DNA from: Halalkalibacter oceani
GTDB taxonomy: Bacteria > Bacillota > Bacilli > Bacillales > Bacillaceae_D
DNA: 64,000 bases
Direction of reading: 5' to 3'
Assembly (NCBI RefSeq): GCF_023715605.1
Contig: NZ_JAMBOL010000003.1
Location: 62,001-126,000 of the forward strand
Positions 1-64,000 of this stretch are shown here, piece after piece; within the stretch, counting starts at the first letter, position 1, and each line of letters starts with the position of its first letter. A program made the position numbers and the translations under genes. The notes beneath the pieces were generated by a model. It saw only the letters and a program-made list of their open reading frames with translations, searched no databases and had not been told where the DNA came from.

Positions 1-1679
1 ACCGAAACTTCCCGGACGAACGCTTTTTTCTCCTCCCAGTCAAGATATTCCACCTGGTACTGCACCCCTTGATGAAGATAAATCGCCTCATCATGCAGCA
101 AGGTCATCGCGCTGAAGCGGTCCATTTCCCCGATCACCCGGTGATGAGCGCGGTCGCTTTGGTCAATGATCACGACATTTTCCTGCGACGCCGAACGGAG
201 GCTGATACCATGAGCCGGAAACGCGTCATTCATCCAGTACCATTTCTTCCCACGCTGATGCAGCACCTGCTCTTCCGCAAGAAACTCAAGAATATCGTCA
301 AGCTCCACCCCGTCAAAGGTTTCTCCCTGCTTAAATGGCAGCTCATAGGCAGCGCATTTAATATGGTCAATCAAAATAATGAGATTGTCCGGATTGATCC
401 GGGCCGATTCCGGGCTACGCTCAAAGAAATATTCCGGATGCTGGACAATATACTGATCAAGTGGGGTGGAACCCGCCACCATAATAATCACCGCTTCATT
501 TTGCCGTCTGCCGGCCCGTCCGGCCTGTTGCCAGGCGCTGGCGACAGATCCCGGATAGCCGGTCATAATACATACCTGGAGCTGGCCGATATCGACGCCA
601 AGCTCAAGCGCATTCGTGCTGACGACGCCGATAATCTCACCTTGACGCAAGCCCTGCTCAATTTCCCGCCGCTGCTTCGGTAAATAACCGCCGCGGTAGC
701 CGCGGATCGATTTCGGGCCGAGTTCTTTTTCAACAAGAGCCTGCAAATGGCTTAAAATGATCTCCACCCGCACCCGGCTCCGGGCAAACACGATCGTCTG
801 AATATGATTCTCGAGAAAACGTTTGGCGAGCATATTAACATCAACGGTCGCGCTCCGCCGGATATGCAGCGGCTCATTAATAATCGGCGGATTATAAAAG
901 AGAAAATGCTTTTTCCCCTGGGGCGCCCCGTTTTGATCAATTAACCGCATCGGCTCACCTGTCAGTTGCTCAGCCAGCTCTTGCGGGTTGGCAATCGTTG
1001 CCGACGTACAAATAAATTGCGGGTCACTGCCATAAAAACGGGCAATCCGCTTCAAGCGGCGAAGGACATTGGCGACATGGCTGCCGAATACGCCGCGATA
1101 CGTATGCAATTCATCAATAACGATGTATTTCAAGTTCTCAAAAAACGCGACCCATTTCGTATGATGCGGCAAAATCGCCGAATGGAGCATATCGGGATTG
1201 GTAATTACAATATGACCTGCTTTCCGGACCGTTTGGCGAATCGTCGGTGCCGTATCGCCATCATACGTAAAACATCTTACCTTACCTCCCATTTCCTCTA
1301 TTACTTCATTAATCTCACTATTCTGGTCCTGCGCTAAAGCCTTCGTTGGAAATAAATAAAGCGCCCGGCTTTCCTCATCCTTTAAAATCTCCTCAAGAAC
1401 AGGCAGATTGTAGCACAGTGTTTTCCCGGAAGCGGTCGGAGTAACCGCCACAAAATTCTCCCCCCTGGCGGCATAGCTGACCGCCTCGTGCTGATGGAGG
1501 TAAAGCTCGGAAACTCCCCTCCGTTGTAAAGCCTGCTTTAAACGGTCATCGATAAATTCAGGAAACGGCCTGGTCCGTGCCGGCACTTCCTTCATTTCGC
1601 GCCAATGGACTATTCGCTCCTTAAAATCCTCACCATCTCGTAACTCAGCTAATAGCTGTTCTAACGTTTCTTTAAACAT
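1..1679 (-). CDS. mrfA: ATP-dependent DNA helicase MrfA (YprA), 5' part
   Basis: The gene starts at 1679 and runs off the left edge, leaving about 559 N-terminal residues with no stop. A DEAD/DEAH-type superfamily 2 helicase core is visible: Walker A PTASGKT near residues 81-87, the Walker B motif as DELH near 189-192, a CTSAT motif III, and QAGRAGRR as motif VI. In B. subtilis MrfA is a 3'-5' helicase that acts with the nuclease MrfB in repair of mitomycin-type DNA damage; mrfB would be expected just beyond the left edge. The long YprA-specific stretch after motif VI supports the family call. No ribosome site is outstanding upstream of the ATG. Confidence 0.88.
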   Translation of the reverse strand, partial: MFKETLEQLLAELRDGEDFKERIVHWREMKEVPARTRPFPEFIDDRLKQALQRRGVSELYLHQHEAVSYAARGENFVAVTPTASGKTLCYNLPVLEEILKDEESRALYLFPTKALAQDQNSEINEVIEEMGGKVRCFTYDGDTAPTIRQTVRKAGHIVITNPDMLHSAILPHHTKWVAFFENLKYIVIDELHTYRGVFGSHVANVLRRLKRIARFYGSDPQFICTSATIANPQELAEQLTGEPMRLIDQNGAPQGKKHFLFYNPPIINEPLHIRRSATVDVNMLAKRFLENHIQTIVFARSRVRVEIILSHLQALVEKELGPKSIRGYRGGYLPKQRREIEQGLRQGEIIGVVSTNALELGVDIGQLQVCIMTGYPGSVASAWQQAGRAGRRQNEAVIIMVAGSTPLDQYIVQHPEYFFERSPESARINPDNLIILIDHIKCAAYELPFKQGETFDGVELDDILEFLAEEQVLHQRGKKWYWMNDAFPAHGISLRSASQENVVIIDQSDRAHHRVIGEMDRFSAMTLLHDEAIYLHQGVQYQVEYLDWEEKKAFVREVS

Positions 1680-1864
1680 CCGCTCACCTCACCAATCTCT
1701 TCCTCCATTGTACCGAATGTTTGTTTGTTTTTCTAGAGGAACGGCTGGATAAAAATGACCGCTTTCAGCAGAACAGAGACTGGGACACAAAGTGTTCTGC
1801 AAATCCGGACGAATGACAGCGGGTATATCCTGAAATAAACAGTTCCTTCCACTCATTTTAGCTG

Positions 1865-1904
1865 AAAAAGCCCGTCGACCTCATTCACGGGAAGGTCGAC
1901 GGGC
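1865..1904 (-). terminator. Intrinsic terminator of panE
   Basis: Perfect 11-bp arms (GCCCGTCGACC at 1870-1880 and its complement at 1894-1904) are followed on the minus strand by five T (1865-1869). It lies 15 bp after the ketopantoate reductase stop. The preceding part of the gap (1680-1860) holds no gene. Confidence 0.85.
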
Positions 1905-1918
1905 TGAAGCGTCATATG

Positions 1919-2833
1919 CTATGATCGGCTTTTTTCATAGAGCTTGACGTTGACATAAATGCTTTTTAACACAGGGGTTTCAATCTTATGGTGCTGTGCT
2001 TTTTTAAGCAGGTACCCTTGGAGATGGTCGACCTCTACCGGGGCGCCTTTTTCCATATCGCGCTGCATGGATGATTTCATTTTATAGTCCAAAGCGATGA
2101 AACGGCCGTATTGTTCTGCTTCCACCTCTTCGGCAATTGGAGCGCCCTCCGCCCGCATTACCTGAGTGATTTCATTGATGACGGTTTTAATAACTTCCTG
2201 GCCTTCCTCCAATTCAAGGATCGGCCCGATCGGCTGCTGGAATAATGTCGTCACCCCGGACATGGCTGTAATAAACAAATATTTATTCCACAATTCGCTC
2301 ATGATCGAGTTGCTTGCTTTAAACTTTCCTTTCGTTCCGGAAAAAACGTCCTCAAGCTGCTTAAGCCGCTCTGTTGCTTGTCCATCAAGCTCCCCGAACA
2401 GGAAATGATGAATGCCGCTCGTTTGCTGGATGATTCCGTCTGCTGTCACGGTCGATTCAATGAAACAGAGACCGCCCATCACCTGCTCCTTTGAAAAAGC
2501 TTGCTGAAGCTGTTCAATGTGCGCAATTCCGTTCAGCATTGGAATAATGATCGTTTTGCTATGTACAAACGGTTTTACAGAGTCAATCGCCTGATCGAGA
2601 TGATACGCTTTTGTCCCAATTAAAACAACATCGAACGACCCTTGATCCGCAGCGGTGATCACTTGCGGGATAACGCTTACATCCCCGTGCTTACTTTCTA
2701 CGACGAGGCCATCTTCAAGCAGCTGCTGCTTTCGCTTTTCACGTACTAAAAAGGTCACGTCTTCTCCCTTTTCAATTAATCTTGCGCCAAAATAGCCTCC
2801 AACTGCTCCTGCTCCAACGATTAATATTTTCAT
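1919..2833 (-). CDS. panE: 2-dehydropantoate 2-reductase (ketopantoate reductase)
   Basis: A 304-residue protein of the ApbA/PanE family, which reduces ketopantoate to pantoate with NADPH in pantothenate and CoA synthesis. The N-terminus carries the Rossmann motif GAGAVGGYFG (residues 7-16); the central MLNG and the KYLFITAMSG region with its conserved Lys-Asn neighbourhood match the family, and the length is normal. The site GGAGGAATGAAAAG precedes the ATG. It is monocistronic with its own terminator. Bacilli often carry several paralogues, so another 2-oxo-acid could be the substrate, and the symbol is a family assignment. Confidence 0.85.
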   Translation of the reverse strand: MKILIVGAGAVGGYFGARLIEKGEDVTFLVREKRKQQLLEDGLVVESKHGDVSVIPQVITAADQGSFDVVLIGTKAYHLDQAIDSVKPFVHSKTIIIPMLNGIAHIEQLQQAFSKEQVMGGLCFIESTVTADGIIQQTSGIHHFLFGELDGQATERLKQLEDVFSGTKGKFKASNSIMSELWNKYLFITAMSGVTTLFQQPIGPILELEEGQEVIKTVINEITQVMRAEGAPIAEEVEAEQYGRFIALDYKMKSSMQRDMEKGAPVEVDHLQGYLLKKAQHHKIETPVLKSIYVNVKLYEKSRS

Positions 2834-3431
2834 CTTTTCATTCCTCCTCTATAAACCCCTTACTAGTAAGTATACAACGTGTTTTTTTACTTTAGTAGTT
2901 TTTTCTATTTCTCGGCATGTACTCGCCCCGTTTGCTGAGCCATCATGATTTCTGTTCTCCCTGCCTGTCTTTGCTTCCATCAACCTGAAAACCGTCCGCT
3001 AAATGGCTTGCTAACTTCTTTAATCGCGGTTTTAATTTTTTTCATTTATAAAGAAATATGGTATGTGAAATTATCAAAATAATCTTTCTTTCATTCTTTT
3101 TTGTGACATTACACAGTTTTTCAAGATACGAAAGACAGCCTTAACAAAATTACTTCTGTTACAAATTTTATCCAAATAAACAGAACGAAAGACCCGTTGA
3201 TTTTAACCTTTCTACTATGCTTATCCCGTCCACCTTTTGGAATTAAAAGGGTTTTACTCCCTTTTTTGGCGCTTAGCTCCTGTTTGATCGGCTTTTTACT
3301 TTTTTCTGGTTATCTACTATACTTCAAATTACATAGTACAGTGTTTTCTTTCTACGTGAAAGGGGATTAGAGAAGCAAGACGAGAGATGCGATGACGGAT
3401 TTTATCACATAAAGAAAGATGATGATCTCTT
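2834..3431. other. AT-rich intergenic region without a gene
   Basis: About 600 bp between panE and the acyltransferase. No reading frame with a ribosome site is visible on either strand. A small AT-rich hairpin with a T run on the plus strand (arms 3245-3251 and 3259-3265) could be a weak terminator. Promoters for both flanking genes should lie here, but none is clear enough to call. Confidence 0.5.
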
Positions 3432-4559
3432 ATGGGCAAACAATATTTGCATGAAATTTCTTTTTTACGAAGCATCGCCTGTTTAAGCATAGTCCTTCTC
3501 CACTCGATTGACTGGGGCATGGACTATATTAGCTTCCTTGCGGCCTTGCCGAACTACAGTAAGCTGGTGCTTGATTCAGTCAATATGTTCCTATATTATG
3601 GTACGCCGACGTTCATCTTTATCACGGCGCTCATTCTCGGATTCAGCTACAAAGGACAAAAGGAGATCCCGGAAAATTTTTTAGCAAAACGGGTCAAATT
3701 TATTTTGATTCCTTACGTCTGTATGGGATTTCTTTATGCTTTCCCTTATTTGCTCGTTTCTTCAGGAGAGTTCGCCAAAAAAGCGTTTTTAAACATTTTT
3801 ATCGGCGATTTCCATGCCTACTTCGTCCTGATTATTTTTCAATTTTATTTATTGTTCGTCTGGGGCCGCAGCTGGCTTGACCGCCATCCGCCTTTAAAGG
3901 TGATCGGCTTATCTCTCATTCTCAATGTCATTTATTTGTCAGTGTTCAATTTTACCGACCCGGTCGCGCTGCCGTTTGCCGATTACATTTGGGAGCGCTA
4001 TTATTGGATTCCATTTCCAGGCTGGATCTTTTACTTTACTTTAGCCTATTACATCGGTTCTCACTATGAGACTTTTTCAGCGATGATTAAAAAGTATAAA
4101 GTTTGGGTCTTGATCGCCCCGTTTGTCAGCGGCGCTGTTTTGCTTCTTTCCTACCATAATGGCTTTACCATTGACAGCTCAAAGCGGGTTGATATACTGT
4201 TTCATACATGCAGCGTAATCGTTTTTGTCCTTTATTTTGCGATGAAGATGAAAACCGTTCCGCAGTTATTTATTAAAATCAGCCAATATTCGTACGGCAT
4301 CTATTTGCTTCATACGATGTACATGGCCTTGTTAATTATTCTTTTTGATTACACTCCGCTGAATTTTGGCATTTTTACGATTCTTGTCTTGTTTCTTGTC
4401 AGTACCACCTTTTCCATGTTGACGATTTTCGTGTTAAATAAGTGGAAATACGGTCATTACATTGTCGGCAGAATTAATGTTTCAACGGCAAAGACGAAAC
4501 GGCGGGAGATCAAGACGAGTCAAGCGGCAAGTATTCCTTCATGTAATCGAACGAGTTAG
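3432..4559 (+). CDS. Membrane acyltransferase, acyltransferase-3 family
   Basis: A 375-residue integral membrane protein with about ten hydrophobic segments. The start ISFLRSIACLSIVLLHS matches the first helix of the acyltransferase-3 (OafA/YrhL) family, which carries the conserved Arg and the His thought to be catalytic; the end, QYSYGIYLLHTMYM, matches the last conserved helices. Family members transfer acetyl or other acyl groups to surface sugars, peptidoglycan or teichoic acids. The ribosome site is poor (AAAGATGATG). A serine hydrolase gene follows after 13 bp, so the two probably act on the same extracellular polymer. The acceptor cannot be read from the sequence. Confidence 0.82.
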   Translation: MGKQYLHEISFLRSIACLSIVLLHSIDWGMDYISFLAALPNYSKLVLDSVNMFLYYGTPTFIFITALILGFSYKGQKEIPENFLAKRVKFILIPYVCMGFLYAFPYLLVSSGEFAKKAFLNIFIGDFHAYFVLIIFQFYLLFVWGRSWLDRHPPLKVIGLSLILNVIYLSVFNFTDPVALPFADYIWERYYWIPFPGWIFYFTLAYYIGSHYETFSAMIKKYKVWVLIAPFVSGAVLLLSYHNGFTIDSSKRVDILFHTCSVIVFVLYFAMKMKTVPQLFIKISQYSYGIYLLHTMYMALLIILFDYTPLNFGIFTILVLFLVSTTFSMLTIFVLNKWKYGHYIVGRINVSTAKTKRREIKTSQAASIPSCNRTS

Positions 4560-4572
4560 GAATGGGTCATTT

Positions 4573-5646
4573 ATGAGTAAACGCGAAAAAAGAACGATCA
4601 TTATACTAGCAGGGATGATAAATATGATTGCTCTTCTCATAATCGGGCATCAAGACACACCGCTTCTTAAAACGGAGTCGACCTGGCCGAAGCATGAAAA
4701 CCTCGAAGAGATCGGCTGGTCGGAAGAAAAGCTTGAAGAAGCCCGCAAATTTTACCGATCGCTTGGCTCAACGGCGGCGATGGCGATTTATGACGGAAAA
4801 GTGTTATTCTCCTGGGGGAACACAAGTCAGAAAAGCAACGTCCATTCCATTCGCAAAAGCTATTTAAGCGCGCTGTACGGAATTCATGTTCAGGAAGGGA
4901 CGATCGCTTTATCGAAAACGCTGCGTGAGCTTGGGATTGAAGATCGCGTCGCGTTGACGGAGATGGAAAAAGAGGCGCAAATTGAAGACTTATTAACGTC
5001 ACGTTCCGGTATCTTTTTAAGAGCCGGAGAGGAATCTTTAATGATGAGATGGCGGCGGCCTGAACGGGAGCTTCACCTCCCTGGTTCGTATTTCTACTAT
5101 AATAATTGGGACTTCAATGTGTTAGGAACGATCTTCAACAATCTGACCGGCAAAGATTTATTTGATGAGTTTTATCACAAAATTGCCCTGCCGCTTGGAA
5201 TGGAAGATTTTGAGCCTGAGGATGGAAGCTATAAGTATGAACTGCGCCGCTCGTTGCATCCATCCTACCTTTTCCGGATGTCAGCCCGTGACATGGCGCG
5301 TTTCGGACAACTTTATTTGCAAAACGGACAATGGGAAGGAAAACAAATTATCCCCGAGGAATGGGTCGAGGTGAGCACGCAGGCTCATGCACATGCGCCT
5401 TCCTCCAATGAATATGGCTACGGCTATATGTGGTGGGTCGCAGAAAAAGAGTTTGCCGATGTCGGCCTTTATTCTGCTGTCGGCCGCTACGGGCAATCGA
5501 TCGATATTGTGCCGGAAAAAAACCTTGTTTTCGTTCACCGGGTCAATTCGGACCGCTTCTTTAACCGGACTGTCCGCTACGTCAGCTCCAGTCAGCGATT
5601 GCAGCTTTTATCGATGATCCTCGATGCAAAAATCGAGCCGGAGTGA
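4573..5646 (+). CDS. Membrane-anchored serine hydrolase, beta-lactamase/PBP4* family
   Basis: A 357-residue protein with an N-terminal membrane anchor (about residues 8-24) and an outside-facing domain of the class C beta-lactamase type. The catalytic SxxK motif is SIRK at 92-95, and YYNN supplies the YxN motif. The third motif (usually KTG or HxG) seems to be GRYG, so ordinary beta-lactam hydrolysis is unlikely; esterase, amidase or D-amino-acid ester activity fits better. The ATG at 4573 leaves the right length for the anchor, although the frame stays open further upstream inside the acyltransferase gene. It is co-transcribed with that gene. Confidence 0.78.
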   Translation: MSKREKRTIIILAGMINMIALLIIGHQDTPLLKTESTWPKHENLEEIGWSEEKLEEARKFYRSLGSTAAMAIYDGKVLFSWGNTSQKSNVHSIRKSYLSALYGIHVQEGTIALSKTLRELGIEDRVALTEMEKEAQIEDLLTSRSGIFLRAGEESLMMRWRRPERELHLPGSYFYYNNWDFNVLGTIFNNLTGKDLFDEFYHKIALPLGMEDFEPEDGSYKYELRRSLHPSYLFRMSARDMARFGQLYLQNGQWEGKQIIPEEWVEVSTQAHAHAPSSNEYGYGYMWWVAEKEFADVGLYSAVGRYGQSIDIVPEKNLVFVHRVNSDRFFNRTVRYVSSSQRLQLLSMILDAKIEPE

Positions 5647-5674
5647 GAATTTCCAGAGAAAGCTGGCGTTGAAA

Positions 5675-5715
5675 AGAGGTAGACAAAGGGCGCGCTTCGC
5701 CTTTTGTCTACCTCT
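5675..5715. terminator. Bidirectional terminator between convergent genes
   Basis: Arms of about 15 bp (from 5675 and ending at 5715; AGAGGTAGACAAAGG and complement) separate the plus-strand serine hydrolase from the minus-strand 12-gene operon. There are T-rich stretches on both outgoing sides. Confidence 0.75.
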
Positions 5716-5746
5716 TGATTTTAATAGGATGTGAGCCGCGTCTTCT

Positions 5747-6529
5747 TTACTCAAACCTCGGCTCTCTTTTTTCAAAGAACGCTTTAACGCCTTCCTCACA
5801 ATCGCGCGTTTGAAAAACCCGATCACTCAGTTCCAGCGTCAGCTCCGTATTCTCGGCAACGGTCAATCTCGCTGATCGCTTAACTCCTTGTTTAATCGCT
5901 TTTAATGATGCCTTTGGCTTTTGTGCAAGTCTTTCTGCAAGACGAAGCGCGTAATCAAAAACGTCGTCGTCAGGAACCACTTCATTGACTAGTCCGATGC
6001 GGTAAGCCTCCTTAGCGTCGATTAAATCGCCGAAATACATCAGCTCGAGAGCCTTCGCTTCGCCGACGACTTGCGGAAGACGGAATAACCCGCCGCTTCC
6101 CGGAAAGACACCTAAATTAACCTCTGGAAAGCCAATGCGGCTCGTTTCAGCGATAATCCGGATGTCACACGCTAACGCTATTTCTCCGCCGCCGCCGCAG
6201 GCGACACCATTGATCGCGGCGATAACCGGTTTTGGCAGCGCCTCGATCGCGTTGAAAGCTTCGTTTTCCTTTCTTAGCTTTTTTCCGATAACATCATCCC
6301 GCACGCTTGGAAATTCGTTAATATCCGAGCCGGCGCAAAATGCTTTTTCACCGGCACCGGTTAAAATGACGACCCGCACTTCATCATCCGCTTCAATTTC
6401 TTGCAAAATGGAACGCAACTGCTTCGTCGCTTCGAGCGTCGTCACATTCAAGGGCGGATTGTTAAGCGTCAGCACCGCCACTTTATTTGTTCGTTTTTCA
6501 AATTGAATCAGTTCACTTGCTACGGTCAT
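5747..6529 (-). CDS. Enoyl-CoA hydratase/isomerase family protein
   Basis: A 260-residue crotonase-fold protein and the last gene of the 12-gene operon. The oxyanion-hole regions AFCAGSDINEF and GVACGGGGEIALACD are present, and both acid residues used by true hydratases are kept (Glu in GGGE and Glu in FPEVNLG). It should therefore add water to, or isomerise, an enoyl-CoA in the cytoplasm. A good site (AAAGGGG) precedes the ATG and the gap to the upstream SDR gene is 26 bp. With the CoA-transferase and MaoC genes it indicates CoA-thioester intermediates in this pathway. The natural acyl group is unknown. Confidence 0.85.
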   Translation of the reverse strand: MTVASELIQFEKRTNKVAVLTLNNPPLNVTTLEATKQLRSILQEIEADDEVRVVILTGAGEKAFCAGSDINEFPSVRDDVIGKKLRKENEAFNAIEALPKPVIAAINGVACGGGGEIALACDIRIIAETSRIGFPEVNLGVFPGSGGLFRLPQVVGEAKALELMYFGDLIDAKEAYRIGLVNEVVPDDDVFDYALRLAERLAQKPKASLKAIKQGVKRSARLTVAENTELTLELSDRVFQTRDCEEGVKAFFEKREPRFE

Positions 6530-6555
6530 TTCTTTTCCCCTTTCCTGAACGTAAT

Positions 6556-7341
6556 TTATAGCATAAAGGCCCCGCCGCTAATATGGAGGCACTCTCCTGT
6601 TACATAGTCCGCTTCACGGGAAGCGAGGAAGGCAATCGCCCCGGCGACATCGTCGGGCGTACCGGCGCGTGCCAGCGGCACTTCGCCAATCCGCTGCCGC
6701 TTTGGTTCCCCGACCTTCATTCCTTTCAGCTCCGCCCACTCCCGGTCGCATCTCTCCCATAATGCCGTATCAACAATCCCGGGTGCAACCGCATTAACCC
6801 GAATGCCCGTATCAGCAAGGGCAAGAGCGAACGATTTCGTTAAACTGATGATCGCCGCTTTCGAGGCCGCATAATGGGCGTAGAGCGGATGACCGTTCCT
6901 GCCCATCACCGACGCGACGTTGATAATAACTCCGCCAGTGCGGTTCTGTTTCATCGCCGCCGCTGCCACCTGCATCCCGAAGAAGCTCCCTCGCGCATTG
7001 ATGTCAAGCATCCGGTCCCAATCATCTGCCGTAATAGTTAAAATATCCTTCACTTGCTGGATGCCGGCATTATTAACCATAACAGTTAACGGGGCGGCAA
7101 ACTGCTCCTGGGCAATTGCCGGAATTTCGCTGACAGCCTCCTTGTCGCGCACATCCACAGCTAACGGAAATGCCTTCCCCTGCTGCTCTTCAATCAGCCT
7201 CACCGTCTTTTCGGCATCAGCGGCATATTGATCGGTAACGAGCACGGCCGCGCCCTCCGAGGCAAATTTGAGCGCCGCCGCGCGCCCGATGCCTTTTCCT
7301 GCTCCTGTAATCGCCACGACTTGCTTTGCCAATCTGTTCAT
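6556..7341 (-). CDS. SDR-family NAD(P)-dependent oxidoreductase (operon copy 3)
   Basis: A classical short-chain dehydrogenase of 261 residues: nucleotide motif TGAGKGIG, NNAG, catalytic Ser in NVASVMG, and YAASK. The ATG at 7341 has AGGTGA five bases upstream; an in-frame GTG nine bases earlier has no such site. An Asp after the second strand (VTDQY) favours NAD(H) over NADP(H). It sits between the DHDPS-like lyase and the enoyl-CoA hydratase. It could oxidise a hydroxy acid, hydroxyacyl-CoA or sugar acid; the SDR fold alone does not decide. Confidence 0.84.
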   Translation of the reverse strand: MNRLAKQVVAITGAGKGIGRAAALKFASEGAAVLVTDQYAADAEKTVRLIEEQQGKAFPLAVDVRDKEAVSEIPAIAQEQFAAPLTVMVNNAGIQQVKDILTITADDWDRMLDINARGSFFGMQVAAAAMKQNRTGGVIINVASVMGRNGHPLYAHYAASKAAIISLTKSFALALADTGIRVNAVAPGIVDTALWERCDREWAELKGMKVGEPKRQRIGEVPLARAGTPDDVAGAIAFLASREADYVTGECLHISGGAFML

Positions 7342-7355
7342 CGTCTTCACCTGCT

Positions 7356-8303
7356 TTAGCGGAGATTTTCCGAGCCTGGCAAACGCGCTTCAATCAGCGC
7401 CTTTCTGATCTGTTCCCTTTCTTCAGCGGAGATGCGTTGAAGCGGCGGACGGACATGTGCTTCGTCAATCCGGCCGAGCATCGCGATCGCTTCCTTCATC
7501 CGGTTATGCATATCGATAAACGGCTCGGCATAGAAAACCTGTACGAGCGGATAGAGGCGGGCGGCATGCTCTCTTGCCAATGCCAGGTCACCCTTTTGCA
7601 CGGCGTCGAACAAAGCGGCCTGAATTTCGGCAATCATACTGCCGTGTCCGGATAAAATGCCGTCCGCCCCGATGCAAAGTGAAGGAAGCAACGCCTTGCT
7701 GAAGCTCGTCAAAACAGATATATGCTTCGGCAGGGCCTTCAGCTCGCGATAGTTGCGCTCATAGACGCTAATGTCATTGGACCATTCTTTGATCGCCACC
7801 ACTTGATCAATGTCACGGCAAATCCGGACAACGGTTTCGGTCGGCAAATGCAGTCCCGACGTGACCGGATACACAAAGGCGATCATTGGCAACGATGTCG
7901 CTTCGGCGATTGCTTCATAATGACGATAAGCCATTTCAGGTCTGAGCTGCGCGCCCAGATCAAGCACAGCGGACGGAAAGATTAATAAGCAATCTGCCCC
8001 TTCCCGTTCAGCCATTTTCGCCAGCTCGGCGGCCTGCTTCGTCCCATCGGCATAAATTCCGCAAATGACCGGAATTTCCTTGTCTGCTTCTTCGACGGTG
8101 ATCGCCAGGCTGCGTTGCTGCTCCTCCCGGGTTAATGTCGCGATTTCAGCGGCATGACCATTTGTTGTGATCGCGCTAACTCCGGGCGTCTCAATCAATG
8201 CACGGAGATGGCGGCGGTAATTTCTTTCATCAATGTCCAAATCGCTTGTAAACGGCAATAAATTAGCGGGGATGACTCCTGACAGCTTTAGATCTTTTTT
8301 CAT
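7356..8303 (-). CDS. DHDPS-like class I aldolase/lyase
   Basis: A 315-residue member of the dihydrodipicolinate synthase/N-acetylneuraminate lyase superfamily. The Schiff-base Lys is K172 in VVAIKEW and the partner Tyr is Y145 in FVYPV; the substrate loop reads TTNGHAAE (46-53) instead of the GGTTGE of true DapA. It is thus probably not a lysine-synthesis enzyme (a genuine dapA lies at 24013) but a pyruvate-forming aldolase or dehydratase, such as those acting on 2-keto-3-deoxy sugar acids or the hydratase-aldolases. Its start overlaps the CoA-transferase stop by 4 bp, indicating coupled translation. Confidence 0.8.
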   Translation of the reverse strand: MKKDLKLSGVIPANLLPFTSDLDIDERNYRRHLRALIETPGVSAITTNGHAAEIATLTREEQQRSLAITVEEADKEIPVICGIYADGTKQAAELAKMAEREGADCLLIFPSAVLDLGAQLRPEMAYRHYEAIAEATSLPMIAFVYPVTSGLHLPTETVVRICRDIDQVVAIKEWSNDISVYERNYRELKALPKHISVLTSFSKALLPSLCIGADGILSGHGSMIAEIQAALFDAVQKGDLALAREHAARLYPLVQVFYAEPFIDMHNRMKEAIAMLGRIDEAHVRPPLQRISAEEREQIRKALIEARLPGSENLR

Positions 8304-9880
8304 CTTACATACCTCCTTGATTGTTTCCCTGCAAATCGCTCCGCTTCATCTAGTCCGATTTTTTCCGGGGAAAAAATGCGTTTATCCATATAAGTAAGTT
8401 CCTCTGCAATATGCGGCCGGTACTCCATTTGCTGCAAAATATCGCGCTCCAGCTCAACTCCCGGCGCAATCTCGATTAACGTTACCCCTTTATCTGTCAA
8501 AGTGAAGACGGCGCGCTCTGTCACATAATAAACTTCCTGCCCTTTTTTCAGCGCTTCACGGCCATTAAAGGTGAGATGCGCGAGTTCCCTGACAAATTTT
8601 TTATGCCGGCCCTCGTGGATGATGCGGATCGCCTGATTCTCAATCGCGACATGTAATTGCCCTGCTGTAAACGAGCCGCAGAAGACAATTTTTTTCGTCG
8701 CATGGACGATATCAATAAAGCCGCCGAGATTATATTTGCCATTAACCTTGCTGACATTAATGCTGCCATCCGAGGCTATCTGGGCCATTCCGAGGCAGGT
8801 CATATCGAGCCGTCCGGCATCATAAAAATCAAAAATTGCATGAGCATCCATAACCGCCATCATATTAACGCCGGCGCCAAACGCTTCTTTATTGTTCGGA
8901 ATTCCGCCGACCGGGCCGTGCTCGACGTTGAAAATCACCTGCTCGGCAATGCCTTCTTCAGCAGCGATTTGCGGCACGCCGGCACTAACACCGAAACCGA
9001 AGTTGACAAGCGCCCCAGGCTCAAGCTCCATTGCTGCCCGGCGCGCAATCACTTTTTTGTAATCGAGCGGTGCCGGAGCAAGCTGTTTGACAGGGAGGCG
9101 AATATCGCCGGTCCAGGCCGGATTGTATGGCATATTCTTCATTTGCTCAGGAACGAGAACAACATAATCGACAAAGATTGCCGGGACCGTCACTGTCTTC
9201 GGATGAATGCTGCCGCGTTCGGCGAGCTGAGAGACCTGGGCAATCACGATGCCGCCATTGTTTTTTGCCGCCATTGCCTGGTGGAGGATTCCGATGGAAT
9301 TAGGCTCATGCTCCAGCGACAGATTGCCATCTTCATCGGCCGTTGTCGCCCGGATGATCGCGACATCGGAAGGCAGCGCTTTGTAAAATAAAAATTCCTG
9401 GCCGTCGATCACCTGAACGGTCGCCAGCTCCTCCGTCGTTCGTGGCGTTAATTTGTTTTGCGCCATGCGCGGATCCACCATCGTATGCAGGCCAACCGCT
9501 GTCAGAATGCCGGGCTGATGGGCGGCGGCGGACCGGACCATATTGTAAAGCGCCCCGTATGGCACTAAATAAGCTTCTACCTCGTTTTCAGCAATTAATG
9601 TGTTTAATCGATCTACCTTCAGCGTATAATAGCTTCCGGCATAAATTCGTTTCACCATTCCTTTGTGGGCAAAGCGGTCAATTCCCGTGCCGCTGCGCTG
9701 TGCTCCGGGAATGACATTGTACACGAGCGTCAACTGATCAGGCTGCTCTGTTTCCAAATAACGTTGCTCAAGCTGTTGCAAAACCTCATCCGGCAGCAGC
9801 ATTTCTCCATTTCCGGAGACGCTTATCGTCTGTCCGGACTGAATCAAAGCCGCTGCTTCTTTGGCAGACAGGACTTCCAT
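8300..9880 (-). CDS. Acyl-CoA:acetate/3-ketoacid CoA-transferase, family I
   Basis: A 526-residue single-chain CoA-transferase with fused alpha and beta halves, like propionate CoA-transferase. The second half has the catalytic Glu (about E320) in NVEHGPVGG, where the glutamyl-CoA thioester forms, and an oxyanion loop of type GFGVSAGVP before it. It would activate a carboxylic acid of the pathway at the expense of acetyl- or succinyl-CoA. It lies between the GH88 and DHDPS-like genes. Its presence inside a uronate-type operon is unusual. Confidence 0.85.
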   Translation of the reverse strand: MEVLSAKEAAALIQSGQTISVSGNGEMLLPDEVLQQLEQRYLETEQPDQLTLVYNVIPGAQRSGTGIDRFAHKGMVKRIYAGSYYTLKVDRLNTLIAENEVEAYLVPYGALYNMVRSAAAHQPGILTAVGLHTMVDPRMAQNKLTPRTTEELATVQVIDGQEFLFYKALPSDVAIIRATTADEDGNLSLEHEPNSIGILHQAMAAKNNGGIVIAQVSQLAERGSIHPKTVTVPAIFVDYVVLVPEQMKNMPYNPAWTGDIRLPVKQLAPAPLDYKKVIARRAAMELEPGALVNFGFGVSAGVPQIAAEEGIAEQVIFNVEHGPVGGIPNNKEAFGAGVNMMAVMDAHAIFDFYDAGRLDMTCLGMAQIASDGSINVSKVNGKYNLGGFIDIVHATKKIVFCGSFTAGQLHVAIENQAIRIIHEGRHKKFVRELAHLTFNGREALKKGQEVYYVTERAVFTLTDKGVTLIEIAPGVELERDILQQMEYRPHIAEELTYMDKRIFSPEKIGLDEAERFAGKQSRRYVR

Positions 9881-9904
9881 TCTCTCATCCCCTTTTTTTG
9901 CCAG

Positions 9905-11020
9905 TTAATAGAAAAGCGCCAATCGCTCGTGATCGTTTTTATGAATTAAGCGGTATAACGCCTCAACGAAATAATAATCACCGTACATCGTCGACTCGCC
10001 GATCCCGGAGCGGCGCGGCTGATCAACGGTCGCTCTTTCAATCAAGCCATAGCAATCAGACCGGGGCGAAAAGCAATGGTCAACCAGCGCCTGAACAAGA
10101 AGCTCGCCGCGCTTATGCCAGCGCGCCTCCTGCTCCGCCGGTGATTGGTCGGCAAGCAGGAGCATCCCGGCTGCGGCAATGCTCGCCGCCGAAGAATCAA
10201 TCGGCGCATCCGGCTCATTTCTAAAATAAAAATCCCAGCGCGGCAAAGTCGTTCCGTCGTCAAGATGGTCCCAGAAGTAGTCAGCGAGCCTGGCGGAGCA
10301 GTCAAGATAGCGCTTCTCCCCCGTATAGCGATACATATTGGCAAATCCATACAGTGCCCAGGCCTGCCCGCGGGACCAGCAAGTTTCGGCGGAAAAGCCT
10401 TGATGCGTCCCCCGTTCAACAACAGCAAAGGACTCGGTGTCCCAGCGCACTGTATGATAGGTGGAAGCATCCGCACGCACATGATAGCGGATGATGTTGT
10501 CGGCAACCTGTATGGCGGTTTGCGCCAGTTTTTCGTTCCCTGTTTCTTGACTTGCCCAGACCATGAGCGGTAAATTCATGATCGTATCAACGATGGCGAC
10601 ACCTTCATAGCCCGGCTCATCCCAAGCCAAAATCAATCCTGCTCGCTCCTCGTAAAGATCGCTCATATTATAGGCGCCGGCAATCGCCAGCTCTTTCAGC
10701 TGGCCGTCACTTGTCAGACGCTCGCCCATTACGCAGCTCGGGCCGAAAAGAAAGCCCATATCATGCGTCTTGTTGTCATCCGTCCGGGCTTTCAACCTTC
10801 GCGCCCAAGCTGCCGCCTGCTGAAGCGCCTTCTGCTGATCGGTCTCATAGAGTGATTTGATCCATTGCAATCCCGTCCAAAAACCGCCGGTCCAATGACC
10901 GTAGCGGAATGTCAGCCATTTTCCGTCCTTCGTAATATGAGGAAAATCGCTCACTTTCTTTTCGATCTCCGTCACTTTCTCCAGGCTTTTCATTAAGACA
11001 TCTGCTAGATTATTCGTCAT
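9905..11020 (-). CDS. Glycoside hydrolase family 88, unsaturated uronyl hydrolase
   Basis: A 371-residue alpha/alpha-barrel hydrolase. Both acidic residues of characterised unsaturated glucuronyl hydrolases are found: D87 in THDMGFLF and D145 in VDTIMNLP; WSRGQAWALYGF is the other family signature. There is no signal peptide, so it should act in the cytoplasm on short oligosaccharides that carry a 4,5-unsaturated uronic acid made by an outside polysaccharide lyase. No lyase, KdgK or KDPG aldolase is nearby. The TRAP transporter encoded upstream may import its substrate. Confidence 0.85.
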   Translation of the reverse strand: MTNNLADVLMKSLEKVTEIEKKVSDFPHITKDGKWLTFRYGHWTGGFWTGLQWIKSLYETDQQKALQQAAAWARRLKARTDDNKTHDMGFLFGPSCVMGERLTSDGQLKELAIAGAYNMSDLYEERAGLILAWDEPGYEGVAIVDTIMNLPLMVWASQETGNEKLAQTAIQVADNIIRYHVRADASTYHTVRWDTESFAVVERGTHQGFSAETCWSRGQAWALYGFANMYRYTGEKRYLDCSARLADYFWDHLDDGTTLPRWDFYFRNEPDAPIDSSAASIAAAGMLLLADQSPAEQEARWHKRGELLVQALVDHCFSPRSDCYGLIERATVDQPRRSGIGESTMYGDYYFVEALYRLIHKNDHERLALFY

Positions 11021-11033
11021 CCCTCATCCGCCC

Positions 11034-11795
11034 TTAGTCCATTAAGGTGCCGCCATTGACTTCGATCATTTCGCCAGTCATGTAATCGGCTGCCTCAGAA
11101 GCGAGAAACAGCACCGCACCGACACATTCCTCCGGTGTCCCCTCACGGCCGAGCGGGATTTGCATCTGCATCTTCGCCCGCATCTCCTCTGGCGTGTAGC
11201 GATCATGGAACGGCGTCGCGATAATTCCCGGAGCAATCCCGTTTACGAGAATATTTGCGGAAGCGAGTTCCTTCGCCAGCCCCTTTGTAAACGTGCTTAC
11301 CGCCCCTTTTGAAGAGGCGTAAGCGATCGAACCGCCACCGCCGCCATTTCTCGCAGCCTGTGAGGAGAGATTAATAATCTTGCCCCCTCCCTGCTGTTTC
11401 AAAAGTGGAATCGCCTGCTTCGAGCATAAAAAGACCGATTTCGCATTAACTTCAAAGACGCGGTCCCACAGCTCTTCCTCCATTTCCTCAATCGCGGTTC
11501 GCTTTAACAGACCGCCGGCATTATTGATTAAAAGATTCAGCTTGCCATAGGTGTCAACCGTTTGCGCAAATAAGGCTTCCACTTCTTCCTTGCGTGATAC
11601 ATCGGCCTGGACCGCGATGGCGCGTCCTCCTTTTCTTTCAATCTCGGAAACAACCTCTTCCGCCTTCTCTTTGCTGTTGTTATAATTGACGACAACTTGG
11701 GCGCCAGCTTCGGCAAGCCCTTTCGCAACCGCCGCCCCAATTCCTGTGCTCGCTCCGGTTACGATCGCGACCTGCCCGTTCAATTCAATCTTCAT
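11034..11795 (-). CDS. SDR-family oxidoreductase, FabG-like (operon copy 2)
   Basis: A 253-residue short-chain dehydrogenase: TGASTGIG at the nucleotide site, NNAG, Ser in NLSSQAA and YASSK. An Asn-Tyr-Asn after the second strand (VVNYNN) is typical of NADP-preferring, FabG- or glucose-dehydrogenase-like enzymes. The start has GGGAGG nearby and lies 3 bp after the MaoC stop. In a pathway with CoA intermediates a 3-hydroxyacyl-CoA or sugar-acid dehydrogenase are both possible. Confidence 0.84.
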   Translation of the reverse strand: MKIELNGQVAIVTGASTGIGAAVAKGLAEAGAQVVVNYNNSKEKAEEVVSEIERKGGRAIAVQADVSRKEEVEALFAQTVDTYGKLNLLINNAGGLLKRTAIEEMEEELWDRVFEVNAKSVFLCSKQAIPLLKQQGGGKIINLSSQAARNGGGGGSIAYASSKGAVSTFTKGLAKELASANILVNGIAPGIIATPFHDRYTPEEMRAKMQMQIPLGREGTPEECVGAVLFLASEAADYMTGEMIEVNGGTLMD

Positions 11796-11798
11796 ACT

Positions 11799-12224
11799 TT
11801 AGTCCTCCCTGTCGATGAATTTTAAAATATGTGTTGCGACGGTACAAAGCTCGTCATCCTGATTGCGGACTTCAATCGACGCCTTTGTCTTTTGCCCGCC
11901 TTCGTCCACTTCGGTAATCGTATATGACACGGTTATCGTATCGCCGATAAAAATCGGCTGAATAAAGCGGATCCGGTCATAGCCGTATGAGACGGCAGGC
12001 AAGCCGGTTTTTTCAACCATTAATGTTGAAGTCGTCGAGGCAAAGCCGACCGAAAGCACGCCATGAGCGATTCTTTTCTTATAAGCTGTTTTACTCATGT
12101 ACTGCTCATTGACGTGATTCGGACTTAAATCCCCGGTAATCCCGGCGAACAAATACACATCGGTCTCGCCGATCGTTTTGCTGAATTGAACCGAATCGCC
12201 CACTTTAATTGGCAGCTGCTTCAT
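11799..12224 (-). CDS. MaoC-like hot-dog dehydratase
   Basis: A 141-residue single hot-dog domain. The hydratase-2 motif FAGITGDLSPNHVNEQYM contains the catalytic Asp and His of (R)-specific enoyl-CoA hydratases, and RIAHGVLSVG is the usual following block. Its ATG overlaps the stop of the Gfo/Idh gene (ATGA) and also has a GGAGAGGGGG site. It probably hydrates or dehydrates an acyl-CoA; its coexistence with a crotonase-type hydratase suggests steps of different stereochemistry or different substrates. Confidence 0.85.
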   Translation of the reverse strand: MKQLPIKVGDSVQFSKTIGETDVYLFAGITGDLSPNHVNEQYMSKTAYKKRIAHGVLSVGFASTTSTLMVEKTGLPAVSYGYDRIRFIQPIFIGDTITVSYTITEVDEGGQKTKASIEVRNQDDELCTVATHILKFIDRED

Positions 12225-13228
12225 TGCTTCACCCCCTCTCCTTTTTCTGCAAGTGAAATCACCCGCTTTTGATCTAGCGACTGCTTGACAGCATCAAGCA
12301 CTCTCATCAGCGTAACGATTTCTCTTCCGGAAGCAATCGGCTCACGCCCATCAATGATCGCTTCGCAAAACTCCGCCATTTGCCGCTCGAAATTGACGCC
12401 GCCATCAAGATAGGAGCCGTACGGCTCTGTCACCATTAGCTCATCAGCGATCCATAAATCTTTTTCATCCTTAATCCGCATCGTCCCATTTGTGCCGACG
12501 ATAATTCGCTCATTATAAGGTGGCGCGCAATGAAAGGAGAGATGAACCGTTGCTGTTTTTCCTGAAGGAAATGTCAACACAATCGTCGCCTGACTTGTGC
12601 CGGCCAGCTGGTCGCTGAAGCTTCCGCCAACCGCATAGACCGTTTCCGGTGCTTCCTCAAGAAGATACAATGTCGTATCGAGCGGATGAGGGGCGTTTAA
12701 CTCAACAATGAGATGCTTCATTTCGTTCCACCATTCCGTCAGTACCCGGTCAAACGACACACCTAAATAATGAGTTGTGTCGATCACTTCACCGATTTGT
12801 TTCTGTTTCAGCGAAGCTTTGGCGGCGCGTGCCGCCTTAAAAAAGCGCCGGCATTGCGCGATCATCAGCGTAACATGGTGCTTGTCGGCCGCTTCAACCA
12901 TTTTTTCAGCCTCTTCAACGCTCATCGCCATCGGCTTCTCGACAAGGATGTGCTTGCCGGCCTGCGCCGCGGCGATCGCCTGCTCCGCATGCACTTCATT
13001 TGGTGTGCAAAGAATAACACCGTCAATTTCAGGATTATTTAATAGCTCCTCATATTCGGTATAGATGGACGGAATGCCGTACTCTTTCGCTGCTTTTTCA
13101 GCCCGGCTGCGGTTTCTGCTCATGACAGCGACAAGCTCAGCCTTTTCCTTCGCCTGCAAGATGCTGCGAATATGAGCCGTTGATATTCTGCCGATTCCGA
13201 CTACGGCAAGCTTTACTTTCTTCGTCAA
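12221..13228 (-). CDS. Gfo/Idh/MocA-family oxidoreductase
   Basis: A 335-residue sugar-type dehydrogenase: an N-terminal Rossmann fold with VVGIGRISTAH, the EKPMAMSVEEAE signature (the Lys of EKP is the usual catalytic base) and the C-terminal open-sheet domain. I choose a TTG start at 13228 because the only good ribosome site, AAGGAG, directly touches the ATG at 13237 and is spaced 9 bases from the TTG. The substrate is probably a sugar, sugar acid or cyclitol. It lies between an SDR gene and MaoC in the operon. Confidence 0.83.
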   Translation of the reverse strand: MTKKVKLAVVGIGRISTAHIRSILQAKEKAELVAVMSRNRSRAEKAAKEYGIPSIYTEYEELLNNPEIDGVILCTPNEVHAEQAIAAAQAGKHILVEKPMAMSVEEAEKMVEAADKHHVTLMIAQCRRFFKAARAAKASLKQKQIGEVIDTTHYLGVSFDRVLTEWWNEMKHLIVELNAPHPLDTTLYLLEEAPETVYAVGGSFSDQLAGTSQATIVLTFPSGKTATVHLSFHCAPPYNERIIVGTNGTMRIKDEKDLWIADELMVTEPYGSYLDGGVNFERQMAEFCEAIIDGREPIASGREIVTLMRVLDAVKQSLDQKRVISLAEKGEGVKQ

Positions 13229-13258
13229 TCGAATCATCTCCTTCGCCTCAATTTGGCA

Positions 13259-14002
13259 TTATTCCATTAAAATCCCGCCATCGACATTCAGGCTTTCGCC
13301 GTACACATAGCTCGCTTTATCCGAACAGAGAAACAGAACGGCATTCGCAATCTCTTCCGGCTTCGCAAACCGCCCAAGCGGAATAGCGGCTGCGACACTT
13401 TCCCGTAATTCCTCGTTCAGCTGATGATGCATCGACGTATCAGCCGGGCCCGGACAAATGCTGTTTATCCGGATTCCCGACCCGGCCATCTCTCTTGCGA
13501 TTGATTTCACCATCGCCAGCACGCCGCCTTTTGACGCACCGTAGGCGGCGGTGCCGATTCTTCCACCGCCGCGCTTCGCCGTGTCCGAAGCAATCGCGAC
13601 GATGCTGCCGGTCTTTTGCGGCAGCATCAGCTCATATGATTTCTGCACGCAAAGAAATGTGCCGCTTAAATTGATCCGTATAACCTCCTCCCATTCAGCC
13701 AACGTCAGCTCAAGCAGCTTCGTTTTATTAATCACGCCGGCACACGTCACGCAATGATCAAGCCTGCCGAACTGCTGGCCGATAGCGTCAAATAGCGCTC
13801 CAACGCTCTCCTCATTCCTGACATCAACCTGATAGGCGCTTGCCCGCCCGCCGTATTCCCTGAACACCGCAGCGACAGCTTCCGCCTGTTGCAAATCGCG
13901 ATCAGCAAGGCAGACGGTCACTCCTTCCTTGAAAAAAGCTTCCGAAACAGCACGGCCTATCCCGCTTGCTGCCCCGGTGACTAAAGCAACTCGTTGATTC
14001 AT
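13259..14002 (-). CDS. SDR-family oxidoreductase (operon copy 1)
   Basis: A 247-residue short-chain dehydrogenase following the transporter genes. Motifs are TGAASGIG, CAGV in place of NNAG, Ser in AIASDTAKRG and YGASK. An Asp at the end of strand 2 (LADRD) favours NAD. The three SDRs in the operon differ clearly from one another in sequence, so they are more likely three separate steps than recent duplicates. Confidence 0.83.
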   Translation of the reverse strand: MNQRVALVTGAASGIGRAVSEAFFKEGVTVCLADRDLQQAEAVAAVFREYGGRASAYQVDVRNEESVGALFDAIGQQFGRLDHCVTCAGVINKTKLLELTLAEWEEVIRINLSGTFLCVQKSYELMLPQKTGSIVAIASDTAKRGGGRIGTAAYGASKGGVLAMVKSIAREMAGSGIRINSICPGPADTSMHHQLNEELRESVAAAIPLGRFAKPEEIANAVLFLCSDKASYVYGESLNVDGGILME

Positions 14003-14041
14003 CTCGATCAGCTCTTTTCGCTCATATTTTTTTGTTTTCCG

Positions 14042-15376
14042 TTATGGACAAATATAGCCGCCTTCCGGTCCGACAAAGCAGCCGACTGATTCCGGCATAA
14101 AGACCTTCGGCAAATACAGCACCGTATCAGGGAAAAAGACGACGATCGTCAAGGTGATAATAAACACTCCATACATCGGCAAGCATTGCAGCAAAGCGTC
14201 TTTAAAGCGGACCTTTGACAACCCGGACGCCAAAAGCAAAGCGAGGCCGTACGGTGGTGTAATTAAACCGAAGGCAAGCGTGATAATGACGATAACCCCC
14301 ATATGAACCGGGTTGATATTGCCAAGTTCGACAAGGGAAATGACAATCGGCATAAAAATAATGATCGCCGGAACCGCATCGACAAATTGGCCGACAACAA
14401 TAAACATCAGGATGACAAGAAACATAATCAAAATCGGATTGGTGCCGGCAAAGCGCTCGATATAGCCGGAAACGACTTCGGGCGCTTTTAAGTAAGCAAT
14501 CATCCAGCCGAACGCCGAGGCTGCCGCGACGCAGATTAACGGCACCGAATAGAGGACGCCGGCATTCATAAAATCTTTATGAAGATGGCGCAAATGGCTC
14601 TTTTTTAGGACGGGAATCGCGACGCAGATCGTGTAGACGACGGCAATCATCCCGGCTTCTGTCGGCGTAAACCAGCCGCTCAAAATTCCGCCCATAATAA
14701 TAAACGGAATCATCAGCGGAAGCGCCGCCCTCTTTGCTGCCTGGCTGATTTCCACAAAGGTCGAGCGCTGTTTGCGAATCGGCGGCGCCTGAAAGAAGAA
14801 ACAATACACCATAAAGCCGCCGGCGATTAAGATGCCGGGAATAATTCCTCCAAGAAAAATGCCGATAATCGAAACTCCGCCGCTCGCCCCGTAAATGATC
14901 GCCATAATGCTCGGCGGCACGATATTGGCCAATGTCGCCGTTGCGGCGATCAACGCCGCGGTAAAGGCCGGATGATAGCCTTCATTTTTCATCTGCGGAG
15001 CGAGGATTCTCGTCGCCGCAGCCACATCAGCGGTTGAGGAACCAGACATCCCCGCGAAAAACAGACTGAAAACGGTGTTTACTTGGGCCAGCCCGCTGCG
15101 AATATGACCGACCAGGCTGTTGGCCAGGCGGATAATCCGCTCGGTAATATTCGTTGAGGCCATCAGCTCGCCGGCAAGCAGGAAAAATGGAACCGCCATC
15201 AGCGGGACGGAGTTAATCCCGTTAAACAGCTGACCGACCATTGAAGGAAGGCTGATCTCTGTGAACAAGGTGGCAACGAGCACGCTGGCAATAATCGCAA
15301 AGGCAACAGGCACGCCAATTACACCAAAAAAGAGAAACAGAAAGCTCATTAATCCGATTATCATTCCAGCTGACAT
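14042..15376 (-). CDS. dctM: TRAP transporter large permease DctM
   Basis: A 444-residue protein with about 12 membrane segments, starting with a GxxGxPVAFAII helix typical of DctM/SiaM. It forms the sodium-driven channel of a tripartite TRAP transporter for carboxylates or acid sugars. Its ATG overlaps the TAA of the small permease gene (TAATG), and GAGGAG lies upstream. The cysteine- and glycine-rich C-terminal tail after the last helix is unusual. Confidence 0.9.
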   Translation of the reverse strand: MSAGMIIGLMSFLFLFFGVIGVPVAFAIIASVLVATLFTEISLPSMVGQLFNGINSVPLMAVPFFLLAGELMASTNITERIIRLANSLVGHIRSGLAQVNTVFSLFFAGMSGSSTADVAAATRILAPQMKNEGYHPAFTAALIAATATLANIVPPSIMAIIYGASGGVSIIGIFLGGIIPGILIAGGFMVYCFFFQAPPIRKQRSTFVEISQAAKRAALPLMIPFIIMGGILSGWFTPTEAGMIAVVYTICVAIPVLKKSHLRHLHKDFMNAGVLYSVPLICVAAASAFGWMIAYLKAPEVVSGYIERFAGTNPILIMFLVILMFIVVGQFVDAVPAIIIFMPIVISLVELGNINPVHMGVIVIITLAFGLITPPYGLALLLASGLSKVRFKDALLQCLPMYGVFIITLTIVVFFPDTVLYLPKVFMPESVGCFVGPEGGYICP

Positions 15377-15939
15377 TATCCGGTCATCTCCTCTTCATCC
15401 GACTTGTTTTCCTCAAACATCGAGTGCGTATGAAATCCTTTTTTCCACCCATTAATGAGCTGCTCAATCGTAAAGAGGGAGATCAGCACCCCGGAAATGG
15501 GAAGAATAACGGTCAAGACAGCGATCGGGGTCATTGAAGGCATCAAATAGCTTTGAAAGCCGTGCAGGAAATTGATGTAGCCGAAATACAATAACGACAG
15601 AGCAACACCGAGTACGACAAGACGGTTAAATGTTTCCAGCAGTACGCGGCTTGCTCCTCGCAAATTTTCAGTTGTATTGGCAAGTATGACATGCTCATTA
15701 CGGCGTACGGCAACCGAAGCGCCTAGAAAGATCCCGTAGACGAAGAAGCCCAATGTTACCTCTTGGAGCCAGAGCCACGGATGACCTATCGAGCGGGTAA
15801 CGACGTCTAGAAAGACACCTAATGTAAAGCCCGCTATCGCCACTCCGCAAAGAATCATCAAAATCCGCTCCAGCACATCAAATGCTTTCCATTTCAAGTT
15901 GCGGTCTTGTTGAGAAACAATCGTTTCCTTTTGACTCAT
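15376..15939 (-). CDS. dctQ: TRAP transporter small permease DctQ
   Basis: A four-helix membrane protein of 187 residues when started at the ATG at 15939, which has GAGGTG at the right distance; the open frame extends 24 codons further without a site. DctQ pairs with DctM. The motif RNEHVILANT matches the conserved segment after helix 2 of the family. About 105 bp separate it from dctP. Confidence 0.87.
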   Translation of the reverse strand: MSQKETIVSQQDRNLKWKAFDVLERILMILCGVAIAGFTLGVFLDVVTRSIGHPWLWLQEVTLGFFVYGIFLGASVAVRRNEHVILANTTENLRGASRVLLETFNRLVVLGVALSLLYFGYINFLHGFQSYLMPSMTPIAVLTVILPISGVLISLFTIEQLINGWKKGFHTHSMFEENKSDEEEMTG

Positions 15940-16045
15940 TCCAGACACCTCACTTTTGTAGAACGGGTCTGCTCCAAAGACGGAATGGCTGTTGAAGCAG
16001 ACCTTGCTCAAATTGCTGGCGATCCGTTACCGAAAACGAGTTTGC

Positions 16046-17116
16046 TTAGCGCAACGCACGAACGAGCTGTAAAATTTTCTCGGCATGCGGTCCCATTTCC
16101 GCCGCTAATTGATCCTGAATCGGTTCGGCCGCTTCCATAAAGCCCGACTTGTCTACCTCCTTCACCACTTTCACTCCAAGCTCTTCCAGTTCGGCCAACG
16201 ACTCCGCTTCCAGCTCCAATGCCTTCTTCGGCTGGTTTTTGCCGACTTCATCAGCGGCAGCCTGAACCCATTCCCTTTCTTCTTCCGTTAAGCTTTCCAT
16301 CACTTTGTCGCTCGCCCAGACGACGGAATTGTTGGCGGCATGCTGAGTAATCGAGAGGATCGGGGCAACCTCATAATGCTTGTTTTCCAAATAAACATTA
16401 ATGCCGTTTTCAGCGATATCCATTACTCCGGTCTGGAGTGACGTGTAGACTTCGCCAAATGCCATATGAACGGTTTGCGCTCCATAGGCCGGCATATGCA
16501 CGTCCTCGGTTCTTGTGGCTTGTACGCGAATTTTTTTGCCATTGAGATCGTCGACGCTCTGAATTTCATCCTTGGAATACATATTGCGCAAACCTAGCGT
16601 CATCGGCGACAATACTTGTGCTCCGGTTACCGACTCACTGAACATATCCTTCAATGCCTGCGTGACTTCCGGATCAGCCAAGGCGCGGGCGAGGTGGTCT
16701 TCATCCTCAAAAATATAATGCAAGGAAAAAACGGCTGACTGCTCCGCTACAGTTGTCGCATTCGCAGTAGAACTGATAATAAAGTCAATATCTCCGGAAC
16801 GAACCTTTTGCAGCATTTCAGGCTCTGAGCCAAGCTGAGCTCCCGGATAATGGGCAATCGTCATCTTGCCGCCGCTTAATTCTTCAAGCTTCTCACGAAA
16901 AATTTCTCCGGCGATTCCGTAACCGGTGGACTGCGGCTGGTCGTAGCCGAATGAAAATGTTCGCACTTCTCCATTATTTGCGGCCTCCCCGCCGGCATCA
17001 GGCGCCGGTGCATCCGGAGTTTGTGCAGGATCGCTTGACGTTCCGCCACCGCAGGCAGCAAGCATCATGATAACGCTTACAAATAAAATCACCGTAAGAC
17101 CTCTTTTTTTTCCCAT
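16046..17116 (-). CDS. dctP: TRAP transporter substrate-binding lipoprotein DctP
   Basis: A 356-residue extracellular binding protein with a lipobox LAAC (Cys22), so it is lipid-anchored as usual in Gram-positives. The DctP fold is recognisable from the GYPGAQLG-type loop and from IRVQATRTEDVHMPAYGAQ, which contains the Arg that normally clamps the substrate carboxylate. It is the first gene of the 12-gene operon, with AGGAGG before the ATG and a ~200-nt leader holding two operators. The ligand is an organic or sugar acid, identity unknown. Confidence 0.9.
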   Translation of the reverse strand: MGKKRGLTVILFVSVIMMLAACGGGTSSDPAQTPDAPAPDAGGEAANNGEVRTFSFGYDQPQSTGYGIAGEIFREKLEELSGGKMTIAHYPGAQLGSEPEMLQKVRSGDIDFIISSTANATTVAEQSAVFSLHYIFEDEDHLARALADPEVTQALKDMFSESVTGAQVLSPMTLGLRNMYSKDEIQSVDDLNGKKIRVQATRTEDVHMPAYGAQTVHMAFGEVYTSLQTGVMDIAENGINVYLENKHYEVAPILSITQHAANNSVVWASDKVMESLTEEEREWVQAAADEVGKNQPKKALELEAESLAELEELGVKVVKEVDKSGFMEAAEPIQDQLAAEMGPHAEKILQLVRALR

Positions 17117-17194
17117 ATTATCTCCTCCTTACCTGTTATCGTCTTGCGAAGTCAGTCGTTTTCCCCACCTCCTTTCAGTGATAAAGGGCGATCT

Positions 17195-17210
17195 TAAGAA
17201 AACGTTTACA
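17195..17210. promoter_or_regulatory. cre-like operator, proximal copy
   Basis: TAAGAAAACGTTTACA differs from the CcpA cre consensus (TGNAARCGNWWWCA) only at the first T of the core. It lies in the dctP leader, about 79 bp upstream of the dctP start, downstream of the predicted promoter. A CcpA or other LacI-family protein is the likely binder. Confidence 0.65.
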
Positions 17211-17278
17211 TTTTTTTCGACAAATTCTTTGAATTAAAAGCGGTTAAATTGGAGAAATCAGCTAAATTACGCATAATA

Positions 17279-17294
17279 TAAGAAAACGTTTACA
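17279..17294. promoter_or_regulatory. cre-like operator, distal copy
   Basis: Identical 16-base copy of the site at 17195. The centre-to-centre distance is 84 bp, eight turns of B-DNA, and this copy begins roughly 20 bases after the predicted transcription start, a position typical of roadblock repression. Confidence 0.65.
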
Positions 17295-17319
17295 ATTAAA
17301 TCCTCGCTTATTCACGTTT

Positions 17320-17348
17320 ATTCTAGCGGCTCAGAATCGATCAGTCAA
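17320..17348 (-). promoter_or_regulatory. Sigma-A promoter of the TRAP/GH88 operon
   Basis: On the minus strand TTGACT (17343-17348), a 17-base spacer and TAGAAT (17320-17325). Transcription would start near 17313 and give a leader of about 200 nt. Confidence 0.7.
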
Positions 17349-17437
17349 TATAATTCTGAATATTTTTATTATTTAAAATCTCTTTTCCGTATGAAAATCA
17401 GCAATTTTGCTTATGATTAATCTTGAAAGGAGGCATT

Positions 17438-17959
17438 ATGAGACAAGCTGTTTTTTTAGACCGGGATGGGGTAATAAATGAAGTGTTATCGAAACGAGTG
17501 AGATTCGTCAATCGTCCATCGCATTTTTTCTTGTTAGATGGTGTCGGTGAAGCGATACATCTTCTCAACCGGGCGAACTGGCCGGTATTTGTCGTAACAA
17601 ACCAGGGCGGCGTCGGCCTTGGCTACATGAGTGAAGCTTCCCTCCAGGAGGTTCATCAGGAGATGATCAGGCAGCTGGCTGCTTACGAGGCCAGAATCAC
17701 GGCGATTGCCTATTGTGCCCACGCTCCCCATGCAGGCTGCGCCTGCCGCAAACCAGGCTCGAAAATGCTTGAAGATTTAGCCGTGAGATATGATGTTGAT
17801 CTTGCAGCAAGCGTGATGGTCGGCGACCGGCAGGCTGATATTGAAGCGGGCAAAAAAGCGGGATGTACGACGATTGGCATTGGACAAAACGTGACCGGCG
17901 CCGATGCTCATTTCCCAAGCCTGCGTGCCGCCGTACCATGGATTCTCTCCAATACTTGA
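17438..17959 (+). CDS. gmhB: HAD-family heptose 1,7-bisphosphate phosphatase-like (GmhB)
   Basis: A 173-residue HAD phosphatase. FLDRDGVINE holds the nucleophile and acid Asp; VVTNQGGVGLG, KPGSKM and VGDRQADI are the other HAD motifs. A zinc loop of the GmhB/HisB type is seen in CAHAPHAGCACRKP. The ATG at 17438 has AGGAGG four bases upstream. GmhB removes the 7-phosphate in ADP/GDP-heptose synthesis, but no other heptose gene is nearby, so a different small phosphate ester is possible. It faces away from the dctP operon. Confidence 0.78.
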   Translation: MRQAVFLDRDGVINEVLSKRVRFVNRPSHFFLLDGVGEAIHLLNRANWPVFVVTNQGGVGLGYMSEASLQEVHQEMIRQLAAYEARITAIAYCAHAPHAGCACRKPGSKMLEDLAVRYDVDLAASVMVGDRQADIEAGKKAGCTTIGIGQNVTGADAHFPSLRAAVPWILSNT

Positions 17960-17968
17960 GGCGGCGGC

Positions 17969-18412
17969 TCAGCCCTTTGCCAGACGCTTCTGCTCCCTCC
18001 GTAACTCCTCCAGTTTATGTTTTATTTCCTGCACACTCATTTGATTGTTAGTCGTCAGCTCTTCATGAAGGACCATTAAATAATAGTCGATCTCCTGATA
18101 AATCTCCCGGGCTGTCCGTTTTCTTTTTTGCTCCAGCCTCTTCCTCGTTTTCAACGTAAATTGAATCGAGAAATCAAGTACTTGCAGCACAGGGAAACTA
18201 ATGATTTGGGCCCGCAGAAGCTCAAGGTAATGTTTATGACGACGGAATGTTAATAAATTCCGCTCCTCTGAATTATAAATGTGCAAAATCATCGTCCCTT
18301 TATGAAACCCCCAAAATATTTGAAATTGCTGGTTCAAACAAGCCTGGACAATTCCTTTTAACTCCTTACGCGTTATAGCGAGTGATAAGTCTTCATGAAC
18401 AAGTTTTTTCAT
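17969..18412 (-). CDS. Hypothetical protein, basic C-terminal coiled region
   Basis: A 147-residue protein I do not recognise. The N-terminal half is mixed alpha/beta with an aromatic patch (FQIFWGFHKG); the C-terminal half is very rich in Lys, Arg and Glu and probably helical. I choose the ATG at 18412, which has GGTGA upstream, over an in-frame TTG four codons earlier. There is no signal peptide. It converges on the GmhB-like gene with a 9-bp gap. Confidence 0.6.
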   Translation of the reverse strand: MKKLVHEDLSLAITRKELKGIVQACLNQQFQIFWGFHKGTMILHIYNSEERNLLTFRRHKHYLELLRAQIISFPVLQVLDFSIQFTLKTRKRLEQKRKRTAREIYQEIDYYLMVLHEELTTNNQMSVQEIKHKLEELRREQKRLAKG

Positions 18413-18770
18413 ACAGTTCACCAACTTTCACAAGTGATCGCCTACCAGAAAGCGTTTTCACCTCTTTATTTTATCCTATTCATTGATTTTCGTCATTATG
18501 TCAGTTTTATTGTTTACATAATAAAATTACAGGAAATAAGAAAACACGTAGCGTCCTTTCTTAGAAGCCGACGCCCTTCCTCGAATCAACCCGAAAACTT
18601 TTCTACTTTCTTATCTTTAAAAAAATCGAAGCAACTTCCCCTCTTTCCATTTCTAATTTGCTTACCATAATTTTATTGGACTATCCTTCCGATGATTCCC
18701 TACTAAATTCGCAAATAGAAGCAATACATTTATTTTTCTGAAATATCTTTTAGGTCATTTTTACTATTTT
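18413..18770. other. AT-rich intergenic region, no gene seen
   Basis: Spacer between divergent genes. No supported reading frame. It should hold the promoter of the minus-strand hypothetical gene near its left end; the abgT promoter follows at 18771. Confidence 0.5.
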
Positions 18771-18799
18771 TTGTTTTTTCGTACACGCTCCGTTAATAA
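18771..18799 (+). promoter_or_regulatory. Candidate sigma-A promoter of the AbgT gene
   Basis: TTGTTT (18771-18776), 17-base spacer, TAATAA (18794-18799). The -10 box lies within a small inverted repeat (CCGTTAATAATACGG). Confidence 0.45.
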
Positions 18800-18878
18800 T
18801 ACGGTAGAATCAAAATCGTGTTTCCTTTTAAACAGATCGCACACTCTCTATATTTTATGATGAAAGGAGTTTATCTTG

Positions 18879-20423
18879 ATGGATGATTCAATAAAGAAGC
18901 AAGGTATTTTCGGAAAATTTCTAAGCTTCATTGAGCGCGTTGGTAATAAATTGCCTCATCCGATTACGCTTTTTGCTATATTAGCCGTCGTTGTTGTGTT
19001 TCTGTCCGCTCTACTATCTTCCTTTGACATCAGCGTCGAGAATCCGACCGAGCCCGGTGAAACGTTGGCCATCACCAATCTGTTAAGCGGAGAGGGAATC
19101 GCTTATATTGTCACAAGCATGGTCAGCAATTTTATCAACTTTGCTCCGCTCGGTGTCGTCCTCGCGACGATGATCGGGATTGGCGTCGCCGAAAGAAGTC
19201 AGCTTATTAGCGCTGCGCTGCGCGGCCTTGTCACTTCTGTCCCGAGCCGCTTAATTACCGCTGCCCTGGTTTTCGCCGGGATTATGTCAAGCGTCGCTTC
19301 CGACGCCGGCTATGTTGTTCTTCCTCCATTAGGAGCGCTGCTCTTTGTTGCGTTAGGCCGCCATCCTCTCGCCGGGCTTGCTGCTGCTTTTGCGGGCGTC
19401 TCCGCCGGTTTCAGCGCGAATTTATTTCTCTCTGCCACAGATCCGATGCTTGGCGAACTGACAAGACAGGCGGCGGCGACGTTTGATCCGGCCTATGCTG
19501 AGACAATCAATATTGCGATGAACTACTACTTTATCGCGGTCTCTGTATTCGTCTTGACCATTGCCGGAACGTTCGTCACTGAAAAAATCGTCGAACCGAG
19601 ACTTGGCACGTACAAAAACAAGCTGGAGGCAAGCCCTACGGGAATTGACTACTTACAAAAAGACGAAAAGCGCGCCCTCACATGGGCAGGTATTTCAATG
19701 GTTATTGTCGCTGTCATTATGTCTCTGCTTGTGTTACCTGAATGGGGACCTCTGCGCGGGGAAGGGCCGAACCCGATCGCCAATTCTCCGTTTATGCGCT
19801 CGTTGGGCCCTGTTATTTTAGTGCTGTTCCTCGTCCCGGGGATTGTGTACGGCGTCTTAATGAAGACGATTCGTAATGACAAAGATGTCGCGAACCAAAT
19901 GTCCGATACGATGGCTTCGATGGGGATGTTTGTTGTTCTCGCCTTTACGGCCGGTCAATTTGTTGCCTATTTCAATGAAACGAATATGGGGATTGTTCTT
20001 GGTGTATATGGGGCTGAGTTTTTGCAGAGTGTGAATTTCACGGGAATTCCGTTAGTTCTTGCCTTCATCGCTGTGACTGGATTGATTAATTTATTTATCG
20101 GCAGCGCCTCGGCGAAATGGGCGATTATGGCTCCGGTATTCATTCCGATTATGATGCAGCTCGGCTATTCTCCGGAACTGACACAAATGGCGTACCGGAT
20201 CGCTGATTCGACGACCAACATTATTTCACCATTAATGACCTACTTCGCGATTATCATCGCCTTTGCGCAAAAGTATGATAAGAAGATGGGGATTGGGACA
20301 CTTATTTCCGTCATGGTCCCATACTCGATTGTTTTCTCAATCGTTTGGACAGCTATGTTAATCATCTGGATGCTGCTCGGAATTGATCTGGGACCGGCAT
20401 CACCAATTCACTATCCTTCATAG
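18879..20423 (+). CDS. AbgT-family transporter
   Basis: A 514-residue membrane protein of the AbgT family (p-aminobenzoyl-glutamate transporter type); some members instead export sulphonamides. Seen are the N-terminal NKLPHPITLFAILA helix, SSVASDAGYVVLPPLGAL, and SASAKWAIMAPVFIPIM, with the conserved hairpin sequences of the fold. The site AAAGGAG is 9 bases from the ATG at 18879 and 6 from a TTG just before it. It is monocistronic, with a strong terminator behind it. Confidence 0.88.
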   Translation: MDDSIKKQGIFGKFLSFIERVGNKLPHPITLFAILAVVVVFLSALLSSFDISVENPTEPGETLAITNLLSGEGIAYIVTSMVSNFINFAPLGVVLATMIGIGVAERSQLISAALRGLVTSVPSRLITAALVFAGIMSSVASDAGYVVLPPLGALLFVALGRHPLAGLAAAFAGVSAGFSANLFLSATDPMLGELTRQAAATFDPAYAETINIAMNYYFIAVSVFVLTIAGTFVTEKIVEPRLGTYKNKLEASPTGIDYLQKDEKRALTWAGISMVIVAVIMSLLVLPEWGPLRGEGPNPIANSPFMRSLGPVILVLFLVPGIVYGVLMKTIRNDKDVANQMSDTMASMGMFVVLAFTAGQFVAYFNETNMGIVLGVYGAEFLQSVNFTGIPLVLAFIAVTGLINLFIGSASAKWAIMAPVFIPIMMQLGYSPELTQMAYRIADSTTNIISPLMTYFAIIIAFAQKYDKKMGIGTLISVMVPYSIVFSIVWTAMLIIWMLLGIDLGPASPIHYPS

Positions 20424-20465
20424 ATTGAACAAGGTTAAAGCAGATGTACTTTAAAAAAGCATACT

Positions 20466-20498
20466 AAAAAGGGTGCCCCCATTGGGGGCACCCTTTTT
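20466..20498. terminator. Bidirectional terminator, abgT and csp
   Basis: Perfect 10-bp arms GGGTGCCCCC (20471-20480) and its complement (20484-20493), flanked by A5 and T5, so it can end transcription from both convergent genes. Confidence 0.92.
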
Positions 20499-20509
20499 AT
20501 ATAAGCAAA

Positions 20510-20713
20510 TTAAAGTTTTACAACGTTAGCTGCTTGTGGTCCACGGTCGCCTTCAACGATTTCAAATTCAACAGATTGACCTTCGTCAAGTGTTTTGAAA
20601 CCTTCGCCAGTGATAGCACTGAAGTGTACGAATACGTCGTTTCCGCCTTCTACTTCAATGAAACCGAATCCTTTTTCTGCATTGAACCATTTAACTGTTC
20701 CAGTTTGTGCCAT
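20510..20713 (-). CDS. Cold-shock protein, CspD/CspB type
   Basis: A 67-residue OB-fold RNA chaperone: [18 protein letters not shown] contains RNP1 (KGFGFI) and VFVHFSAI contains RNP2. It melts mRNA structure in the cold. The ribosome site is weak (GGGG, 10 bases off), as often in csp genes. A structured leader of about 310 nt precedes it. The exact paralogue (CspB, C or D) cannot be fixed by sequence reading alone. Confidence 0.92.
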
Positions 20714-20778
20714 GCTAAAAACCCCAATCTTAATATTATTTACTTAATATGCTAATCATATTTACAAACCAAGGTAAA

Positions 20779-21027
20779 TAAAAAATTCACATATTATAAG
20801 GAACATCAATCACAAATCGAGTGAATATCCCTTATAACATGTGAATACCAAACTCTTATGAATCTGTGTTTCTTATTTGATGAGCAAAACTAAATATAAA
20901 TTGGTTATCAAGGATCTAGTATCAATCTTCAATCGATGAAAGCCCTACCTCTCATTCATCTTTACGGTTCCTTGACCGCGCCAGTGGAATGAAAAGAGCT
21001 ATCTTGGGAATGAAGTCGACAACCATT
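20779..21027 (-). ncRNA. Candidate small RNA or regulatory leader upstream of csp
   Basis: A predicted sigma-A promoter at 21034-21062 and a terminator-like hairpin at 20785-20846 bound a stretch of about 250 bases without a supported reading frame on the minus strand. It could be an independent RNA or the 5' part of a conditional csp leader. No known RNA family was recognised. Confidence 0.42.
20780..20846 (-). terminator. Long hairpin with T run in the csp leader
   Basis: Arms of 17 bp with one G/T variation (20785-20801 and 20830-20846) around a 28-base loop, followed on the minus strand by six T. It lies about 70 bases upstream of the csp start, so it is either an attenuator or the end of a separate small RNA. 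Confidence 0.6.
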
Positions 21028-21033
21028 GACTTT

Positions 21034-21062
21034 ACTATAACTTATTATTGACAAAAATGCAA
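21034..21062 (-). promoter_or_regulatory. Sigma-A promoter upstream of csp leader
   Basis: Minus strand: TTGCAT (21057-21062), 17-base spacer, TATAGT (21034-21039). Start expected near 21027. Confidence 0.6.
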
Positions 21063-21150
21063 GCGCAATAATTTACTTTTCACCATTCCTGCCGCCTCCT
21101 GCTGTTTCATAACAGAAAGCAGAAAAGCTTGAGACTCAACTAGCTTACAG

Positions 21151-21186
21151 GCTGGACAAAAGGTAAAACACAACCTTTTGTCCAGC
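21151..21186. repeat. Hairpin repeat, GGCTGG-type
   Basis: Perfect 13-bp arms (GCTGGACAAAAGG, 21151-21163, and complement 21174-21186). One of at least five related hairpins in this window that share the pattern GGCT.GG..AAAAGG. It may end the small gene at 21205-21303, although the T tract on that side is poor. Confidence 0.7.
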
Positions 21187-21204
21187 TTCTTCCTTTACTC
21201 AAGA

Positions 21205-21303
21205 TCAAGTACGGCTGTAGTAATCATTAATCGATTCAAGGATCGTCGGCTCTTCTTTCACTTCAACCGGCTTGCGGTCAGTTTCCTTGCTCTGTTTTCT
21301 CAC
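21205..21303 (-). CDS. Small protein, 32 residues
   Basis: A GTG start with an excellent GGGAGGGAG site opens a 33-codon frame that ends at 21205. The product is highly charged (Lys/Glu-rich first 20 residues) and ends in ILESINDYYSRT, with no membrane segment. I do not recognise it. The ribosome site and the hairpin just downstream support a real mini-gene. Confidence 0.55.
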   Translation of the reverse strand: MRKQSKETDRKPVEVKEEPTILESINDYYSRT

Positions 21304-21480
21304 GATGATCTCCCTCCCGTTTTTTGTTATTCATCAATTGTGCTCTTCTCTTTCTCTTACCGCTAGTATATTCTTCTGTTCTATAATAGTCAACCTTTTT
21401 CGGGAAATTGTATTATTACATAATGTATTTTGTTTCAAAAAAAAGTGTGGCAAGGTTCTCTCCCCTTCACCACAACGGTT

Positions 21481-21630
21481 TTAATTCTTTTTCAGCTGTT
21501 GCTCAATTTGCAGTAATTGTTCATCGGCTCGTTTGTTGACGATCGTTTCGATAATATGAGACAGATGATTTCCGAACATCATCACCCCAAAAAACAAAGC
21601 AAAAAAGCAAATACTAAACACGGTCACCAT
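21481..21630 (-). CDS. Small single-pass membrane protein, 49 residues
   Basis: Hydrophobic residues 2-19 form one membrane segment, followed by an amphipathic, charged helix rich in Glu, Gln and Lys. GGGGGAG lies 9 bases before the ATG at 21630; in-frame starts also exist upstream (GTG at 21633, ATG further back). Function unknown. It is too short for most gene finders. Confidence 0.5.
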   Translation of the reverse strand: MVTVFSICFFALFFGVMMFGNHLSHIIETIVNKRADEQLLQIEQQLKKN

Positions 21631-21754
21631 CACGCTCCGCTCCCCCTTCATGCCTTTCTACCATGTATACGGTTTACCGGAGGCAGTCATGCATAAAAAA
21701 AGCGTCAGCTTCCATACTAAAGAAAAATTGGTTATGAAAGAGAGTTGAAGATAC

Positions 21755-22321
21755 GTGTTTAGTCGAGCCTTCCTCACCTTTATGCTTCCTTTATTTTTGC
21801 TGCTTTTTGGCTGTGCAATGAATCCGCAGGACGACCTGATGAAAAATCTCGATGCAGAGCAGCATAAACGAGCAGACAGCTTAGCTCTTCATTCCAACAA
21901 TACAGATCAAAATAAAGTTCGCGGCTTGCAGACGAACGACCTCCAGTCTTTTGCCAGTGAAGTTGGCTACTATCTTTCACAATCCGGCGAGCTGTTGCAG
22001 CAAATTTCTCCCTATTTTGATACTCCGAACTTGGGCGAGGGAGAGCTCGATCACATTTATGCCGCCTTAACGGCCTTTGAAGCGCAGAGTGAGCAGCTGC
22101 AAACGTTGTCGCCCCCGCCTGAATTTAATGGCTTTTTCCAGGTTCAGATGAGTACGCTGATTGAAGCACGGGCTCTCGCTGACCTGATTACAGCAGTGGC
22201 CGAAACCGGTGATATGTCACAGCTGGCGAACGGAAGAATTTATTATGAAAATGTCGTCATGGCTCATAAGCTGATGGAACGGGAATATTTAAATGTCTCC
22301 GAGGAGCACGGCCTTTACTAA
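21755..22321 (+). CDS. Putative lipoprotein, unknown function
   Basis: A 188-residue protein with a signal peptide and lipobox LFGC (Cys20), so it is anchored outside the membrane. The mature part is acidic, helical and rich in Gln and Leu; no family is recognised. It starts with GTG and has only a weak site (GAGAGTTGAAG). A hairpin terminator follows. It is convergent with a sporulation lipoprotein gene. Confidence 0.65.
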   Translation: MFSRAFLTFMLPLFLLLFGCAMNPQDDLMKNLDAEQHKRADSLALHSNNTDQNKVRGLQTNDLQSFASEVGYYLSQSGELLQQISPYFDTPNLGEGELDHIYAALTAFEAQSEQLQTLSPPPEFNGFFQVQMSTLIEARALADLITAVAETGDMSQLANGRIYYENVVMAHKLMEREYLNVSEEHGLY

Positions 22322-22337
22322 CAAGTGCACCAAACTG

Positions 22338-22379
22338 AAAAAAAGTTGTTCCAATCATAAGATGGCACAACTTTTTTTC
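22338..22379. terminator. Bidirectional terminator
   Basis: Arms AAAAAAAGTTGT.CC (from 22338) and complement (to 22379) with T runs on both exit sides, between convergent lipoprotein genes. Confidence 0.85.
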
Positions 22380-22406
22380 AGGAAAATAAGCGGACGGCGC
22401 ATGCCG

Positions 22407-23111
22407 TTACCTGCGTCCTTGAATCGTATCATCAATCAGATCGGCGAGCTCGCCGACGGTGCCGCCCACTCCTTCAAAAGGATGTGGCCAGGAGACATGA
22501 TGCTCAATCGCATTCATTTGGTTAATCAAACGTCGGTTCGTTGTAATATAAACAGTTGATCCGCCAATCTCATCACGGATTTCATTTTCGACTGATTTGA
22601 TTAGTTTCTTTCGATCCTGTTCATATGATTCAATGCCGATAATGATTTGATCGTCTTCGGCCAGCACATGAGCATCTTCAATATGTTCAAGGGCTTCTAT
22701 CCGTTGTTCAATGCGGCGGAGTCTTTCTCCTTGCGCTGTTTGTTCGGTTTGAGCCTGATAAGATTTCCTCTGCAAGTACGGCTTATCACGATGAGCGTAT
22801 TTATCCCGCAGAACATTCGGTCGGTTATTCAGCACCCTTTCCCCGCGTTTCGTACTTAAAATTCGTTTATTCGTCGTATATTGGCCTTCATGCCGAAGGG
22901 AATGTACAGGATCCGTCAACCCTTTCGGCGCGCGATCAGGCACGACCAAGTCCATTAAGGGGCCTTCCAAGCCACGGACACGCGCTACTCCATAGCCGCT
23001 GAATCCTTCCTCACGATTAGAATTCGCTCCCATTACAGACTTTTGTTCTACTTGACATCCTCCACAAAAAAGAATGCCCATTATAAGGATGATCGAAATG
23101 ATTTTTTTCAT
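22407..23111 (-). CDS. YhcN/YlaJ-family sporulation lipoprotein
   Basis: A 234-residue lipoprotein (Cys19 after FCGG) with the YhcN/YlaJ domain in the C-terminal half: RIEALEHIEDAHVLAEDDQIIIGIE and the following amphipathic block are typical. Family members are in the forespore or spore inner membrane and affect germination or outgrowth. The middle part is Arg/Lys-rich and probably disordered. The gene has its own terminator (22338-22379). Confidence 0.82.
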   Translation of the reverse strand: MKKIISIILIMGILFCGGCQVEQKSVMGANSNREEGFSGYGVARVRGLEGPLMDLVVPDRAPKGLTDPVHSLRHEGQYTTNKRILSTKRGERVLNNRPNVLRDKYAHRDKPYLQRKSYQAQTEQTAQGERLRRIEQRIEALEHIEDAHVLAEDDQIIIGIESYEQDRKKLIKSVENEIRDEIGGSTVYITTNRRLINQMNAIEHHVSWPHPFEGVGGTVGELADLIDDTIQGRR

Positions 23112-23345
23112 TGGTACCTCCCTTCTTTTTGTTTAGTTTACGACATTCTTTTTATTTCACTCTTGCAATATTCAACAGGAATGGTGCAACACTCCACAGA
23201 GAAAAGTGTCGAACTTTCGGGGATTTTCATTTTTTCTGACTACTTTCGTGGAATTGCTTTTTTATTTACAAAAACCGGGTATAATGTAGCATTGTGATAG
23301 ATAAAAACAATGTGCATTTTGCAAAATATAAGATGGAGTGAAGCA

Positions 23346-23501
23346 ATGTATTATTTAAAAATCGAACAGAAAAGGGAACAAATGTTGACACTTGCCAAAA
23401 CATACGGATTGACCGCCGACGTCACCGTACAGTGCAGCCAGGAGCTTGACAAGCTGCTCAACCAATTGCAGGCGAAAATGGTGCCTTTCTTAATGAAATA
23501 A
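23346..23501 (+). CDS. Spo0E-like aspartyl-phosphate phosphatase
   Basis: A 51-residue helical hairpin protein. CSQELDKLL contains the S-x-E-L-D signature of the Spo0E family, which removes phosphate from Spo0A and holds back sporulation. I start it at the ATG at 23346, which has GGAGTGA four bases upstream; the open frame upstream has no site. A TATAAT-like -10 box lies about 60 bp before it. Confidence 0.85.
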   Translation: MYYLKIEQKREQMLTLAKTYGLTADVTVQCSQELDKLLNQLQAKMVPFLMK

Positions 23502-23689
23502 TCGGACAGATGGGTGATTCGAGCAACCTGTGTTTTCCTGTGAATCACCTTCATCTTGACCAGAAGCGGCGCAACGGCTTTGATCAATCTTTTTACGAAA
23601 TAATTGAAATTCGCCCTAAAGTATTGCAATTATTAGCAGCATCTGTTAAGGTAGACACAAATTCATGTAAGAACTTACTTCATACGCTG

Positions 23690-23870
23690 AAGTGAGGGTA
23701 GAGGCGCAAATGCCATAAGTAAGCTTGTCGAGGAGTATGAGCTCTGAAGAAGCAAGTCGAAAGGGGAATTTGCCGAAGTTAACGGAAGCTCATAGTCCGT
23801 TGGCTGGGACTGTATTGAATAAATACAGGACTGTCATATAGCGTTTGCTATATGGAGGGCTATCTCACAC
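23690..23870 (+). promoter_or_regulatory. Lysine riboswitch (L box)
   Basis: The conserved blocks of the lysine aptamer occur in order: AGAGGCGCAA after the P1 strand GTGAGGG, then AAGTAAG, AAAGGGGAA, GCCGAAGT, GGCTGGGACTGT and ACTGTCATAT, closed by GGGCTATCTCAC, which pairs with the P1 5' strand (23692-23696 with 23864-23868). Lysine binding should favour the terminator that follows and so switch off dapA. Confidence 0.93.
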
Positions 23871-23917
23871 ATTGATTTGGTCTAGCGTCGTTTATGTACT
23901 GACGTACAGCTAGCCTG

Positions 23918-23951
23918 CAACAATGAGTCGAGAGCTCGTTGTTGTTTTTTT
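23918..23951 (+). terminator. Riboswitch-controlled terminator
   Basis: Ten-base arms CAACAATGAG (23918-23927) and CTCGTTGTTG (23935-23944) followed by seven T. An alternative pairing region with GCTAGC elements lies just upstream (23881-23914). Confidence 0.88.
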
Positions 23952-24012
23952 GTGCCTCCCAAAGTAGCCCAAACAACGTATGTAAACTTTTTAGAATTGA
24001 GGGTGAATAAGG

Positions 24013-24900
24013 ATGAATTTCGGACGTATTCTAACAGCGATGGTGACACCGTTTAATCAGCATGGACAAGTTGATGTTGAAGCAACAAAGGAGCTTGTCG
24101 CCCATTTAATCTCAAATGGCTCAGACGCATTGGTCGTTGGTGGAACAACTGGTGAATCGCCAACTTTATCAACAGAAGAAAAATGCTTATTGTTTGAAAC
24201 GGTTGTAAAAGCAGCAGACGGTAAGGTTCCGGTTATTGCCGGTACAGGTTCGAATAATACACAGGCTTCCATCGAGCTGACGCAAAAAGCTGAAAAGCTC
24301 GGTGTAGATGGCATTATGCTTGTCGTTCCTTATTATAATAAGCCTTCACAGGAAGGGATCTTTGCCCATTTCAGCACGATCGCCCGGTCTACAAAGCTTC
24401 CGGTGATGTTATATAACATCCCTGGCCGCAGTGCAGTGACGATGTCGGTTGAAACAACGTTGCGTCTTGCCCAGATTCCGAACATCGTGGCGACGAAAGA
24501 AGCAAGCGCTGATTTAGAAGCAATGGCGGCGATTATTGAAGGTGCGCCAGACGGCTTCTCTCTATATAGTGGAGATGACAGCCTGACATTGCCGATTCTT
24601 TCCATCGGCGGCATTGGCGTCGTTTCAGTCGCCTCGCACATTATCGGTAACGAAATGCAGCAAATGGTCCGCAATTTTCAGGCAGGACAGGTTCAAGCAG
24701 CTGCCCTGCAGCATCGCCAGCTTCTGCCTATAATGAAATCGCTGTTTATGGCGCCGAACCCGACTCCGGTAAAGGCTGCCCTCGAAATGCAGGGGATTAA
24801 AGCCGGCCCTGTCCGCTTACCGCTTGTGCCGCTCTCCGCAGAGCAGCAACAGCAGCTGAAAAGCGTGATCACACCGACGATGAATTTCTTTGTAAGTTAA
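24013..24900 (+). CDS. dapA: 4-hydroxy-tetrahydrodipicolinate synthase
   Basis: A 295-residue enzyme that condenses pyruvate with aspartate semialdehyde, the first step of the lysine/dipicolinate/peptidoglycan branch. The substrate loop GGTTGE (43-48), Tyr134 and the Schiff-base Lys162 (ATKEAS) are present. Its own lysine riboswitch and terminator precede it, and a strong terminator follows, so it is transcribed alone rather than in an asd-dapG-dapA operon. AGGGTGA gives the ribosome site. Confidence 0.95.
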   Translation: MNFGRILTAMVTPFNQHGQVDVEATKELVAHLISNGSDALVVGGTTGESPTLSTEEKCLLFETVVKAADGKVPVIAGTGSNNTQASIELTQKAEKLGVDGIMLVVPYYNKPSQEGIFAHFSTIARSTKLPVMLYNIPGRSAVTMSVETTLRLAQIPNIVATKEASADLEAMAAIIEGAPDGFSLYSGDDSLTLPILSIGGIGVVSVASHIIGNEMQQMVRNFQAGQVQAAALQHRQLLPIMKSLFMAPNPTPVKAALEMQGIKAGPVRLPLVPLSAEQQQQLKSVITPTMNFFVS

Positions 24901-24910
24901 CAGCTTACGT

Positions 24911-24957
24911 AAAAAGGGTCTTCCCAAAAAGCTAACGCTTTTGGGAAGACCCTTTTT
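24911..24957. terminator. Bidirectional terminator after dapA
   Basis: Nearly perfect 20-bp arms (24911-24931 and 24938-24957) with A5 and T5 flanks, shared with the convergent EamA gene. Confidence 0.93.
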
Positions 24958-24968
24958 CGTATAACGTT

Positions 24969-25895
24969 TTACACAGCCTTTTTAGCTACAGGATGATGCT
25001 TTGCCCAAGCCCGTTCAATATAACCAGTGCCAAACAGAACACCGAGCACAATAAAGACAAAGCCAAATGTTTGATACCAGTAGATTTTTTCCCCTAAAAA
25101 AATCGCCGAGCTGACCAGACCAAAGAATGGAACGAAATTATTGAAAAGCGCGGTTTGGCCTGCCCCGATTTGCTGAATCGCCGCGTTAAATAAAAAGTGC
25201 CCTAAAGCCGTGGCAACGACAGCTGACAGGAAAAACAGAACATATAGATAAAACGGCGCACCGACTAAGGCTGACGGCCCTGTTGGTTCCAACATTAAGC
25301 TTAAACCAAGCAATCCGATTGAGCCAAATAACAGCATAAACGACGTCATCTGTTTTGAATCAAGCGTAGCGGTCGCTTTTTTAATATAAATAAAGCTGAT
25401 CGCCTGCATCACCATCGCGATAAACACATACAGCTCGCCCGTTTGTACCGCCCAGTTACCGCCGCCGAGTCCCTGAATGAACATGACGCCGATAAAGGCC
25501 ATCACAATGCCAAAGAAGCGCCATTTTGTTAAACGGTCTCCTAAAAAGATCACAGCGAACAAAAAGGTCGTCAACGGCAACAATGCGAGGATCAGCACCG
25601 TATTTGAAGCATTCGTTAACGTTAACCCTTGCGATAAAAAGAAATGATGGCCGACGACGCCGAAAGCTGTTGCTAAAAGCGTCAGCTGCCATTCCTTTTT
25701 CGTCATTTTTCTCATTTGCTTACTGAAAAGGACAATGGCAATCGCCACTACACCCGCAAGCATGATACGGAAGCTCGTCATCGTTGCCGGCGGGAAGGCA
25801 TCCACGAGCAGCTTCAACAAAACGATGTTCAGCCCCCAGATGATCATCACGACAAAAATGACACAGTACGTAAAAATTAATGATTTCTCTTTCAT
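24969..25895 (-). CDS. EamA-family transporter (DMT superfamily)
   Basis: A 308-residue protein with two EamA repeats and ten predicted membrane segments. The first repeat starts with VVMIIWGLNIVLLKL, the second with an ALGHFLFN/LFNNFVPFFGLV region. Such proteins usually export metabolites or amino acids. The ATG at 25895 has TGGAGTGGAG in front; the frame stays open 15 codons upstream without a better site. Substrate unknown. Confidence 0.87.
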   Translation of the reverse strand: MKEKSLIFTYCVIFVVMIIWGLNIVLLKLLVDAFPPATMTSFRIMLAGVVAIAIVLFSKQMRKMTKKEWQLTLLATAFGVVGHHFFLSQGLTLTNASNTVLILALLPLTTFLFAVIFLGDRLTKWRFFGIVMAFIGVMFIQGLGGGNWAVQTGELYVFIAMVMQAISFIYIKKATATLDSKQMTSFMLLFGSIGLLGLSLMLEPTGPSALVGAPFYLYVLFFLSAVVATALGHFLFNAAIQQIGAGQTALFNNFVPFFGLVSSAIFLGEKIYWYQTFGFVFIVLGVLFGTGYIERAWAKHHPVAKKAV

Positions 25896-26064
25896 TTTCT
25901 CCACTCCAGTTTTTCTCTCTCCCTTTTGTCTACCTCCCATCTTACCACTGTCAAATCGCCTTCGCTACGACTTTTTTTCCAAAATTTGTAGAAAGCGCTT
26001 TCTTGAAAAGGCCGGAAATCAGGAGGTCATTGAAAAACGTCCTATTTCGTACCTCGAAGAAAAA

Positions 26065-26103
26065 AGCTGCTGAAAAAGTGTAAATCGTCCTTTTTCAGCA
26101 GCT
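26065..26103 (-). terminator. Terminator of the ectoine-type operon
   Basis: Arms AGCTGCTGAAAAAG (26065-26078) and complement (26090-26103), followed on the minus strand by a T6 run. The same stem sequence recurs at 63417-63460. Confidence 0.85.
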
Positions 26104-26128
26104 TCGTCGACCCGAAAGCCTGTGCGTT

Positions 26129-27328
26129 CTACGATGTGTGTTCGTCCGGAATGATGGAGATGACCGGTTTTTCGTACAAATCCCGTGGGAAAGCTGTCAT
26201 CGTTTCTACGCCACGGTTGGTAATGCGAATTGTTTCCGTAATCTCCACACCATAGTCGTCGTACCATAAGCCTGGCATTAAGTGAAACGTCATATTCGGT
26301 TGCAGGACGGTTTGATCTCCCGGCCGAAAACTGACTGTATGCTCGCCCCAGTCTGGCGGGAAGCTTAACCCGACTGAATAGCCGAGACGCGAGCTTTTAT
26401 GAAAGCCGTACTTTCCGATCGTTTGCCGCCACACCTGCTCCACTTCCTCGGCGAGCATCCCCGGCTTAATCGCTGCCAGCGTTGTCGCGATTCCTTCCTG
26501 GACGACAGCAGCCATTTCCTTGACATGCTGCGGGGCGCGGCCGACCGCCATCGTTCTCGCCATCGGCGTATGGTAGCGCTGATAGACGCCGGCAATTTCA
26601 ATTGTCAAAAAATCCCCTTCTACATAGCGCCGTTCTGTCCAGGTCAAATGCGGGCAGGCCGTCTTCTCATTCGTCGGCAGCATCGGCACGATGGATGGAT
26701 AATCACCACCGAACTCAGCCGTCCCCTGAACTTGCGCATGCGAGATCGCAGCGGCGACATCACACTCCCTCACTCCTGGGGCGACGGCCTCGTAAGCAGC
26801 CTTCATCGCTTTCTCCACAATCTTCGCCGCTTTCTTCATGTAGACAATTTCCTGCTCTGATTTGATCAAACGAACGCCGTTTACAAGACTTGACGTGTCC
26901 TTTAGCTTCGCGTTTGGCAAGCCGTGCTTCAGCCGCTCATAGCTTAAAGCGGTAAAGTAATGGGCGTCCATCTCGACCCCGATGACGCGGCTTCCTTGAC
27001 CGATTTCCGTTAAAATATTGGCGATAAAATCAATCGGGTGTCTTTCTGTAGACTGGACATAATAATCCGGATAGGCAATAATATGCTGTTCATCAAGCCA
27101 CGTTGTTTTGGCGACGCCCCCTGCATCCATCTGTCTGCCGATCCATAGCGGCTGGTCATCGTCCAGCGTCACGATCATCATCTGATGAACGTAAAAGCTC
27201 CAGGCCGCATAATGACTGACATAGTACATATTCGAAGGATTGGAAATGAGGAGCACATCAATGCCGACATCAACCATTCTGCTTTTTACCTTTTCCAGCC
27301 TTTGCTTATATTCTGATAACGGGAACAA
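26129..27328 (-). CDS. doeA: M24-family protein, ectoine hydrolase (DoeA/EutD)-like
   Basis: A 399-residue creatinase-type pita-bread protein. Segments such as YAAWSFYVHQ, PLWIGRQMDAGG, GTAEFGGDYPSIVPMLPT and PPDWGEHTVS correspond, as far as I can recall, to ectoine hydrolase, which opens the ectoine ring to N-acetyl-diaminobutyrate. The metal-binding Asp pair of M24 peptidases is replaced (IEIAGVYQRYHTPMART), as expected for a non-peptidase. I choose TTG at 27328, 9 bases after a perfect AAAGGAGG; an ATG at 27364 with AGGATGG is the alternative. Last gene of the operon. No ectoine transporter is close by. Confidence 0.75.
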   Translation of the reverse strand: MFPLSEYKQRLEKVKSRMVDVGIDVLLISNPSNMYYVSHYAAWSFYVHQMMIVTLDDDQPLWIGRQMDAGGVAKTTWLDEQHIIAYPDYYVQSTERHPIDFIANILTEIGQGSRVIGVEMDAHYFTALSYERLKHGLPNAKLKDTSSLVNGVRLIKSEQEIVYMKKAAKIVEKAMKAAYEAVAPGVRECDVAAAISHAQVQGTAEFGGDYPSIVPMLPTNEKTACPHLTWTERRYVEGDFLTIEIAGVYQRYHTPMARTMAVGRAPQHVKEMAAVVQEGIATTLAAIKPGMLAEEVEQVWRQTIGKYGFHKSSRLGYSVGLSFPPDWGEHTVSFRPGDQTVLQPNMTFHLMPGLWYDDYGVEITETIRITNRGVETMTAFPRDLYEKPVISIIPDEHTS

Positions 27329-27398
27329 ATGCTCCACCCTCCTTTTTTCTTGTTGATTCTCCATTATGCCATCCTATCGGATCCAATCGCTGTCATTC

Positions 27399-28586
27399 TC
27401 ATTGGATGGTGGATAGCGCTTTACCGGATAACAGGCGGAGGCCTGCTTCGACGAGAATGTTCGTACCAAGCTCAAGTGCCGCCTCATTAAAATCAAATGT
27501 TGGCTGGTGAAGCGCCGTCTGCTGCGGAAGGCCCGCCCCGAGAAAAAGCATGGCTCCCGGCCACTGAGCTGCCAGATGACTAAAATCCTCGCTGCCCATT
27601 CCGTACGGCTGCTCGTGAATCGCTATTTCCGGCTCAACCGAACGTACTGTTTCTTCGAGCAGCTTCACTATTTCCGGCGCATTTTTTAGAGCTGGTTCTC
27701 CGTGTTCCATCGTCAGCTCATAGCTCCCTCCATATGCTTTTACACTCTCAAGAACATGACGCAGCGCTATTTCCATTTGCCCTCTCGCCGCGATTGAATA
27801 GGTTCGAATCGTCCCATTGAGCCTGACCTGTGACGGAATGACATTTGCCGAGCTGCCAGCCTCAAGCCTGCCGATACTTAACACCGCCGGCTCCAGCGCC
27901 GCGATTTTCCGCGCCGGGATCCCATACAATCCGGGGAGAATCAGCGAAGTCAGCCAGATCGGATCAACAGCCTGCTCCGGATAGGCTCCATGCCCACCCG
28001 TCCCGCTAATGACGATCGAAAACGTATCGACATTCGCCATCACAATTCCCGAACAAAGCTTAATCTGCTTATATGGAAGCTCCGGGTCAAGATGAAGGGC
28101 GATCATCGCCATGACATCATCAAGAATTCCAGAAGCCAGTATATGCTGGGCGCCCGTCAAGCCTTGTTCATCACTCGTTTCTTCCGCCGGCTGAAACAGA
28201 CATTTGACCGTGCCTTTCAGCTTGCCGCTTTCATGCAATTCGCTTAAGCGATGGACCGCGCCAAGCAGCATCGCTGTATGACCGTCATGCCCACAGGCAT
28301 GCATGATGCCGCGGTGGACAGACTGATAATCGGCTCCGGTTTTCTCTTCAATCGGCAGGGCGTCAATATCGGCTCGCAAGCCAATGACTGGCGCTTCCCC
28401 GTTTCCGACCGTGGCCAGGACGCCGGTATCAAGCCCGATTGTTTCCTTGCCGGTATGAAGCGTTACGCCAGGCAGACCGGCTAATTGCTCAACGATATAG
28501 GCAGTCGTTTTATGCTCGGCAAAGCTAAGCTCAGGATAGCGATGGAGATGACGGCGCCAGATGATTAACTGTTCGGCTGCTGTCAT
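27399..28586 (-). CDS. M20-family N-acyl amino acid amidohydrolase
   Basis: A 395-residue zinc amidohydrolase of the HipO/IAA-amino acid hydrolase type. The metal motifs are visible: RADIDALPIEEKTG, HACGHDGHTAMLLG, QPAEE and the C-terminal GMGSEDFSHL. It should cleave an N-acyl group, for instance the acetyl of N-acetyl-diaminobutyrate. Its ATG overlaps the stop of the upstream PLP-enzyme gene (ATGA), so translation is probably coupled. In known ectoine pathways this step is done by DoeB, which belongs to a different family. Confidence 0.85.
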   Translation of the reverse strand: MTAAEQLIIWRRHLHRYPELSFAEHKTTAYIVEQLAGLPGVTLHTGKETIGLDTGVLATVGNGEAPVIGLRADIDALPIEEKTGADYQSVHRGIMHACGHDGHTAMLLGAVHRLSELHESGKLKGTVKCLFQPAEETSDEQGLTGAQHILASGILDDVMAMIALHLDPELPYKQIKLCSGIVMANVDTFSIVISGTGGHGAYPEQAVDPIWLTSLILPGLYGIPARKIAALEPAVLSIGRLEAGSSANVIPSQVRLNGTIRTYSIAARGQMEIALRHVLESVKAYGGSYELTMEHGEPALKNAPEIVKLLEETVRSVEPEIAIHEQPYGMGSEDFSHLAAQWPGAMLFLGAGLPQQTALHQPTFDFNEAALELGTNILVEAGLRLLSGKALSTIQ

Positions 28587-29776
28587 CCTTCGTTCACGGC
28601 TTCAAGAGCCTGCTTCAAATCCGCCAGCAAATCACCTTGATCTTCAATTCCGGCTGAATAACGGACAAGGCCTTCCGGAATGCCAAGCGCCGCCCGCTCC
28701 TCCGGCGTGTTCTCGACATGACTTGTCGTCCGCGCCGGCCCAACCGTTGTTTCCACCGCGCCGAGATTTGCGGCACGATGTGCGATCTCAAGCTGTGGCA
28801 AAAATTGTCTGACCGCTTCCAGCCCTCCTTTTAAGGCAAAGCTCAGCATTCCGCCGAAGCCGCTCATCTGCTCCCGGGCAATCTGATGGTTCGGATGAGT
28901 CGGAAGCCCGGGATAATAAACGCTTGCGACTTTTTCATGCTCGCTTAAATAACGTGCTACCGCGAGGGCGTTCTCCTGCTGCTTTTCAACGCGCAGCTTT
29001 AATGTTTTCATTCCTCGCAGCAACAGATAGGCTGCCATCGGATCAAGTGAGGCGCCATTTATTTCGCGGTAATGGTAAATCGCTTCAACGAGCTGACGAT
29101 CACCGCAAACGACACCGCCAAGCGCATCGGCATGCCCGCCGAGAAATTTAGTCGCACTGTGAATGACAAGATCCGCTCCGAGCGCCAGTGGATTTTGATT
29201 AATCGGTGTCGCGAACGTATTATCGACGAAAACGAGTGCTCCCGACTGTTTTGCCGCTTGCACAATCCGGCGGATGTCCGTTATTTTCACCGTTGGATTC
29301 GTTGGTGTTTCCAAATAGACGAGCCTGCAGCCTTTTTCGATTTCTGCTTCCATCTGCTCATGATTGCCCGTTTCGACAAGCTCGACCTCGATTTGCAGCT
29401 GAGGCAGAAATTCGGAAAAGATTTTATTCGTCCCGCCGTACGTGTCCTTGATTGAGACGAGGCGGTCGCCCGGTCTCAATACGGTCATGAGCGCATTAGA
29501 GATCGCCGCCATTCCGGTTGAACAGCTCGTTGCCGCTTCTGCTCCTTCCAGCTCTTTCACTTTTTCCTCAAAGGCCTGGACGGTTGGATTCGTATTGCGG
29601 CCGTAAATATGCCCGTCCCGTTTTCCAATCGCCACTTCATACCATTCATCAATGTCGTCGTATCCGTATGCTACACTATGAACAACCGGAACCTGCGTTG
29701 CTCCATGGGCCAAATAGTTCTTCTCCCCCGACCAGACGACCTGCGTTGCCTTGTTCATTCCTTCATATGCTCCCAT
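28583..29776 (-). CDS. Cys/Met-metabolism PLP enzyme (cystathionine gamma-synthase family)
   Basis: A 397-residue fold-type I PLP enzyme. YGRNTNPT, SCSTGMAAI, VFVDNTFATP and SATKFLGGHADALGG (PLP Lys) are the family blocks, and the C-terminal RYSAGIED is normal. Family enzymes carry out gamma or beta elimination or replacement on amino acids with a leaving group. First gene of the three-gene operon divergent from the PucR regulator; a role in metabolism of diaminobutyrate or a related amino acid is inferred from context only. Site: GGGGTGG before the ATG. Confidence 0.8.
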   Translation of the reverse strand: MGAYEGMNKATQVVWSGEKNYLAHGATQVPVVHSVAYGYDDIDEWYEVAIGKRDGHIYGRNTNPTVQAFEEKVKELEGAEAATSCSTGMAAISNALMTVLRPGDRLVSIKDTYGGTNKIFSEFLPQLQIEVELVETGNHEQMEAEIEKGCRLVYLETPTNPTVKITDIRRIVQAAKQSGALVFVDNTFATPINQNPLALGADLVIHSATKFLGGHADALGGVVCGDRQLVEAIYHYREINGASLDPMAAYLLLRGMKTLKLRVEKQQENALAVARYLSEHEKVASVYYPGLPTHPNHQIAREQMSGFGGMLSFALKGGLEAVRQFLPQLEIAHRAANLGAVETTVGPARTTSHVENTPEERAALGIPEGLVRYSAGIEDQGDLLADLKQALEAVNEG

Positions 29777-29986
29777 GAAACCACCCCTTTACCAGTATGT
29801 AGTTCCATCTTACTCAGAATAATCAGAAAAAACATTGACCAAATTGTATGAAGATTATCGATGATTTTCATCTATTTTTAGCAATAGGCTATAGATGAGG
29901 AGAAAAGAAAGATTGTCCGGCGTTCCTTTCTTCTTATACAATAGGAAAAAACAAAAGCTGTTCAGGTGATGGAAGGAGTGAAGTGA

Positions 29987-31654
29987 ATGGGGATAACGAT
30001 GCAAGAGGTGTACAGTCTGCCATTATTCGAACATTCCATTCTCTGCTCCGGTACAGAGAAAATGGAAACAACCGTTGTAAAAGGCGTATCCGTGATCGAA
30101 ACGCCTGTCGAGTCATTTGTCCGGCAGGATGAATTCGTGCTTACTTCCGGCGTCTCGTGCCGCGATGAAGACAGCTTCCATCAATTTGTAGACGAAGTGA
30201 TCGCGGCAAAAGCAGCCGGACTCGCTGTCGCTTTAGGACCTTATGTCAAGCAAATTCCCGCTTCTGTTATCGAGCTGGCCCAGGCAAAGCAGTTCATTCT
30301 GCTGACAGTGGACTGGGAGGTTCGTTTTTCCGACATTCTCGAAGCTGTCTTTGCCCGAATTCATCAACGAAAGCGGGAAAATTTGGAGAAGATCGAGGCG
30401 TTGCGCAAATCGTTGCTGCATTATATTCTCTCCGGTCAATCGCTCCATACCGTAGCCGACCATGTCGCCAGTACGCTGACTTGTGACATCCTGATTGCGG
30501 ATAAAAGAGGCGTGATTCTCGGTAAATCGAAAGCCGTCCATCCGGACCTTCAGGAGAAATGGCTCGTCTTTCTTCACAAACAATTAGTGGATGACGGAAT
30601 TTATCAGCATGTGAACAGTGGCTTTGATTGGCTCGCCTATAAGGATGGCTATGCGCTGCAGCTGACGATTCATTCCGGTGCAGCGATTCAGGGCTACATC
30701 GTCGTTGGCGGCTTTGGAGAGGAGCCATTCAGTGAAGAGGAGCATCAGGAGTGGGTCAGCCTGCTTGAGCATGTTGCCACCGCCGTGGCGATTCACTTCT
30801 TTCATCAACAAGCAGCAAAAGAAACCGAGTGGCGCCTACGTGATGATTTTGTGTGGGAGCTGTCGCGCGGGGCGATTGCGACAAAGGAAGCGATGCTCTC
30901 ACGGGCGAAATCACTCAGCTATCAAATCAACCTGCCCTATCTCGCTCTTGTTGCCAAAGCAGAGCAGGTCGAACAGGCATTCCAGGCAGCGAGTCATGTG
31001 ACGATTTCCTTCGATCACTGGCTTCATGAATGCATCCGCTATATGGAAGAGGAGGCTGAAAGCATTGCCAAATCGATGGCGCTCAAATCGATGGTCACCT
31101 ATCAGCAGCAGGAATTAATTATTTTTCTTGAAATCACCCATGAACCGGCCAGCTCCCAGGCGATGATCTATATTAAAAAATTTACAGAGCGGCTGCAACT
31201 GCTTTACCCTTCTCTCACGCTGTCGTGGGGGATCGCCAAGCAGTATGGCTATTCCTGCTTCCATACGAGCTATTTGGAGGCGAAGCGGGCGCTGGAGATC
31301 GGCCGCAAGCGGAAAGGTATCCCGTCCATTTCGACGTTCTCGGATACAAAGGTCGACCGCATCCTGGAAAGCATTTATCAAAACAACGAGCTGCTGGAGA
31401 TTACCGGCTCGATCTTGACGGCCTTGCTGCGTTATAGCGAGGAAAGGCAAATTGATCTGCTTCACACGTTTACCACGTATCACCGCAACCGGCAAAACGT
31501 CAGTCAGACAGCGCGCGAGCTTAATCTTCATCGGCAATCGCTCCTCTATCGCCTCCGGAAAATCGAAAGCTTAACAGGCTGTTCGCTCGATGATGCCGAC
31601 GATTTATTTTTGCTCGACTTAAGCACCCGCTTATGGCTTTATGACGGTGAATAA
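29987..31654 (+). CDS. PucR-family transcriptional activator
   Basis: A 555-residue regulator with an N-terminal PucR/purine-catabolism-type sensing domain (start MQEVYSLPLFEHSILCSG), a central GAF-like region (about 150-280) and a C-terminal helix-turn-helix of the PucR/CdaR type (NVSQTARELNLHRQSLLYRL). GGAAGGAG precedes the ATG. It faces the PLP-enzyme/M20/M24 operon across a 210-bp spacer, so it is the probable inducer-responsive activator of that operon. Confidence 0.87.
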   Translation: MGITMQEVYSLPLFEHSILCSGTEKMETTVVKGVSVIETPVESFVRQDEFVLTSGVSCRDEDSFHQFVDEVIAAKAAGLAVALGPYVKQIPASVIELAQAKQFILLTVDWEVRFSDILEAVFARIHQRKRENLEKIEALRKSLLHYILSGQSLHTVADHVASTLTCDILIADKRGVILGKSKAVHPDLQEKWLVFLHKQLVDDGIYQHVNSGFDWLAYKDGYALQLTIHSGAAIQGYIVVGGFGEEPFSEEEHQEWVSLLEHVATAVAIHFFHQQAAKETEWRLRDDFVWELSRGAIATKEAMLSRAKSLSYQINLPYLALVAKAEQVEQAFQAASHVTISFDHWLHECIRYMEEEAESIAKSMALKSMVTYQQQELIIFLEITHEPASSQAMIYIKKFTERLQLLYPSLTLSWGIAKQYGYSCFHTSYLEAKRALEIGRKRKGIPSISTFSDTKVDRILESIYQNNELLEITGSILTALLRYSEERQIDLLHTFTTYHRNRQNVSQTARELNLHRQSLLYRLRKIESLTGCSLDDADDLFLLDLSTRLWLYDGE

Positions 31655-31667
31655 TCCGACGATACGC

Positions 31668-31706
31668 AAAAAGAGTATGGGAGCTTTCACCACCCATACT
31701 CTTTTT
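31668..31706. terminator. Bidirectional terminator, pucR and kapB
   Basis: Arms of 14 bp (AAAAAGAGTATGGG, 31668-31681, and complement from 31693). The right arm overlaps the last codons of kapB. Confidence 0.88.
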
Positions 31707-32061
31707 CACATTCTTTCAGCTTTTCTTCGCATTTTCTCGCCCACTCACTATCAAGCTGCTGACAATTGGCAAGCTCCTTTTGAAACGCTTCTTTCAGTGA
31801 TTCTTGATACGAAGGAATTTCACCTTCATACGGCTTCATCGACGAGAGCGGGACCCACGTTTTTTCGAATTCAGCCAGTGCTTTCCGCTGATGAAAAAGC
31901 GGGACATCCGCTTCCTTCGGATGATGCAGATCACCCTGCATCGGGTGCTTTAAAACCGCCGCCACTTTTACGAGAGCGCGCTGATTGGCAGGCTGCTCTT
32001 CAAGCAGTTCGGCGATATAAACCCCTGTTTTGTAAACAGCCCGGACATACTGGCGTTCCAC
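31687..32061 (-). CDS. kapB: Kinase-associated lipoprotein B homologue (KapB)
   Basis: A 124-residue protein. The start VYKTGVYIAELLEE, the block KVAAVLKHPMQGDLHHPKEADVPLFHQRKAL (quoted here only by its ends KVAAV and RKAL) and the Cys/Lys/Glu-rich tail match KapB, which in B. subtilis helps KinB-dependent activation of the sporulation phosphorelay. I choose GTG at 32061, preceded by AGGGGGAG; the upstream open frame overlaps the next gene. No lipobox is visible, and B. subtilis kapD is absent next to it. Confidence 0.82.
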   Translation of the reverse strand: MERQYVRAVYKTGVYIAELLEEQPANQRALVKVAAVLKHPMQGDLHHPKEADVPLFHQRKALAEFEKTWVPLSSMKPYEGEIPSYQESLKEAFQKELANCQQLDSEWARKCEEKLKECEKEYGW

Positions 32062-32075
32062 TGCTGATCTCCCCC

Positions 32076-32270
32076 TTATCTTGTGACAAATCCACTGCCG
32101 AACATCAGCAGTAAATAGGCCGCAATCATCACAAATCCAATTCCAAAGCTCCACATCGCCCGCTTCTTTTTCTGTTGAAAGATGCTATAAATCCCGATCA
32201 TACCAAAAATGCCAGTCAACAGAAAGAAACCAAATACGGCTAAAATGATAACTAAGTCCTGTTCCATCAT
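32076..32270 (-). CDS. Small two-helix membrane protein
   Basis: A 64-residue protein with two membrane segments (about residues 5-25 and 35-58) joined by a basic turn (QQKKKRAM). Its ATG overlaps the stop of the upstream small gene (ATGATG/TGA), and there is no separate ribosome site, which points to coupled translation. Function unknown; it lies 14 bp before kapB. Confidence 0.6.
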   Translation of the reverse strand: MMEQDLVIILAVFGFFLLTGIFGMIGIYSIFQQKKKRAMWSFGIGFVMIAAYLLLMFGSGFVTR

Positions 32271-32518
32271 AGGCCCGGAATGAGCCATGTAAAGGCCCGC
32301 CACATAAATTCTGACACAGGTACTAAATACTTTGTCGAAAACTCTTCCAATGATGTAGAGTGAGTGAAGGCATCAATGACAATGAAGCCAAAGGTAACTA
32401 AAATGACAATGATCGTTATGGATAAAATAATGGCAAGTAAAGCGATGTAGCTCAGAACGATCCGCAAGATCCACTTCAGCCACGGCGGTCTTGCTTTTCT
32501 ATCTACTTGTGCATCCAC
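32267..32518 (-). CDS. Small membrane protein upstream of kapB
   Basis: An 83-residue protein: basic N-terminus, one long hydrophobic stretch (about residues 18-48) and an amphipathic C-terminus. I choose GTG at 32518, which has AGGGGGA six bases upstream. It overlaps the following gene by 4 bp and thus forms an operon with it and probably kapB. Not recognised. Confidence 0.58.
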   Translation of the reverse strand: MDAQVDRKARPPWLKWILRIVLSYIALLAIILSITIIVILVTFGFIVIDAFTHSTSLEEFSTKYLVPVSEFMWRAFTWLIPGL

Positions 32519-32616
32519 GCAAATCCCCCTCATAGTTCAGACATGATACTCCCCTCTTATCCTACCAAATATCATCCTCAAGTTAGAGCTTGATTTGCGA
32601 AAAAATGATGAACAAG

Positions 32617-32943
32617 TCAATCAAGGTGAAGCTTTGATAATATTCCATCAATCGGCACCCCGGCCGGAGTAGAGATGTCATTAAAGTCAAACTCGGTTAA
32701 ATTGATTGTGTCCGCTTCTGACGAGTCCTCCCCTTTCCCTTCTCCTGCGTCGGCAACTGTACTTCCTTCTTCCTCACCATCATCCGTTCGTTGTTGCTCA
32801 GTGAATGGATCAGCTGCTTCAGCTGTTTCCTCCAGCGAGACATCATCTGTTGAGCCTGTCTGCAGAAACTGAACAATCACAAGTGTCCAAATCGTCACAA
32901 AAAGCAACGCTGCCGGCAATAACAGCCATCTTTGTTTAGCCAT
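32617..32943 (-). CDS. Membrane-anchored acidic protein, unknown
   Basis: A 108-residue protein with a single N-terminal membrane segment (about residues 7-27) and an outside, strongly acidic Asp/Glu/Ser/Thr tail that is probably disordered. It ends in a more ordered DGILSKLHLD. GGAGTGGAG precedes the ATG at 32943. No family recognised. Confidence 0.6.
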   Translation of the reverse strand: MAKQRWLLLPAALLFVTIWTLVIVQFLQTGSTDDVSLEETAEAADPFTEQQRTDDGEEEGSTVADAGEGKGEDSSEADTINLTEFDFNDISTPAGVPIDGILSKLHLD

Positions 32944-33121
32944 ATGCTCCACTCCATATCATACATACTTCTTTTTGTTTACGTTACTCTGCTCCTGCTA
33001 AATAGTACCTTTATTCTATCATGGCCGGCCAGCTTTTGTCATCGTTCTCCATTTTCCTTGTTCATGATCACGATGGAAAGGAGAGTCAGCGTTTCCTCGG
33101 GCTGAGCAGCCCGCCTCCATA

Positions 33122-33150
33122 GAAAAAACCGCATCCATTTAGACGCGGTC
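33122..33150 (-). terminator. Terminator overlapping the ypjP stop codon
   Basis: A short GC stem (GACCGC, 33145-33150 region, with GCGGT at 33128-33132 on the plus strand) followed by T6 on the minus strand. The ypjP stop codon (33139-33141) lies in the loop. Confidence 0.7.
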
Positions 33151-33789
33151 TTCTCCGTTCCATTGGGGAGGCATGTCCTTTCCCCAGTAAATCGTCCCCA
33201 ATTCATGGTGACGTTCATATTGATCGAGGTATGTGTGATAATGAAAATTAAAGAAGTAGCCTTGCTTCGGCGGCTGGTCACGCCGAACATGAAAGCGAAA
33301 ATAGTCCGTTCCGCTTTCATCATTGTACAAGTGAACAATCTTCTCTCCCAACCCCGAGGCAGGCTGAACCGAAAGCTTGACGTGCTTCCAGTCCTCTTCT
33401 GTAAACGTCCGGGCGGTATCGATCAGCCCAGTTGTCAGACGCGGCAATATTTCCTCCGCAAAGGGCTTATTGATCCGTTGAGAAATTGCCGTTCCGAACT
33501 TATTCAAGCTTTGCTCATAAGCCTGCTTCACGAAATATTGCTGCAGCACCTCAGCCGATGTAATATCGCGGTGAATATAGTGCTCCGTCTTCGCCGGAAG
33601 CACTTCATGAAATAGATCATAATTATCCTGATCAACTTTATAAATTAGTGGGTTGTCGTTATTTTCATCCAGTGCCCTCTGCGGCTCGTCTGCATGGACC
33701 TCCCGAACAAAGTCGAAAGGAACAAACATTCCAAGTGTCAACAAGGCCGATGATATGACGATACCACGCTTCATCCATGGAAACATCAT
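33139..33789 (-). CDS. ypjP: YpjP-like secreted protein
   Basis: A 216-residue protein with an N-terminal signal peptide or anchor. The C-terminal half, with RFHVRRDQPPKQGYFFNFHYHTY (seen as its parts RFHVRRDQPPK and FNFHYHTY) and ELGTIYWGKDMPPQW, matches the YpjP family of Bacillus, whose role is unknown. The tandem ATG at 33789 has AAAGGG in front; the frame is open five codons further up. Confidence 0.78.
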   Translation of the reverse strand: MMFPWMKRGIVISSALLTLGMFVPFDFVREVHADEPQRALDENNDNPLIYKVDQDNYDLFHEVLPAKTEHYIHRDITSAEVLQQYFVKQAYEQSLNKFGTAISQRINKPFAEEILPRLTTGLIDTARTFTEEDWKHVKLSVQPASGLGEKIVHLYNDESGTDYFRFHVRRDQPPKQGYFFNFHYHTYLDQYERHHELGTIYWGKDMPPQWNGEDRV

Positions 33790-33886
33790 GAGTCGCCCTT
33801 TCATTGTTACAATTTTCTCTCTATTTTCATTTTCTCATGAAACAATGAAAAAGGCTATTACAAAATCGTTACAAGCTTATAACATC

Positions 33887-35377
33887 TTATGGTAAATTAG
33901 AGCTTCCCATCAAATAACGATCACATTCTCTTGCTGCTTCTCTTCCTTCATGAATCGCCCAGACGACCAGGCTTTGGCCGCGGCGATTATCGCCGGCAGC
34001 AAAAACACCGTCTACACTCGTCGCATACTTGCCGTATGCCGCCTCAATCGTTTGACGCGCCGTTGTAGCAAGTGACAGCTCTTCGATGATACGCTCTTCC
34101 GGACCGGTAAAACCGACAGCAAGCAATACCAGGTCAGCCGGCCATACTTTTTCCGTCCCTGGAATCGGCGTCCGCGTCTTCCGTCCGTTTTCATCAAATT
34201 TCGTTTCAACGTCAATCGTGTGCAATTCTTTTACGTTGCCGTGTTCGTCACCGACAAACTTTGTCGTACTAACCTGATAGCTGCGCGGATCACTGCCGTA
34301 AACCGCCTGTGCTTCCTTTTGGCCATCCTCAACTTGATGCACAATTGGAAACAGCGGCCAAGGGTTTTTCTCCTCATCACGGACACCAGGCTTCTGCTTA
34401 TTAATATCAAATTGCGTAATGGATTTTGCCCCATGACGGACAGATGTCGTAATACAATCGACCCCGGTATCTCCGCCGCCAATCACGATAACATTTTTCC
34501 CTTCCGCGGAAATGTAGTTGTTATCCTGATGGTTGGAGTTAAGCAGGCTCTTCGTATTTGCCGTGAGAAAATCCATCGCAAAATGAATCCCTTTTAGCTC
34601 GCGGCCTTCTACTTCCACATCACGCGGCTTCGTCGCCCCCGTGCAGAGCAAAACAGCATCAAAATCGTTTTTCAGCTGGGCAGCCGGTATATCCTTGCCA
34701 ATTTCGACGTTCGCCTTGAACATAACGCCTTCCTCTTCAAGAATTTTGACGCGGCGCTCGACGACATGGTAGGCAAGCTTCACATCCGGAATGCCGTATG
34801 TTAGCAAGCCGCCAATCCGGTCCTCACGTTCAAAGACCGTCACCGTATGGCCCGCTTTATTTAATTGAGCCGCAGCAGCTAAGCCGGCCGGCCCTGAACC
34901 AACGACAGCAACCGTTTTTCCAGTGCGCTTCGCCGGTGGCTGAGGCACGATCCAGCCTTCCTGAAATCCGCGTTCAACGATATGAAACTCAATGCTTTTA
35001 ATCGAAACGGCCTCATCGGAAATCGCGACGGTACAGGAACCCTCACAAGGCGCCGGACAGACCCGTCCTGTAAATTCAGGGAAATTATTCGTCTTGTGCA
35101 GACGCTCCAATGCTTCCTTCCACTTTCCGTGATAAACCAAATCATTCCATTCCGGAATTAAATTATATACCGGACAGCCGATCTCACCTGAACCGTCCAT
35201 CGTCGTGCCTGTCTGACAAAAAGGCACCCCGCAATCCATACAACGAGCACCTTGCTGACGTAAAACTGGTTCAGGCATTAAAATATGAAACTCCTGCCAG
35301 CTTTTCGTCCGCTCGAACGGATCACGCTTTTTTGTTGTTTCTCTCTTATACTCCATAAATCCAGTTGGCTTCCCCAT
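33887..35377 (-). CDS. gltD: Glutamate synthase (NADPH) small subunit
   Basis: A 496-residue FAD/iron-sulphur protein (called GltB in B. subtilis, GltD in E. coli). It starts with the typical [13 protein letters not shown] and carries the two cysteine clusters CMDCGVPFC and CPAPCEGSC for 4Fe-4S centres, then FAD ([11 protein letters not shown]) and NADPH ([11 protein letters not shown]) sites. It passes electrons to the large subunit. The ATG at 35377 has GGAGTGA upstream; an open frame extends 41 codons further but is not part of the family. It lies 138 bp behind gltA. Confidence 0.93.
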
Positions 35378-35515
35378 CGCATTCACTCCAATCCTTGTCT
35401 GTCTACTTCCAGCCTTCCATCCTAAAAGGGGAAGCGGGCATGCAAAGATGAGCCAGCCTGTAGTCTGCTTTCCGTGCTTTCTACTTAAGGCTTTACTCAT
35501 CCTGCAACTACCTTT

Positions 35516-38500
35516 TTATTTTCCGCCTACACGTGATTTATCGCTTTTGTTTTCATCAAAGGCGACCATGACGGCATCGACGCCGCTCAAGCCTTCCTGC
35601 TTGACGCGCTCAATCGCCGCCAGCATCCGCTTGTAATCTTTCGGAATCACCTTCGTGAACTTCGGTAAATACGAATTCCAGTCTTTAAGAATCGCCGCTG
35701 CGCGCTCACTGTTCGTATAGGCGACATGGTTTTCAAGCAATTGTCTAAGCTGTTCAATATCCTTCTGCTCGACTACATCTTCAAGCAGCACCATTTCTTT
35801 GTTGCACTTAGAGGCGAAACGATTGTCCTCATCAAGGACGAATGCTAACCCGCCTGACATTCCTGCGGCGAAGTTTTTGCCGACTGTTCCAAGGTTAACT
35901 ACGACACCACCGGTCATGTATTCAAGACCATGGTCACCGACCCCTTCCACGACAACCTTCGCGCCGGAATTCCGTACAGCAAACCGTTCCCCGGCAATCC
36001 CGCGAATATACGCTTCACCGCTTGTAGCTCCATAGAAGGACGTATTTCCAATTAAAATATTCTCTTCAGCCTTGAAGGTTGACTCCTGTGGCGGGAACAC
36101 GACAATTTTTCCGCCGGAAAGTCCCTTACCTGTATAGTCATTTGCATCTCCTTCAAGACGCAATGTCATTCCCTTCGGAATAAAGGCACCGAAGCTTTGT
36201 CCGGCAGAGCCTTTGAAATCAAACGTAATCGTATCATCCGGCAGACCCGCTGCCCCGTATCGTTTACTAATCTCACTGCCGACCATCGTACCGACAACCC
36301 GATCAACATTGAAAATCTTAAATGAGCCATTCACTTTTTCGCCGCGTTCAAGCGCAGGAAGGCTGGCGGCCATCAGCTCACGGCTATCAAGCGAGAGCTC
36401 AAGCTGGTGATCCTGAGATTTCGTGCAATAGTTGCGTTCCTGTTCTTCCGGCTTCGGCTGATAAAGAAGGCTCGACAAATCAATCTGTTTTGCCTTTTCA
36501 TTCTCAATGTCGCGGTTCATTTCAAGAAGGTCAGTCCGTCCGATCAGCTCATCAATTTTGCGGAATCCTAACTCTGCCATCAGCTCGCGAATTTCTTGCG
36601 CGATAAAACGCATGAAGTTGACGACATGGTCAGCCTCGCCCATGTACTTTTTGCGAAGCTCCGGATTTTGCGTCGCAATGCCGACTGGGCATGTATCTAA
36701 ATGACAAACGCGCATGATGATACAGCCTAAGACGACAAGCGGCGCAGTTGAGAATGCAAATTCTTCAGCGCCGAGCAGCGCGGCAACTACGACATCTCGT
36801 CCTGTCATCAGCTTACCGTCGGTTTCCACCGTAATCCGGTCGCGCAAGTTATTAAGCACAAGCGTCTGATGCGTTTCAGCCAAGCCGATTTCCCACGGAA
36901 GACCGGTATGCTTAATACTCGTTCTCGCCGCCGCTCCTGTTCCTCCGTCGTACCCGCTAATAATGACGCCGTCGGCTCGGCCTTTGGCGACGCCGGCAGC
37001 AATCGTCCCGACACCGGTACCGGCAACGAGCTTCACGCTGACTTTCGCCGTTGGGTTGGCATTTTTCAAGTCATGAATCAACTCCGCCAAATCCTCAATC
37101 GAATAAATATCATGATGAGGAGGTGGTGAAATGAGGCCGACGCCCGGAGTTGAACCGCGAACTTCTGCAACCCACGGATACACTTTGTTTCCAGGCAGCT
37201 GTCCACCTTCACCCGGCTTCGCACCTTGGGCGACCTTGATTTGAATTTCATCGGCATTGACTAAATAATGACTCGTTACACCGAAACGACCGGATGCCAC
37301 CTGTTTAATTGCACTGCGGCGCAGATCGCCATTTTCATCCGGGATAAACCGCTTAGGATCTTCCCCGCCTTCACCTGTGTTACTCTTTGCACCAAGCCGG
37401 TTCATGGCGATCGCCAGCGTTTCATGCGCTTCCTGAGAAATTGATCCGAACGACATCGCCCCTGTGCGGAAGCGTTTCACGATCTCTTCGACCGACTCAA
37501 CCTCATCAACCGGAATCGGCGTGCGACCTTCCTTGAACTTCAGCAAACCGCGAAGCGTTGTTTGCTCCTTCGTCTGTTCATTGATCGCCTGTGAATATTT
37601 TTTAAATAAATCATAATTGTTTTGACGGCAGGCATGCTGCAGCATATGGATCGTATGAGGATTGTACTGATGTGGATCCCCATTGCGACGCCATTGCAAA
37701 TCATCGCCTGGATCTAAGGCGCGATCTACACCTTCTTGTTCAGAGTAAGCGCGCTTATGACGGGCTAACACTTCTTTTTCGATCATCGCCAGGTCGACGC
37801 CGCCGATGCGGGTTGTCGTCCATGTGAAATAACGATCAACAACCGATTCATGAATGCCGACAGCTTCAAAAATTTGCGCGCCGCGGTAACTTTGAATCGT
37901 TGAAATCCCCATCTTCGAAAGAACCTTCATGATCCCTTTTGCGGCAGCTTTAATATACTTATTCACCGCTTCGACATAGGAAATATCATCAAGCAGCCCT
38001 TCATGAATCAAGTGATCGACCGAATCAAACACAAGGTACGGATTAATCGCTTCCGCTCCGTATCCAAGCAGAACCGCGAAATGATGCACCTCTCTCGGTT
38101 CACCTGATTCTACTAGAATACTAACCTTTGTCCGCGTTCCTTGCCGGATCAAATGATGATGCAGGCCGGAAACAGCGAGCAACGCAGGCATGGCCGCCTG
38201 CTTCTCGTTAAGGCCGCGATCGCTTAAAATAAGCAGGGTATGACCGTCTTCAATCGCTTGATCCGCTTGAGCAAACAAGGAATCGAGTGCCTTTTCCAGC
38301 TGGTTCTCCCCTTCTTTAACGTCAAACAAAATCGGCAGCGTCATCGATGTAAAGCCATCCATTTTGTTATGGCGCAGCTTAGCCAGCTCTTCATTATCAA
38401 GAATCGGATATGGCAGGTGAATATGACGGCAGCTGATCGGCTCAGGCGCAAGCAGGTTGCGCTCCGCCCCGATCGTTGTTCCCATCGCTGTGACAACCTC

Positions 38501-40117
38501 TTCACGAATCGCGTCAATCGGCGGGTTCGTGACTTGCGCGAATAACTGTTTGAAATAGTTATACAACAGCTGAGGCTTCTTCGACAGAACCGCTAATGGC
38601 GAGTCATATCCCATTGAGCCAATCGGATCAACACCTTCCACAACCATCGGCTTGATCACCTTGGAAATCTCTTCATATGTGTAGCCAAACGCCAGCTGAC
38701 GTGAGCTGAGCGCTTTAAAGTCTGTATTTTCAACATGAGCCGTCTCCAGCACATCCTCAAGCTGAATCAGATGCTCAGCGACCCATTCACCGTATGGCTG
38801 CTCCGTCGCGATTTGGTGCTTGATTTCTTCATCTGGGATAATTCTTCCCTCTTCTGTATCGACAAGCAGCATATGACCAGGATGAAGTCTTTCCTTATAA
38901 AGGACGTTTGCCGGATCAATATCAAGCACACCGACCTCGGACGACATCACGATGTAGTCGTCTTTTGTTACATAATAGCGCGATGGTCTCAGTCCGTTCC
39001 GATCAAGACAGGCGCCGATTTGCTTGCCGTCAGTAAAGACGATCGCCGTCGGTCCGTCCCACGGCTCCATTAAACAGCTGTGGAATTGATAGAACGCCTT
39101 CTTCTCCGCGCTCATATGCGCGTCATTTTGCCACGGCTCCGGAATCATCATCATCGCAGAGTGAGCCATCGATCGGCCGGCAAGCGACAAAAATTCAAGC
39201 GTATTATCAAACATCGCCGAATCAGATCCATCCTGATCGACGATCGGATGAATTTTCGCAATATTGTCTCCAAATACGTCGGATTTAAAAACGGCCTCTC
39301 TGGCGTGCATCCAGTTGACATTTCCTTTTACTGTATTGATTTCCCCGTTATGAATCATGTAGCGGTTCGGATGAGCCCGTTCCCAGCTTGGAAACGTATT
39401 CGTACTGAAACGCGAATGAACAAGCGCGATCGCTGTTTCAAAATCCGGATCTGTCATATCGAGATAGAACTGAGCAACCTGCTCCGTTGTCAGCATTCCC
39501 TTATAAACAATCGTCCGGCTTGAAAGGCTGGCAAAATAAAAGGATTCCTGCTCAGGAACAAGCGAGGAAAGCTCATGCTCCGCCCGTTTGCGCAGCACAT
39601 AAAGCTTGCGCTCAAAATCAAGCTCACTCATGCCAGCTTCATTGTGTTTGACAAAAAGCTGCCGGATAAATGGCATAGCTGCTTTTGCCGCATTACCAAG
39701 CATAGAATCATCAACAGGTACTGTGCGCCAGCCAAGAAGTTCCATCTTCTCTTCTTTTATAAGAGCTTCCAGGCCCTGTTCACACTTCTCCCGTGCTTCT
39801 TCATCCTGTGGCAAAAACAGCATCCCAACTCCATACTCACCTATATTAGGAAGAGTAATCCCTTCTACCAAACAAACTTTTTCAAAGAAACGGTGTGGCA
39901 GCTGCAAAAGCATCCCTGCTCCATCACCAGTATTCACTTCATCACCTTGTCCGCCACGATGTTCTAAATTCCGAAGAATCTGAAGCGCATCCTGAACAAC
40001 TTGATGCGATTTTTGCCCCTTCATATGTGCTAAAAAGCCAATACCGCAATTGTCATGCTCAAATTGCGGGTCATAAAGGCCTTGTTTCTTCGGGTATTGT
40101 GCGTTCCGCATTGGCAT
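35516..40117 (-). CDS. gltA: Glutamate synthase (NADPH) large subunit
   Basis: A 1533-residue enzyme that makes glutamate from glutamine and 2-oxoglutarate. The N-terminal glutaminase domain has its catalytic Cys24 ([10 protein letters not shown]), exposed after removal of a 23-residue propeptide. The central and FMN domains follow ([31 protein letters not shown]), then the 3Fe-4S cysteine loop with [13 protein letters not shown], and the C-terminal beta-helix with repeated Gly-rich turns. I start at 40117, where AAGGAAGG sits upstream. First gene of the gltA-gltD operon. Confidence 0.95.
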
Positions 40118-40183
40118 CAACCTTCCTTCAAAAAAGTAAAAATTCATCAACTCTCCCCAAAAACTACTGAGCTAATATACAGG

Positions 40184-40212
40184 ATCATATCATTTTTCTG
40201 ACATTTCGGCAA
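40184..40212 (-). promoter_or_regulatory. Sigma-A promoter of gltA
   Basis: Minus strand: TTGCCG (40207-40212), 17-base spacer, TATGAT (40184-40189), about 60-70 bp before the gltA start. Confidence 0.6.
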
Positions 40213-40263
40213 ATTAAACTTTTTACGATTATAATTTGAAAGCGGTTACTTCGCTGTGATGTA

Positions 40264-40285
40264 GCGATATTTAAAAAAATATCGC
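40264..40285. promoter_or_regulatory. Perfect inverted repeat upstream of gltA
   Basis: GCGATATTT (40264-40272), AAAA, AAATATCGC (40277-40285). It lies about 52 bp upstream of the -35 box of gltA, a usual place for an activator site such as GltC would use. No gltC gene is adjacent. The rest of the 316-bp gap holds no gene. Confidence 0.5.
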
Positions 40286-40433
40286 CTTAAAATTGTCATA
40301 TTTGCGTATCTGTATATAACCATCATTGACATGTATAAAAATTCATACTTTTTTCTCACCAATCACTTTTTTATAAAAGTGTATTCGGTATGGACATTTG
40401 TTTATTAACGAATATTTGTTACTATTAGTGCCA

Positions 40434-41225
40434 TTATCTCTCTGGATTCCGGCGGAAAATCTGCTTATCCGTCCGAGTCTTTTTTTGTCCAAATGGTCCA
40501 TACGTCTGCTCCAGAAAACGAAACTTTCGCGACCTGTTCATGAGGACAATTGTTGAAGCCCTTGTCCCGTACTTTTCTCCTTTAATGAAGATCGGAGACA
40601 GCCTCCGCTCCCACTCCAGATCGACGCCGGTTTCAGGCAGTATTTCGTCCGGATAAGGGCGGTCATCCCGAAGGCTGTCGAATATCGCTTCAAGCCAGCG
40701 GTCAACCGGCTGTCTGTTATCTTTAAGCAAAGCAGTGATCGACGTCTTTAATTGTTCTGTTTTCGGCCAAGGTGTATTCAACGACGCATTGCTCAGCACA
40801 TGGATGCCATCCGGTAATTTTCCACTTTCATTCGCTCGATTAGAGGCGTAATAAAGCTCGTTTTCCACACCGAAGACCGCATTGTAGCCCTGATAGAGTG
40901 CGTTTTTTTTCAGCAGCTGGCGCGAATAATCTGCTCCGCTGACCGTCGAACACAAAAAACCAGTGACGATCTTCCCCCTTGATTCGGTGGCGGAGGCTGT
41001 CCCCGCAGCCGCTTCCCGCACATTCGTCACGGCGGCGAACCGCCCAGAACGAGTCAGACCGAGCCACGTCCCGCCTTTTTCTAAATCTCTCCCGCCAAAC
41101 AATTGTCCGTCCTCCCCCCAATAATGAGCATCGGCGGCAGGACGGTCGTAAAATTCATCTCTATTGCCGCAGAAAATCAGCGGATAATCCGGATGTTGGT
41201 TAATCGCAAGTAGCAGCAGACACAT
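40434..41225 (-). CDS. NRDE-family protein (TANGO2-like)
   Basis: A 263-residue Ntn-hydrolase-like protein. It begins with MCLLLLA and has the NRDE signature in CGNRDEFYDRP and GGTWLGLTRSGRFAAVTNVR. The Cys2 position matches the usual N-terminal nucleophile place. In animals the family (TANGO2) is linked to haem or lipid handling; the bacterial role is unknown. AAAGGAG precedes the ATG. It is encoded alone. Confidence 0.85.
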   Translation of the reverse strand: MCLLLLAINQHPDYPLIFCGNRDEFYDRPAADAHYWGEDGQLFGGRDLEKGGTWLGLTRSGRFAAVTNVREAAAGTASATESRGKIVTGFLCSTVSGADYSRQLLKKNALYQGYNAVFGVENELYYASNRANESGKLPDGIHVLSNASLNTPWPKTEQLKTSITALLKDNRQPVDRWLEAIFDSLRDDRPYPDEILPETGVDLEWERRLSPIFIKGEKYGTRASTIVLMNRSRKFRFLEQTYGPFGQKKTRTDKQIFRRNPER

Positions 41226-41469
41226 CTTCTCATCTCTCCTTTTCGCTTTTTATATCGTTTCCTTACCTATTAAATTAGCAGGATTTTCTCGCCTGACCTG
41301 CCTAAGTTGAATTTTTTCCATACATCCGCCTCCAGGATGATTGTGTTCCTTTTTAAAATCCATCATAATAGAAATGACAGCTTTCTACAAAAATTGAAAC
41401 GGATTCAGCTTTTTTCCGTAAATATAAATAACGACATCTTTTATTTTGCGACGTCAGAGGAGGATTTTC

Positions 41470-42477
41470 ATGGAGGAAAATAAGAATCAATTACATGATA
41501 AAAACGAACAATCATTGCCGGAGGAAAAAGACCTCTCCAAAATTTTAGAAGGATTAGATAAATTGGGCGAGGAGGAACAGCGCCAGGCCGGTGAGTCGCT
41601 CGAAGCGTTAAAGCGGCCGGTTAAAACGATGATGCAGGACCAGTCGAACCAGCTGCCTAGTCAGCTGCTGCAGCTGAAGGAAACGGTCAGTCAGCTTGAG
41701 CCTACTCATCTGCAGGAGAGCCAGGCGAAAAAATGGCTCAATAAAGTACTGCGCCGCAATCCAATCGAACAATACGCCCGCAAATATAAAACGGTTGAAG
41801 CCCAAGTGGAAAATATTATCGACGGCCTGCTGAGCGGCAAGGACAAGCTGCAGGAAGATACGCTGATGCTTCACCAGTTAAAGGACGTGGCGAAAGAACG
41901 CATTGCCAACTTAAACAAGCAAATTGAGTACGGCCAGCAGCTTCACGACATGCTCGAAGCAGAAATGACATCTGAGCGCTGGGCGGACAATCCAAATGAA
42001 ATCAAAAAAGGCCAGCTGAAAATCGTGACGAGAATGAAAAATATGTCTCAGGCGGTCATGGTACTGCAGCAGTCCCTTGCCTCTGTTGATTTGATTGTCG
42101 AAAATAACGACAAGCTGGAGGAAGCGATTTTTAATGCGATTACGATGACGAAAAATGTCATTACCGTTTCGGCTTCGATTCAGCTTGCCCTCTCCAACCA
42201 GCAAAAAGTAATCAAGGCGGTAAAAAATGTTAATGAAGCAACAGAATCGATGCTGCTGTCCAATGCCGAGCTGTTAAAGCAAAATACAGCCGACACATTG
42301 AAAACATTGGAAGAGCCGGCGATTGCGATCGAGTCCTTCCGCAAAGCCTATCAAAATGTGTTTGAAGCAATCGAGATGACCGAGCAGTCGAATGAGCGAA
42401 TTGTTGAATCAGGCAAAGCCTTTATCCAAGAGCTTGATACACTCAACAAGGAAATGCAAACAAAACTGCTACAATAA
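41470..42477 (+). CDS. TelA/YaaN-family toxic anion resistance protein
   Basis: A 335-residue, mostly alpha-helical cytoplasmic protein of the TelA family, first linked to tellurite resistance and often found with stress-envelope genes. Typical parts: long helices from residue 75, IEYGQQLHDMLEAE, and TVSASIQLALSNQQKVIKAVKNVNE (read in pieces). The ATG at 41470 has AGAGGAGG upstream. In B. subtilis the related yaaN sits behind xpaC; here the neighbour is a different protein, 22 bp downstream. Confidence 0.83.
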   Translation: MEENKNQLHDKNEQSLPEEKDLSKILEGLDKLGEEEQRQAGESLEALKRPVKTMMQDQSNQLPSQLLQLKETVSQLEPTHLQESQAKKWLNKVLRRNPIEQYARKYKTVEAQVENIIDGLLSGKDKLQEDTLMLHQLKDVAKERIANLNKQIEYGQQLHDMLEAEMTSERWADNPNEIKKGQLKIVTRMKNMSQAVMVLQQSLASVDLIVENNDKLEEAIFNAITMTKNVITVSASIQLALSNQQKVIKAVKNVNEATESMLLSNAELLKQNTADTLKTLEEPAIAIESFRKAYQNVFEAIEMTEQSNERIVESGKAFIQELDTLNKEMQTKLLQ

Positions 42478-42499
42478 CAACCATGGAGGGAGGCTTGAC

Positions 42500-43417
42500 A
42501 TGCAGGCTTCATGGATGACGAAAATCCAGGATTTTTTTACTCCATCACATAAGAAACCTGTCGATGAACACATTCTGCGTGATCGGACAACGAGAAAACT
42601 AATTGAAGATACGGAAGAATTGCTGATGCGGATGACGCAAAATGCCCCGCCTTCCAATAAAAAGAGAACGATTCGCCGCAAGACAAAAGAATGGACGATT
42701 AAAGTCAAAGTCAATCACACATTTATTACAGTGATGATGTTCGACCAAAAGCATTCTCCGGCCCCCATCAAAAAAAGAATCGTCATTACCTGTTTTCGTA
42801 AATATATGAAAGCAAAGGATGGGGTCGGCGTGTGCAAGGAAGCGTCGATCCGCTACATGAAGGACGGACGGGTTCAGACCCGCTCGGTGCGTGAATCGCC
42901 GGTGCTGCACACGTTATTTTACCGGATTCATCACCTTGATTTAGCCTTTGCCAACGAGCAGGTGACAACCGGGACGACCTCCCAGGCGATCCTTGCCAAT
43001 CAGCAGCAGCTTTTGAAAACCGCGACCGGTACAGATGTTGCCCTGCTTGTCGAGGAAGCAAAGCGCTATATTGACACCGTCAAGCAATTCACCGTTGATC
43101 CGACGATTGAGAATCGTCTCGAACGGCTCATCCATCAAGCTCATAAAATTCAGGATGACTTCGAATTGCTTGATTTCGAGGAGCGCCATACGGTACGTCG
43201 TATGTTTCGCGAAGATATCCCTTCGCTGCTGCATACCTTCCTTTCTTTATCGGTGAAGCACCAGCTTGAACAGAAGGAGAAGGTTTTTGTCGCGCTCTCG
43301 AAGATGGAATTAACATTGATTGATTACGCCGATCGCCTGGAGCGCCTGCGGGTCGAGCGGATGGATTATTTGCTCAAGCTCCAGTCTCTCCGCTACGAAA
43401 GACCATCGCAAGGATAA
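42500..43417 (+). CDS. Unknown protein encoded behind telA
   Basis: A 305-residue protein not recognised. It has an alpha/beta N-terminal half with a basic patch (NKKRTIRRKTKEW) and a fully helical C-terminal half rich in Glu, Arg and Leu that looks like a coiled-coil bundle. No signal peptide or membrane segment. The site GGAGGGAGG precedes the ATG at 42500, and the 22-bp gap to telA indicates co-transcription, so it may be a partner of the TelA protein. Confidence 0.72.
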   Translation: MQASWMTKIQDFFTPSHKKPVDEHILRDRTTRKLIEDTEELLMRMTQNAPPSNKKRTIRRKTKEWTIKVKVNHTFITVMMFDQKHSPAPIKKRIVITCFRKYMKAKDGVGVCKEASIRYMKDGRVQTRSVRESPVLHTLFYRIHHLDLAFANEQVTTGTTSQAILANQQQLLKTATGTDVALLVEEAKRYIDTVKQFTVDPTIENRLERLIHQAHKIQDDFELLDFEERHTVRRMFREDIPSLLHTFLSLSVKHQLEQKEKVFVALSKMELTLIDYADRLERLRVERMDYLLKLQSLRYERPSQG

Positions 43418-43456
43418 GAAGGAAATGTGACGAAAGCAGACAAATTCCCTCTTTAC

Positions 43457-43486
43457 TTGCGAAATGTCACTACTCTTGTCTATAAT
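43457..43486 (+). promoter_or_regulatory. Sigma-A promoter
   Basis: TTGCGA (43457-43462), 18-base spacer, TATAAT (43481-43486), about 80 bp before the gene at 43566, giving that gene its own promoter. Confidence 0.65.
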
Positions 43487-43565
43487 ATGTATAGCAAACG
43501 GCTGCACGGTGTAAAAGAAGACAGCGATACAGCTGTGAAACTGAGATGTAGAAGTGAGGGTTTTC

Positions 43566-44561
43566 ATGGATCGTAAACAAGCACAGAACCATATAGGGAA
43601 AGCAGTAATCATTGATGAAGGTCAAGGCGGAAGCTACCTCGGCATGCTGGAGGATGTCATTGCCCCGCCCCGGAAAACATGGCGTGGAACGGTTCAGATT
43701 CAAGCCGTTGTCGAACTCCCTTCCTTCTTGCCTGAGAAGGACGAGATCACCCTGCTTCCGTTAAAATATAAGGATCGTGATGTCGTGGAATGCATCGGCT
43801 CGAAGCTGAGCCTTGCTCCGGAAGAGATCTCCACCTCCTTTCAGCAAAGCATGGAGAACGCCGCTATCCGGCGCCTGCAAGAGCTTATGGAGCAAAAGGA
43901 AAGCCTCGCCCATAAGCAGAAAGCTTTAGAGCAATTTGTTGATGCTCACGGCCTTTCCTTACCTGAGGAAGCGCAAATGGATGAAACGGAAGACGAAGAG
44001 GACGAAGCAATCGCCTATACCTTCCACTATGAAAATGGCATGTACCTCCTGCTCGACGAACGAAAAGAGGCACTTGCGCTTGAGGAATGTCCATTTGAGT
44101 TGCAATGGGTAAACGAAAACAACGAAACCTGTACTGGTCATTATGAAGAGAACGGAACATTTATGTCCAACGACGGCGTCCGCTTTTCACCAAAGGAAGG
44201 GACCGTCTTCACGATCGACAAAAAGCAATTTGATCCATATGTGATTTTTCAGAAGGAGCTTGAGCCTGGCGCTCTCCAGTCGCTTGAAAAAAGCCTGCAA
44301 TCTTTTGGGGTTTCTCACGATCATTTAGTCGACTGTCACAACGCGCTTCTCACGCAATTTCTGCTGTCAGAAGGCCGTACATCCTTCCAGGGTGTTAACT
44401 TCCTGACTTATCGTGGAAGCCAGGGAATCATTATGGTCCAGCACCATTTTGACCGCAAGCTGCACAATCAGAAAAACGATGAAATTTATGACCGCTTTGA
44501 ATTTACGACCGAGCAGGGCAAACGCTCGATTGTAACGTACACGAACGAATTTTCACGCTGA
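43566..44561 (+). CDS. Unknown acidic protein, 331 residues
   Basis: Not assigned with confidence to a family (DUF2777 is a possibility I cannot test). The N-terminal 80 residues look like a small beta-rich domain (GKAVIIDEGQGGSYLGMLEDV), followed by a helix, a run of Glu/Asp (around residues 143-152) and a mixed C-terminal domain with repeated YExNG/YEENG patterns. The ATG has GTGAGGG upstream. It ends in a strong terminator. Confidence 0.7.
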   Translation: MDRKQAQNHIGKAVIIDEGQGGSYLGMLEDVIAPPRKTWRGTVQIQAVVELPSFLPEKDEITLLPLKYKDRDVVECIGSKLSLAPEEISTSFQQSMENAAIRRLQELMEQKESLAHKQKALEQFVDAHGLSLPEEAQMDETEDEEDEAIAYTFHYENGMYLLLDERKEALALEECPFELQWVNENNETCTGHYEENGTFMSNDGVRFSPKEGTVFTIDKKQFDPYVIFQKELEPGALQSLEKSLQSFGVSHDHLVDCHNALLTQFLLSEGRTSFQGVNFLTYRGSQGIIMVQHHFDRKLHNQKNDEIYDRFEFTTEQGKRSIVTYTNEFSR

Positions 44562-44565
44562 AAAT

Positions 44566-44610
44566 AGAGGCTGGGAAAAAGGTTGTTTTTTGACCTTTTT
44601 CCCAGCCTCT
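44566..44610. terminator. Bidirectional terminator, GGCTGG-type hairpin
   Basis: Perfect 17-bp arms (44566-44582 and 44594-44610) around GGCTGGGAAAAAGG. The T-rich loop and T/A-rich flanks fit termination of convergent genes. It belongs to the hairpin family also seen at 21151, 57957, 58031 and 62632. Confidence 0.88.
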
Positions 44611-44641
44611 CTATTTGCCCAACCCCAAAGCTCGGTTTGTC

Positions 44642-46072
44642 TCAGGCTCTCTGTTCAACTGAAAACCATTGCAATAGCCGCTCAGCGTGCTGCTCATCCA
44701 AATGCGACACGGTAAACGATTTTCCGACCACACTTGATAACACAGAGAAACGAAAGCTGCGTAGCTGCTTTCTTCGCTGAAACGGCGATACTCTTGTTTC
44801 TGCCGCCTGGATTTTCGGCTTGAACGAAATGACTTGCACCTGACTCAGCTGGCGATAGCGCACCGCTACAAACTCGCCGTCCACTCCTGCCCCCGCGTCT
44901 TTGTATTGCAAACAGCCAAGTCCGATTCCGAACAGGACAACCAGCAATCCGTAATAGCCATACGGACTCCAAAAATAGCCGATTCCAAGCGCGATCAGCA
45001 AAGGAATGACCACAAGCGGGAAACAAAACCGCAGGATCGCCCGCCGCGGTGCCCCTTTGATTTCGACAGAACGAGCATAGCGCGGCAGCACGTCGCCCAG
45101 CAGCGCTTCGATTTCTTTATTCGCCGCAAGCGGGATAAGCACGGTCGAAAGCTGCTCATCCTTTGTCCCTCCGCCCGCACTTTCAACATAGACGGAGGCA
45201 AAGCCGAACGGCTGGCGAAAAATATTGCGGACGATGCGCACCGCAGTCACGCGATCAGGATGAATCGTCAATTGCCGTTTTTCAAGCAGCCCGCGGGAAA
45301 TGACGATCTCATTTTCATACGTTTCAATCGTAAAATGTCCATACTTCAGCACGGTACCTAAAAAGGATAATAGCCAAGAGAGCAATAAGATGATCACAAT
45401 CCATGCCGCAAATGCCGAAAGTTGAGTCCGGCTGACGAGACCCATGAGTTGTTGATAATAGGCATCTGGAATAAATTGCTCGACCTGACTGAATAAAGCG
45501 ATCACAGCGGAGAGGGTCAAGCCTATGCCGCTTGACGTCAGGGCGGCGATGACGAGACGGTTCGGCTTCAGCTTCCACGTTACATCAGGCTTAGCTTCCT
45601 GTTCGCTGCTTTCCGGCTCGGCGGTACTCACTTTGTTTAATAATTTACTTCTAATCTCTTCAGCCTCTTCCCTGCTAATCGCAATAAGCTGAATTTCAGG
45701 CTCCAGTCCGCCCCCGGCTGTTTCGATTTTCAGCTTTACGAGACCAAAGATCCGTTGCAGCAGCCCTGCGGTAATATCAATGCTTTGAACGCGCTGCTGC
45801 TGGATGTAGCGCTTTTTGCGGACAAACATCCCTTTTTGAATATAAAGCTCGCCATCCTCAAAACGATAGCGAAAGAAAATCCAATGAACGATTCCAGCAA
45901 TAAAACTCAAGACGATGATCGCGATCCATATATATTCCATCCGGAAAAAGCCGCCGGAAGATTGGGAGCCGCCGATAAAGAGTGAAACAAGTAAAGGAAT
46001 CAGAAAACTTCTTAACGCTTGGAAAAAGGAGACAAAAATCGCCGCTACGTGCAAACGCCTTAAACTATTCAT
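44642..46072 (-). CDS. ydbT: PH-domain membrane protein, YdbT-like
   Basis: A 476-residue membrane protein with repeated bacterial PH (bPH2, DUF304) domains placed between pairs of membrane helices; KKRYIQQQRVQSIDI and KRQLTIHPDRVTAVRIV are the repeated domain signatures. In B. subtilis YdbS/YdbT protect against certain antimicrobial peptides. Its ATG at 46072 overlaps the last codons of the ydbS-like gene, so the two are made together. Confidence 0.85.
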   Translation of the reverse strand: MNSLRRLHVAAIFVSFFQALRSFLIPLLVSLFIGGSQSSGGFFRMEYIWIAIIVLSFIAGIVHWIFFRYRFEDGELYIQKGMFVRKKRYIQQQRVQSIDITAGLLQRIFGLVKLKIETAGGGLEPEIQLIAISREEAEEIRSKLLNKVSTAEPESSEQEAKPDVTWKLKPNRLVIAALTSSGIGLTLSAVIALFSQVEQFIPDAYYQQLMGLVSRTQLSAFAAWIVIILLLSWLLSFLGTVLKYGHFTIETYENEIVISRGLLEKRQLTIHPDRVTAVRIVRNIFRQPFGFASVYVESAGGGTKDEQLSTVLIPLAANKEIEALLGDVLPRYARSVEIKGAPRRAILRFCFPLVVIPLLIALGIGYFWSPYGYYGLLVVLFGIGLGCLQYKDAGAGVDGEFVAVRYRQLSQVQVISFKPKIQAAETRVSPFQRRKQLRSFRFSVLSSVVGKSFTVSHLDEQHAERLLQWFSVEQRA

Positions 46073-46541
46073 CTTCGGCCACCGCCGCCAGCTGGGCGAT
46101 CCGGTCACGTAGCTCATCGGCAACCTCAATCGTTAAAGACGGAATCCGATGAACTGTCGCCGCCGTAGAGATCGAAACAGCAGCAAGCTGGTAGCGGCGT
46201 AAGAGCGGCCCTTGCTCCGTATCAACATGCTGGACACGACTCATCGGAATTAAGGTTCGCTTAACGATAAATACGCCGTGCATCAAATCAATCTCTTCTG
46301 CGAGCACATCATAGCGCCACCTTTTCCAGCGCAATGGAGGAATCAAATAGACGAAAATAAAAAGATAGAGCAAATAACAGCCGATCAGCGCCCATAGAAT
46401 CCAAAGCGGGAACTGAAAAAAATAGAGCAGTACGCCATAGGCAATTGGTACAAGCGCTACAAATAAGCTTTCAACAAAAGCTTGCAGGCGCCAGGCTGGA
46501 AGAGCTTTTCTTGATAAGGACTTCGATGGTTCAGGACGCAA
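46065..46541 (-). CDS. ydbS: PH-domain membrane protein, YdbS-like
   Basis: A 158-residue protein with two N-terminal membrane helices and one bPH2 domain (IDLMHGVFIVKRTLIPMSRVQHV, read in parts). It starts with TTG, with AGAGGGAAG at the right distance. It overlaps the ydbT-like gene by 8 bp. Confidence 0.82.
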   Translation of the reverse strand: MRPEPSKSLSRKALPAWRLQAFVESLFVALVPIAYGVLLYFFQFPLWILWALIGCYLLYLFIFVYLIPPLRWKRWRYDVLAEEIDLMHGVFIVKRTLIPMSRVQHVDTEQGPLLRRYQLAAVSISTAATVHRIPSLTIEVADELRDRIAQLAAVAEDE

Positions 46542-46561
46542 GCGGCTTCCCTCTTCCCATA

Positions 46562-46780
46562 TCAGCCGTTTTCCTCTTCATCTTTCACATAGATCATCGT
46601 CACGCCAAGCTCTTCCAATACGCGAATGAGCGCCTCATTTAACTGGCGGTCATAAACGAGTCCGATTGATTCAACGAGCTCCAGCTCCTGTAAATCACCG
46701 CTTTCAGCATCTTCGACCAATTCCAGCATTTCCTCCATCTGTCTGCTCTTTAACGTTTCAATCACTTCTTCCTTAGTCAC
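46562..46780 (-). CDS. Small acidic protein, 72 residues
   Basis: A strongly acidic, probably helical protein. The last third (ALIRVLEELGVTMIYVKDE) resembles the end of region 1.1 of primary sigma factors, which also reads as a helix leading to a short strand and acidic tail. That likeness is weak evidence. It lies between the YpgR-like and YdbS-like genes (gaps 15 and 20 bp), all on one strand. Confidence 0.62.
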   Translation of the reverse strand: MTKEEVIETLKSRQMEEMLELVEDAESGDLQELELVESIGLVYDRQLNEALIRVLEELGVTMIYVKDEEENG

Positions 46781-46795
46781 ATCCGTCTCCCCCTT

Positions 46796-47929
46796 CTACT
46801 GCTCCGCTTTACGTGACTCTGTCATCTGCTTCCATACAGAGCCCTTCGCTTCTTCTCCGCCTTCGATCCGGGCCAATGCCATTCTGGCCTGCAGAGCGAC
46901 CTCAAATTCCGGATCATTCTCCGCCTGTCGTAACGCGTCAATCGCCCGCTCATCGCCTACTTCATATAAAAACATCGCCGCGCGCCAGCGCACTAATTTG
47001 TTTTTATCCTGCAATGCTTCAATCATAGCGGGAATCGCCGCCGGGTTGCCCAGATCGGACAAACAGTCCCCCGCTGTCCGTCTCACCGTGACAGACGAAT
47101 CCTTCAAGGCTTGATAAAGATACGGGAGTACTTTTTCTGTTTCAATCATTCCGAAATAAACCGTCGCCAGCCGGCGGATGGAAGCCTTTTCGTCGTGTAA
47201 CGCCTTTTCTAACACCGGGATATCTTTTTCCTTCGGATCGAGGCGCTCCAGCACAGCATAGCGTTCGCGCCAGTCCTCATGATCCAGCATCTCCTCGGTC
47301 ACCTCAATAAAGCGCTGCGCCTGGGCAGCCTGAACCTCTGACTCATTGCCATTGGCCAGTGCAATCAGCGCACGCAGCCGTTCAGCGGGATAGGCAGCGG
47401 CGATTTCCTCGGCCACTTCTTTGGCGACGTCCTCTAAATCACCGTAGCGAACCCCTTTTTCGACCCATTTCCGTTCCATCACGACGTTATCGTCAGGATT
47501 TTGCGCTTCTGCGACAGCCTCACGAAAGCGCTCCGGCAGTCCTTCCCGCTTCTCCTGCTCCCCGTCGCTCACCTTAATCTGCATCGGGATTCCTTTAAAC
47601 GTTTGCACGAAAACATTGACTTCGCCAAAATGCTCATCGATTGCAGTCTCTTTTTCCGCCTGCTCTGCGCTGTCCTCTCCAAAGACAGCTCGCACCTCTG
47701 GTAAAATCACCTTCCAATCGACTTTCGGGTGACGGTCAATCGCGATGAAATCAGCTACATGGTAGACGCTCTTCACACCCTCTATTTCAAACAGCGCTTG
47801 TATGTAAGGAGGTGCTTGATCCTTATTTTTTTCAGAGTAGCTGTTTCGCGTGCTGCCTTCAAGGCTTTCACTTAACGTCAGCTTCATCGTATTCGGACTT
47901 GGTGTTGGTTCAATCGATGTAATATACAT
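46796..47929 (-). CDS. ypgR: Conserved virulence factor C / YpgR family HEAT-repeat protein
   Basis: A 377-residue protein in two parts: an N-terminal NifU/Nfu-N-like domain (MYITSIEPTPSPNTMKLTL) and C-terminal HEAT-like repeats (ASIRRLATVYFG, VTVRRTAGDCLSDLG, KLVRWRAAMFLYEVG). This is the architecture of B. subtilis YpgR and S. aureus CvfC; the molecular job is not settled. AGGAGG precedes the ATG at 47929. Confidence 0.85.
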   Translation of the reverse strand: MYITSIEPTPSPNTMKLTLSESLEGSTRNSYSEKNKDQAPPYIQALFEIEGVKSVYHVADFIAIDRHPKVDWKVILPEVRAVFGEDSAEQAEKETAIDEHFGEVNVFVQTFKGIPMQIKVSDGEQEKREGLPERFREAVAEAQNPDDNVVMERKWVEKGVRYGDLEDVAKEVAEEIAAAYPAERLRALIALANGNESEVQAAQAQRFIEVTEEMLDHEDWRERYAVLERLDPKEKDIPVLEKALHDEKASIRRLATVYFGMIETEKVLPYLYQALKDSSVTVRRTAGDCLSDLGNPAAIPAMIEALQDKNKLVRWRAAMFLYEVGDERAIDALRQAENDPEFEVALQARMALARIEGGEEAKGSVWKQMTESRKAEQ

Positions 47930-48112
47930 AAAAACAGACCTCCTATCACTTTCTTCCTCTTTCCTTGATCTTATCATATGATTTTCTTCCGTGCCAATGA
48001 GTAGGCATTTCCCTTGCCTTTTCAGCCTTTCGCTTGATGTTTTTACATCGTTCCACGTCTTCTCTCCTACTTTTTAATCAAATTGAAATAACGCTAAAAA
48101 GAGGTTGTCTGG

Positions 48113-48118
48113 TATAAT
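48113..48118 (+). promoter_or_regulatory. Extended -10 promoter element
   Basis: TGGTATAAT (hexamer 48113-48118) lies 24 bp before the phosphoesterase start. No convincing -35 box at the normal distance, as allowed for TGn promoters. Confidence 0.45.
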
Positions 48119-48141
48119 GGAGAAAAAAGGGAGGTTTTTAA

Positions 48142-48861
48142 ATGAGAATAGCTTTTTTATCCGATATTCATGGAAATGCAACAGCTCTCGAAGCGGTATT
48201 CAGAGATATAAACCAGCATCAGGTTGACCGAATATGCGTTCTTGGCGACCTTTGCTTTCGCGGACCGGAGCCGAAGCGGGTTCTGGATATGATTCGCAGC
48301 CTCGATGCCGATGTCATTAAAGGAAATGCAGATGAATGGTTGGTGCGCGGCATTCAGCAGGGCGAGGTACCGGATGAAGCGCTGGAAATTATGGGAAAAG
48401 AGCGGGATTGGACGTTAAATCGTTTAAATGAGGATGATTTAGCTTATTTACGTGATTTACCGACCGATCTTGTCGTAGATGACCTCGATTTAATCGTTCA
48501 TGCGTTTCATGCGACACCGACAAGTCTGTTTGAGCCGGTACTGCCGGATGAAACAGAGCGTATTGAAGAGACCATCATGAGCCGGGATGAAGCTGATCTC
48601 TATGTGTATGGCCACATTCACCAGCCGTTTATCCGCTCAATGCACGGGAAAAACATTGCCAATACAGGCAGTGTCGGCATGCCGTTTGACGGGCATCCGC
48701 TCGCTTCCTATTTACTCGTCGAAATCGAGGAGGGCAGACACCGCCTTCACCTTAATCGCGTACCGTATAATCGCGAACATGTGGTAGAGCTTTATAAACA
48801 GAGCGGGTATCCGAACATTGAAACGATGGGCAGAGTCATTTTCTATGGGGTGAAGCCTTAA
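48142..48861 (+). CDS. Calcineurin-like metallophosphoesterase
   Basis: A 239-residue phosphoesterase. The metal motifs occur in order: DIHGN (8-12), GDLCFRGP, GNADEW, His in VHAFHATP, and GHIHQPF, with NTGSVGMPFDG after it. Family members hydrolyse phosphodiesters or phosphomonoesters such as diadenosine polyphosphates or nucleotides. GGGAGG lies before the ATG. It is encoded alone and ends before a strong terminator. Confidence 0.85.
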   Translation: MRIAFLSDIHGNATALEAVFRDINQHQVDRICVLGDLCFRGPEPKRVLDMIRSLDADVIKGNADEWLVRGIQQGEVPDEALEIMGKERDWTLNRLNEDDLAYLRDLPTDLVVDDLDLIVHAFHATPTSLFEPVLPDETERIEETIMSRDEADLYVYGHIHQPFIRSMHGKNIANTGSVGMPFDGHPLASYLLVEIEEGRHRLHLNRVPYNREHVVELYKQSGYPNIETMGRVIFYGVKP

Positions 48862-48930
48862 CTTGCCCCCTTTCTTATGCGGAAGCAGACTGAAAGCCGT
48901 TTCACCTTTCGCTATAATAATCTCACAAAA

Positions 48931-48973
48931 GAAGCCGTCCGCCAGGTTACTCATCCCTGGAGCGGACGGCTTC
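48931..48973. terminator. Bidirectional terminator
   Basis: Eleven-base arms GAAGCCGTCCG (48931-48941) and complement (48963-48973), extended by an inner CCAGG/CCTGG pair, between convergent genes. Confidence 0.9.
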
Positions 48974-48987
48974 TTTATGAGCGATAC

Positions 48988-49425
48988 TCAGCTTTGGCAA
49001 TGCTCGTTGTATGCCAACGCCAAATTACGGATAATGCTTTCCGGGGTCGCCCCTTCAATCTGCTCGCGCGGAATAAAGTGGACAACCTCTTTCCCTTTCA
49101 GTAAAGCCATTGAGGGCGAAGACGGCGGATACTGTTCAAAATAAGAGCGCATTTTCGCTGTTGCTTCTTTGTCCTGACCGGCAAATACCGTCACAAGATG
49201 ATCAGGCGTATGGTCATGCTGAAGCGACGTAACAACTGATGGACGGGCCAAACCTGCGGCACAGCCACAGACGGAGTTAATCATGACAAGAGTCGTCCCT
49301 TCCGCTTGCTCCATATAGTTTTCGACATCTTCTGCTGTTGTTAGTTCCTGAAACCCTGCCTCCGTTAATTCCGCACGCATCGGCAGCACGACTTGACGCA
49401 TATATTCTTCATAAGCTGTTGACAT
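48988..49425 (-). CDS. brxB: Bacilliredoxin, BrxA/BrxB family
   Basis: A 145-residue thioredoxin-fold protein with the CGC active site in NSVCGCAAGLARP; it removes bacillithiol from proteins after oxidative stress. Length is as for YphP/YqiW. The ATG at 49425 has GGGG upstream. BrxA and BrxB cannot be separated by eye, so the symbol is provisional. It shares an operon with the thioredoxin-like gene upstream (17-bp gap). Confidence 0.88.
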   Translation of the reverse strand: MSTAYEEYMRQVVLPMRAELTEAGFQELTTAEDVENYMEQAEGTTLVMINSVCGCAAGLARPSVVTSLQHDHTPDHLVTVFAGQDKEATAKMRSYFEQYPPSSPSMALLKGKEVVHFIPREQIEGATPESIIRNLALAYNEHCQS

Positions 49426-49442
49426 TGATTCGATCCCCTTTC

Positions 49443-49775
49443 CTACTGAAATGAGTTTGTATAGGATACATATTTTTTCAAGAGATTGTGAAGATAAGGC
49501 AGTGACCGGAAAGCGTAGATCCGCTCCACGCCCAAGCCCTTTTGAAAAACGAGCAGGCACGGGACACTTTCAATCTTCCATTCTTGGGCAAACCACGGCG
49601 CCTCATTAATATTGATCGAAACAATCTGCAGCCCGTGAAAGGACTCCTCCACCAGCTCAAGCATCGTTCGCGCCAGCTTGCACGTGCCACAGAGAGGAGT
49701 ATGAACAAAGACAATTGTCAGTTCTTCTCGCCCGGCGATGCTTTGCTTCAGCTGCTCACCAGAAATCTCCTTCAC
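49443..49775 (-). CDS. Thioredoxin-family protein, YusE-like
   Basis: A 110-residue thioredoxin fold with the active site CGTC in HTPLCGTCKLAR and the cis-Pro in SVPCLLVF. I choose GTG at 49775, with GGGAGG seven bases upstream; the longer open frame is not needed. Likely a small thiol-disulphide reductase working beside the bacilliredoxin. Confidence 0.82.
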   Translation of the reverse strand: MKEISGEQLKQSIAGREELTIVFVHTPLCGTCKLARTMLELVEESFHGLQIVSININEAPWFAQEWKIESVPCLLVFQKGLGVERIYAFRSLPYLHNLLKKYVSYTNSFQ

Positions 49776-49831
49776 TTCATCGCCTCCCTTACTTCCTCCC
49801 CATTGTACCAGAAACCCCCAACCAATGGGAA

Positions 49832-49873
49832 GAGGTGTGCCTAAAGGATGAATTTCCCCTTTGGGCACACCTC
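49832..49873. repeat. Inverted repeat
   Basis: Arms GAGGTGTGC (49832-49840) and GCACACCTC (49865-49873), extended inward by AAAGG/CCTTT. No T tract on either side, so termination is doubtful. Confidence 0.6.
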
Positions 49874-49984
49874 TCAAAAAAGCGTGTAGAGTCTGGGCAA
49901 TGGTTTAAAGCCAAAACGGACCCGCGGCATGATTTAACGTCAGCCATGAGCCGTACTGCCGTCTCTGTTTCGTTATTTCCTCTA

Positions 49985-50245
49985 TTATCGTCGTAAAATA
50001 AAATGATTTTGCAGCTGCCTTACCTGCTGTTGGGTGCGGCTGACTTGATCACGTTGTTCAGGCGTTGCGGCACGGCTTAAGGCATCAAGCTCTTCGCTGA
50101 TTTCTTCCAATTGCAGCTGCGCCTGTCTGTATTGATCCGGATCTGTTCCCTCAAGGCGCTGGGCGTGCTCAAATACCTGCTCAGCCTCTGCAAGTGTCTT
50201 TTCCGCTTTCTGAAGTGACTGCTCAAGCGAGCTGTGCTCTGCCAT
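49985..50245 (-). CDS. YtzC-like (DUF2524) small protein
   Basis: An 86-residue helical protein rich in Glu and Gln, resembling the YtzC/DUF2524 family by its length and its ending (RTQQQVRQLQNHFILRR). AAAGGAGG is seven bases before the ATG at 50245. Role unknown; expressed in bacilli around sporulation in some datasets, which I cannot check here. Confidence 0.65.
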   Translation of the reverse strand: MAEHSSLEQSLQKAEKTLAEAEQVFEHAQRLEGTDPDQYRQAQLQLEEISEELDALSRAATPEQRDQVSRTQQQVRQLQNHFILRR

Positions 50246-50309
50246 ACTCATTCCTCCTTTAAGATGAAGCAATGATCTTACTTTGTACAGCTTTTAGCAC
50301 GAATATGCG

Positions 50310-51221
50310 CTACAGCTTAAAAATCATCCCGTCATAAGCGATTTTCGCAGCAGGAAAGACACGTTTCGCCTCAAGCTCAAGCTCCTTCTCTTCTTCCGCA
50401 TAGCGGGAGCTGATATGGGTAATGATTAGATGCTCAACGTCGGCTTCTCTTGCCAAAGAGGCAGCTTCTGTTATCGTTGAATGGCCAAACCGCTGGGCAT
50501 GCTCCTGCTTATCCCCGCGGAACGTTCCTTCATGAATGAGCAAATTAGCGGCGCCGGCAAAGGCTTTCACTTTCTCGCTCAATCTCGTATCGCCGGCGAT
50601 GATCACAACTCGTCCTTTTTTCGCCGGACCAAGATAATCGTCGCCGTTCACAACCGTTCCATCCGCGAGCTCCACGACGTCTCCGCGCTGAATCCGTTGA
50701 TAGATCGGTCCCGGCTCGATGCCGATTTCCCGCAGCCGTTCAACCTGGAGTGTCCCCGGCCGGTCGGCCTCCGTCAGACGAAAGGCGTAGCTTGGAATCA
50801 CATGGTCAATCTCCAGCGCTTCGACTGACATCATTTCATCCGCAAATATAATCCCTTCCTGGACGATGGCATACTCCACCTCGAAAGACAGATAGGAGGA
50901 GGAGACAGATAAAGCCGTTTCGACAAAAGCCTGGATGCCATACGGGCCGTAAATCGTCAGCGGCGTCGTCGCTCCCTGGGCCGAACGCGAGCAAAGCAGG
51001 CCGGGCAGGCCAAAAATATGATCCCCATGCAAATGACTAATAAAGATTTTATCAATTTTTGTCAGCGTAATCGGGCTTTCAAGAAGCTGGTGCTGTGTCG
51101 CCTCTCCACAATCAAACAGCCATTGCGAGCTTTTCCGCTGTAAAAAACGAAGAGCCAGTCCACTGACGTTCCGCTGTTTGGAGGGCAGGCCCGCTCCCGT
51201 TCCTAAAAAATGAAATTCCAT
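50310..51221 (-). CDS. rnz: Ribonuclease Z
   Basis: A 303-residue metallo-beta-lactamase-fold endonuclease that trims the 3' end of tRNA precursors. The metal motif SHLHGDHIFGLPG is present with FLGTGAGLPS at the N-terminus, the flexible-arm region (GIEPGPIYQRIQRGD), IAGDTR and a late HxS (ITHISSRY). The ATG at 51221 has AGGTGA upstream. Confidence 0.93.
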   Translation of the reverse strand: MEFHFLGTGAGLPSKQRNVSGLALRFLQRKSSQWLFDCGEATQHQLLESPITLTKIDKIFISHLHGDHIFGLPGLLCSRSAQGATTPLTIYGPYGIQAFVETALSVSSSYLSFEVEYAIVQEGIIFADEMMSVEALEIDHVIPSYAFRLTEADRPGTLQVERLREIGIEPGPIYQRIQRGDVVELADGTVVNGDDYLGPAKKGRVVIIAGDTRLSEKVKAFAGAANLLIHEGTFRGDKQEHAQRFGHSTITEAASLAREADVEHLIITHISSRYAEEEKELELEAKRVFPAAKIAYDGMIFKL

Positions 51222-51230
51222 AGCAGTCAC

Positions 51231-51749
51231 CTAGGCAAGTGCATCAGCAAACGCTTTTGCATATGGCGGCAAGTCCGGCGGCCTGCGGCTTGAAATCACA
51301 TGGCCATCCACGACAACCGCTTCATCAAGCCACGTCGCTCCCGCGTTTTCCATATCGTCGCGAATCCCCGGTGTGCTCGTCACGTTTCGCCCGCGAAGAA
51401 TGTTGGCTGAAATCAATACCCAGCCAGCATGACAAATCTGCCCGATCGGCTTCTGCTGCTGATCCATTTCCTTAATGAAATCAAGCACTTGCGGATAGCG
51501 TCTAAGCTTATCCGGCGCCCAGCCGCCAGGCACGAGAATCCCGTCATAATCACTGGCAGCGATATCATCGAAGGCGAAATCAGAAATAGCCGGCACGCCG
51601 TATTTTCCGGTATATTTTTTTCCTTTTTCCTGTCCGACCAGATGAACCGTGGCGCCTTCCTCCCGCAAACGCATTACCGGATACCAAAGTTCCAAATCTT
51701 CAAATTCCTCATCGACGAGGGCGATAATTTTTTTATGCTGCAATCGCAT
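51231..51749 (-). CDS. DJ-1/PfpI-family protein
   Basis: A 172-residue class I glutamine-amidotransferase-like protein. The nucleophilic Cys is in GQICHAGWVL and the acidic partner in ALVDEEFEDLE. Relatives are called proteases, glyoxalases or protein deglycases; the true reaction is debated. It lies 9 bp before rnz on the same strand. Confidence 0.87.
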   Translation of the reverse strand: MRLQHKKIIALVDEEFEDLELWYPVMRLREEGATVHLVGQEKGKKYTGKYGVPAISDFAFDDIAASDYDGILVPGGWAPDKLRRYPQVLDFIKEMDQQQKPIGQICHAGWVLISANILRGRNVTSTPGIRDDMENAGATWLDEAVVVDGHVISSRRPPDLPPYAKAFADALA

Positions 51750-51886
51750 ATGCTCACTCCTTCTCTCTCATGTCATTGTGTATTAGTATAGCATGGATTT
51801 TTCATTGCAAAAAGGAAATCCGGTTCTAGTACCAGCCGGGCGTCATAAACTATGTGGTGAATCATTGCGACAACAGGAGGGGACAG

Positions 51887-52954
51887 ATGAAGACGAAAAC
51901 GAAGGGAACGCTGCTGCTGTCTGCCGCTATGCTTGGTACCGTGATGTATATGCCATTGAACCAGGAAAAAGCGCTTGCCGCACCGAAAAAAGGCGCACCG
52001 CTCGACCATTCATGGTTACTCCAGTTTGGCCGGACTGACGCCCAGGTCATGCAGCTGCAAAGCTACTTGAAAGCATTCCATTATTATGACGGGGCAATCG
52101 ACGGATTTTTCGGCCTGATGACGAGACAGGCGGTCTCTATCTATCAGCGCAATCACGCCTTAAAAATCGATGGTGTTGCCGGTCCGGAAACGAGCCGTCA
52201 TTTGCGGCTGTCGAGCGAAATTCGTTTTGCGAATCAAGAAAACAGAGCAGCGACGATCCAGCAAGGAGAAAACAATCCGGAGCAGGCGTTAATCGCCGCT
52301 GCTCAGTCGCCGACCTTAAAAGGGAGCTCGATTCAGCTGCTGAAAGAAGGGGCAAAAGGGGCCTCCGTCAAAAAGGCCCAGCAAGTGCTGGAAGAGTACG
52401 GATATTATCAAGGAGTCGATGGCATATTCGGTCCGAGAACGACCGCAGCTGTCAAGCAATTCCAGCAGGCGCATGGGCTTCAGGTCGATGGTATTATCGG
52501 ACCTGAAACAAAAAAAGCACTGAAGGCACCGCAAGTTAAAGCGGCGGCAATCAGCGCTGAACCGGAGGAACAACAAGTCGAACAGCAGGTCGAGCAGCCC
52601 GTTCAGAATTCGCTTATTCAAACCGCGCTTTCCCTGCAGGGGATTCCCTATGCGTGGGGCGGCACCTCAACGGCCGGCTTCGATTGCAGCGGGTTTATTC
52701 AATATGTGTTCCGCCAGCATAACAAGCAGCTTCCGCGGACGACAAGAGAGCTTTTTCGCAGTGGACAATCGGTTTCCCAGCTAAAGACTGGTGATCTCGT
52801 CTTTTTCTCCACAGCTCAAAGCGGCCCTTCTCACGCCGGCATTTACCTAGGAAACCGGCAATTTATTCATGCCGGCTCATCAACCGGCGTCACGGTTTCT
52901 TCATTAGACCAGCCTTATTGGTCACATCGCTATCTTGGCGGCAAACGCTTTTAG
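51887..52954 (+). CDS. Secreted NlpC/P60 peptidoglycan endopeptidase
   Basis: A 355-residue secreted protein: signal peptide cut near AALA/A, two peptidoglycan-binding domains (about 45-100 and 155-205, each with a DG.FG..T..AV..FQ pattern), a short Glu/Gln/Val linker, and a C-terminal NlpC/P60 domain with Cys in FDCSGFIQYV, His in SHAGIYLG and the third polar residue in FIHAGSSTGV. It should cut D-Glu-linked stem peptides (LytF/CwlS type). AGGAGGGG precedes the ATG. Confidence 0.9.
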   Translation: MKTKTKGTLLLSAAMLGTVMYMPLNQEKALAAPKKGAPLDHSWLLQFGRTDAQVMQLQSYLKAFHYYDGAIDGFFGLMTRQAVSIYQRNHALKIDGVAGPETSRHLRLSSEIRFANQENRAATIQQGENNPEQALIAAAQSPTLKGSSIQLLKEGAKGASVKKAQQVLEEYGYYQGVDGIFGPRTTAAVKQFQQAHGLQVDGIIGPETKKALKAPQVKAAAISAEPEEQQVEQQVEQPVQNSLIQTALSLQGIPYAWGGTSTAGFDCSGFIQYVFRQHNKQLPRTTRELFRSGQSVSQLKTGDLVFFSTAQSGPSHAGIYLGNRQFIHAGSSTGVTVSSLDQPYWSHRYLGGKRF

Positions 52955-52967
52955 GCGGTGTAGTCGA

Positions 52968-53609
52968 TTATTTCGCCGGAGTCTTCAGGTCAGAGCCTGG
53001 CGAGACAGCCGCTTGATATGTGGACGCAGCGTCCGCCTTAATCGGCGACTTCTTGTAGCGGCCAATAATCGCGCTGGCGAGAAAAATCGTGACGACTGAC
53101 AGCAACGCCAAATTCCAGCCGACGAGAAAAGCGGCACTGAGCACGATCAGCAGATCGCTAACGAAGATCGTCCAGCCGCGGTTCACGCCCCAGCGGTGAT
53201 CGATATACAAGGCCAGAATATGAATCCCGCCAAGCGAGGAGCCGTTATTCAGTACAAAGGTTACGCCGACTCCGATCAAAATACCGGCAACGATTGCCGC
53301 AAGCCATGGCAGCATTTCAACCGTCGGCAATAGCGTAAGCCCATCGCGAATGACTGAAATGGCCGTAATCGACATAAAGCTCGAAATTGTAAACCATTTT
53401 CCAAGCTCTTTCACCGACATTAAAAAGAAGGGCAGATTGACAAAGAAAAACAGCACAGCCCACGACCAGGGGGTCAAAAAAGTCAGTACAGTCGCAAGTC
53501 CTGCTGTTCCTCCAAATGTTAACTGATGAATGTCAAGAAGATGCAGCCCGACAGACGTTAACACGAGACCTAGCAAAACGAAGATCAGTTGTTTTACGCG
53601 TTCTTTCAT
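52968..53609 (-). CDS. YitT-family membrane protein, short form
   Basis: A 213-residue protein with five or six membrane segments, including LTFGGTAGLAT and NNGSSLGGIHILALYI, typical of the YitT family (DUF161). Most members have an additional C-terminal DUF2179 domain of about 80 residues that is absent here. Transport function is suspected but unproved. Confidence 0.82.
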   Translation of the reverse strand: MKERVKQLIFVLLGLVLTSVGLHLLDIHQLTFGGTAGLATVLTFLTPWSWAVLFFFVNLPFFLMSVKELGKWFTISSFMSITAISVIRDGLTLLPTVEMLPWLAAIVAGILIGVGVTFVLNNGSSLGGIHILALYIDHRWGVNRGWTIFVSDLLIVLSAAFLVGWNLALLSVVTIFLASAIIGRYKKSPIKADAASTYQAAVSPGSDLKTPAK

Positions 53610-53761
53610 CCGATCACCTCCCTTTTACTCTACGGGATAAACGGTGACCGGTCAATGAATATCAATGTATTTTTATTCATTTGAATTTTCTGACAAATGT
53701 TGACAGGAACGGGTGTAAACAGGATACTGTCTCCTTTTTTCGCGAAGTGCTTTGAACCAAT

Positions 53762-53795
53762 AAAAAATATCCTGTATGAGTGTTATACAGGATAT
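53762..53795 (-). terminator. Terminator of cheV
   Basis: Perfect 11-bp arms ATATCCTGTAT (53767-53777) and complement (53785-53795), followed on the minus strand by T-rich sequence. Confidence 0.8.
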
Positions 53796-53805
53796 CATAC
53801 ATCGA

Positions 53806-54708
53806 TTAAATCAGTTGGTCGATTTGCCCGATTAATTTGACAATCTCCGGCTTGCTCACTTGCCCGTCAGCTCCGACCCGTTCGCCCTTATGGTAGAGGT
53901 CATCTGTAATCAGTGAGGAAAAAATGATGACAGGAATGTCCTTTAGGCTTTCATCCTCTTTTATTTTTCGAGTAAGATGATGACCGTCCATTTTCGGCAT
54001 TTCCAAGTCGGTAATGATCAGCTGCACTTCATTGTGGACATCACCCGTCGATTTCAAGTATTCAAGGTACTCCCATGCTTCCTTACCATTTTGAAAAAAT
54101 GTCACTTGGTCGTAGCCAGCTTCTGCAAGTGTGTCGTGCAACAGCTTCTGCAGCATCGCTGAATCTTCAGCGGCGACAATTTTTTTATGACGTCTTTCGC
54201 GCTTGCCTAATGTTTTCACCTGGGAAACATTAATTCCCTTGTCCGGATTAATGTCGACGACGACCTTTTCAAAATCAAGCAGTAAAATCATCTGGTCGTC
54301 CAGCTTGACCACCCCTGTGGCTGCACTTTCAAGATTTTGCGATAAATCGGTCGGCTTTTCAATCTGCTCCCATGACAGGCGATGGATACGTGAGACGCTC
54401 TGTACTCTGAAGGCCACCTTTAATTGATTTAGTTCGGAGATGATCAGCTTGTCTTCCTCGGGATGCTCCGACGGGGGAAACCCGAGCACTGTCGTCAGAT
54501 TCACAACGGTCAGCACTTCATCACGCAAACGCACAATTCCTTCAATATGCGGATGACTGTTTGGCATCGAAGTGACCGGTGGCGCTTTAATAATTTCGCG
54601 CACCTTCATCACATTAATCCCAAATACTCCTGTGCCGACTTGAAAGACGATTACCTCCAGTTCATTTGTTCCACTTTCTAATAAAATCTCTTTATTCTGT
54701 TGAATCAC
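53806..54708 (-). CDS. cheV: Chemotaxis coupling protein CheV
   Basis: A 300-residue protein with an N-terminal CheW-like domain (FGINVMKVREI, HIEGIVRLRDEVLTVVNL) and a C-terminal receiver domain whose phosphoacceptor Asp lies in IITDLEMPKMDG. It links chemoreceptors to CheA and helps adaptation. It is encoded alone. Confidence 0.93.
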   Translation of the reverse strand: MIQQNKEILLESGTNELEVIVFQVGTGVFGINVMKVREIIKAPPVTSMPNSHPHIEGIVRLRDEVLTVVNLTTVLGFPPSEHPEEDKLIISELNQLKVAFRVQSVSRIHRLSWEQIEKPTDLSQNLESAATGVVKLDDQMILLLDFEKVVVDINPDKGINVSQVKTLGKRERRHKKIVAAEDSAMLQKLLHDTLAEAGYDQVTFFQNGKEAWEYLEYLKSTGDVHNEVQLIITDLEMPKMDGHHLTRKIKEDESLKDIPVIIFSSLITDDLYHKGERVGADGQVSKPEIVKLIGQIDQLI

Positions 54709-54742
54709 CGCAAATCCTCCCCTTGTTTTTACGTCGCGACAG

Positions 54743-55990
54743 CTAGATTAACAAATTAAACAGGCTGGCATCCTTATTGATTTCCTGATAATCAAAGCCT
54801 TTTTTCTGTAAACGTTTGATCAGCGGCTCATAGTCCTTATGGCATTTCAATTCAATTCCGATCAGGACGGGTCCATTTGATTTATTGTTTTTCTTCGTAT
54901 ACTCAAATCTTGTAATATCGTCATCCGGTCCGAGCACATCGGTGATAAACTCCCTTAATGCTCCGGCCCGCTGTGGAAATTGAACGATGAAATAGTATTG
55001 AAGTCCTTCGTAAATTAAGGAACGTTCTCTCATTTCCTGCATTCTCCCAATGTCGTTATTCCCCCCGCTTACTACACATACGACAGTCTTGCCTTTTATT
55101 TCTTCCTTATAAAAGTCGAGCGCCGTAATCGACATCGCGCCGGCCGGCTCGGCGACAATCGCGTTTTGATTATACAGCTCTAAAATCGTCGTGCAAATTT
55201 TGCCTTCTGGTACGAGCACAATATCGTCCAGGATGTTTTTGCAAATTTCGAACGGCAGCTCCCCTACTTTTTTGACCGCCGCCCCATCGACAAATTTGTC
55301 GATCTTCTCAAGCTCGACTACCTTTCCCTGTTTCAGCGATTCCTTCATTGACGGTGCCCCGCTCGGCTCACAGCCAATCACCTTCGTCCGCGGGCTGATG
55401 CTTTTGATATATGTACCGACTCCACTAATTAAGCCGCCGCCGCCAATTGAAGAAAATAAATAGTCGATATTCTCATCAATATCGTTCATAATTTCCATTC
55501 CGACCGTCCCTTGTCCGGCGACGATTTTCTCCTGGTCAAATGGATGGATGAACGCCATCTGATGCTCCGTGCAGTATGCCATTGCTTCGTTAAAGGAATC
55601 ATCAAACGTATCTCCGGTTAAAATAACCTCAACGTACTCTTTTCCGAAAAACTTCACTTGATCGACTTTTTGGCGCGGAGTCGTTGATGGCATAAAAATC
55701 TTTCCGTTAATGCGGAGCGTCTGGCAGGAATACGCGACACCCTGTGCATGATTTCCCGCACTGGCGCAGACGACGCCATTATTCAGTTCTTCAACGGATA
55801 AGCTCGAAATTTGGTAAAAGGCTCCACGAATCTTAAAGGAGCGTACGACCTGGAGGTCCTCTCTTTTCAAATAAACCTGACAATCATAACGTTCTGACAG
55901 CACTTGATTCTTTTGAAGTGGCGTATGCGTTACGACGTCTTTTAAGCGTTGATTCGCAATAATGATATCTTCAATATGTACAGTTCCCAT
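54743..55990 (-). CDS. ilvA: Threonine ammonia-lyase, biosynthetic type
   Basis: A 415-residue PLP enzyme that turns threonine into 2-oxobutyrate for isoleucine synthesis. PLP Lys in RSFKIRGA; ASAGNHAQGVA and GGGGLISG bind the substrate and phosphate. A C-terminal ACT-like domain with HLxF-type features (IVQFPQRAGALREF) points to feedback control by isoleucine. The gene stands alone, away from other ilv genes. Confidence 0.92.
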   Translation of the reverse strand: MGTVHIEDIIIANQRLKDVVTHTPLQKNQVLSERYDCQVYLKREDLQVVRSFKIRGAFYQISSLSVEELNNGVVCASAGNHAQGVAYSCQTLRINGKIFMPSTTPRQKVDQVKFFGKEYVEVILTGDTFDDSFNEAMAYCTEHQMAFIHPFDQEKIVAGQGTVGMEIMNDIDENIDYLFSSIGGGGLISGVGTYIKSISPRTKVIGCEPSGAPSMKESLKQGKVVELEKIDKFVDGAAVKKVGELPFEICKNILDDIVLVPEGKICTTILELYNQNAIVAEPAGAMSITALDFYKEEIKGKTVVCVVSGGNNDIGRMQEMRERSLIYEGLQYYFIVQFPQRAGALREFITDVLGPDDDITRFEYTKKNNKSNGPVLIGIELKCHKDYEPLIKRLQKKGFDYQEINKDASLFNLLI

Positions 55991-56265
55991 CGTCTTGTCC
56001 TTTCATTTCAAACTGAATCTTACAATAACTTCGACTACTTGCATAGTACATTCATCTTATCATAACGCCTATCGTTTGCGAACCCCCAGAGCTTCGAGAG
56101 ATGATCTAGCATTCGAGCTTGAGACAACGCGCAAAGGTTTGCGAAACAGTCTGCATACCGCCTGTGACTAGAATATCGAACAAAGCACTAACGTAGCGGA
56201 TGAAAGAAACTGTATTCTTTTTGATTCGCTCACAGATTAGCCATATTTTATCGCGCTGATTTAGG
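55991..56265. other. Intergenic region without a gene
   Basis: Upstream spacer of ilvA. No supported frame; a short minus-strand open frame here lacks a ribosome site. An ilvA promoter is expected but not clear. Confidence 0.45.
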
Positions 56266-56294
56266 TTGATTATTTGTTTTTCGCTCCCTATAAT
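56266..56294 (+). promoter_or_regulatory. Sigma-A promoter of a small membrane protein gene
   Basis: TTGATT (56266-56271), 17-base spacer, TATAAT (56289-56294), about 80 bp before the start at 56378. Confidence 0.7.
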
Positions 56295-56377
56295 AAAAGG
56301 GATAGTCAATGGGATCATCTGACAGTCATTGAGGTTTTAAAGGAAAAGATACATATGTGAAAAGAGGAGGGTTGATC

Positions 56378-56581
56378 TTGGGTAAAGTGATTTCATTTTT
56401 CGGAGCTTGTCTCGTTGCTTTCCTAGTTCCGCTTCAGGTTCTGGCTGCGGCCGCCGAAGAAAGCGGTGCTGAGGAAGTGGCCCACGCAGAGCCGTCCGGG
56501 ATGCTCGTAACAATTTTAGCTGTTCTGTCCTTTGCGACGATTATTTTTATGACGTTTTTAGCTTTTCGCGATAATGGATAA
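56378..56581 (+). CDS. Small membrane protein, 67 residues
   Basis: TTG start with AGGAGGG six bases upstream. An N-terminal hydrophobic signal-like segment ends in LAAAA, then an acidic/Ala stretch and a second hydrophobic helix (LVTILAVLSFATIIFMTFLAF). If the first segment is cleaved, the product is a single-pass membrane peptide. Own promoter and terminator; not recognised. Confidence 0.65.
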   Translation: MGKVISFFGACLVAFLVPLQVLAAAAEESGAEEVAHAEPSGMLVTILAVLSFATIIFMTFLAFRDNG

Positions 56582-56583
56582 GT

Positions 56584-56611
56584 AAAAAAGCAGCGCTTCC
56601 GCTGCTTTTTT
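56584..56611. terminator. Intrinsic terminator
   Basis: AAAAAAGCAGC (56584-56594) and complement with T6 (56601-56611), usable from both sides. Confidence 0.88.
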
Positions 56612-56630
56612 GCTGCCTTTTCCTATTCGT

Positions 56631-57017
56631 TCATTTGCCTGCTGCTGTTGAAATCGCGTCGAGCAGCTGATTGAGGACGTACTCGACAGATTTAAAGGTT
56701 TCCATTTGTCTTTTTAAGCTTGTCTGTTTGTAAAACGATTTGATCGCGACGATTTCGAGATTTTCCGCTGTCTGCTGAAGCTGACTCGGATGCAGATGCA
56801 GCGGTCTTTCCTTCTGGACAAAGGCGGTTGCCGCGGGCAGCCACTGCTCCCTGACCGCCGCCACGCGATCGGCAAATGGCTTCACCTTGCCGAAAAAGTC
56901 CGGTTCATAGCTGTCATGCCGGCGAACGACGTCGAGGTAGTAATCTTCTGCTTCTTTATTAAGAGCGAGTAAATCGCTTGTATATTGCTGTAATTGAGAA
57001 CGTATTTCCCTGCTCAT
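56631..57017 (-). CDS. yppE: YppE-family protein (DUF1798)
   Basis: A 128-residue helical bundle protein. LLALNKEAEDYY and the following helices match YppE of B. subtilis. GGAGGTG lies before the ATG at 57017. Function unknown; its place beside sspM, yppC, recU and ponA agrees with the B. subtilis neighbourhood. Confidence 0.75.
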   Translation of the reverse strand: MSREIRSQLQQYTSDLLALNKEAEDYYLDVVRRHDSYEPDFFGKVKPFADRVAAVREQWLPAATAFVQKERPLHLHPSQLQQTAENLEIVAIKSFYKQTSLKRQMETFKSVEYVLNQLLDAISTAAGK

Positions 57018-57091
57018 AGCCAGCACCTCCGTTCTCAATCTTACCAAATGGCTGTCATGCTTCAAAGTCCTTTGTCCTCTTCATCAGAGAA

Positions 57092-57634
57092 TTAGAAAGA
57101 AAACAGCTGCATCAACGTCCGCCGTTTCTTTTTGATTTCGTCACCGGCAACTAACGGCAGCTCTCTCTCATGGCCGTGCTGCGGATAGTCAATTTTCTGT
57201 TCCATTTGCGCCAGCCGTTTCTCCAATCCTTTAATGAGCTTCATCATTTCCTCCAGCTCCGACCGATGCTTCAACAGTTGATAGCTGACAACTTCATCGG
57301 CTTTTTTACTAAGCCGATATTCGAGCTCCTGGACTTTTTTCATCACTTCTTGCAGCTTTTTTTCATATAGCTCTGTATCAATCGTCTGCTGCAGCTTTGC
57401 CGGTCTTTCGCCTTTCATTCCCGGGAATTGCTCCAATGTAATCTCTCTCATCCGTTTTCCGAGAGCGAGCTCCTGTTGAATATGCTGCAAAATCTCTACA
57501 TGTTCCGCCGTGAACAGATAATGCCCATGTTCGTTCGTTTCGCATTCTAAGCCGAAATATTTTACCCAGCGCTGGACCGTCGTCGGGTTCACACCTAATT
57601 GATCCGATACTTCCTTCGTTTTAAATGTTCTCAT
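57092..57634 (-). CDS. racA: Chromosome-anchoring protein RacA
   Basis: A 180-residue protein: N-terminal MerR-like helix-turn-helix (KTKEVSDQLGVNPTTVQRWVKYFGL, read in parts), a central coiled coil (about 85-150) and a basic C-terminus ending RRTLMQLFSF that would contact DivIVA and the membrane. RacA anchors the origin region at the cell poles when sporulation starts. A good site (AAAGGAGGG) is in front. Confidence 0.88.
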   Translation of the reverse strand: MRTFKTKEVSDQLGVNPTTVQRWVKYFGLECETNEHGHYLFTAEHVEILQHIQQELALGKRMREITLEQFPGMKGERPAKLQQTIDTELYEKKLQEVMKKVQELEYRLSKKADEVVSYQLLKHRSELEEMMKLIKGLEKRLAQMEQKIDYPQHGHERELPLVAGDEIKKKRRTLMQLFSF

Positions 57635-57786
57635 TGTCGGTCCCTCCTTTTAAATAATAAGCTTGAGGGTAGTTTCTCGCCGCCTCCTGCGAATTCCTTT
57701 GCGCCTGACAAAAGTAGAATGGATTCGGCAAACAAAGTGCTCATTCCGTAAGAAACGGAACAGAAGGCGGAATTTTGACTGAACAT

Positions 57787-57815
57787 GCATGGAAATGCAA
57801 TGATCCGACAAACTA
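57787..57815 (+). promoter_or_regulatory. Candidate sigma-G promoter of sspM
   Basis: GCATG (57787-57791), 17-base spacer, CAAACTA (57809-57815): one mismatch from CATnnTA. Spore-protein genes are normally read by sigma-G in the forespore. Confidence 0.5.
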
Positions 57816-57835
57816 TTCATAAGGAGGGACGTATG

Positions 57836-57955
57836 ATGACAAATAAACGCACAAAAAGCGACAAGCAAAAGAATGAACGGGAACAAACAGCCAAAGGGCT
57901 CAATTCGTATACCGGCGATAAAAAGCTCGGTGGACCAAACCGCCCTGCTGAATGA
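57836..57955 (+). CDS. sspM: Small acid-soluble spore protein SspM
   Basis: A 39-residue basic peptide, too short for most ORF filters. Its ending DKKLGGPNRPAE is almost the same as that of SspM from B. subtilis, a minor forespore protein; the first half is Lys/Gln/Glu-rich as expected. AAGGAGGG lies upstream; an ATG three bases earlier is an equal choice. The stop codon is followed at once by a terminator hairpin. Confidence 0.85.
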   Translation: MTNKRTKSDKQKNEREQTAKGLNSYTGDKKLGGPNRPAE

Positions 57956-57956
57956 C

Positions 57957-57991
57957 TTGGACCAAAAGGCTGTTTTTACCCTTTGGTCCAG
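57957..57991 (+). terminator. Terminator of sspM, GGCTGG-type hairpin
   Basis: Arms TTGGACCAAAAGG (from 57957) and complement to 57991, starting 2 bases after the sspM stop. Confidence 0.8.
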
Positions 57992-57996
57992 TCTCT

Positions 57997-58200
57997 AAGC
58001 AATGAGCGGAACCGCCACGATCTTTTAAAGAGGCTGTGGCAAAAGGTTGTTTTTTTACCTTTTTGTCACAGCCTTTAAGCAATGAGTGGAACCGCCACGA
58101 TCTTTTTAAAGCCCGTTGTGAGTGGGTTTCTCACAACGGGCTTGTGGCGTGTGAAGCCATTGCCATGTCTCAAGCTCTTGTGGCGAATGAAGCCATTGCT
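57997..58200. repeat. Composite intergenic repeat cluster
   Basis: A 34-base unit containing AATGAG(C/T)GGAACCGCCACG occurs at 57997-58030 and 58077-58111. Between the copies is a GGCTG-type hairpin (58031-58074). Then comes a perfect 12-bp-arm hairpin with loop TGGGTTT (58111-58141) and two copies of a 24-base unit, CTTGTGGCG..TGAAGCCATTG (58141-58164 and 58177-58200). A related arrangement is found at 63417-63540. No reading frame is present. Confidence 0.8.
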
Positions 58201-58223
58201 ACTCCATGCTAACTAGTTTTGCC

Positions 58224-59192
58224 TCAACCCCGAAGCAGCTGTTTCACCTTCATCAGAAGATAAAGCTCACCCATCTTCATTTGCAGCCAGTTGGTTCGTT
58301 CAACTGGCTCTATTTTTTCTTCCTCGGCAAAGAGCGCCATGACATTCTCGTCTGTCCGTAAATACCAGTCCTTTCGATTCGACCAGTGATGGGCGACGAG
58401 AGGTACCGTCCCACGGAGCGCCGGACTGGTGTTGGAAAACGACCAATCCATATATTGACTATAATCGTGGCGCGAGCCGGTCGGCGGTGTATCGCGCAAA
58501 AACTGAATAATCTCAGCATGAATTTGCTGATGAAATAACAGCTTTGCCAGCTGCTTTCCAAGCCAGATACGCTTGTGGACATCGCGAAAATCGCGCGTAT
58601 ATAAGCCGTAGAGATTGCCGCTCTTCGTTGGAAAGAGGACGTAGCTGAAATGAGCATGCTCTTCAGCAGCATATAGCGCGGTGGCAAATACCCGGTTTTG
58701 ATAAGGCGGCTTCCGCAGCACCGGCTCTTCAATGACAAATTGTTCATTAATAATCAGCGCCGTGCAAAGCCGTTGCTCATCGCGCTTCTCCCAAAATCGT
58801 CTCCACTCGTTCTGCATGAATTGGCTCGCCCCTAACGCCGCAAGCAAGGAATAATCAGGGCGCCTTTTTTTCTTTGCCCGCTCATACCAGAGCAGCTGCG
58901 GATAGGCATCGGCAAAAATCGTCCAATTCGCCCGCTCATACGTTGAAAATAGTAGATTCCTCTCCTCTGTGCTAATGAGAACGTGAAACCATTTGCTCCA
59001 AAGATCCGTCATATTCCAGCCGGCGTTACGGGAAACGAGTCCGGCGAGCAGCGCCCACTTTATTTCCGGGTGCTTCATGTAAAACTGCTCATATAGTACG
59101 GTACGTGAAATATTATCGAGATTACCTCGTGCTGCGCGCTTTTTTATCGTATGTATTACATGTTTTTTCATGATTTTCAGCCTTTCTTTCAT
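58224..59192 (-). CDS. yppC: YppC-family protein (DUF2515)
   Basis: A 322-residue, helix-rich, basic cytoplasmic protein. WALLAGLVSRNAGWNMTDLWSKW-type sequence near residue 47 (read in parts) and its position divergent to recU identify it as the YppC/DUF2515 family. An internal ATG six codons downstream with AAAGG is an alternative start. Function unknown. Confidence 0.8.
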   Translation of the reverse strand: MKERLKIMKKHVIHTIKKRAARGNLDNISRTVLYEQFYMKHPEIKWALLAGLVSRNAGWNMTDLWSKWFHVLISTEERNLLFSTYERANWTIFADAYPQLLWYERAKKKRRPDYSLLAALGASQFMQNEWRRFWEKRDEQRLCTALIINEQFVIEEPVLRKPPYQNRVFATALYAAEEHAHFSYVLFPTKSGNLYGLYTRDFRDVHKRIWLGKQLAKLLFHQQIHAEIIQFLRDTPPTGSRHDYSQYMDWSFSNTSPALRGTVPLVAHHWSNRKDWYLRTDENVMALFAEEEKIEPVERTNWLQMKMGELYLLMKVKQLLRG

Positions 59193-59318
59193 CGTATCCC
59201 CAAAAAATGACCTACCTTTTCCGGGGCCATTTATGGTAAGATTATGTGATGGAATCTACCTTATTTTGATCTCTATCTTTGATTCCATGCATTGTTTTAG
59301 AAAGGTTTGTGAGCGGTT

Positions 59319-59927
59319 ATGGCGATTCATTACCCAAACGGCAGGCGCTTTGAAGCAAATACGCCCCCTGCAAAAAAAGCGGGCTCAAGCGCAACGAATA
59401 TGTACAGCAATCGTGGAATGACGCTGGAAGAAGACTTAAACGTAACGAACCAGTACTATTTAGAGCATCAGCTCGCCGTCATTCATAAGAAGCCGACTCC
59501 TGTGCAAATAGTCGACGTCGACTATCCGCGGCGCAGCGCTGCCGTCATTAAAGAAGCCTATTTCAAACAGGCCTCCACGACGGACTATAACGGTGTTTTT
59601 AAAGGGCGCTATATTGATTTCGAAGCGAAGGAAACGAAGAATAAAACCTCCTTTCCGCTAAAGAATTTTCATCAGCATCAAATTGAACATATGCGCCAGG
59701 TCATCGGCCAGGGCGGGATTGCGTTTGTTATTCTTCGCTTTACGGTAACAGATGAAATCTATTTACTGGATGCCAGCCACCTCCTTTCTTTTTACGACAG
59801 ACAGGAGCAAACCCGAAAATCCATCCGAAAGTCGGATATTGAACAGTTAGGGTATTCGATTAAAATAGGATATCATCCACGAATTGATTACTTGAAAGTA
59901 GTCGAATCGGTCTACTTCAAAAAGTAG
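59319..59927 (+). CDS. recU: Holliday junction resolvase RecU
   Basis: A 202-residue endonuclease that cuts recombination junctions. The catalytic core D-x-E-x-K is in [10 protein letters not shown], and [10 protein letters not shown] near the N-terminus and [13 protein letters not shown] follow the family. It joins directly to ponA, as in B. subtilis. Confidence 0.95.
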
Positions 59928-59953
59928 TGGATGCAGAAAGGGAGAGACACACG

Positions 59954-62593
59954 ATGTCAAAAGAAATAAAAACAAGACAAGGGCGTCGTCAAGCACGTCA
60001 ATCAATGAAAAAGGGGAAAAAGACGTCAACGAAAGGCCTTTGGAAAAAAATATTCTTATTCATTGTCACGCTTGGTATCATCACAGCCATCGCCGGCGGA
60101 ATTACCGTTTTCGCGATGATTCAAGGAGCACCGGCGCTCGATGAAGACAAGCTGACTTTATCGCAGGCAGCGCAAATGTTTGACCAGAATGATGAGCTTG
60201 TCTCACAGCTCGACTCAAGTGAACGGCGGGTCAATGTCAGCATTCAGGATATCCCGCAAATCGTCGAGGATGCGTTTCTTTCCGTCGAGGACATTCGCTT
60301 CCGCGAGCACTTCGGGGTCGACATCCGCCGCTTGTTTGGTGCAGTCGCCGCCAATATAACCGAGGGATTTGGAGCTGAAGGAGCGAGTACGATTACCCAG
60401 CAGCTCGTCAAAAACCTTTTTCTGAACGAGGAGAAACGTTTAACGAGAAAGATTCAGGAGCAATATTTAGCGATCAAACTGGAGCAGCGCTATTCAAAGG
60501 ACCAGATTCTTGAAATGTACTTGAATCAAATTTATTTAGGCTCCGGCGTGTACGGCGTGGAACTCGCCTCGCAAACGTACTTTAATAAATCAGTCGGCGA
60601 ATTGTCGCTCGCTGATGCCGCGTTGCTCGCCGGGATTCCGCGGCGCCCGAGCTTTTATGATCCGACGAAAAATCCGGAAGCCGCCGAGAGCAGACGTAAC
60701 CTCGTCCTCTCTTTAATGGAGCAGCACGGAAAAATTACGAGTGAAGAGGCCGAAGCGGCCAAAGCGATTCCATTGGAGGATCAGCTTCACTTAACAGAGC
60801 GCGAATCTTACCCGTATGAAGCCTTTTATAATCAAGTGCTAGCAGAGCTTGAAGAGATGGAAGGCATTACTGTTAATGATTTGTACAATGCCGGACTAAA
60901 GGTGTATACAACGCTTGATGTTCATGCACAGGAGCATGTGGAAACCGTCCTGCAAACGGATCAGTACATTACGAGCTTTCCTGATAATGAAGACTTTCAG
61001 GCCGGTATTACGCTGCTTGATACAAAAACCGGTCAGATCAAGGCGATCGGAAGCGGCTTGCAGGATACTGATGTCCAGCGTGGGTTTAACTATGCGACCG
61101 ATATTCGTAAACAACCTGGTTCAACGATCAAACCGATTTTGGATTACGGACCGGCAATTGAGTATTTGCAATGGTCAACCGGCCACGTCTTAGTCGACGA
61201 ACCTCATGAATACAGTGTCGGTGTACCGATTCGCAACTTTGACCGTTCCTACGACGGCGCCCTTTCCATGCGGCGGGCCTTAGCCCGCTCGCGAAATGTT
61301 CCGGCAATTAAAGCATTGCAGGAAGTTGGCGTTGACCGTGCCGAAGAATTCGCCAAAGGTCTCGGTGTTCCGATTGAATACGATGATGGTGAGATGCCCG
61401 AAGCATTTGGACTTGGAGGTTTCCGCGATGGGATTTCCACCCTCCATCTCGCCGGCGCTTACGCCGCTTTTGGCAATAACGGAACGTACACAAAACCATA
61501 TACAGTCCGGAAAATCGTCTTTCCTGACGGACGGGAAATCAATATGGCGCCTGAATCACAAAAAGCAATGAGCGACTACACCGCCTATATGATTACCGAT
61601 ATGCTAAAAACAGCCGTAACGGACGGAACCGGAACGACAGCAAACATTCCGGGCTTACCGATGGCTGGAAAAACGGGGACAACGAATTTTGATGAAGATA
61701 CCCGTCGGACCCACGGGATCCCGGAAAATGAAGTGCCGGACATTTGGTTTGCCGGCTATACAACGAATTATACGGCTGCCGTCTGGACCGGCTTCAGCCG
61801 CAATGGCCCGAACAATTACCTTAGACGCGGGGAAGAGCGCCTGCTTGCGCAACGGATTTTTAAAGCGGTCATGCAGGAAGTTTCGGCTAATAAACAAACA
61901 GAGGATTTCACGATGCCGAATTCCGTTGTCCGCGTCGGTGTCGAGCGTTCAACCGGCTTACTGCCTAGTCCGTATACACCGCAAAGTGAAATTGTTTATG
62001 AATTGTTTGTCCGTGGTAACGAGCCGACCCGTGTCTCCGAAGAGTTCATGGAGCTTGCTGCCCCGTCGGGTATGATGGCCAGCTATGAAGCGGACGCCGA
62101 TCAAATTATCGTCAGCTGGGATTATCCAAGTGATCTCGCAGATGAAGTGACGTTCGAGCTTCAAGTGTCCATTGATGGCAATAGCCCGCAATTACTCGAT
62201 CGAATGAAAGACATGCAATTTATTTTTAACTCACCTGAGCACGGCTCGACGTATGAATTTACGGTTCGCGCGATTTCAGATGAAAATCCAAATGTCCAAA
62301 GTGATTCCGCTTCAGCCCGTGTCGTCATTGAAGATGCCATTGATGAGGATGAAGAAGAGATTCCGGACCCGCTTGACGAACTGGATCCCGATGGCAATCA
62401 GCCGGGAGAGGATGAAGAAACCCCTCCAGAAGAAAACGGCAATAATGGCAACAACGGGAATGGGAACGGCGGTCCCGGAAACGGCAATAACAACGGGAAT
62501 GGCAACAATCCGGATGACAACAACAACGGAGATGCAGAACAGCCTCCTGGTCCAGAAACCGATGAAGGAGCTGACGAAGGAAGCGAAACGTAG
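59954..62593 (+). CDS. ponA: Penicillin-binding protein 1 (class A)
   Basis: An 879-residue bifunctional wall synthase: cytoplasmic basic tail, one membrane helix (about 32-54), glycosyltransferase domain (SVEDIRFREHFGVD, STITQQLVKNLFL), transpeptidase with GSTIKPI, SRN and KTGTTNFD, then an FN3-like domain (about 700-795) and a tail of Asp/Glu followed by Asn/Gly repeats. The ATG at 59954 has AAAGGGAGAG upstream; the frame is open back to the recU stop. Low-complexity tail is probably a flexible wall-spanning or disordered part. Confidence 0.94.
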   Translation: MSKEIKTRQGRRQARQSMKKGKKTSTKGLWKKIFLFIVTLGIITAIAGGITVFAMIQGAPALDEDKLTLSQAAQMFDQNDELVSQLDSSERRVNVSIQDIPQIVEDAFLSVEDIRFREHFGVDIRRLFGAVAANITEGFGAEGASTITQQLVKNLFLNEEKRLTRKIQEQYLAIKLEQRYSKDQILEMYLNQIYLGSGVYGVELASQTYFNKSVGELSLADAALLAGIPRRPSFYDPTKNPEAAESRRNLVLSLMEQHGKITSEEAEAAKAIPLEDQLHLTERESYPYEAFYNQVLAELEEMEGITVNDLYNAGLKVYTTLDVHAQEHVETVLQTDQYITSFPDNEDFQAGITLLDTKTGQIKAIGSGLQDTDVQRGFNYATDIRKQPGSTIKPILDYGPAIEYLQWSTGHVLVDEPHEYSVGVPIRNFDRSYDGALSMRRALARSRNVPAIKALQEVGVDRAEEFAKGLGVPIEYDDGEMPEAFGLGGFRDGISTLHLAGAYAAFGNNGTYTKPYTVRKIVFPDGREINMAPESQKAMSDYTAYMITDMLKTAVTDGTGTTANIPGLPMAGKTGTTNFDEDTRRTHGIPENEVPDIWFAGYTTNYTAAVWTGFSRNGPNNYLRRGEERLLAQRIFKAVMQEVSANKQTEDFTMPNSVVRVGVERSTGLLPSPYTPQSEIVYELFVRGNEPTRVSEEFMELAAPSGMMASYEADADQIIVSWDYPSDLADEVTFELQVSIDGNSPQLLDRMKDMQFIFNSPEHGSTYEFTVRAISDENPNVQSDSASARVVIEDAIDEDEEEIPDPLDELDPDGNQPGEDEETPPEENGNNGNNGNGNGGPGNGNNNGNGNNPDDNNNGDAEQPPGPETDEGADEGSET

Positions 62594-62631
62594 AGAGACG
62601 CTGGGCCAAACGGCTTAGCGTAGATGCGTAA

Positions 62632-62673
62632 AGGCTTGGAGAAAAGGTAAAGAACACCCTTTTCTTCAAGCCT
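62632..62673 (+). terminator. Terminator of recU-ponA, GGCTTGG-type hairpin
   Basis: Arms AGGCTTGGAGAAAAGG (62632-62647) and near-complement ending at 62673, followed by TTCTTTATTTTG. Confidence 0.82.
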
Positions 62674-62764
62674 TCTTTATTTTGTTTACAGGAAGCTGAA
62701 AATCAATTACAGTTATTAAAGAGTGATTATATCTATAATTAATCAGAAAGGAGTTAGTCGTAAA

Positions 62765-63400
62765 ATGGAATTCTGGGAGTCCAGTTTTATCGAAAAACAA
62801 ATGATGTGGGGCTTCGCGCCCACTGACTCGGCCATTTTGGCAAAGGACTTATTCCTTGAAAGAAATGCGAACGATATCCTACTGCCTGGAATTGGCTATG
62901 GAAGAAACGCAAAAGTGTTTATTGAAAATGGAATCGCTGTTACAGGAATTGAGATTTCACAAACGGCGATTGATTTGGCGAGGAAAAACGGGATTAATTG
63001 TAAAATATACCATGGTTCAGTAACCGAGATGCCTTTCGATTCTAAACAATATGACGGCATTTTCTCCCATGCCCTGCTCCATCTATTGAATAAGGAAGAA
63101 AGAGCGACGTTTATTAAAGATTGCTACCATCAGCTAAAGCCTGGTGCCACGATGATGTTTACAACCGTTTCAAAAAAAGCACCGATGTTTGGAAAAGGCA
63201 AGCAGTTGGATCAGGACTATTTTGAGACAAAGGACGGTGTAAAGCTGTTTTTTTATGACGCCGACTCGATTAAGCAGGAATTTAGCGAATACGGGCTGGA
63301 GGCGTTTTCGGAAATTGATGAACCGAATAAGGATAGCGACAATAAACCGCCAATAACTTTCTTAATGATAAGATGCAAAAAGTCGACAGGCGTTTTGTAG
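62765..63400 (+). CDS. Class I SAM-dependent methyltransferase
   Basis: A 211-residue Rossmann-fold methyltransferase. The SAM loop reads LLPGIGYGRNAKVF instead of the common DxGxGxG, strand 2 ends in GIEIS (acidic ribose ligand), and FSHALLHLL is the motif III region. AAAGGAG is 11 bases before the ATG at 62765. It has no linked partner gene, so the acceptor is unknown. Confidence 0.78.
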   Translation: MEFWESSFIEKQMMWGFAPTDSAILAKDLFLERNANDILLPGIGYGRNAKVFIENGIAVTGIEISQTAIDLARKNGINCKIYHGSVTEMPFDSKQYDGIFSHALLHLLNKEERATFIKDCYHQLKPGATMMFTTVSKKAPMFGKGKQLDQDYFETKDGVKLFFYDADSIKQEFSEYGLEAFSEIDEPNKDSDNKPPITFLMIRCKKSTGVL

Positions 63401-63416
63401 TTTAAGAAAATACTGG

Positions 63417-63463
63417 AAGCTGCTGAAAAAGTACGATTTTCATTTTTTTCAGCAGCTTTTTCG
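63417..63463. terminator. Terminator after the methyltransferase gene
   Basis: Arms AAGCTGCTGAAAAA (63417-63430) and complement (63445-63458) then T-rich sequence. The stem matches that at 26065. Confidence 0.85.
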
Positions 63464-63540
63464 TAATGAGCGTAGCCGTTGCCTGATTTTGAAAGCCTTG
63501 CTTCGAATAGGTTTCTCGAAGCAAGGCACGCAGCGCGCGG
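63464..63540. repeat. Intergenic repeat with hairpin
   Basis: AATGAGCGTAGCCGTTGCC, a spacer, a perfect 12-bp-arm hairpin GCCTTGCTTCGA (63495-63506 with 63516-63527) with a GGTTTC loop, and GCGGAGCCATTAC. It repeats the design of 58077-58200. Confidence 0.7.
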
Positions 63541-63640
63541 AGCCATTACTCTTCTTCGACTGACGAAAAAGGAAGTTTTTTTTCAGTGGCCTCTTTTCCT
63601 GCCAGCTTTACGTTCGGGTGCAAACTTCGCTCGCTGCTTC

Positions 63641-63683
63641 GTCGCTAATTCAATAGGGTAAGTCGCCCTATTGAATTAGCGAC
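63641..63683. repeat. Perfect 18-bp inverted repeat at a gene end
   Basis: GTCGCTAATTCAATAGGG (63641-63658) and complement (63666-63683) with a 7-base loop. The right arm contains the last codons and stop of the partial gene at 63668; no T tract. Confidence 0.85.
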
Positions 63684-64000
63684 TGAAACCGGTCATATTC
63701 TTGTTGGAGGCCTTGTTGGTGTTTTGGATCGGTCAGGGCGTCGAACCGTTCTACTTCGCGGTTAAGTCCTTCGACAAAGGCGGACTTAGCCGCGGCTAAT
63801 GATTGGGCGAACGCCGATTCAAGCTGGACGAGTGTTTCTTCTTCGATGTTTCGCAGCGCATCACTTGCGACGACGGTTCCGTCTTCAACAAGCTTATCCT
63901 TCAACGCGCGTACTTGCTGGCCTTCAAAGAAAGCCTTTAGCGACTGAAAGCTGGCGCTGTAGTCTTCAAGACGCAAATCGAGTAAGCGGTTCGAAAGCTC
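63668..64000 (-). CDS. 3' end of a large gene, possibly dynamin-like DynA (YpbR)
   Basis: The frame is open to the window edge, so only the last 110 residues are seen: a helical, Glu/Gln/Ala-rich segment ending ...YDRFQSLIQ. Its position after the recU/ponA region and helical character would fit the C-terminus of the bacterial dynamin DynA, which lies in the same general region in B. subtilis, but the sequence seen has no diagnostic motif. Other long coiled proteins are possible. Confidence 0.45.
   Translation of the reverse strand, partial: ELSNRLLDLRLEDYSASFQSLKAFFEGQQVRALKDKLVEDGTVVASDALRNIEEETLVQLESAFAQSLAAAKSAFVEGLNREVERFDALTDPKHQQGLQQEYDRFQSLIQ

Follow-up and report, generated by a model that had tools for sequence, protein, structure and literature searches.

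The 64,000-nucleotide stretch of Halalkalibacter oceani DNA analysed here (the window) carries a 12-gene operon in which a gene for a GH88 glycosidase lies together with genes for a CoA-transferase and a crotonase (ECH), and comparison of sequences and gene neighbourhoods indicates that this link between GH88 and CoA genes is not accidental. At slightly better than even chances, we propose that its products import D-glucuronides (or D-mannuronides) and break them down along a CoA-assisted route in which GH88 acts last in the cleavage.

The operon and its proteins

The genes run from 17116 to 5747 on the minus strand with intergenic spacing of -4 to 39 bp, including overlaps of 4 bases between DHDPS and CoAT and between MaoC and Gfo-Idh, and of 1 base between dctQ and dctM (Table 1). 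Gene list, order, strand and positions, together with mostly short gaps and several overlaps, had been given by an earlier sequence-only reading and were confirmed, with ten of the 12 families scoring above curated Pfam cut-offs (ECH, three SDRs, DHDPS-like, CoA_trans, Glyco_hydro_88, MaoC, GFO_IDH_MocA and DctP). The Pfam scan covered these 10 proteins, and dctQ and dctM were named from their position and their relatives in other TRAP clusters. Promoter-like matches barely exceeded chance (14 found versus 11.7 expected), the palindrome in the leader has what we take to be a likeness to a CcpA cre site, and the hairpin next to ECH may serve both sides.

Table 1. Operon genes and flanking signals in window coordinates; L numbers designate loci used for comparison.
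Feature	Position	Strand	Basis
Promoter-like TTGACT-17-TAGAAT, upstream of dctP	17320..17348	-	consensus match only
Palindrome ATGTAAACGTTTTCTT in leader	17196..17211	-	scan of reversed stretch, coordinates converted by hand
dctP, TRAP solute-binding protein	16046..17116	-	Pfam DctP
dctQ, TRAP small permease	15376..16011	-	64% to L025 copy
dctM, TRAP large permease	14042..15376	-	75% to L025 copy
SDR1 oxidoreductase	13259..14002	-	Pfam
Gfo/Idh/MocA oxidoreductase	12221..13237	-	Pfam
MaoC-type hydratase/dehydratase	11799..12224	-	Pfam; 75% to L025 copy
SDR2, candidate reductase of GH88 product	11034..11795	-	Pfam, profile scores
GH88 unsaturated glucuronyl hydrolase	9905..11020	-	Pfam, sequence, predicted fold
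Family I CoA-transferase (YdiF/FadX type), proposed uronide charger	8300..9880	-	Pfam, alignment
DHDPS-family protein, NGHAxE subgroup	7356..8303	-	Pfam, alignment
SDR3 oxidoreductase, without clear ortholog in L025/L027	6556..7350	-	Pfam, comparison
Crotonase (ECH), GH88-linked subfamily, proposed uronoyl-CoA dehydratase	5747..6529	-	Pfam, alignment
Hairpin, 19 pairs, directly 3' of ECH, terminator-like	5674..5716	+ as listed; 8-pair form 5702-5681 on -	hairpin scan

Sequence, active site and predicted fold all mark the GH88 protein as a complete unsaturated-glucuronyl hydrolase (UGL). It scored 37.8 bits with Glyco_hydro_88 (cut-off 26.6) and matched 1vd5 at 1.4e-50 in phmmer, and the top 12 Foldseek matches of its predicted model (pLDDT 79) were UGL chains throughout, the first with a TM of 0.83. 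The UGL catalytic Asp pair and substrate-binding residues are present in the alignment, with H86, D87, D145, N149, H189, H206, Q207, W215 and R217 kept; their catalytic or binding roles are our assumption, apart from D88, for which a titled mutant entry appears among the Foldseek matches. Among the 10 operon proteins scanned, no model for KduI/KduD, DhuI/DhuD, KDG kinase or KDPG aldolase exceeded its cut-off, and no polysaccharide lyase was found in the operon or among 20 further ORFs scanned in the window. SDR2 was rejected as KduD or DEH reductase because the model scores lay under the cut-off (198 bits with KduD, cut-off 339); its PDB matches at 1e-44 comprised 23 sequences, mostly FabG-like, none of them named KduD or DEH reductase.

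The CoA-transferase belongs to family I (YdiF-like) and not to family III (CaiB/BaiF), and the Glu of its VEHG motif, presumably the catalytic residue, aligns with that of VETG in YdiF. In the crotonase, E116 and E136, which we take to be the catalytic Glu pair, are both kept and are invariant across the aligned subfamily. Its nearest solved relatives are 3-hydroxypropionyl-CoA dehydratase (5zai, the closest) and short-chain enoyl-CoA hydratases, which have both catalytic Glu residues in common with it, whereas the window crotonase falls into a subfamily of its own. This subfamily had one copy each in 6 of 7 genomes queried, at 457-470 bits versus 207-224 for the next paralogs, with a model built from five of the very sequences scored; it was not found in Sporosarcina, whose GH88 adjoins a KDPG aldolase and a PfkB-like kinase.

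The DHDPS-like protein, considered as a possible KDG aldolase (YagE-like) and assigned a tentative cleavage to pyruvate in the sequence-only reading, has kept K172, which we take to be the Schiff-base lysine, and has a Phe aligned with the Tyr position that is presumably catalytic in DHDPS; MaoC adjoins two (L031, L032) of its four relatives opened (L031, L032, L033 and L054). For the Gfo/Idh/MocA protein, the best NCBIfam model was inositol 2-dehydrogenase (166 bits, cut-off 355). This IolG-like protein and an inositol-monophosphatase-family gene in L027 gave rise to the mere thought that an inositol or GIPC-type glucuronide might be the substrate. Counted by eye, dctP carries the R..20..R..40..N triad that marks TRAP binders of the glucuronate type; as the same triad is presumably found in SiaP too, it is not glucuronate-specific, and we rejected it as proof of glucuronate binding. 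The solved matches of dctP include the glucuronate TRAP binding proteins 4n15 and 4n17. Excerpts of the study in which the triad is described also name 4mhf and 4n91 as such proteins (PMC7660916); both are likewise among the solved matches, but the sialic-acid binder SiaP scores equal or higher.

A proposed CoA-assisted route and its relation to known systems

The proposed route would start with import of the uronide by the TRAP transporter, and the CoA-transferase would then load CoA onto the sugar's own carboxyl group. The uronoyl thioester would be a 3-hydroxyacyl-CoA, with the C4-OH as beta hydroxyl and H5 as alpha hydrogen, from which the crotonase could remove water by syn elimination, yielding delta-4,5-unsaturated uronoyl-CoA. 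We computed the stereochemistry of this step and compared the D-gluco configuration with that of known crotonase substrates: C4 corresponds to a (3S)-hydroxy group and H5 to the pro-2R hydrogen, C6 and C3 are trans and H5 and O4 gauche, which fits crotonase geometry, whereas the same computation gave no fit for D-galacto. The transferase may then hand the CoA on to another glucuronide molecule, in the way that CaiB serves CaiD in carnitine metabolism, leaving the free unsaturated uronide. By the chemistry of its family, GH88 with its intact active site would add water to the vinyl ether, whereupon collapse of the glycosidic bond would release the aglycone and 4-deoxy-5-keto-uronate. More tentatively, an SDR followed by an aldolase or kinase route might convert the keto-uronate to pyruvate, and the remaining oxidoreductases might, along with MaoC and the DHDPS-like protein, handle the keto-uronate or the aglycone.

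The sequence-only reading had placed CoA loading and hydration after GH88, with the released aglycone or sugar acid as substrate. This order is probably wrong, because the transferase, crotonase and GH88 recur as a set (once with only a transporter in addition) and because of the stereochemical fit, both of which speak for a uronide that is itself loaded with CoA and dehydrated ahead of the GH88 step. Several observations count against the route: the window transferase is of family I, whereas the smaller sets use the CaiB type; the core model has no need of six genes of the operon (the three SDRs, Gfo/Idh, MaoC and DHDPS-like); and L004 and L005 without CoA genes, the mostly GH88-free CaiB-type transferases, the HpaX-like MFS and the modest tree clustering described below point in the same direction.

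Intact GH88 active site and fold are common to the operon and to the UGL/KDG pathway, in which GH88 is combined with KduI/KduD or DhuI/DhuD, KDG kinase and KDPG aldolase, and 4-deoxy-5-keto-uronate is the expected product in both. In contrast to that pathway, the operon has a CoA-transferase and a crotonase instead of polysaccharide lyase, KduI, KduD, KDG kinase and KDPG aldolase. The earlier remark that KDG and KDPG genes are missing holds for the operon; elsewhere, the genome encodes a KDPG aldolase (PF01081) at C11:32914. No description of CoA-assisted glucuronide cleavage by such a gene set was found in the open-access literature, and the main text of a 2025 survey of UGL/KDG-type clusters, as far as it was accessible, contains no word starting with CoA (PMC12838403). 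For carnitine, CaiB cycles CoA between substrate and product, and the crotonase CaiD dehydrates the 3-hydroxyacyl-CoA, according to passages of PMC2131755. The pairing of transferase and crotonase is alike, and CoA cycling is proposed for the operon by analogy; the operon differs in its proposed substrate, a sugar uronide, in the GH88 step that follows and in its family I transferase.

Known routes of glycosidic-bond cleavage employ hydrolases, lyases, phosphorylases or oxidation-elimination. With chances a little short of even, the gene sets may represent a lyase-free, CoA-thioester-dependent mode of glycoside cleavage by carboxyl activation, crotonase dehydration and GH88 opening, which would be indifferent to anomeric configuration and could act on glucuronidase-resistant conjugates; archaeal and Pseudomonadota sets of CaiB and GH88-like genes with altered active sites would form a second branch. 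If true, the CoA-thioester route would unite fatty-acid-type chemistry with glycan and glucuronide breakdown, explain why GH88 lies beside CoA genes without a lyase, and provide a testable function for three groups together: a GH88 clade that is rare, a crotonase subfamily and a CaiB subfamily. Glucuronides are one of the main tags on small molecules in animals and many plants, and an anomer-blind route for their degradation would be practically useful.

Recurrence of the gene set and competing explanations

A CoA-transferase and a crotonase lie within 5 kb of GH88 in four of the six non-redundant loci of the window's GH88 clade (window/L002, L003, L006 and L007), and in the window, L003, L006 and L007 they share one operon. 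The GH88 genes of L004 and L005 had neither a CoA-transferase nor ECH or MaoC in the surrounding 10 kb or so, and no CaiB, CoAT, ECH or MaoC match was found in any of 16 other GH88 neighbourhoods (L099-L109, L040, L041, L042, L044 and L008, the last with short flanks); the in-genus GH88 loci L011-L014, with 2-kb flanks only, were excluded from these controls, and the G409 place was dropped from 12 as a non-control. Fisher's test of 4/6 versus 0/16 gave p 0.002, or 0.0075 minus the window, with kinship ignored. The crotonases of L003, L006, L007 and L025 are 54-61% identical to that of the window, and the CaiB-type transferases (n=3) are 72-75% alike across two phyla.

In Ammoniphilus, counterparts of 10 of the 12 operon genes lie together in one cluster (57-75% identity) from which GH88 is absent; GH88 lies on another contig, and both loci are beside LacI genes that are 60% alike. 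The operator TYTAAWCGRTTARA occurs at four exact places in the 5-Mb Ammoniphilus genome, three of them at the 10-gene cluster and GH88 loci, and three of its four places in Bacillus FJAT-50079 are at a GH88/transferase/crotonase trio; it was defined from sites later counted, dctP contains one of the eight, and none was found in the window. Together, the recurrent loci, the Ammoniphilus cluster, the common operator and the 0/16 controls led us to reject chance grouping. They also support the sequence-only view of a single operon for the import and catabolism of an acidic glycoside in which GH88 and CoA genes belong together, and this view survived the gene-order comparison in which GH88 and CoA genes might have occurred as separate units only.

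It is rather unlikely, yet the strongest of the competing explanations, that an unsaturated glycoside is imported and cleaved by GH88 at the outset, and that CoA-transferase, MaoC and crotonase then degrade the aglycone acid in a beta-oxidation-like manner. MaoC, SDR and crotonase do resemble beta-oxidation, the GH88-free Ammoniphilus cluster also contains an acyl-CoA-dehydrogenase-like gene (by eye), and in L097 a CaiB match and, by eye, ALDH-like and acyl-CoA-dehydrogenase-like genes accompany GH88. The Fe-ADH and ALDH genes close to GH88 in L003, Fe-ADH in L082, and such genes named by eye in L097 and L098 would suit aglycone breakdown as well. However, GH88 requires a double bond and the operon has no lyase, and no thiolase was found among the 10 operon proteins scanned. 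Moreover, the unit of L006 (Chitinophagaceae bacterium), bounded at both ends by opposite-strand genes, consists only of a CaiB-type transferase, crotonase, GH88 and MFS, and no beta-oxidation or thiolysis genes that could finish an aglycone were found in it. L007 has the same four genes in the same order. The MFS proteins of both loci scored 289-304 bits with HpaX (an aromatic-acid permease), in favour of aglycone degradation, and 276-281 bits with the galactonate transporter, both under cut-off.

Directly ahead of the L007 set, and in the same orientation, lie a SusC/SusD-like pair and two GH18 genes, and the set may not be a separate unit. This arrangement would suit two unrelated but co-transcribed units, namely an ordinary UGL acting on the oligosaccharide ends that lyases leave and an independent CoA pathway for some organic acid, as would L004, where GH88 adjoins a KDPG aldolase, a PfkB-type (KDG-kinase-like, by eye) sugar kinase and TRAP genes without CoA genes, and the TRAP operons with CoA-transferase, ECH and MaoC but without GH88, two of which are in the H. 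oceani genome itself. We consider such a coincidence improbable, because members of one crotonase subfamily repeatedly accompany GH88 across two phyla, a common operator is found where the genes are apart, and the linkage is 0/16 at other GH88 genes.

In Rhodococcus koreensis, R. qingshengii, Glaciihabitans, Variovorax and Sinorhizobium medicae, CaiB/ECH pairs that lack a GH88 are also found next to sugar genes, as expected if the CoA chemistry acted on a different sugar acid (e.g. aldonic or hexaric) that GH88 merely supplies from an unsaturated glycoside. This is very improbable, since GH88 yields an alpha-keto acid, which is ill-suited to 3-hydroxyacyl-CoA dehydration, and the small L006 set would be left unexplained.

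The GH88 clade of the window is rare. It was found in one of 397 genomes across the order and, in the class set of L007, in one of 395, in each case the starting genome; the family set of L006 yielded four matches in 195 genomes, of which the three besides the starting genome were weak (239-260 bits) and stand outside all counts. A genus search with a loose cut-off matched 5 of 13, of which the own and a near copy alone belong to the clade. The exact-peptide-pattern scan detects close relatives only. On the GH88 tree, the CoA label required 5 changes versus 7.3 when shuffled, with 14 of 500 shuffles equally low, indicating modest clustering, and the control L103, without CoA genes, is weakly placed beside the window's clade. 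With the L007 crotonase as query, the highest-ranked plasmid matches were 40-44% identical and none reached at least 60% (best 15 of 806). CaiB-type transferases mostly occur without GH88, which was present in 2 of 14 plasmid regions opened, out of 36 records. Starting from CaiB, independent pairings in favour of the link came to light in Halostagnicola, in Bradyrhizobium and at a second Ammoniphilus locus, each with a GH88-like gene 1-3 kb away; these genes have lost the HD motif, and their products may have some other function.

Operon structure and the GH88 protein

The sequence-only reading had described twelve minus-strand genes (dctP, dctQ, dctM, SDR1, Gfo/Idh, MaoC, SDR2, GH88, the CoA-transferase CoAT, DHDPS-like, SDR3 and the crotonase ECH), and these were borne out as described, with intergenic gaps of -4 to 39 bp. 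Pfam and NCBIfam confirmed the family of ten of the twelve genes; dctQ and dctM were assigned by position and relatives. The palindrome in the operon leader resembles a CcpA cre site, which suggests catabolite control. The nearest relative found, in Halalkalibacter oceani (L002), has the same operon at 93–100% identity. Its dctP ortholog is broken into two ORFs (175 and 178 aa), which either a pseudogene or an error in sequencing could explain; dctP of the window is intact.

Window GH88 matched the unsaturated glucuronyl hydrolase (UGL) from Bacillus (1vd5) at 1.4e-50, and its predicted model (pLDDT 79) was nearest to UGL structures (TM 0.83). The checked active-site residues H86, D87, D145, N149, H189, H206, Q207, W215 and R217 are conserved. 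UGL-type enzymes require uronides with a delta-4,5 double bond, as is known for the family (PMC12838403). No lyase was detected in the operon, nor in the 20 other window ORFs that were scanned.

Coordinates and position of the features discussed
Feature	Coordinates	Remark
Twelve-gene operon	window 17116 to 5747	minus strand
Promoter-like site		upstream of dctP; such sites scarcely more frequent than chance
19-pair hairpin		3' of ECH; listed as plus-strand terminator; 8-pair form for minus strand
Palindrome	window 17196-17211	operon leader
Split dctP	L002:3928-4975	near copy
Ammoniphilus cluster (L025)	G409:C7:140507-154623	orthologs of 10/12 window genes, 57-75% identity
GH18 and SusC/SusD-like genes	L007:825-7998	before trio
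TRAP operon L078	G000:C29:9800-29700	window's own genome
TRAP operon L079	G000:C52:7500-27400	window's own genome
Solute-binding-like proteins	L079:1945-3108; L052:9191-10342; L051:9185-10327	ABC type, weakly similar

CoA genes beside GH88

A single pattern scan across the species-genome collection yielded seven GH88 loci. Setting aside L002, a near copy, and L008, which is distant, the clade considered here has six members, the window included. A CaiB-type CoA-transferase and a crotonase accompany GH88 in Bacillus sp. FJAT-50079 (L003), one Chitinophagaceae bacterium (L006) and one Bacteroidales bacterium (L007). In L006, this trio and an MFS transporter make up the whole unit, bordered on both sides by opposite-strand genes, and the four genes have the same order in L007. 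Two GH18 genes and a SusC/SusD-like pair lie directly ahead of the L007 set on the same strand, a hint at the substrate. Sporosarcina GH88 (L004) stands with a KDPG aldolase, TRAP genes and, as judged by eye, a PfkB-type sugar kinase resembling KDG kinase, and no CoA genes lie beside it; in Ammoniphilus (L005), a LacI gene alone accompanies GH88. As controls served 16 GH88 neighbourhoods outside both the window clade and a second GH88-like clade (11 from a search of 398 genomes of the phylum, four plasmids and L008), none of which contained a match to CaiB, CoAT, ECH or MaoC at 1e-5. CoA genes were thus linked in 4/6 clade loci versus 0/16 controls (Fisher 0.002, or 0.0075 without the window, kinship being ignored).

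The crotonases of L003, L006, L007 and L025 share 54–61% identity with the window crotonase and conserve both catalytic glutamates, E116 and E136. This subfamily scored 457–470 bits, compared to 207–224 for other crotonases of those genomes, with a model built from five of the sequences it scored. Exactly one member was present in six of the seven genomes scored and none in Sporosarcina, the genome with the KDG-type operon. Among the best 15 of 806 plasmid records, the top-ranked match to the L007 crotonase was 42.7% identical. Among proteins of solved structure, 3-hydroxypropionyl-CoA dehydratase is nearest. The window CoA-transferase is YdiF-like with a conserved Glu, and the CaiB-type transferases are closest to succinate-hydroxymethylglutarate CoA-transferase.

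When a CaiB protein was the starting point, 14 of the 36 plasmid records were inspected, and two had a GH88-like gene within 2 kb of CaiB: the haloarchaeon Halostagnicola, where an AMP-binding ligase and MaoC are also present, and Bradyrhizobium, with CaiB, GH88 and a DHDPS family gene. A second Ammoniphilus locus carries CaiB, dctP, ECH and GH88 consecutively; relatives of its GH88 (66–70%) occur in 2/14 other genomes of the order, one adjoining a CaiB match. These five GH88-like proteins (L043, L045, L082, L097, L098) have lost the catalytic HD motif, with VF, AF or MF in its place, and four of the five members of this second clade lie near CaiB genes; the clade should differ in chemistry. 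In the GH88 tree, all eight CoA-linked GH88 fall within a 12-row set separate from 19 others (91/86). The remaining four rows of the set lack CoA genes, one being control L103, whose placement is weak; clustering of the CoA label is modest (14/500 shuffles equally low). Several other CaiB/ECH pairs adjoin sugar genes without GH88; CoA dehydration of sugar acids may therefore be more widespread.

A shared operator in Ammoniphilus and Bacillus

With the DHDPS-like protein as query, a 72% match was found in the Ammoniphilus genome that carries the L005 GH88. The cluster there comprises dctP, dctQ, dctM, SDR1, Gfo/Idh, MaoC, SDR2, CoAT, DHDPS-like and ECH, lies on a different contig from GH88, and is followed about 10 kb beyond by a KDPG aldolase and an IlvD-family dehydratase. 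LacI genes adjoining this cluster, the Ammoniphilus GH88 and the Bacillus trio form one group (51–60% identity, versus 27–37% to six other LacI proteins), and the three loci have the operator TYTAAWCGRTTARA in common. Allowing up to one mismatch, these loci contain it eight times, including one copy within dctP; the 13 other listed stretches have none, and 187.6 kb of control sequence has one. This count was not blind, because the pattern was derived from sites later counted. Exact copies occupy four places in each whole genome, three of them at the cluster and GH88 loci in Ammoniphilus and at the trio in Bacillus; the leftover place in each has seemingly unrelated neighbours. The window has no such site. 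The system is real and conserved, and apparently co-regulated in relatives.

Proposed order of reactions

CoA on C6 would turn a uronide into a 3-hydroxyacyl-CoA; the crotonase would dehydrate this uronoyl-CoA, and the product would be an unsaturated substrate for GH88. Crotonases catalyze syn elimination of the pro-2R hydrogen and the (3S)-hydroxyl to a trans enoyl-CoA. The D-gluco configuration in ideal-chair geometry (C4 (3S)-equivalent, H5 pro-2R, C6/C3 trans, H5/O4 gauche) fits this exactly, and D-mannuronide, which does not differ at C4 and C5, should fit too. D-galacto (3R, H5/O4 anti) does not fit, and in L-ido H5 is pro-2S. In carnitine metabolism, a transferase cycles CoA between crotonase product and substrate (PMC2131755). 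This is a precedent for a CoA-cycling transferase with a crotonase.

The sequence-only reading had placed GH88 first, acting on an imported glycoside, with CoA loading and hydration of the freed product later. The proposed route turns this order round and places CoA loading and dehydration before GH88. We give the reversed order about an even chance, because all reactions are putative, the window transferase belongs to another family than the CaiB-type enzymes of the smaller sets, and six operon genes lack a firm role. A CoA-assisted glucuronide cleavage pathway is the best reading, which we favour by a narrow margin over its being wrong. Searches of open-access titles and abstracts brought up nothing relevant on GH88/UGL with CoA-transferase, uronyl-CoA, or glucuronide with CaiB.

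The window's genome has two more TRAP operons with CaiB-type CoA-transferase, ECH and MaoC but without GH88 (L078, L079); in one of them, inspection by eye also points to genes of flavoprotein-like and acyl-CoA-dehydrogenase-like type. Proteins weakly resembling ABC solute-binding proteins (above the Pfam cut-off in L079, below it in L052, from annotation in L051) are encoded either in the space separating CaiB from ECH or next to TRAP genes. The L079 protein has no signal peptide obvious by eye, and all three may be enzymes and not transport proteins. Genes of the DUF2264 family turn up repeatedly in the vicinity of GH88 or CaiB/ECH (L035, L040, L041, L042), the hosts being haloarchaea, an actinobacterium and a rhizobial plasmid.
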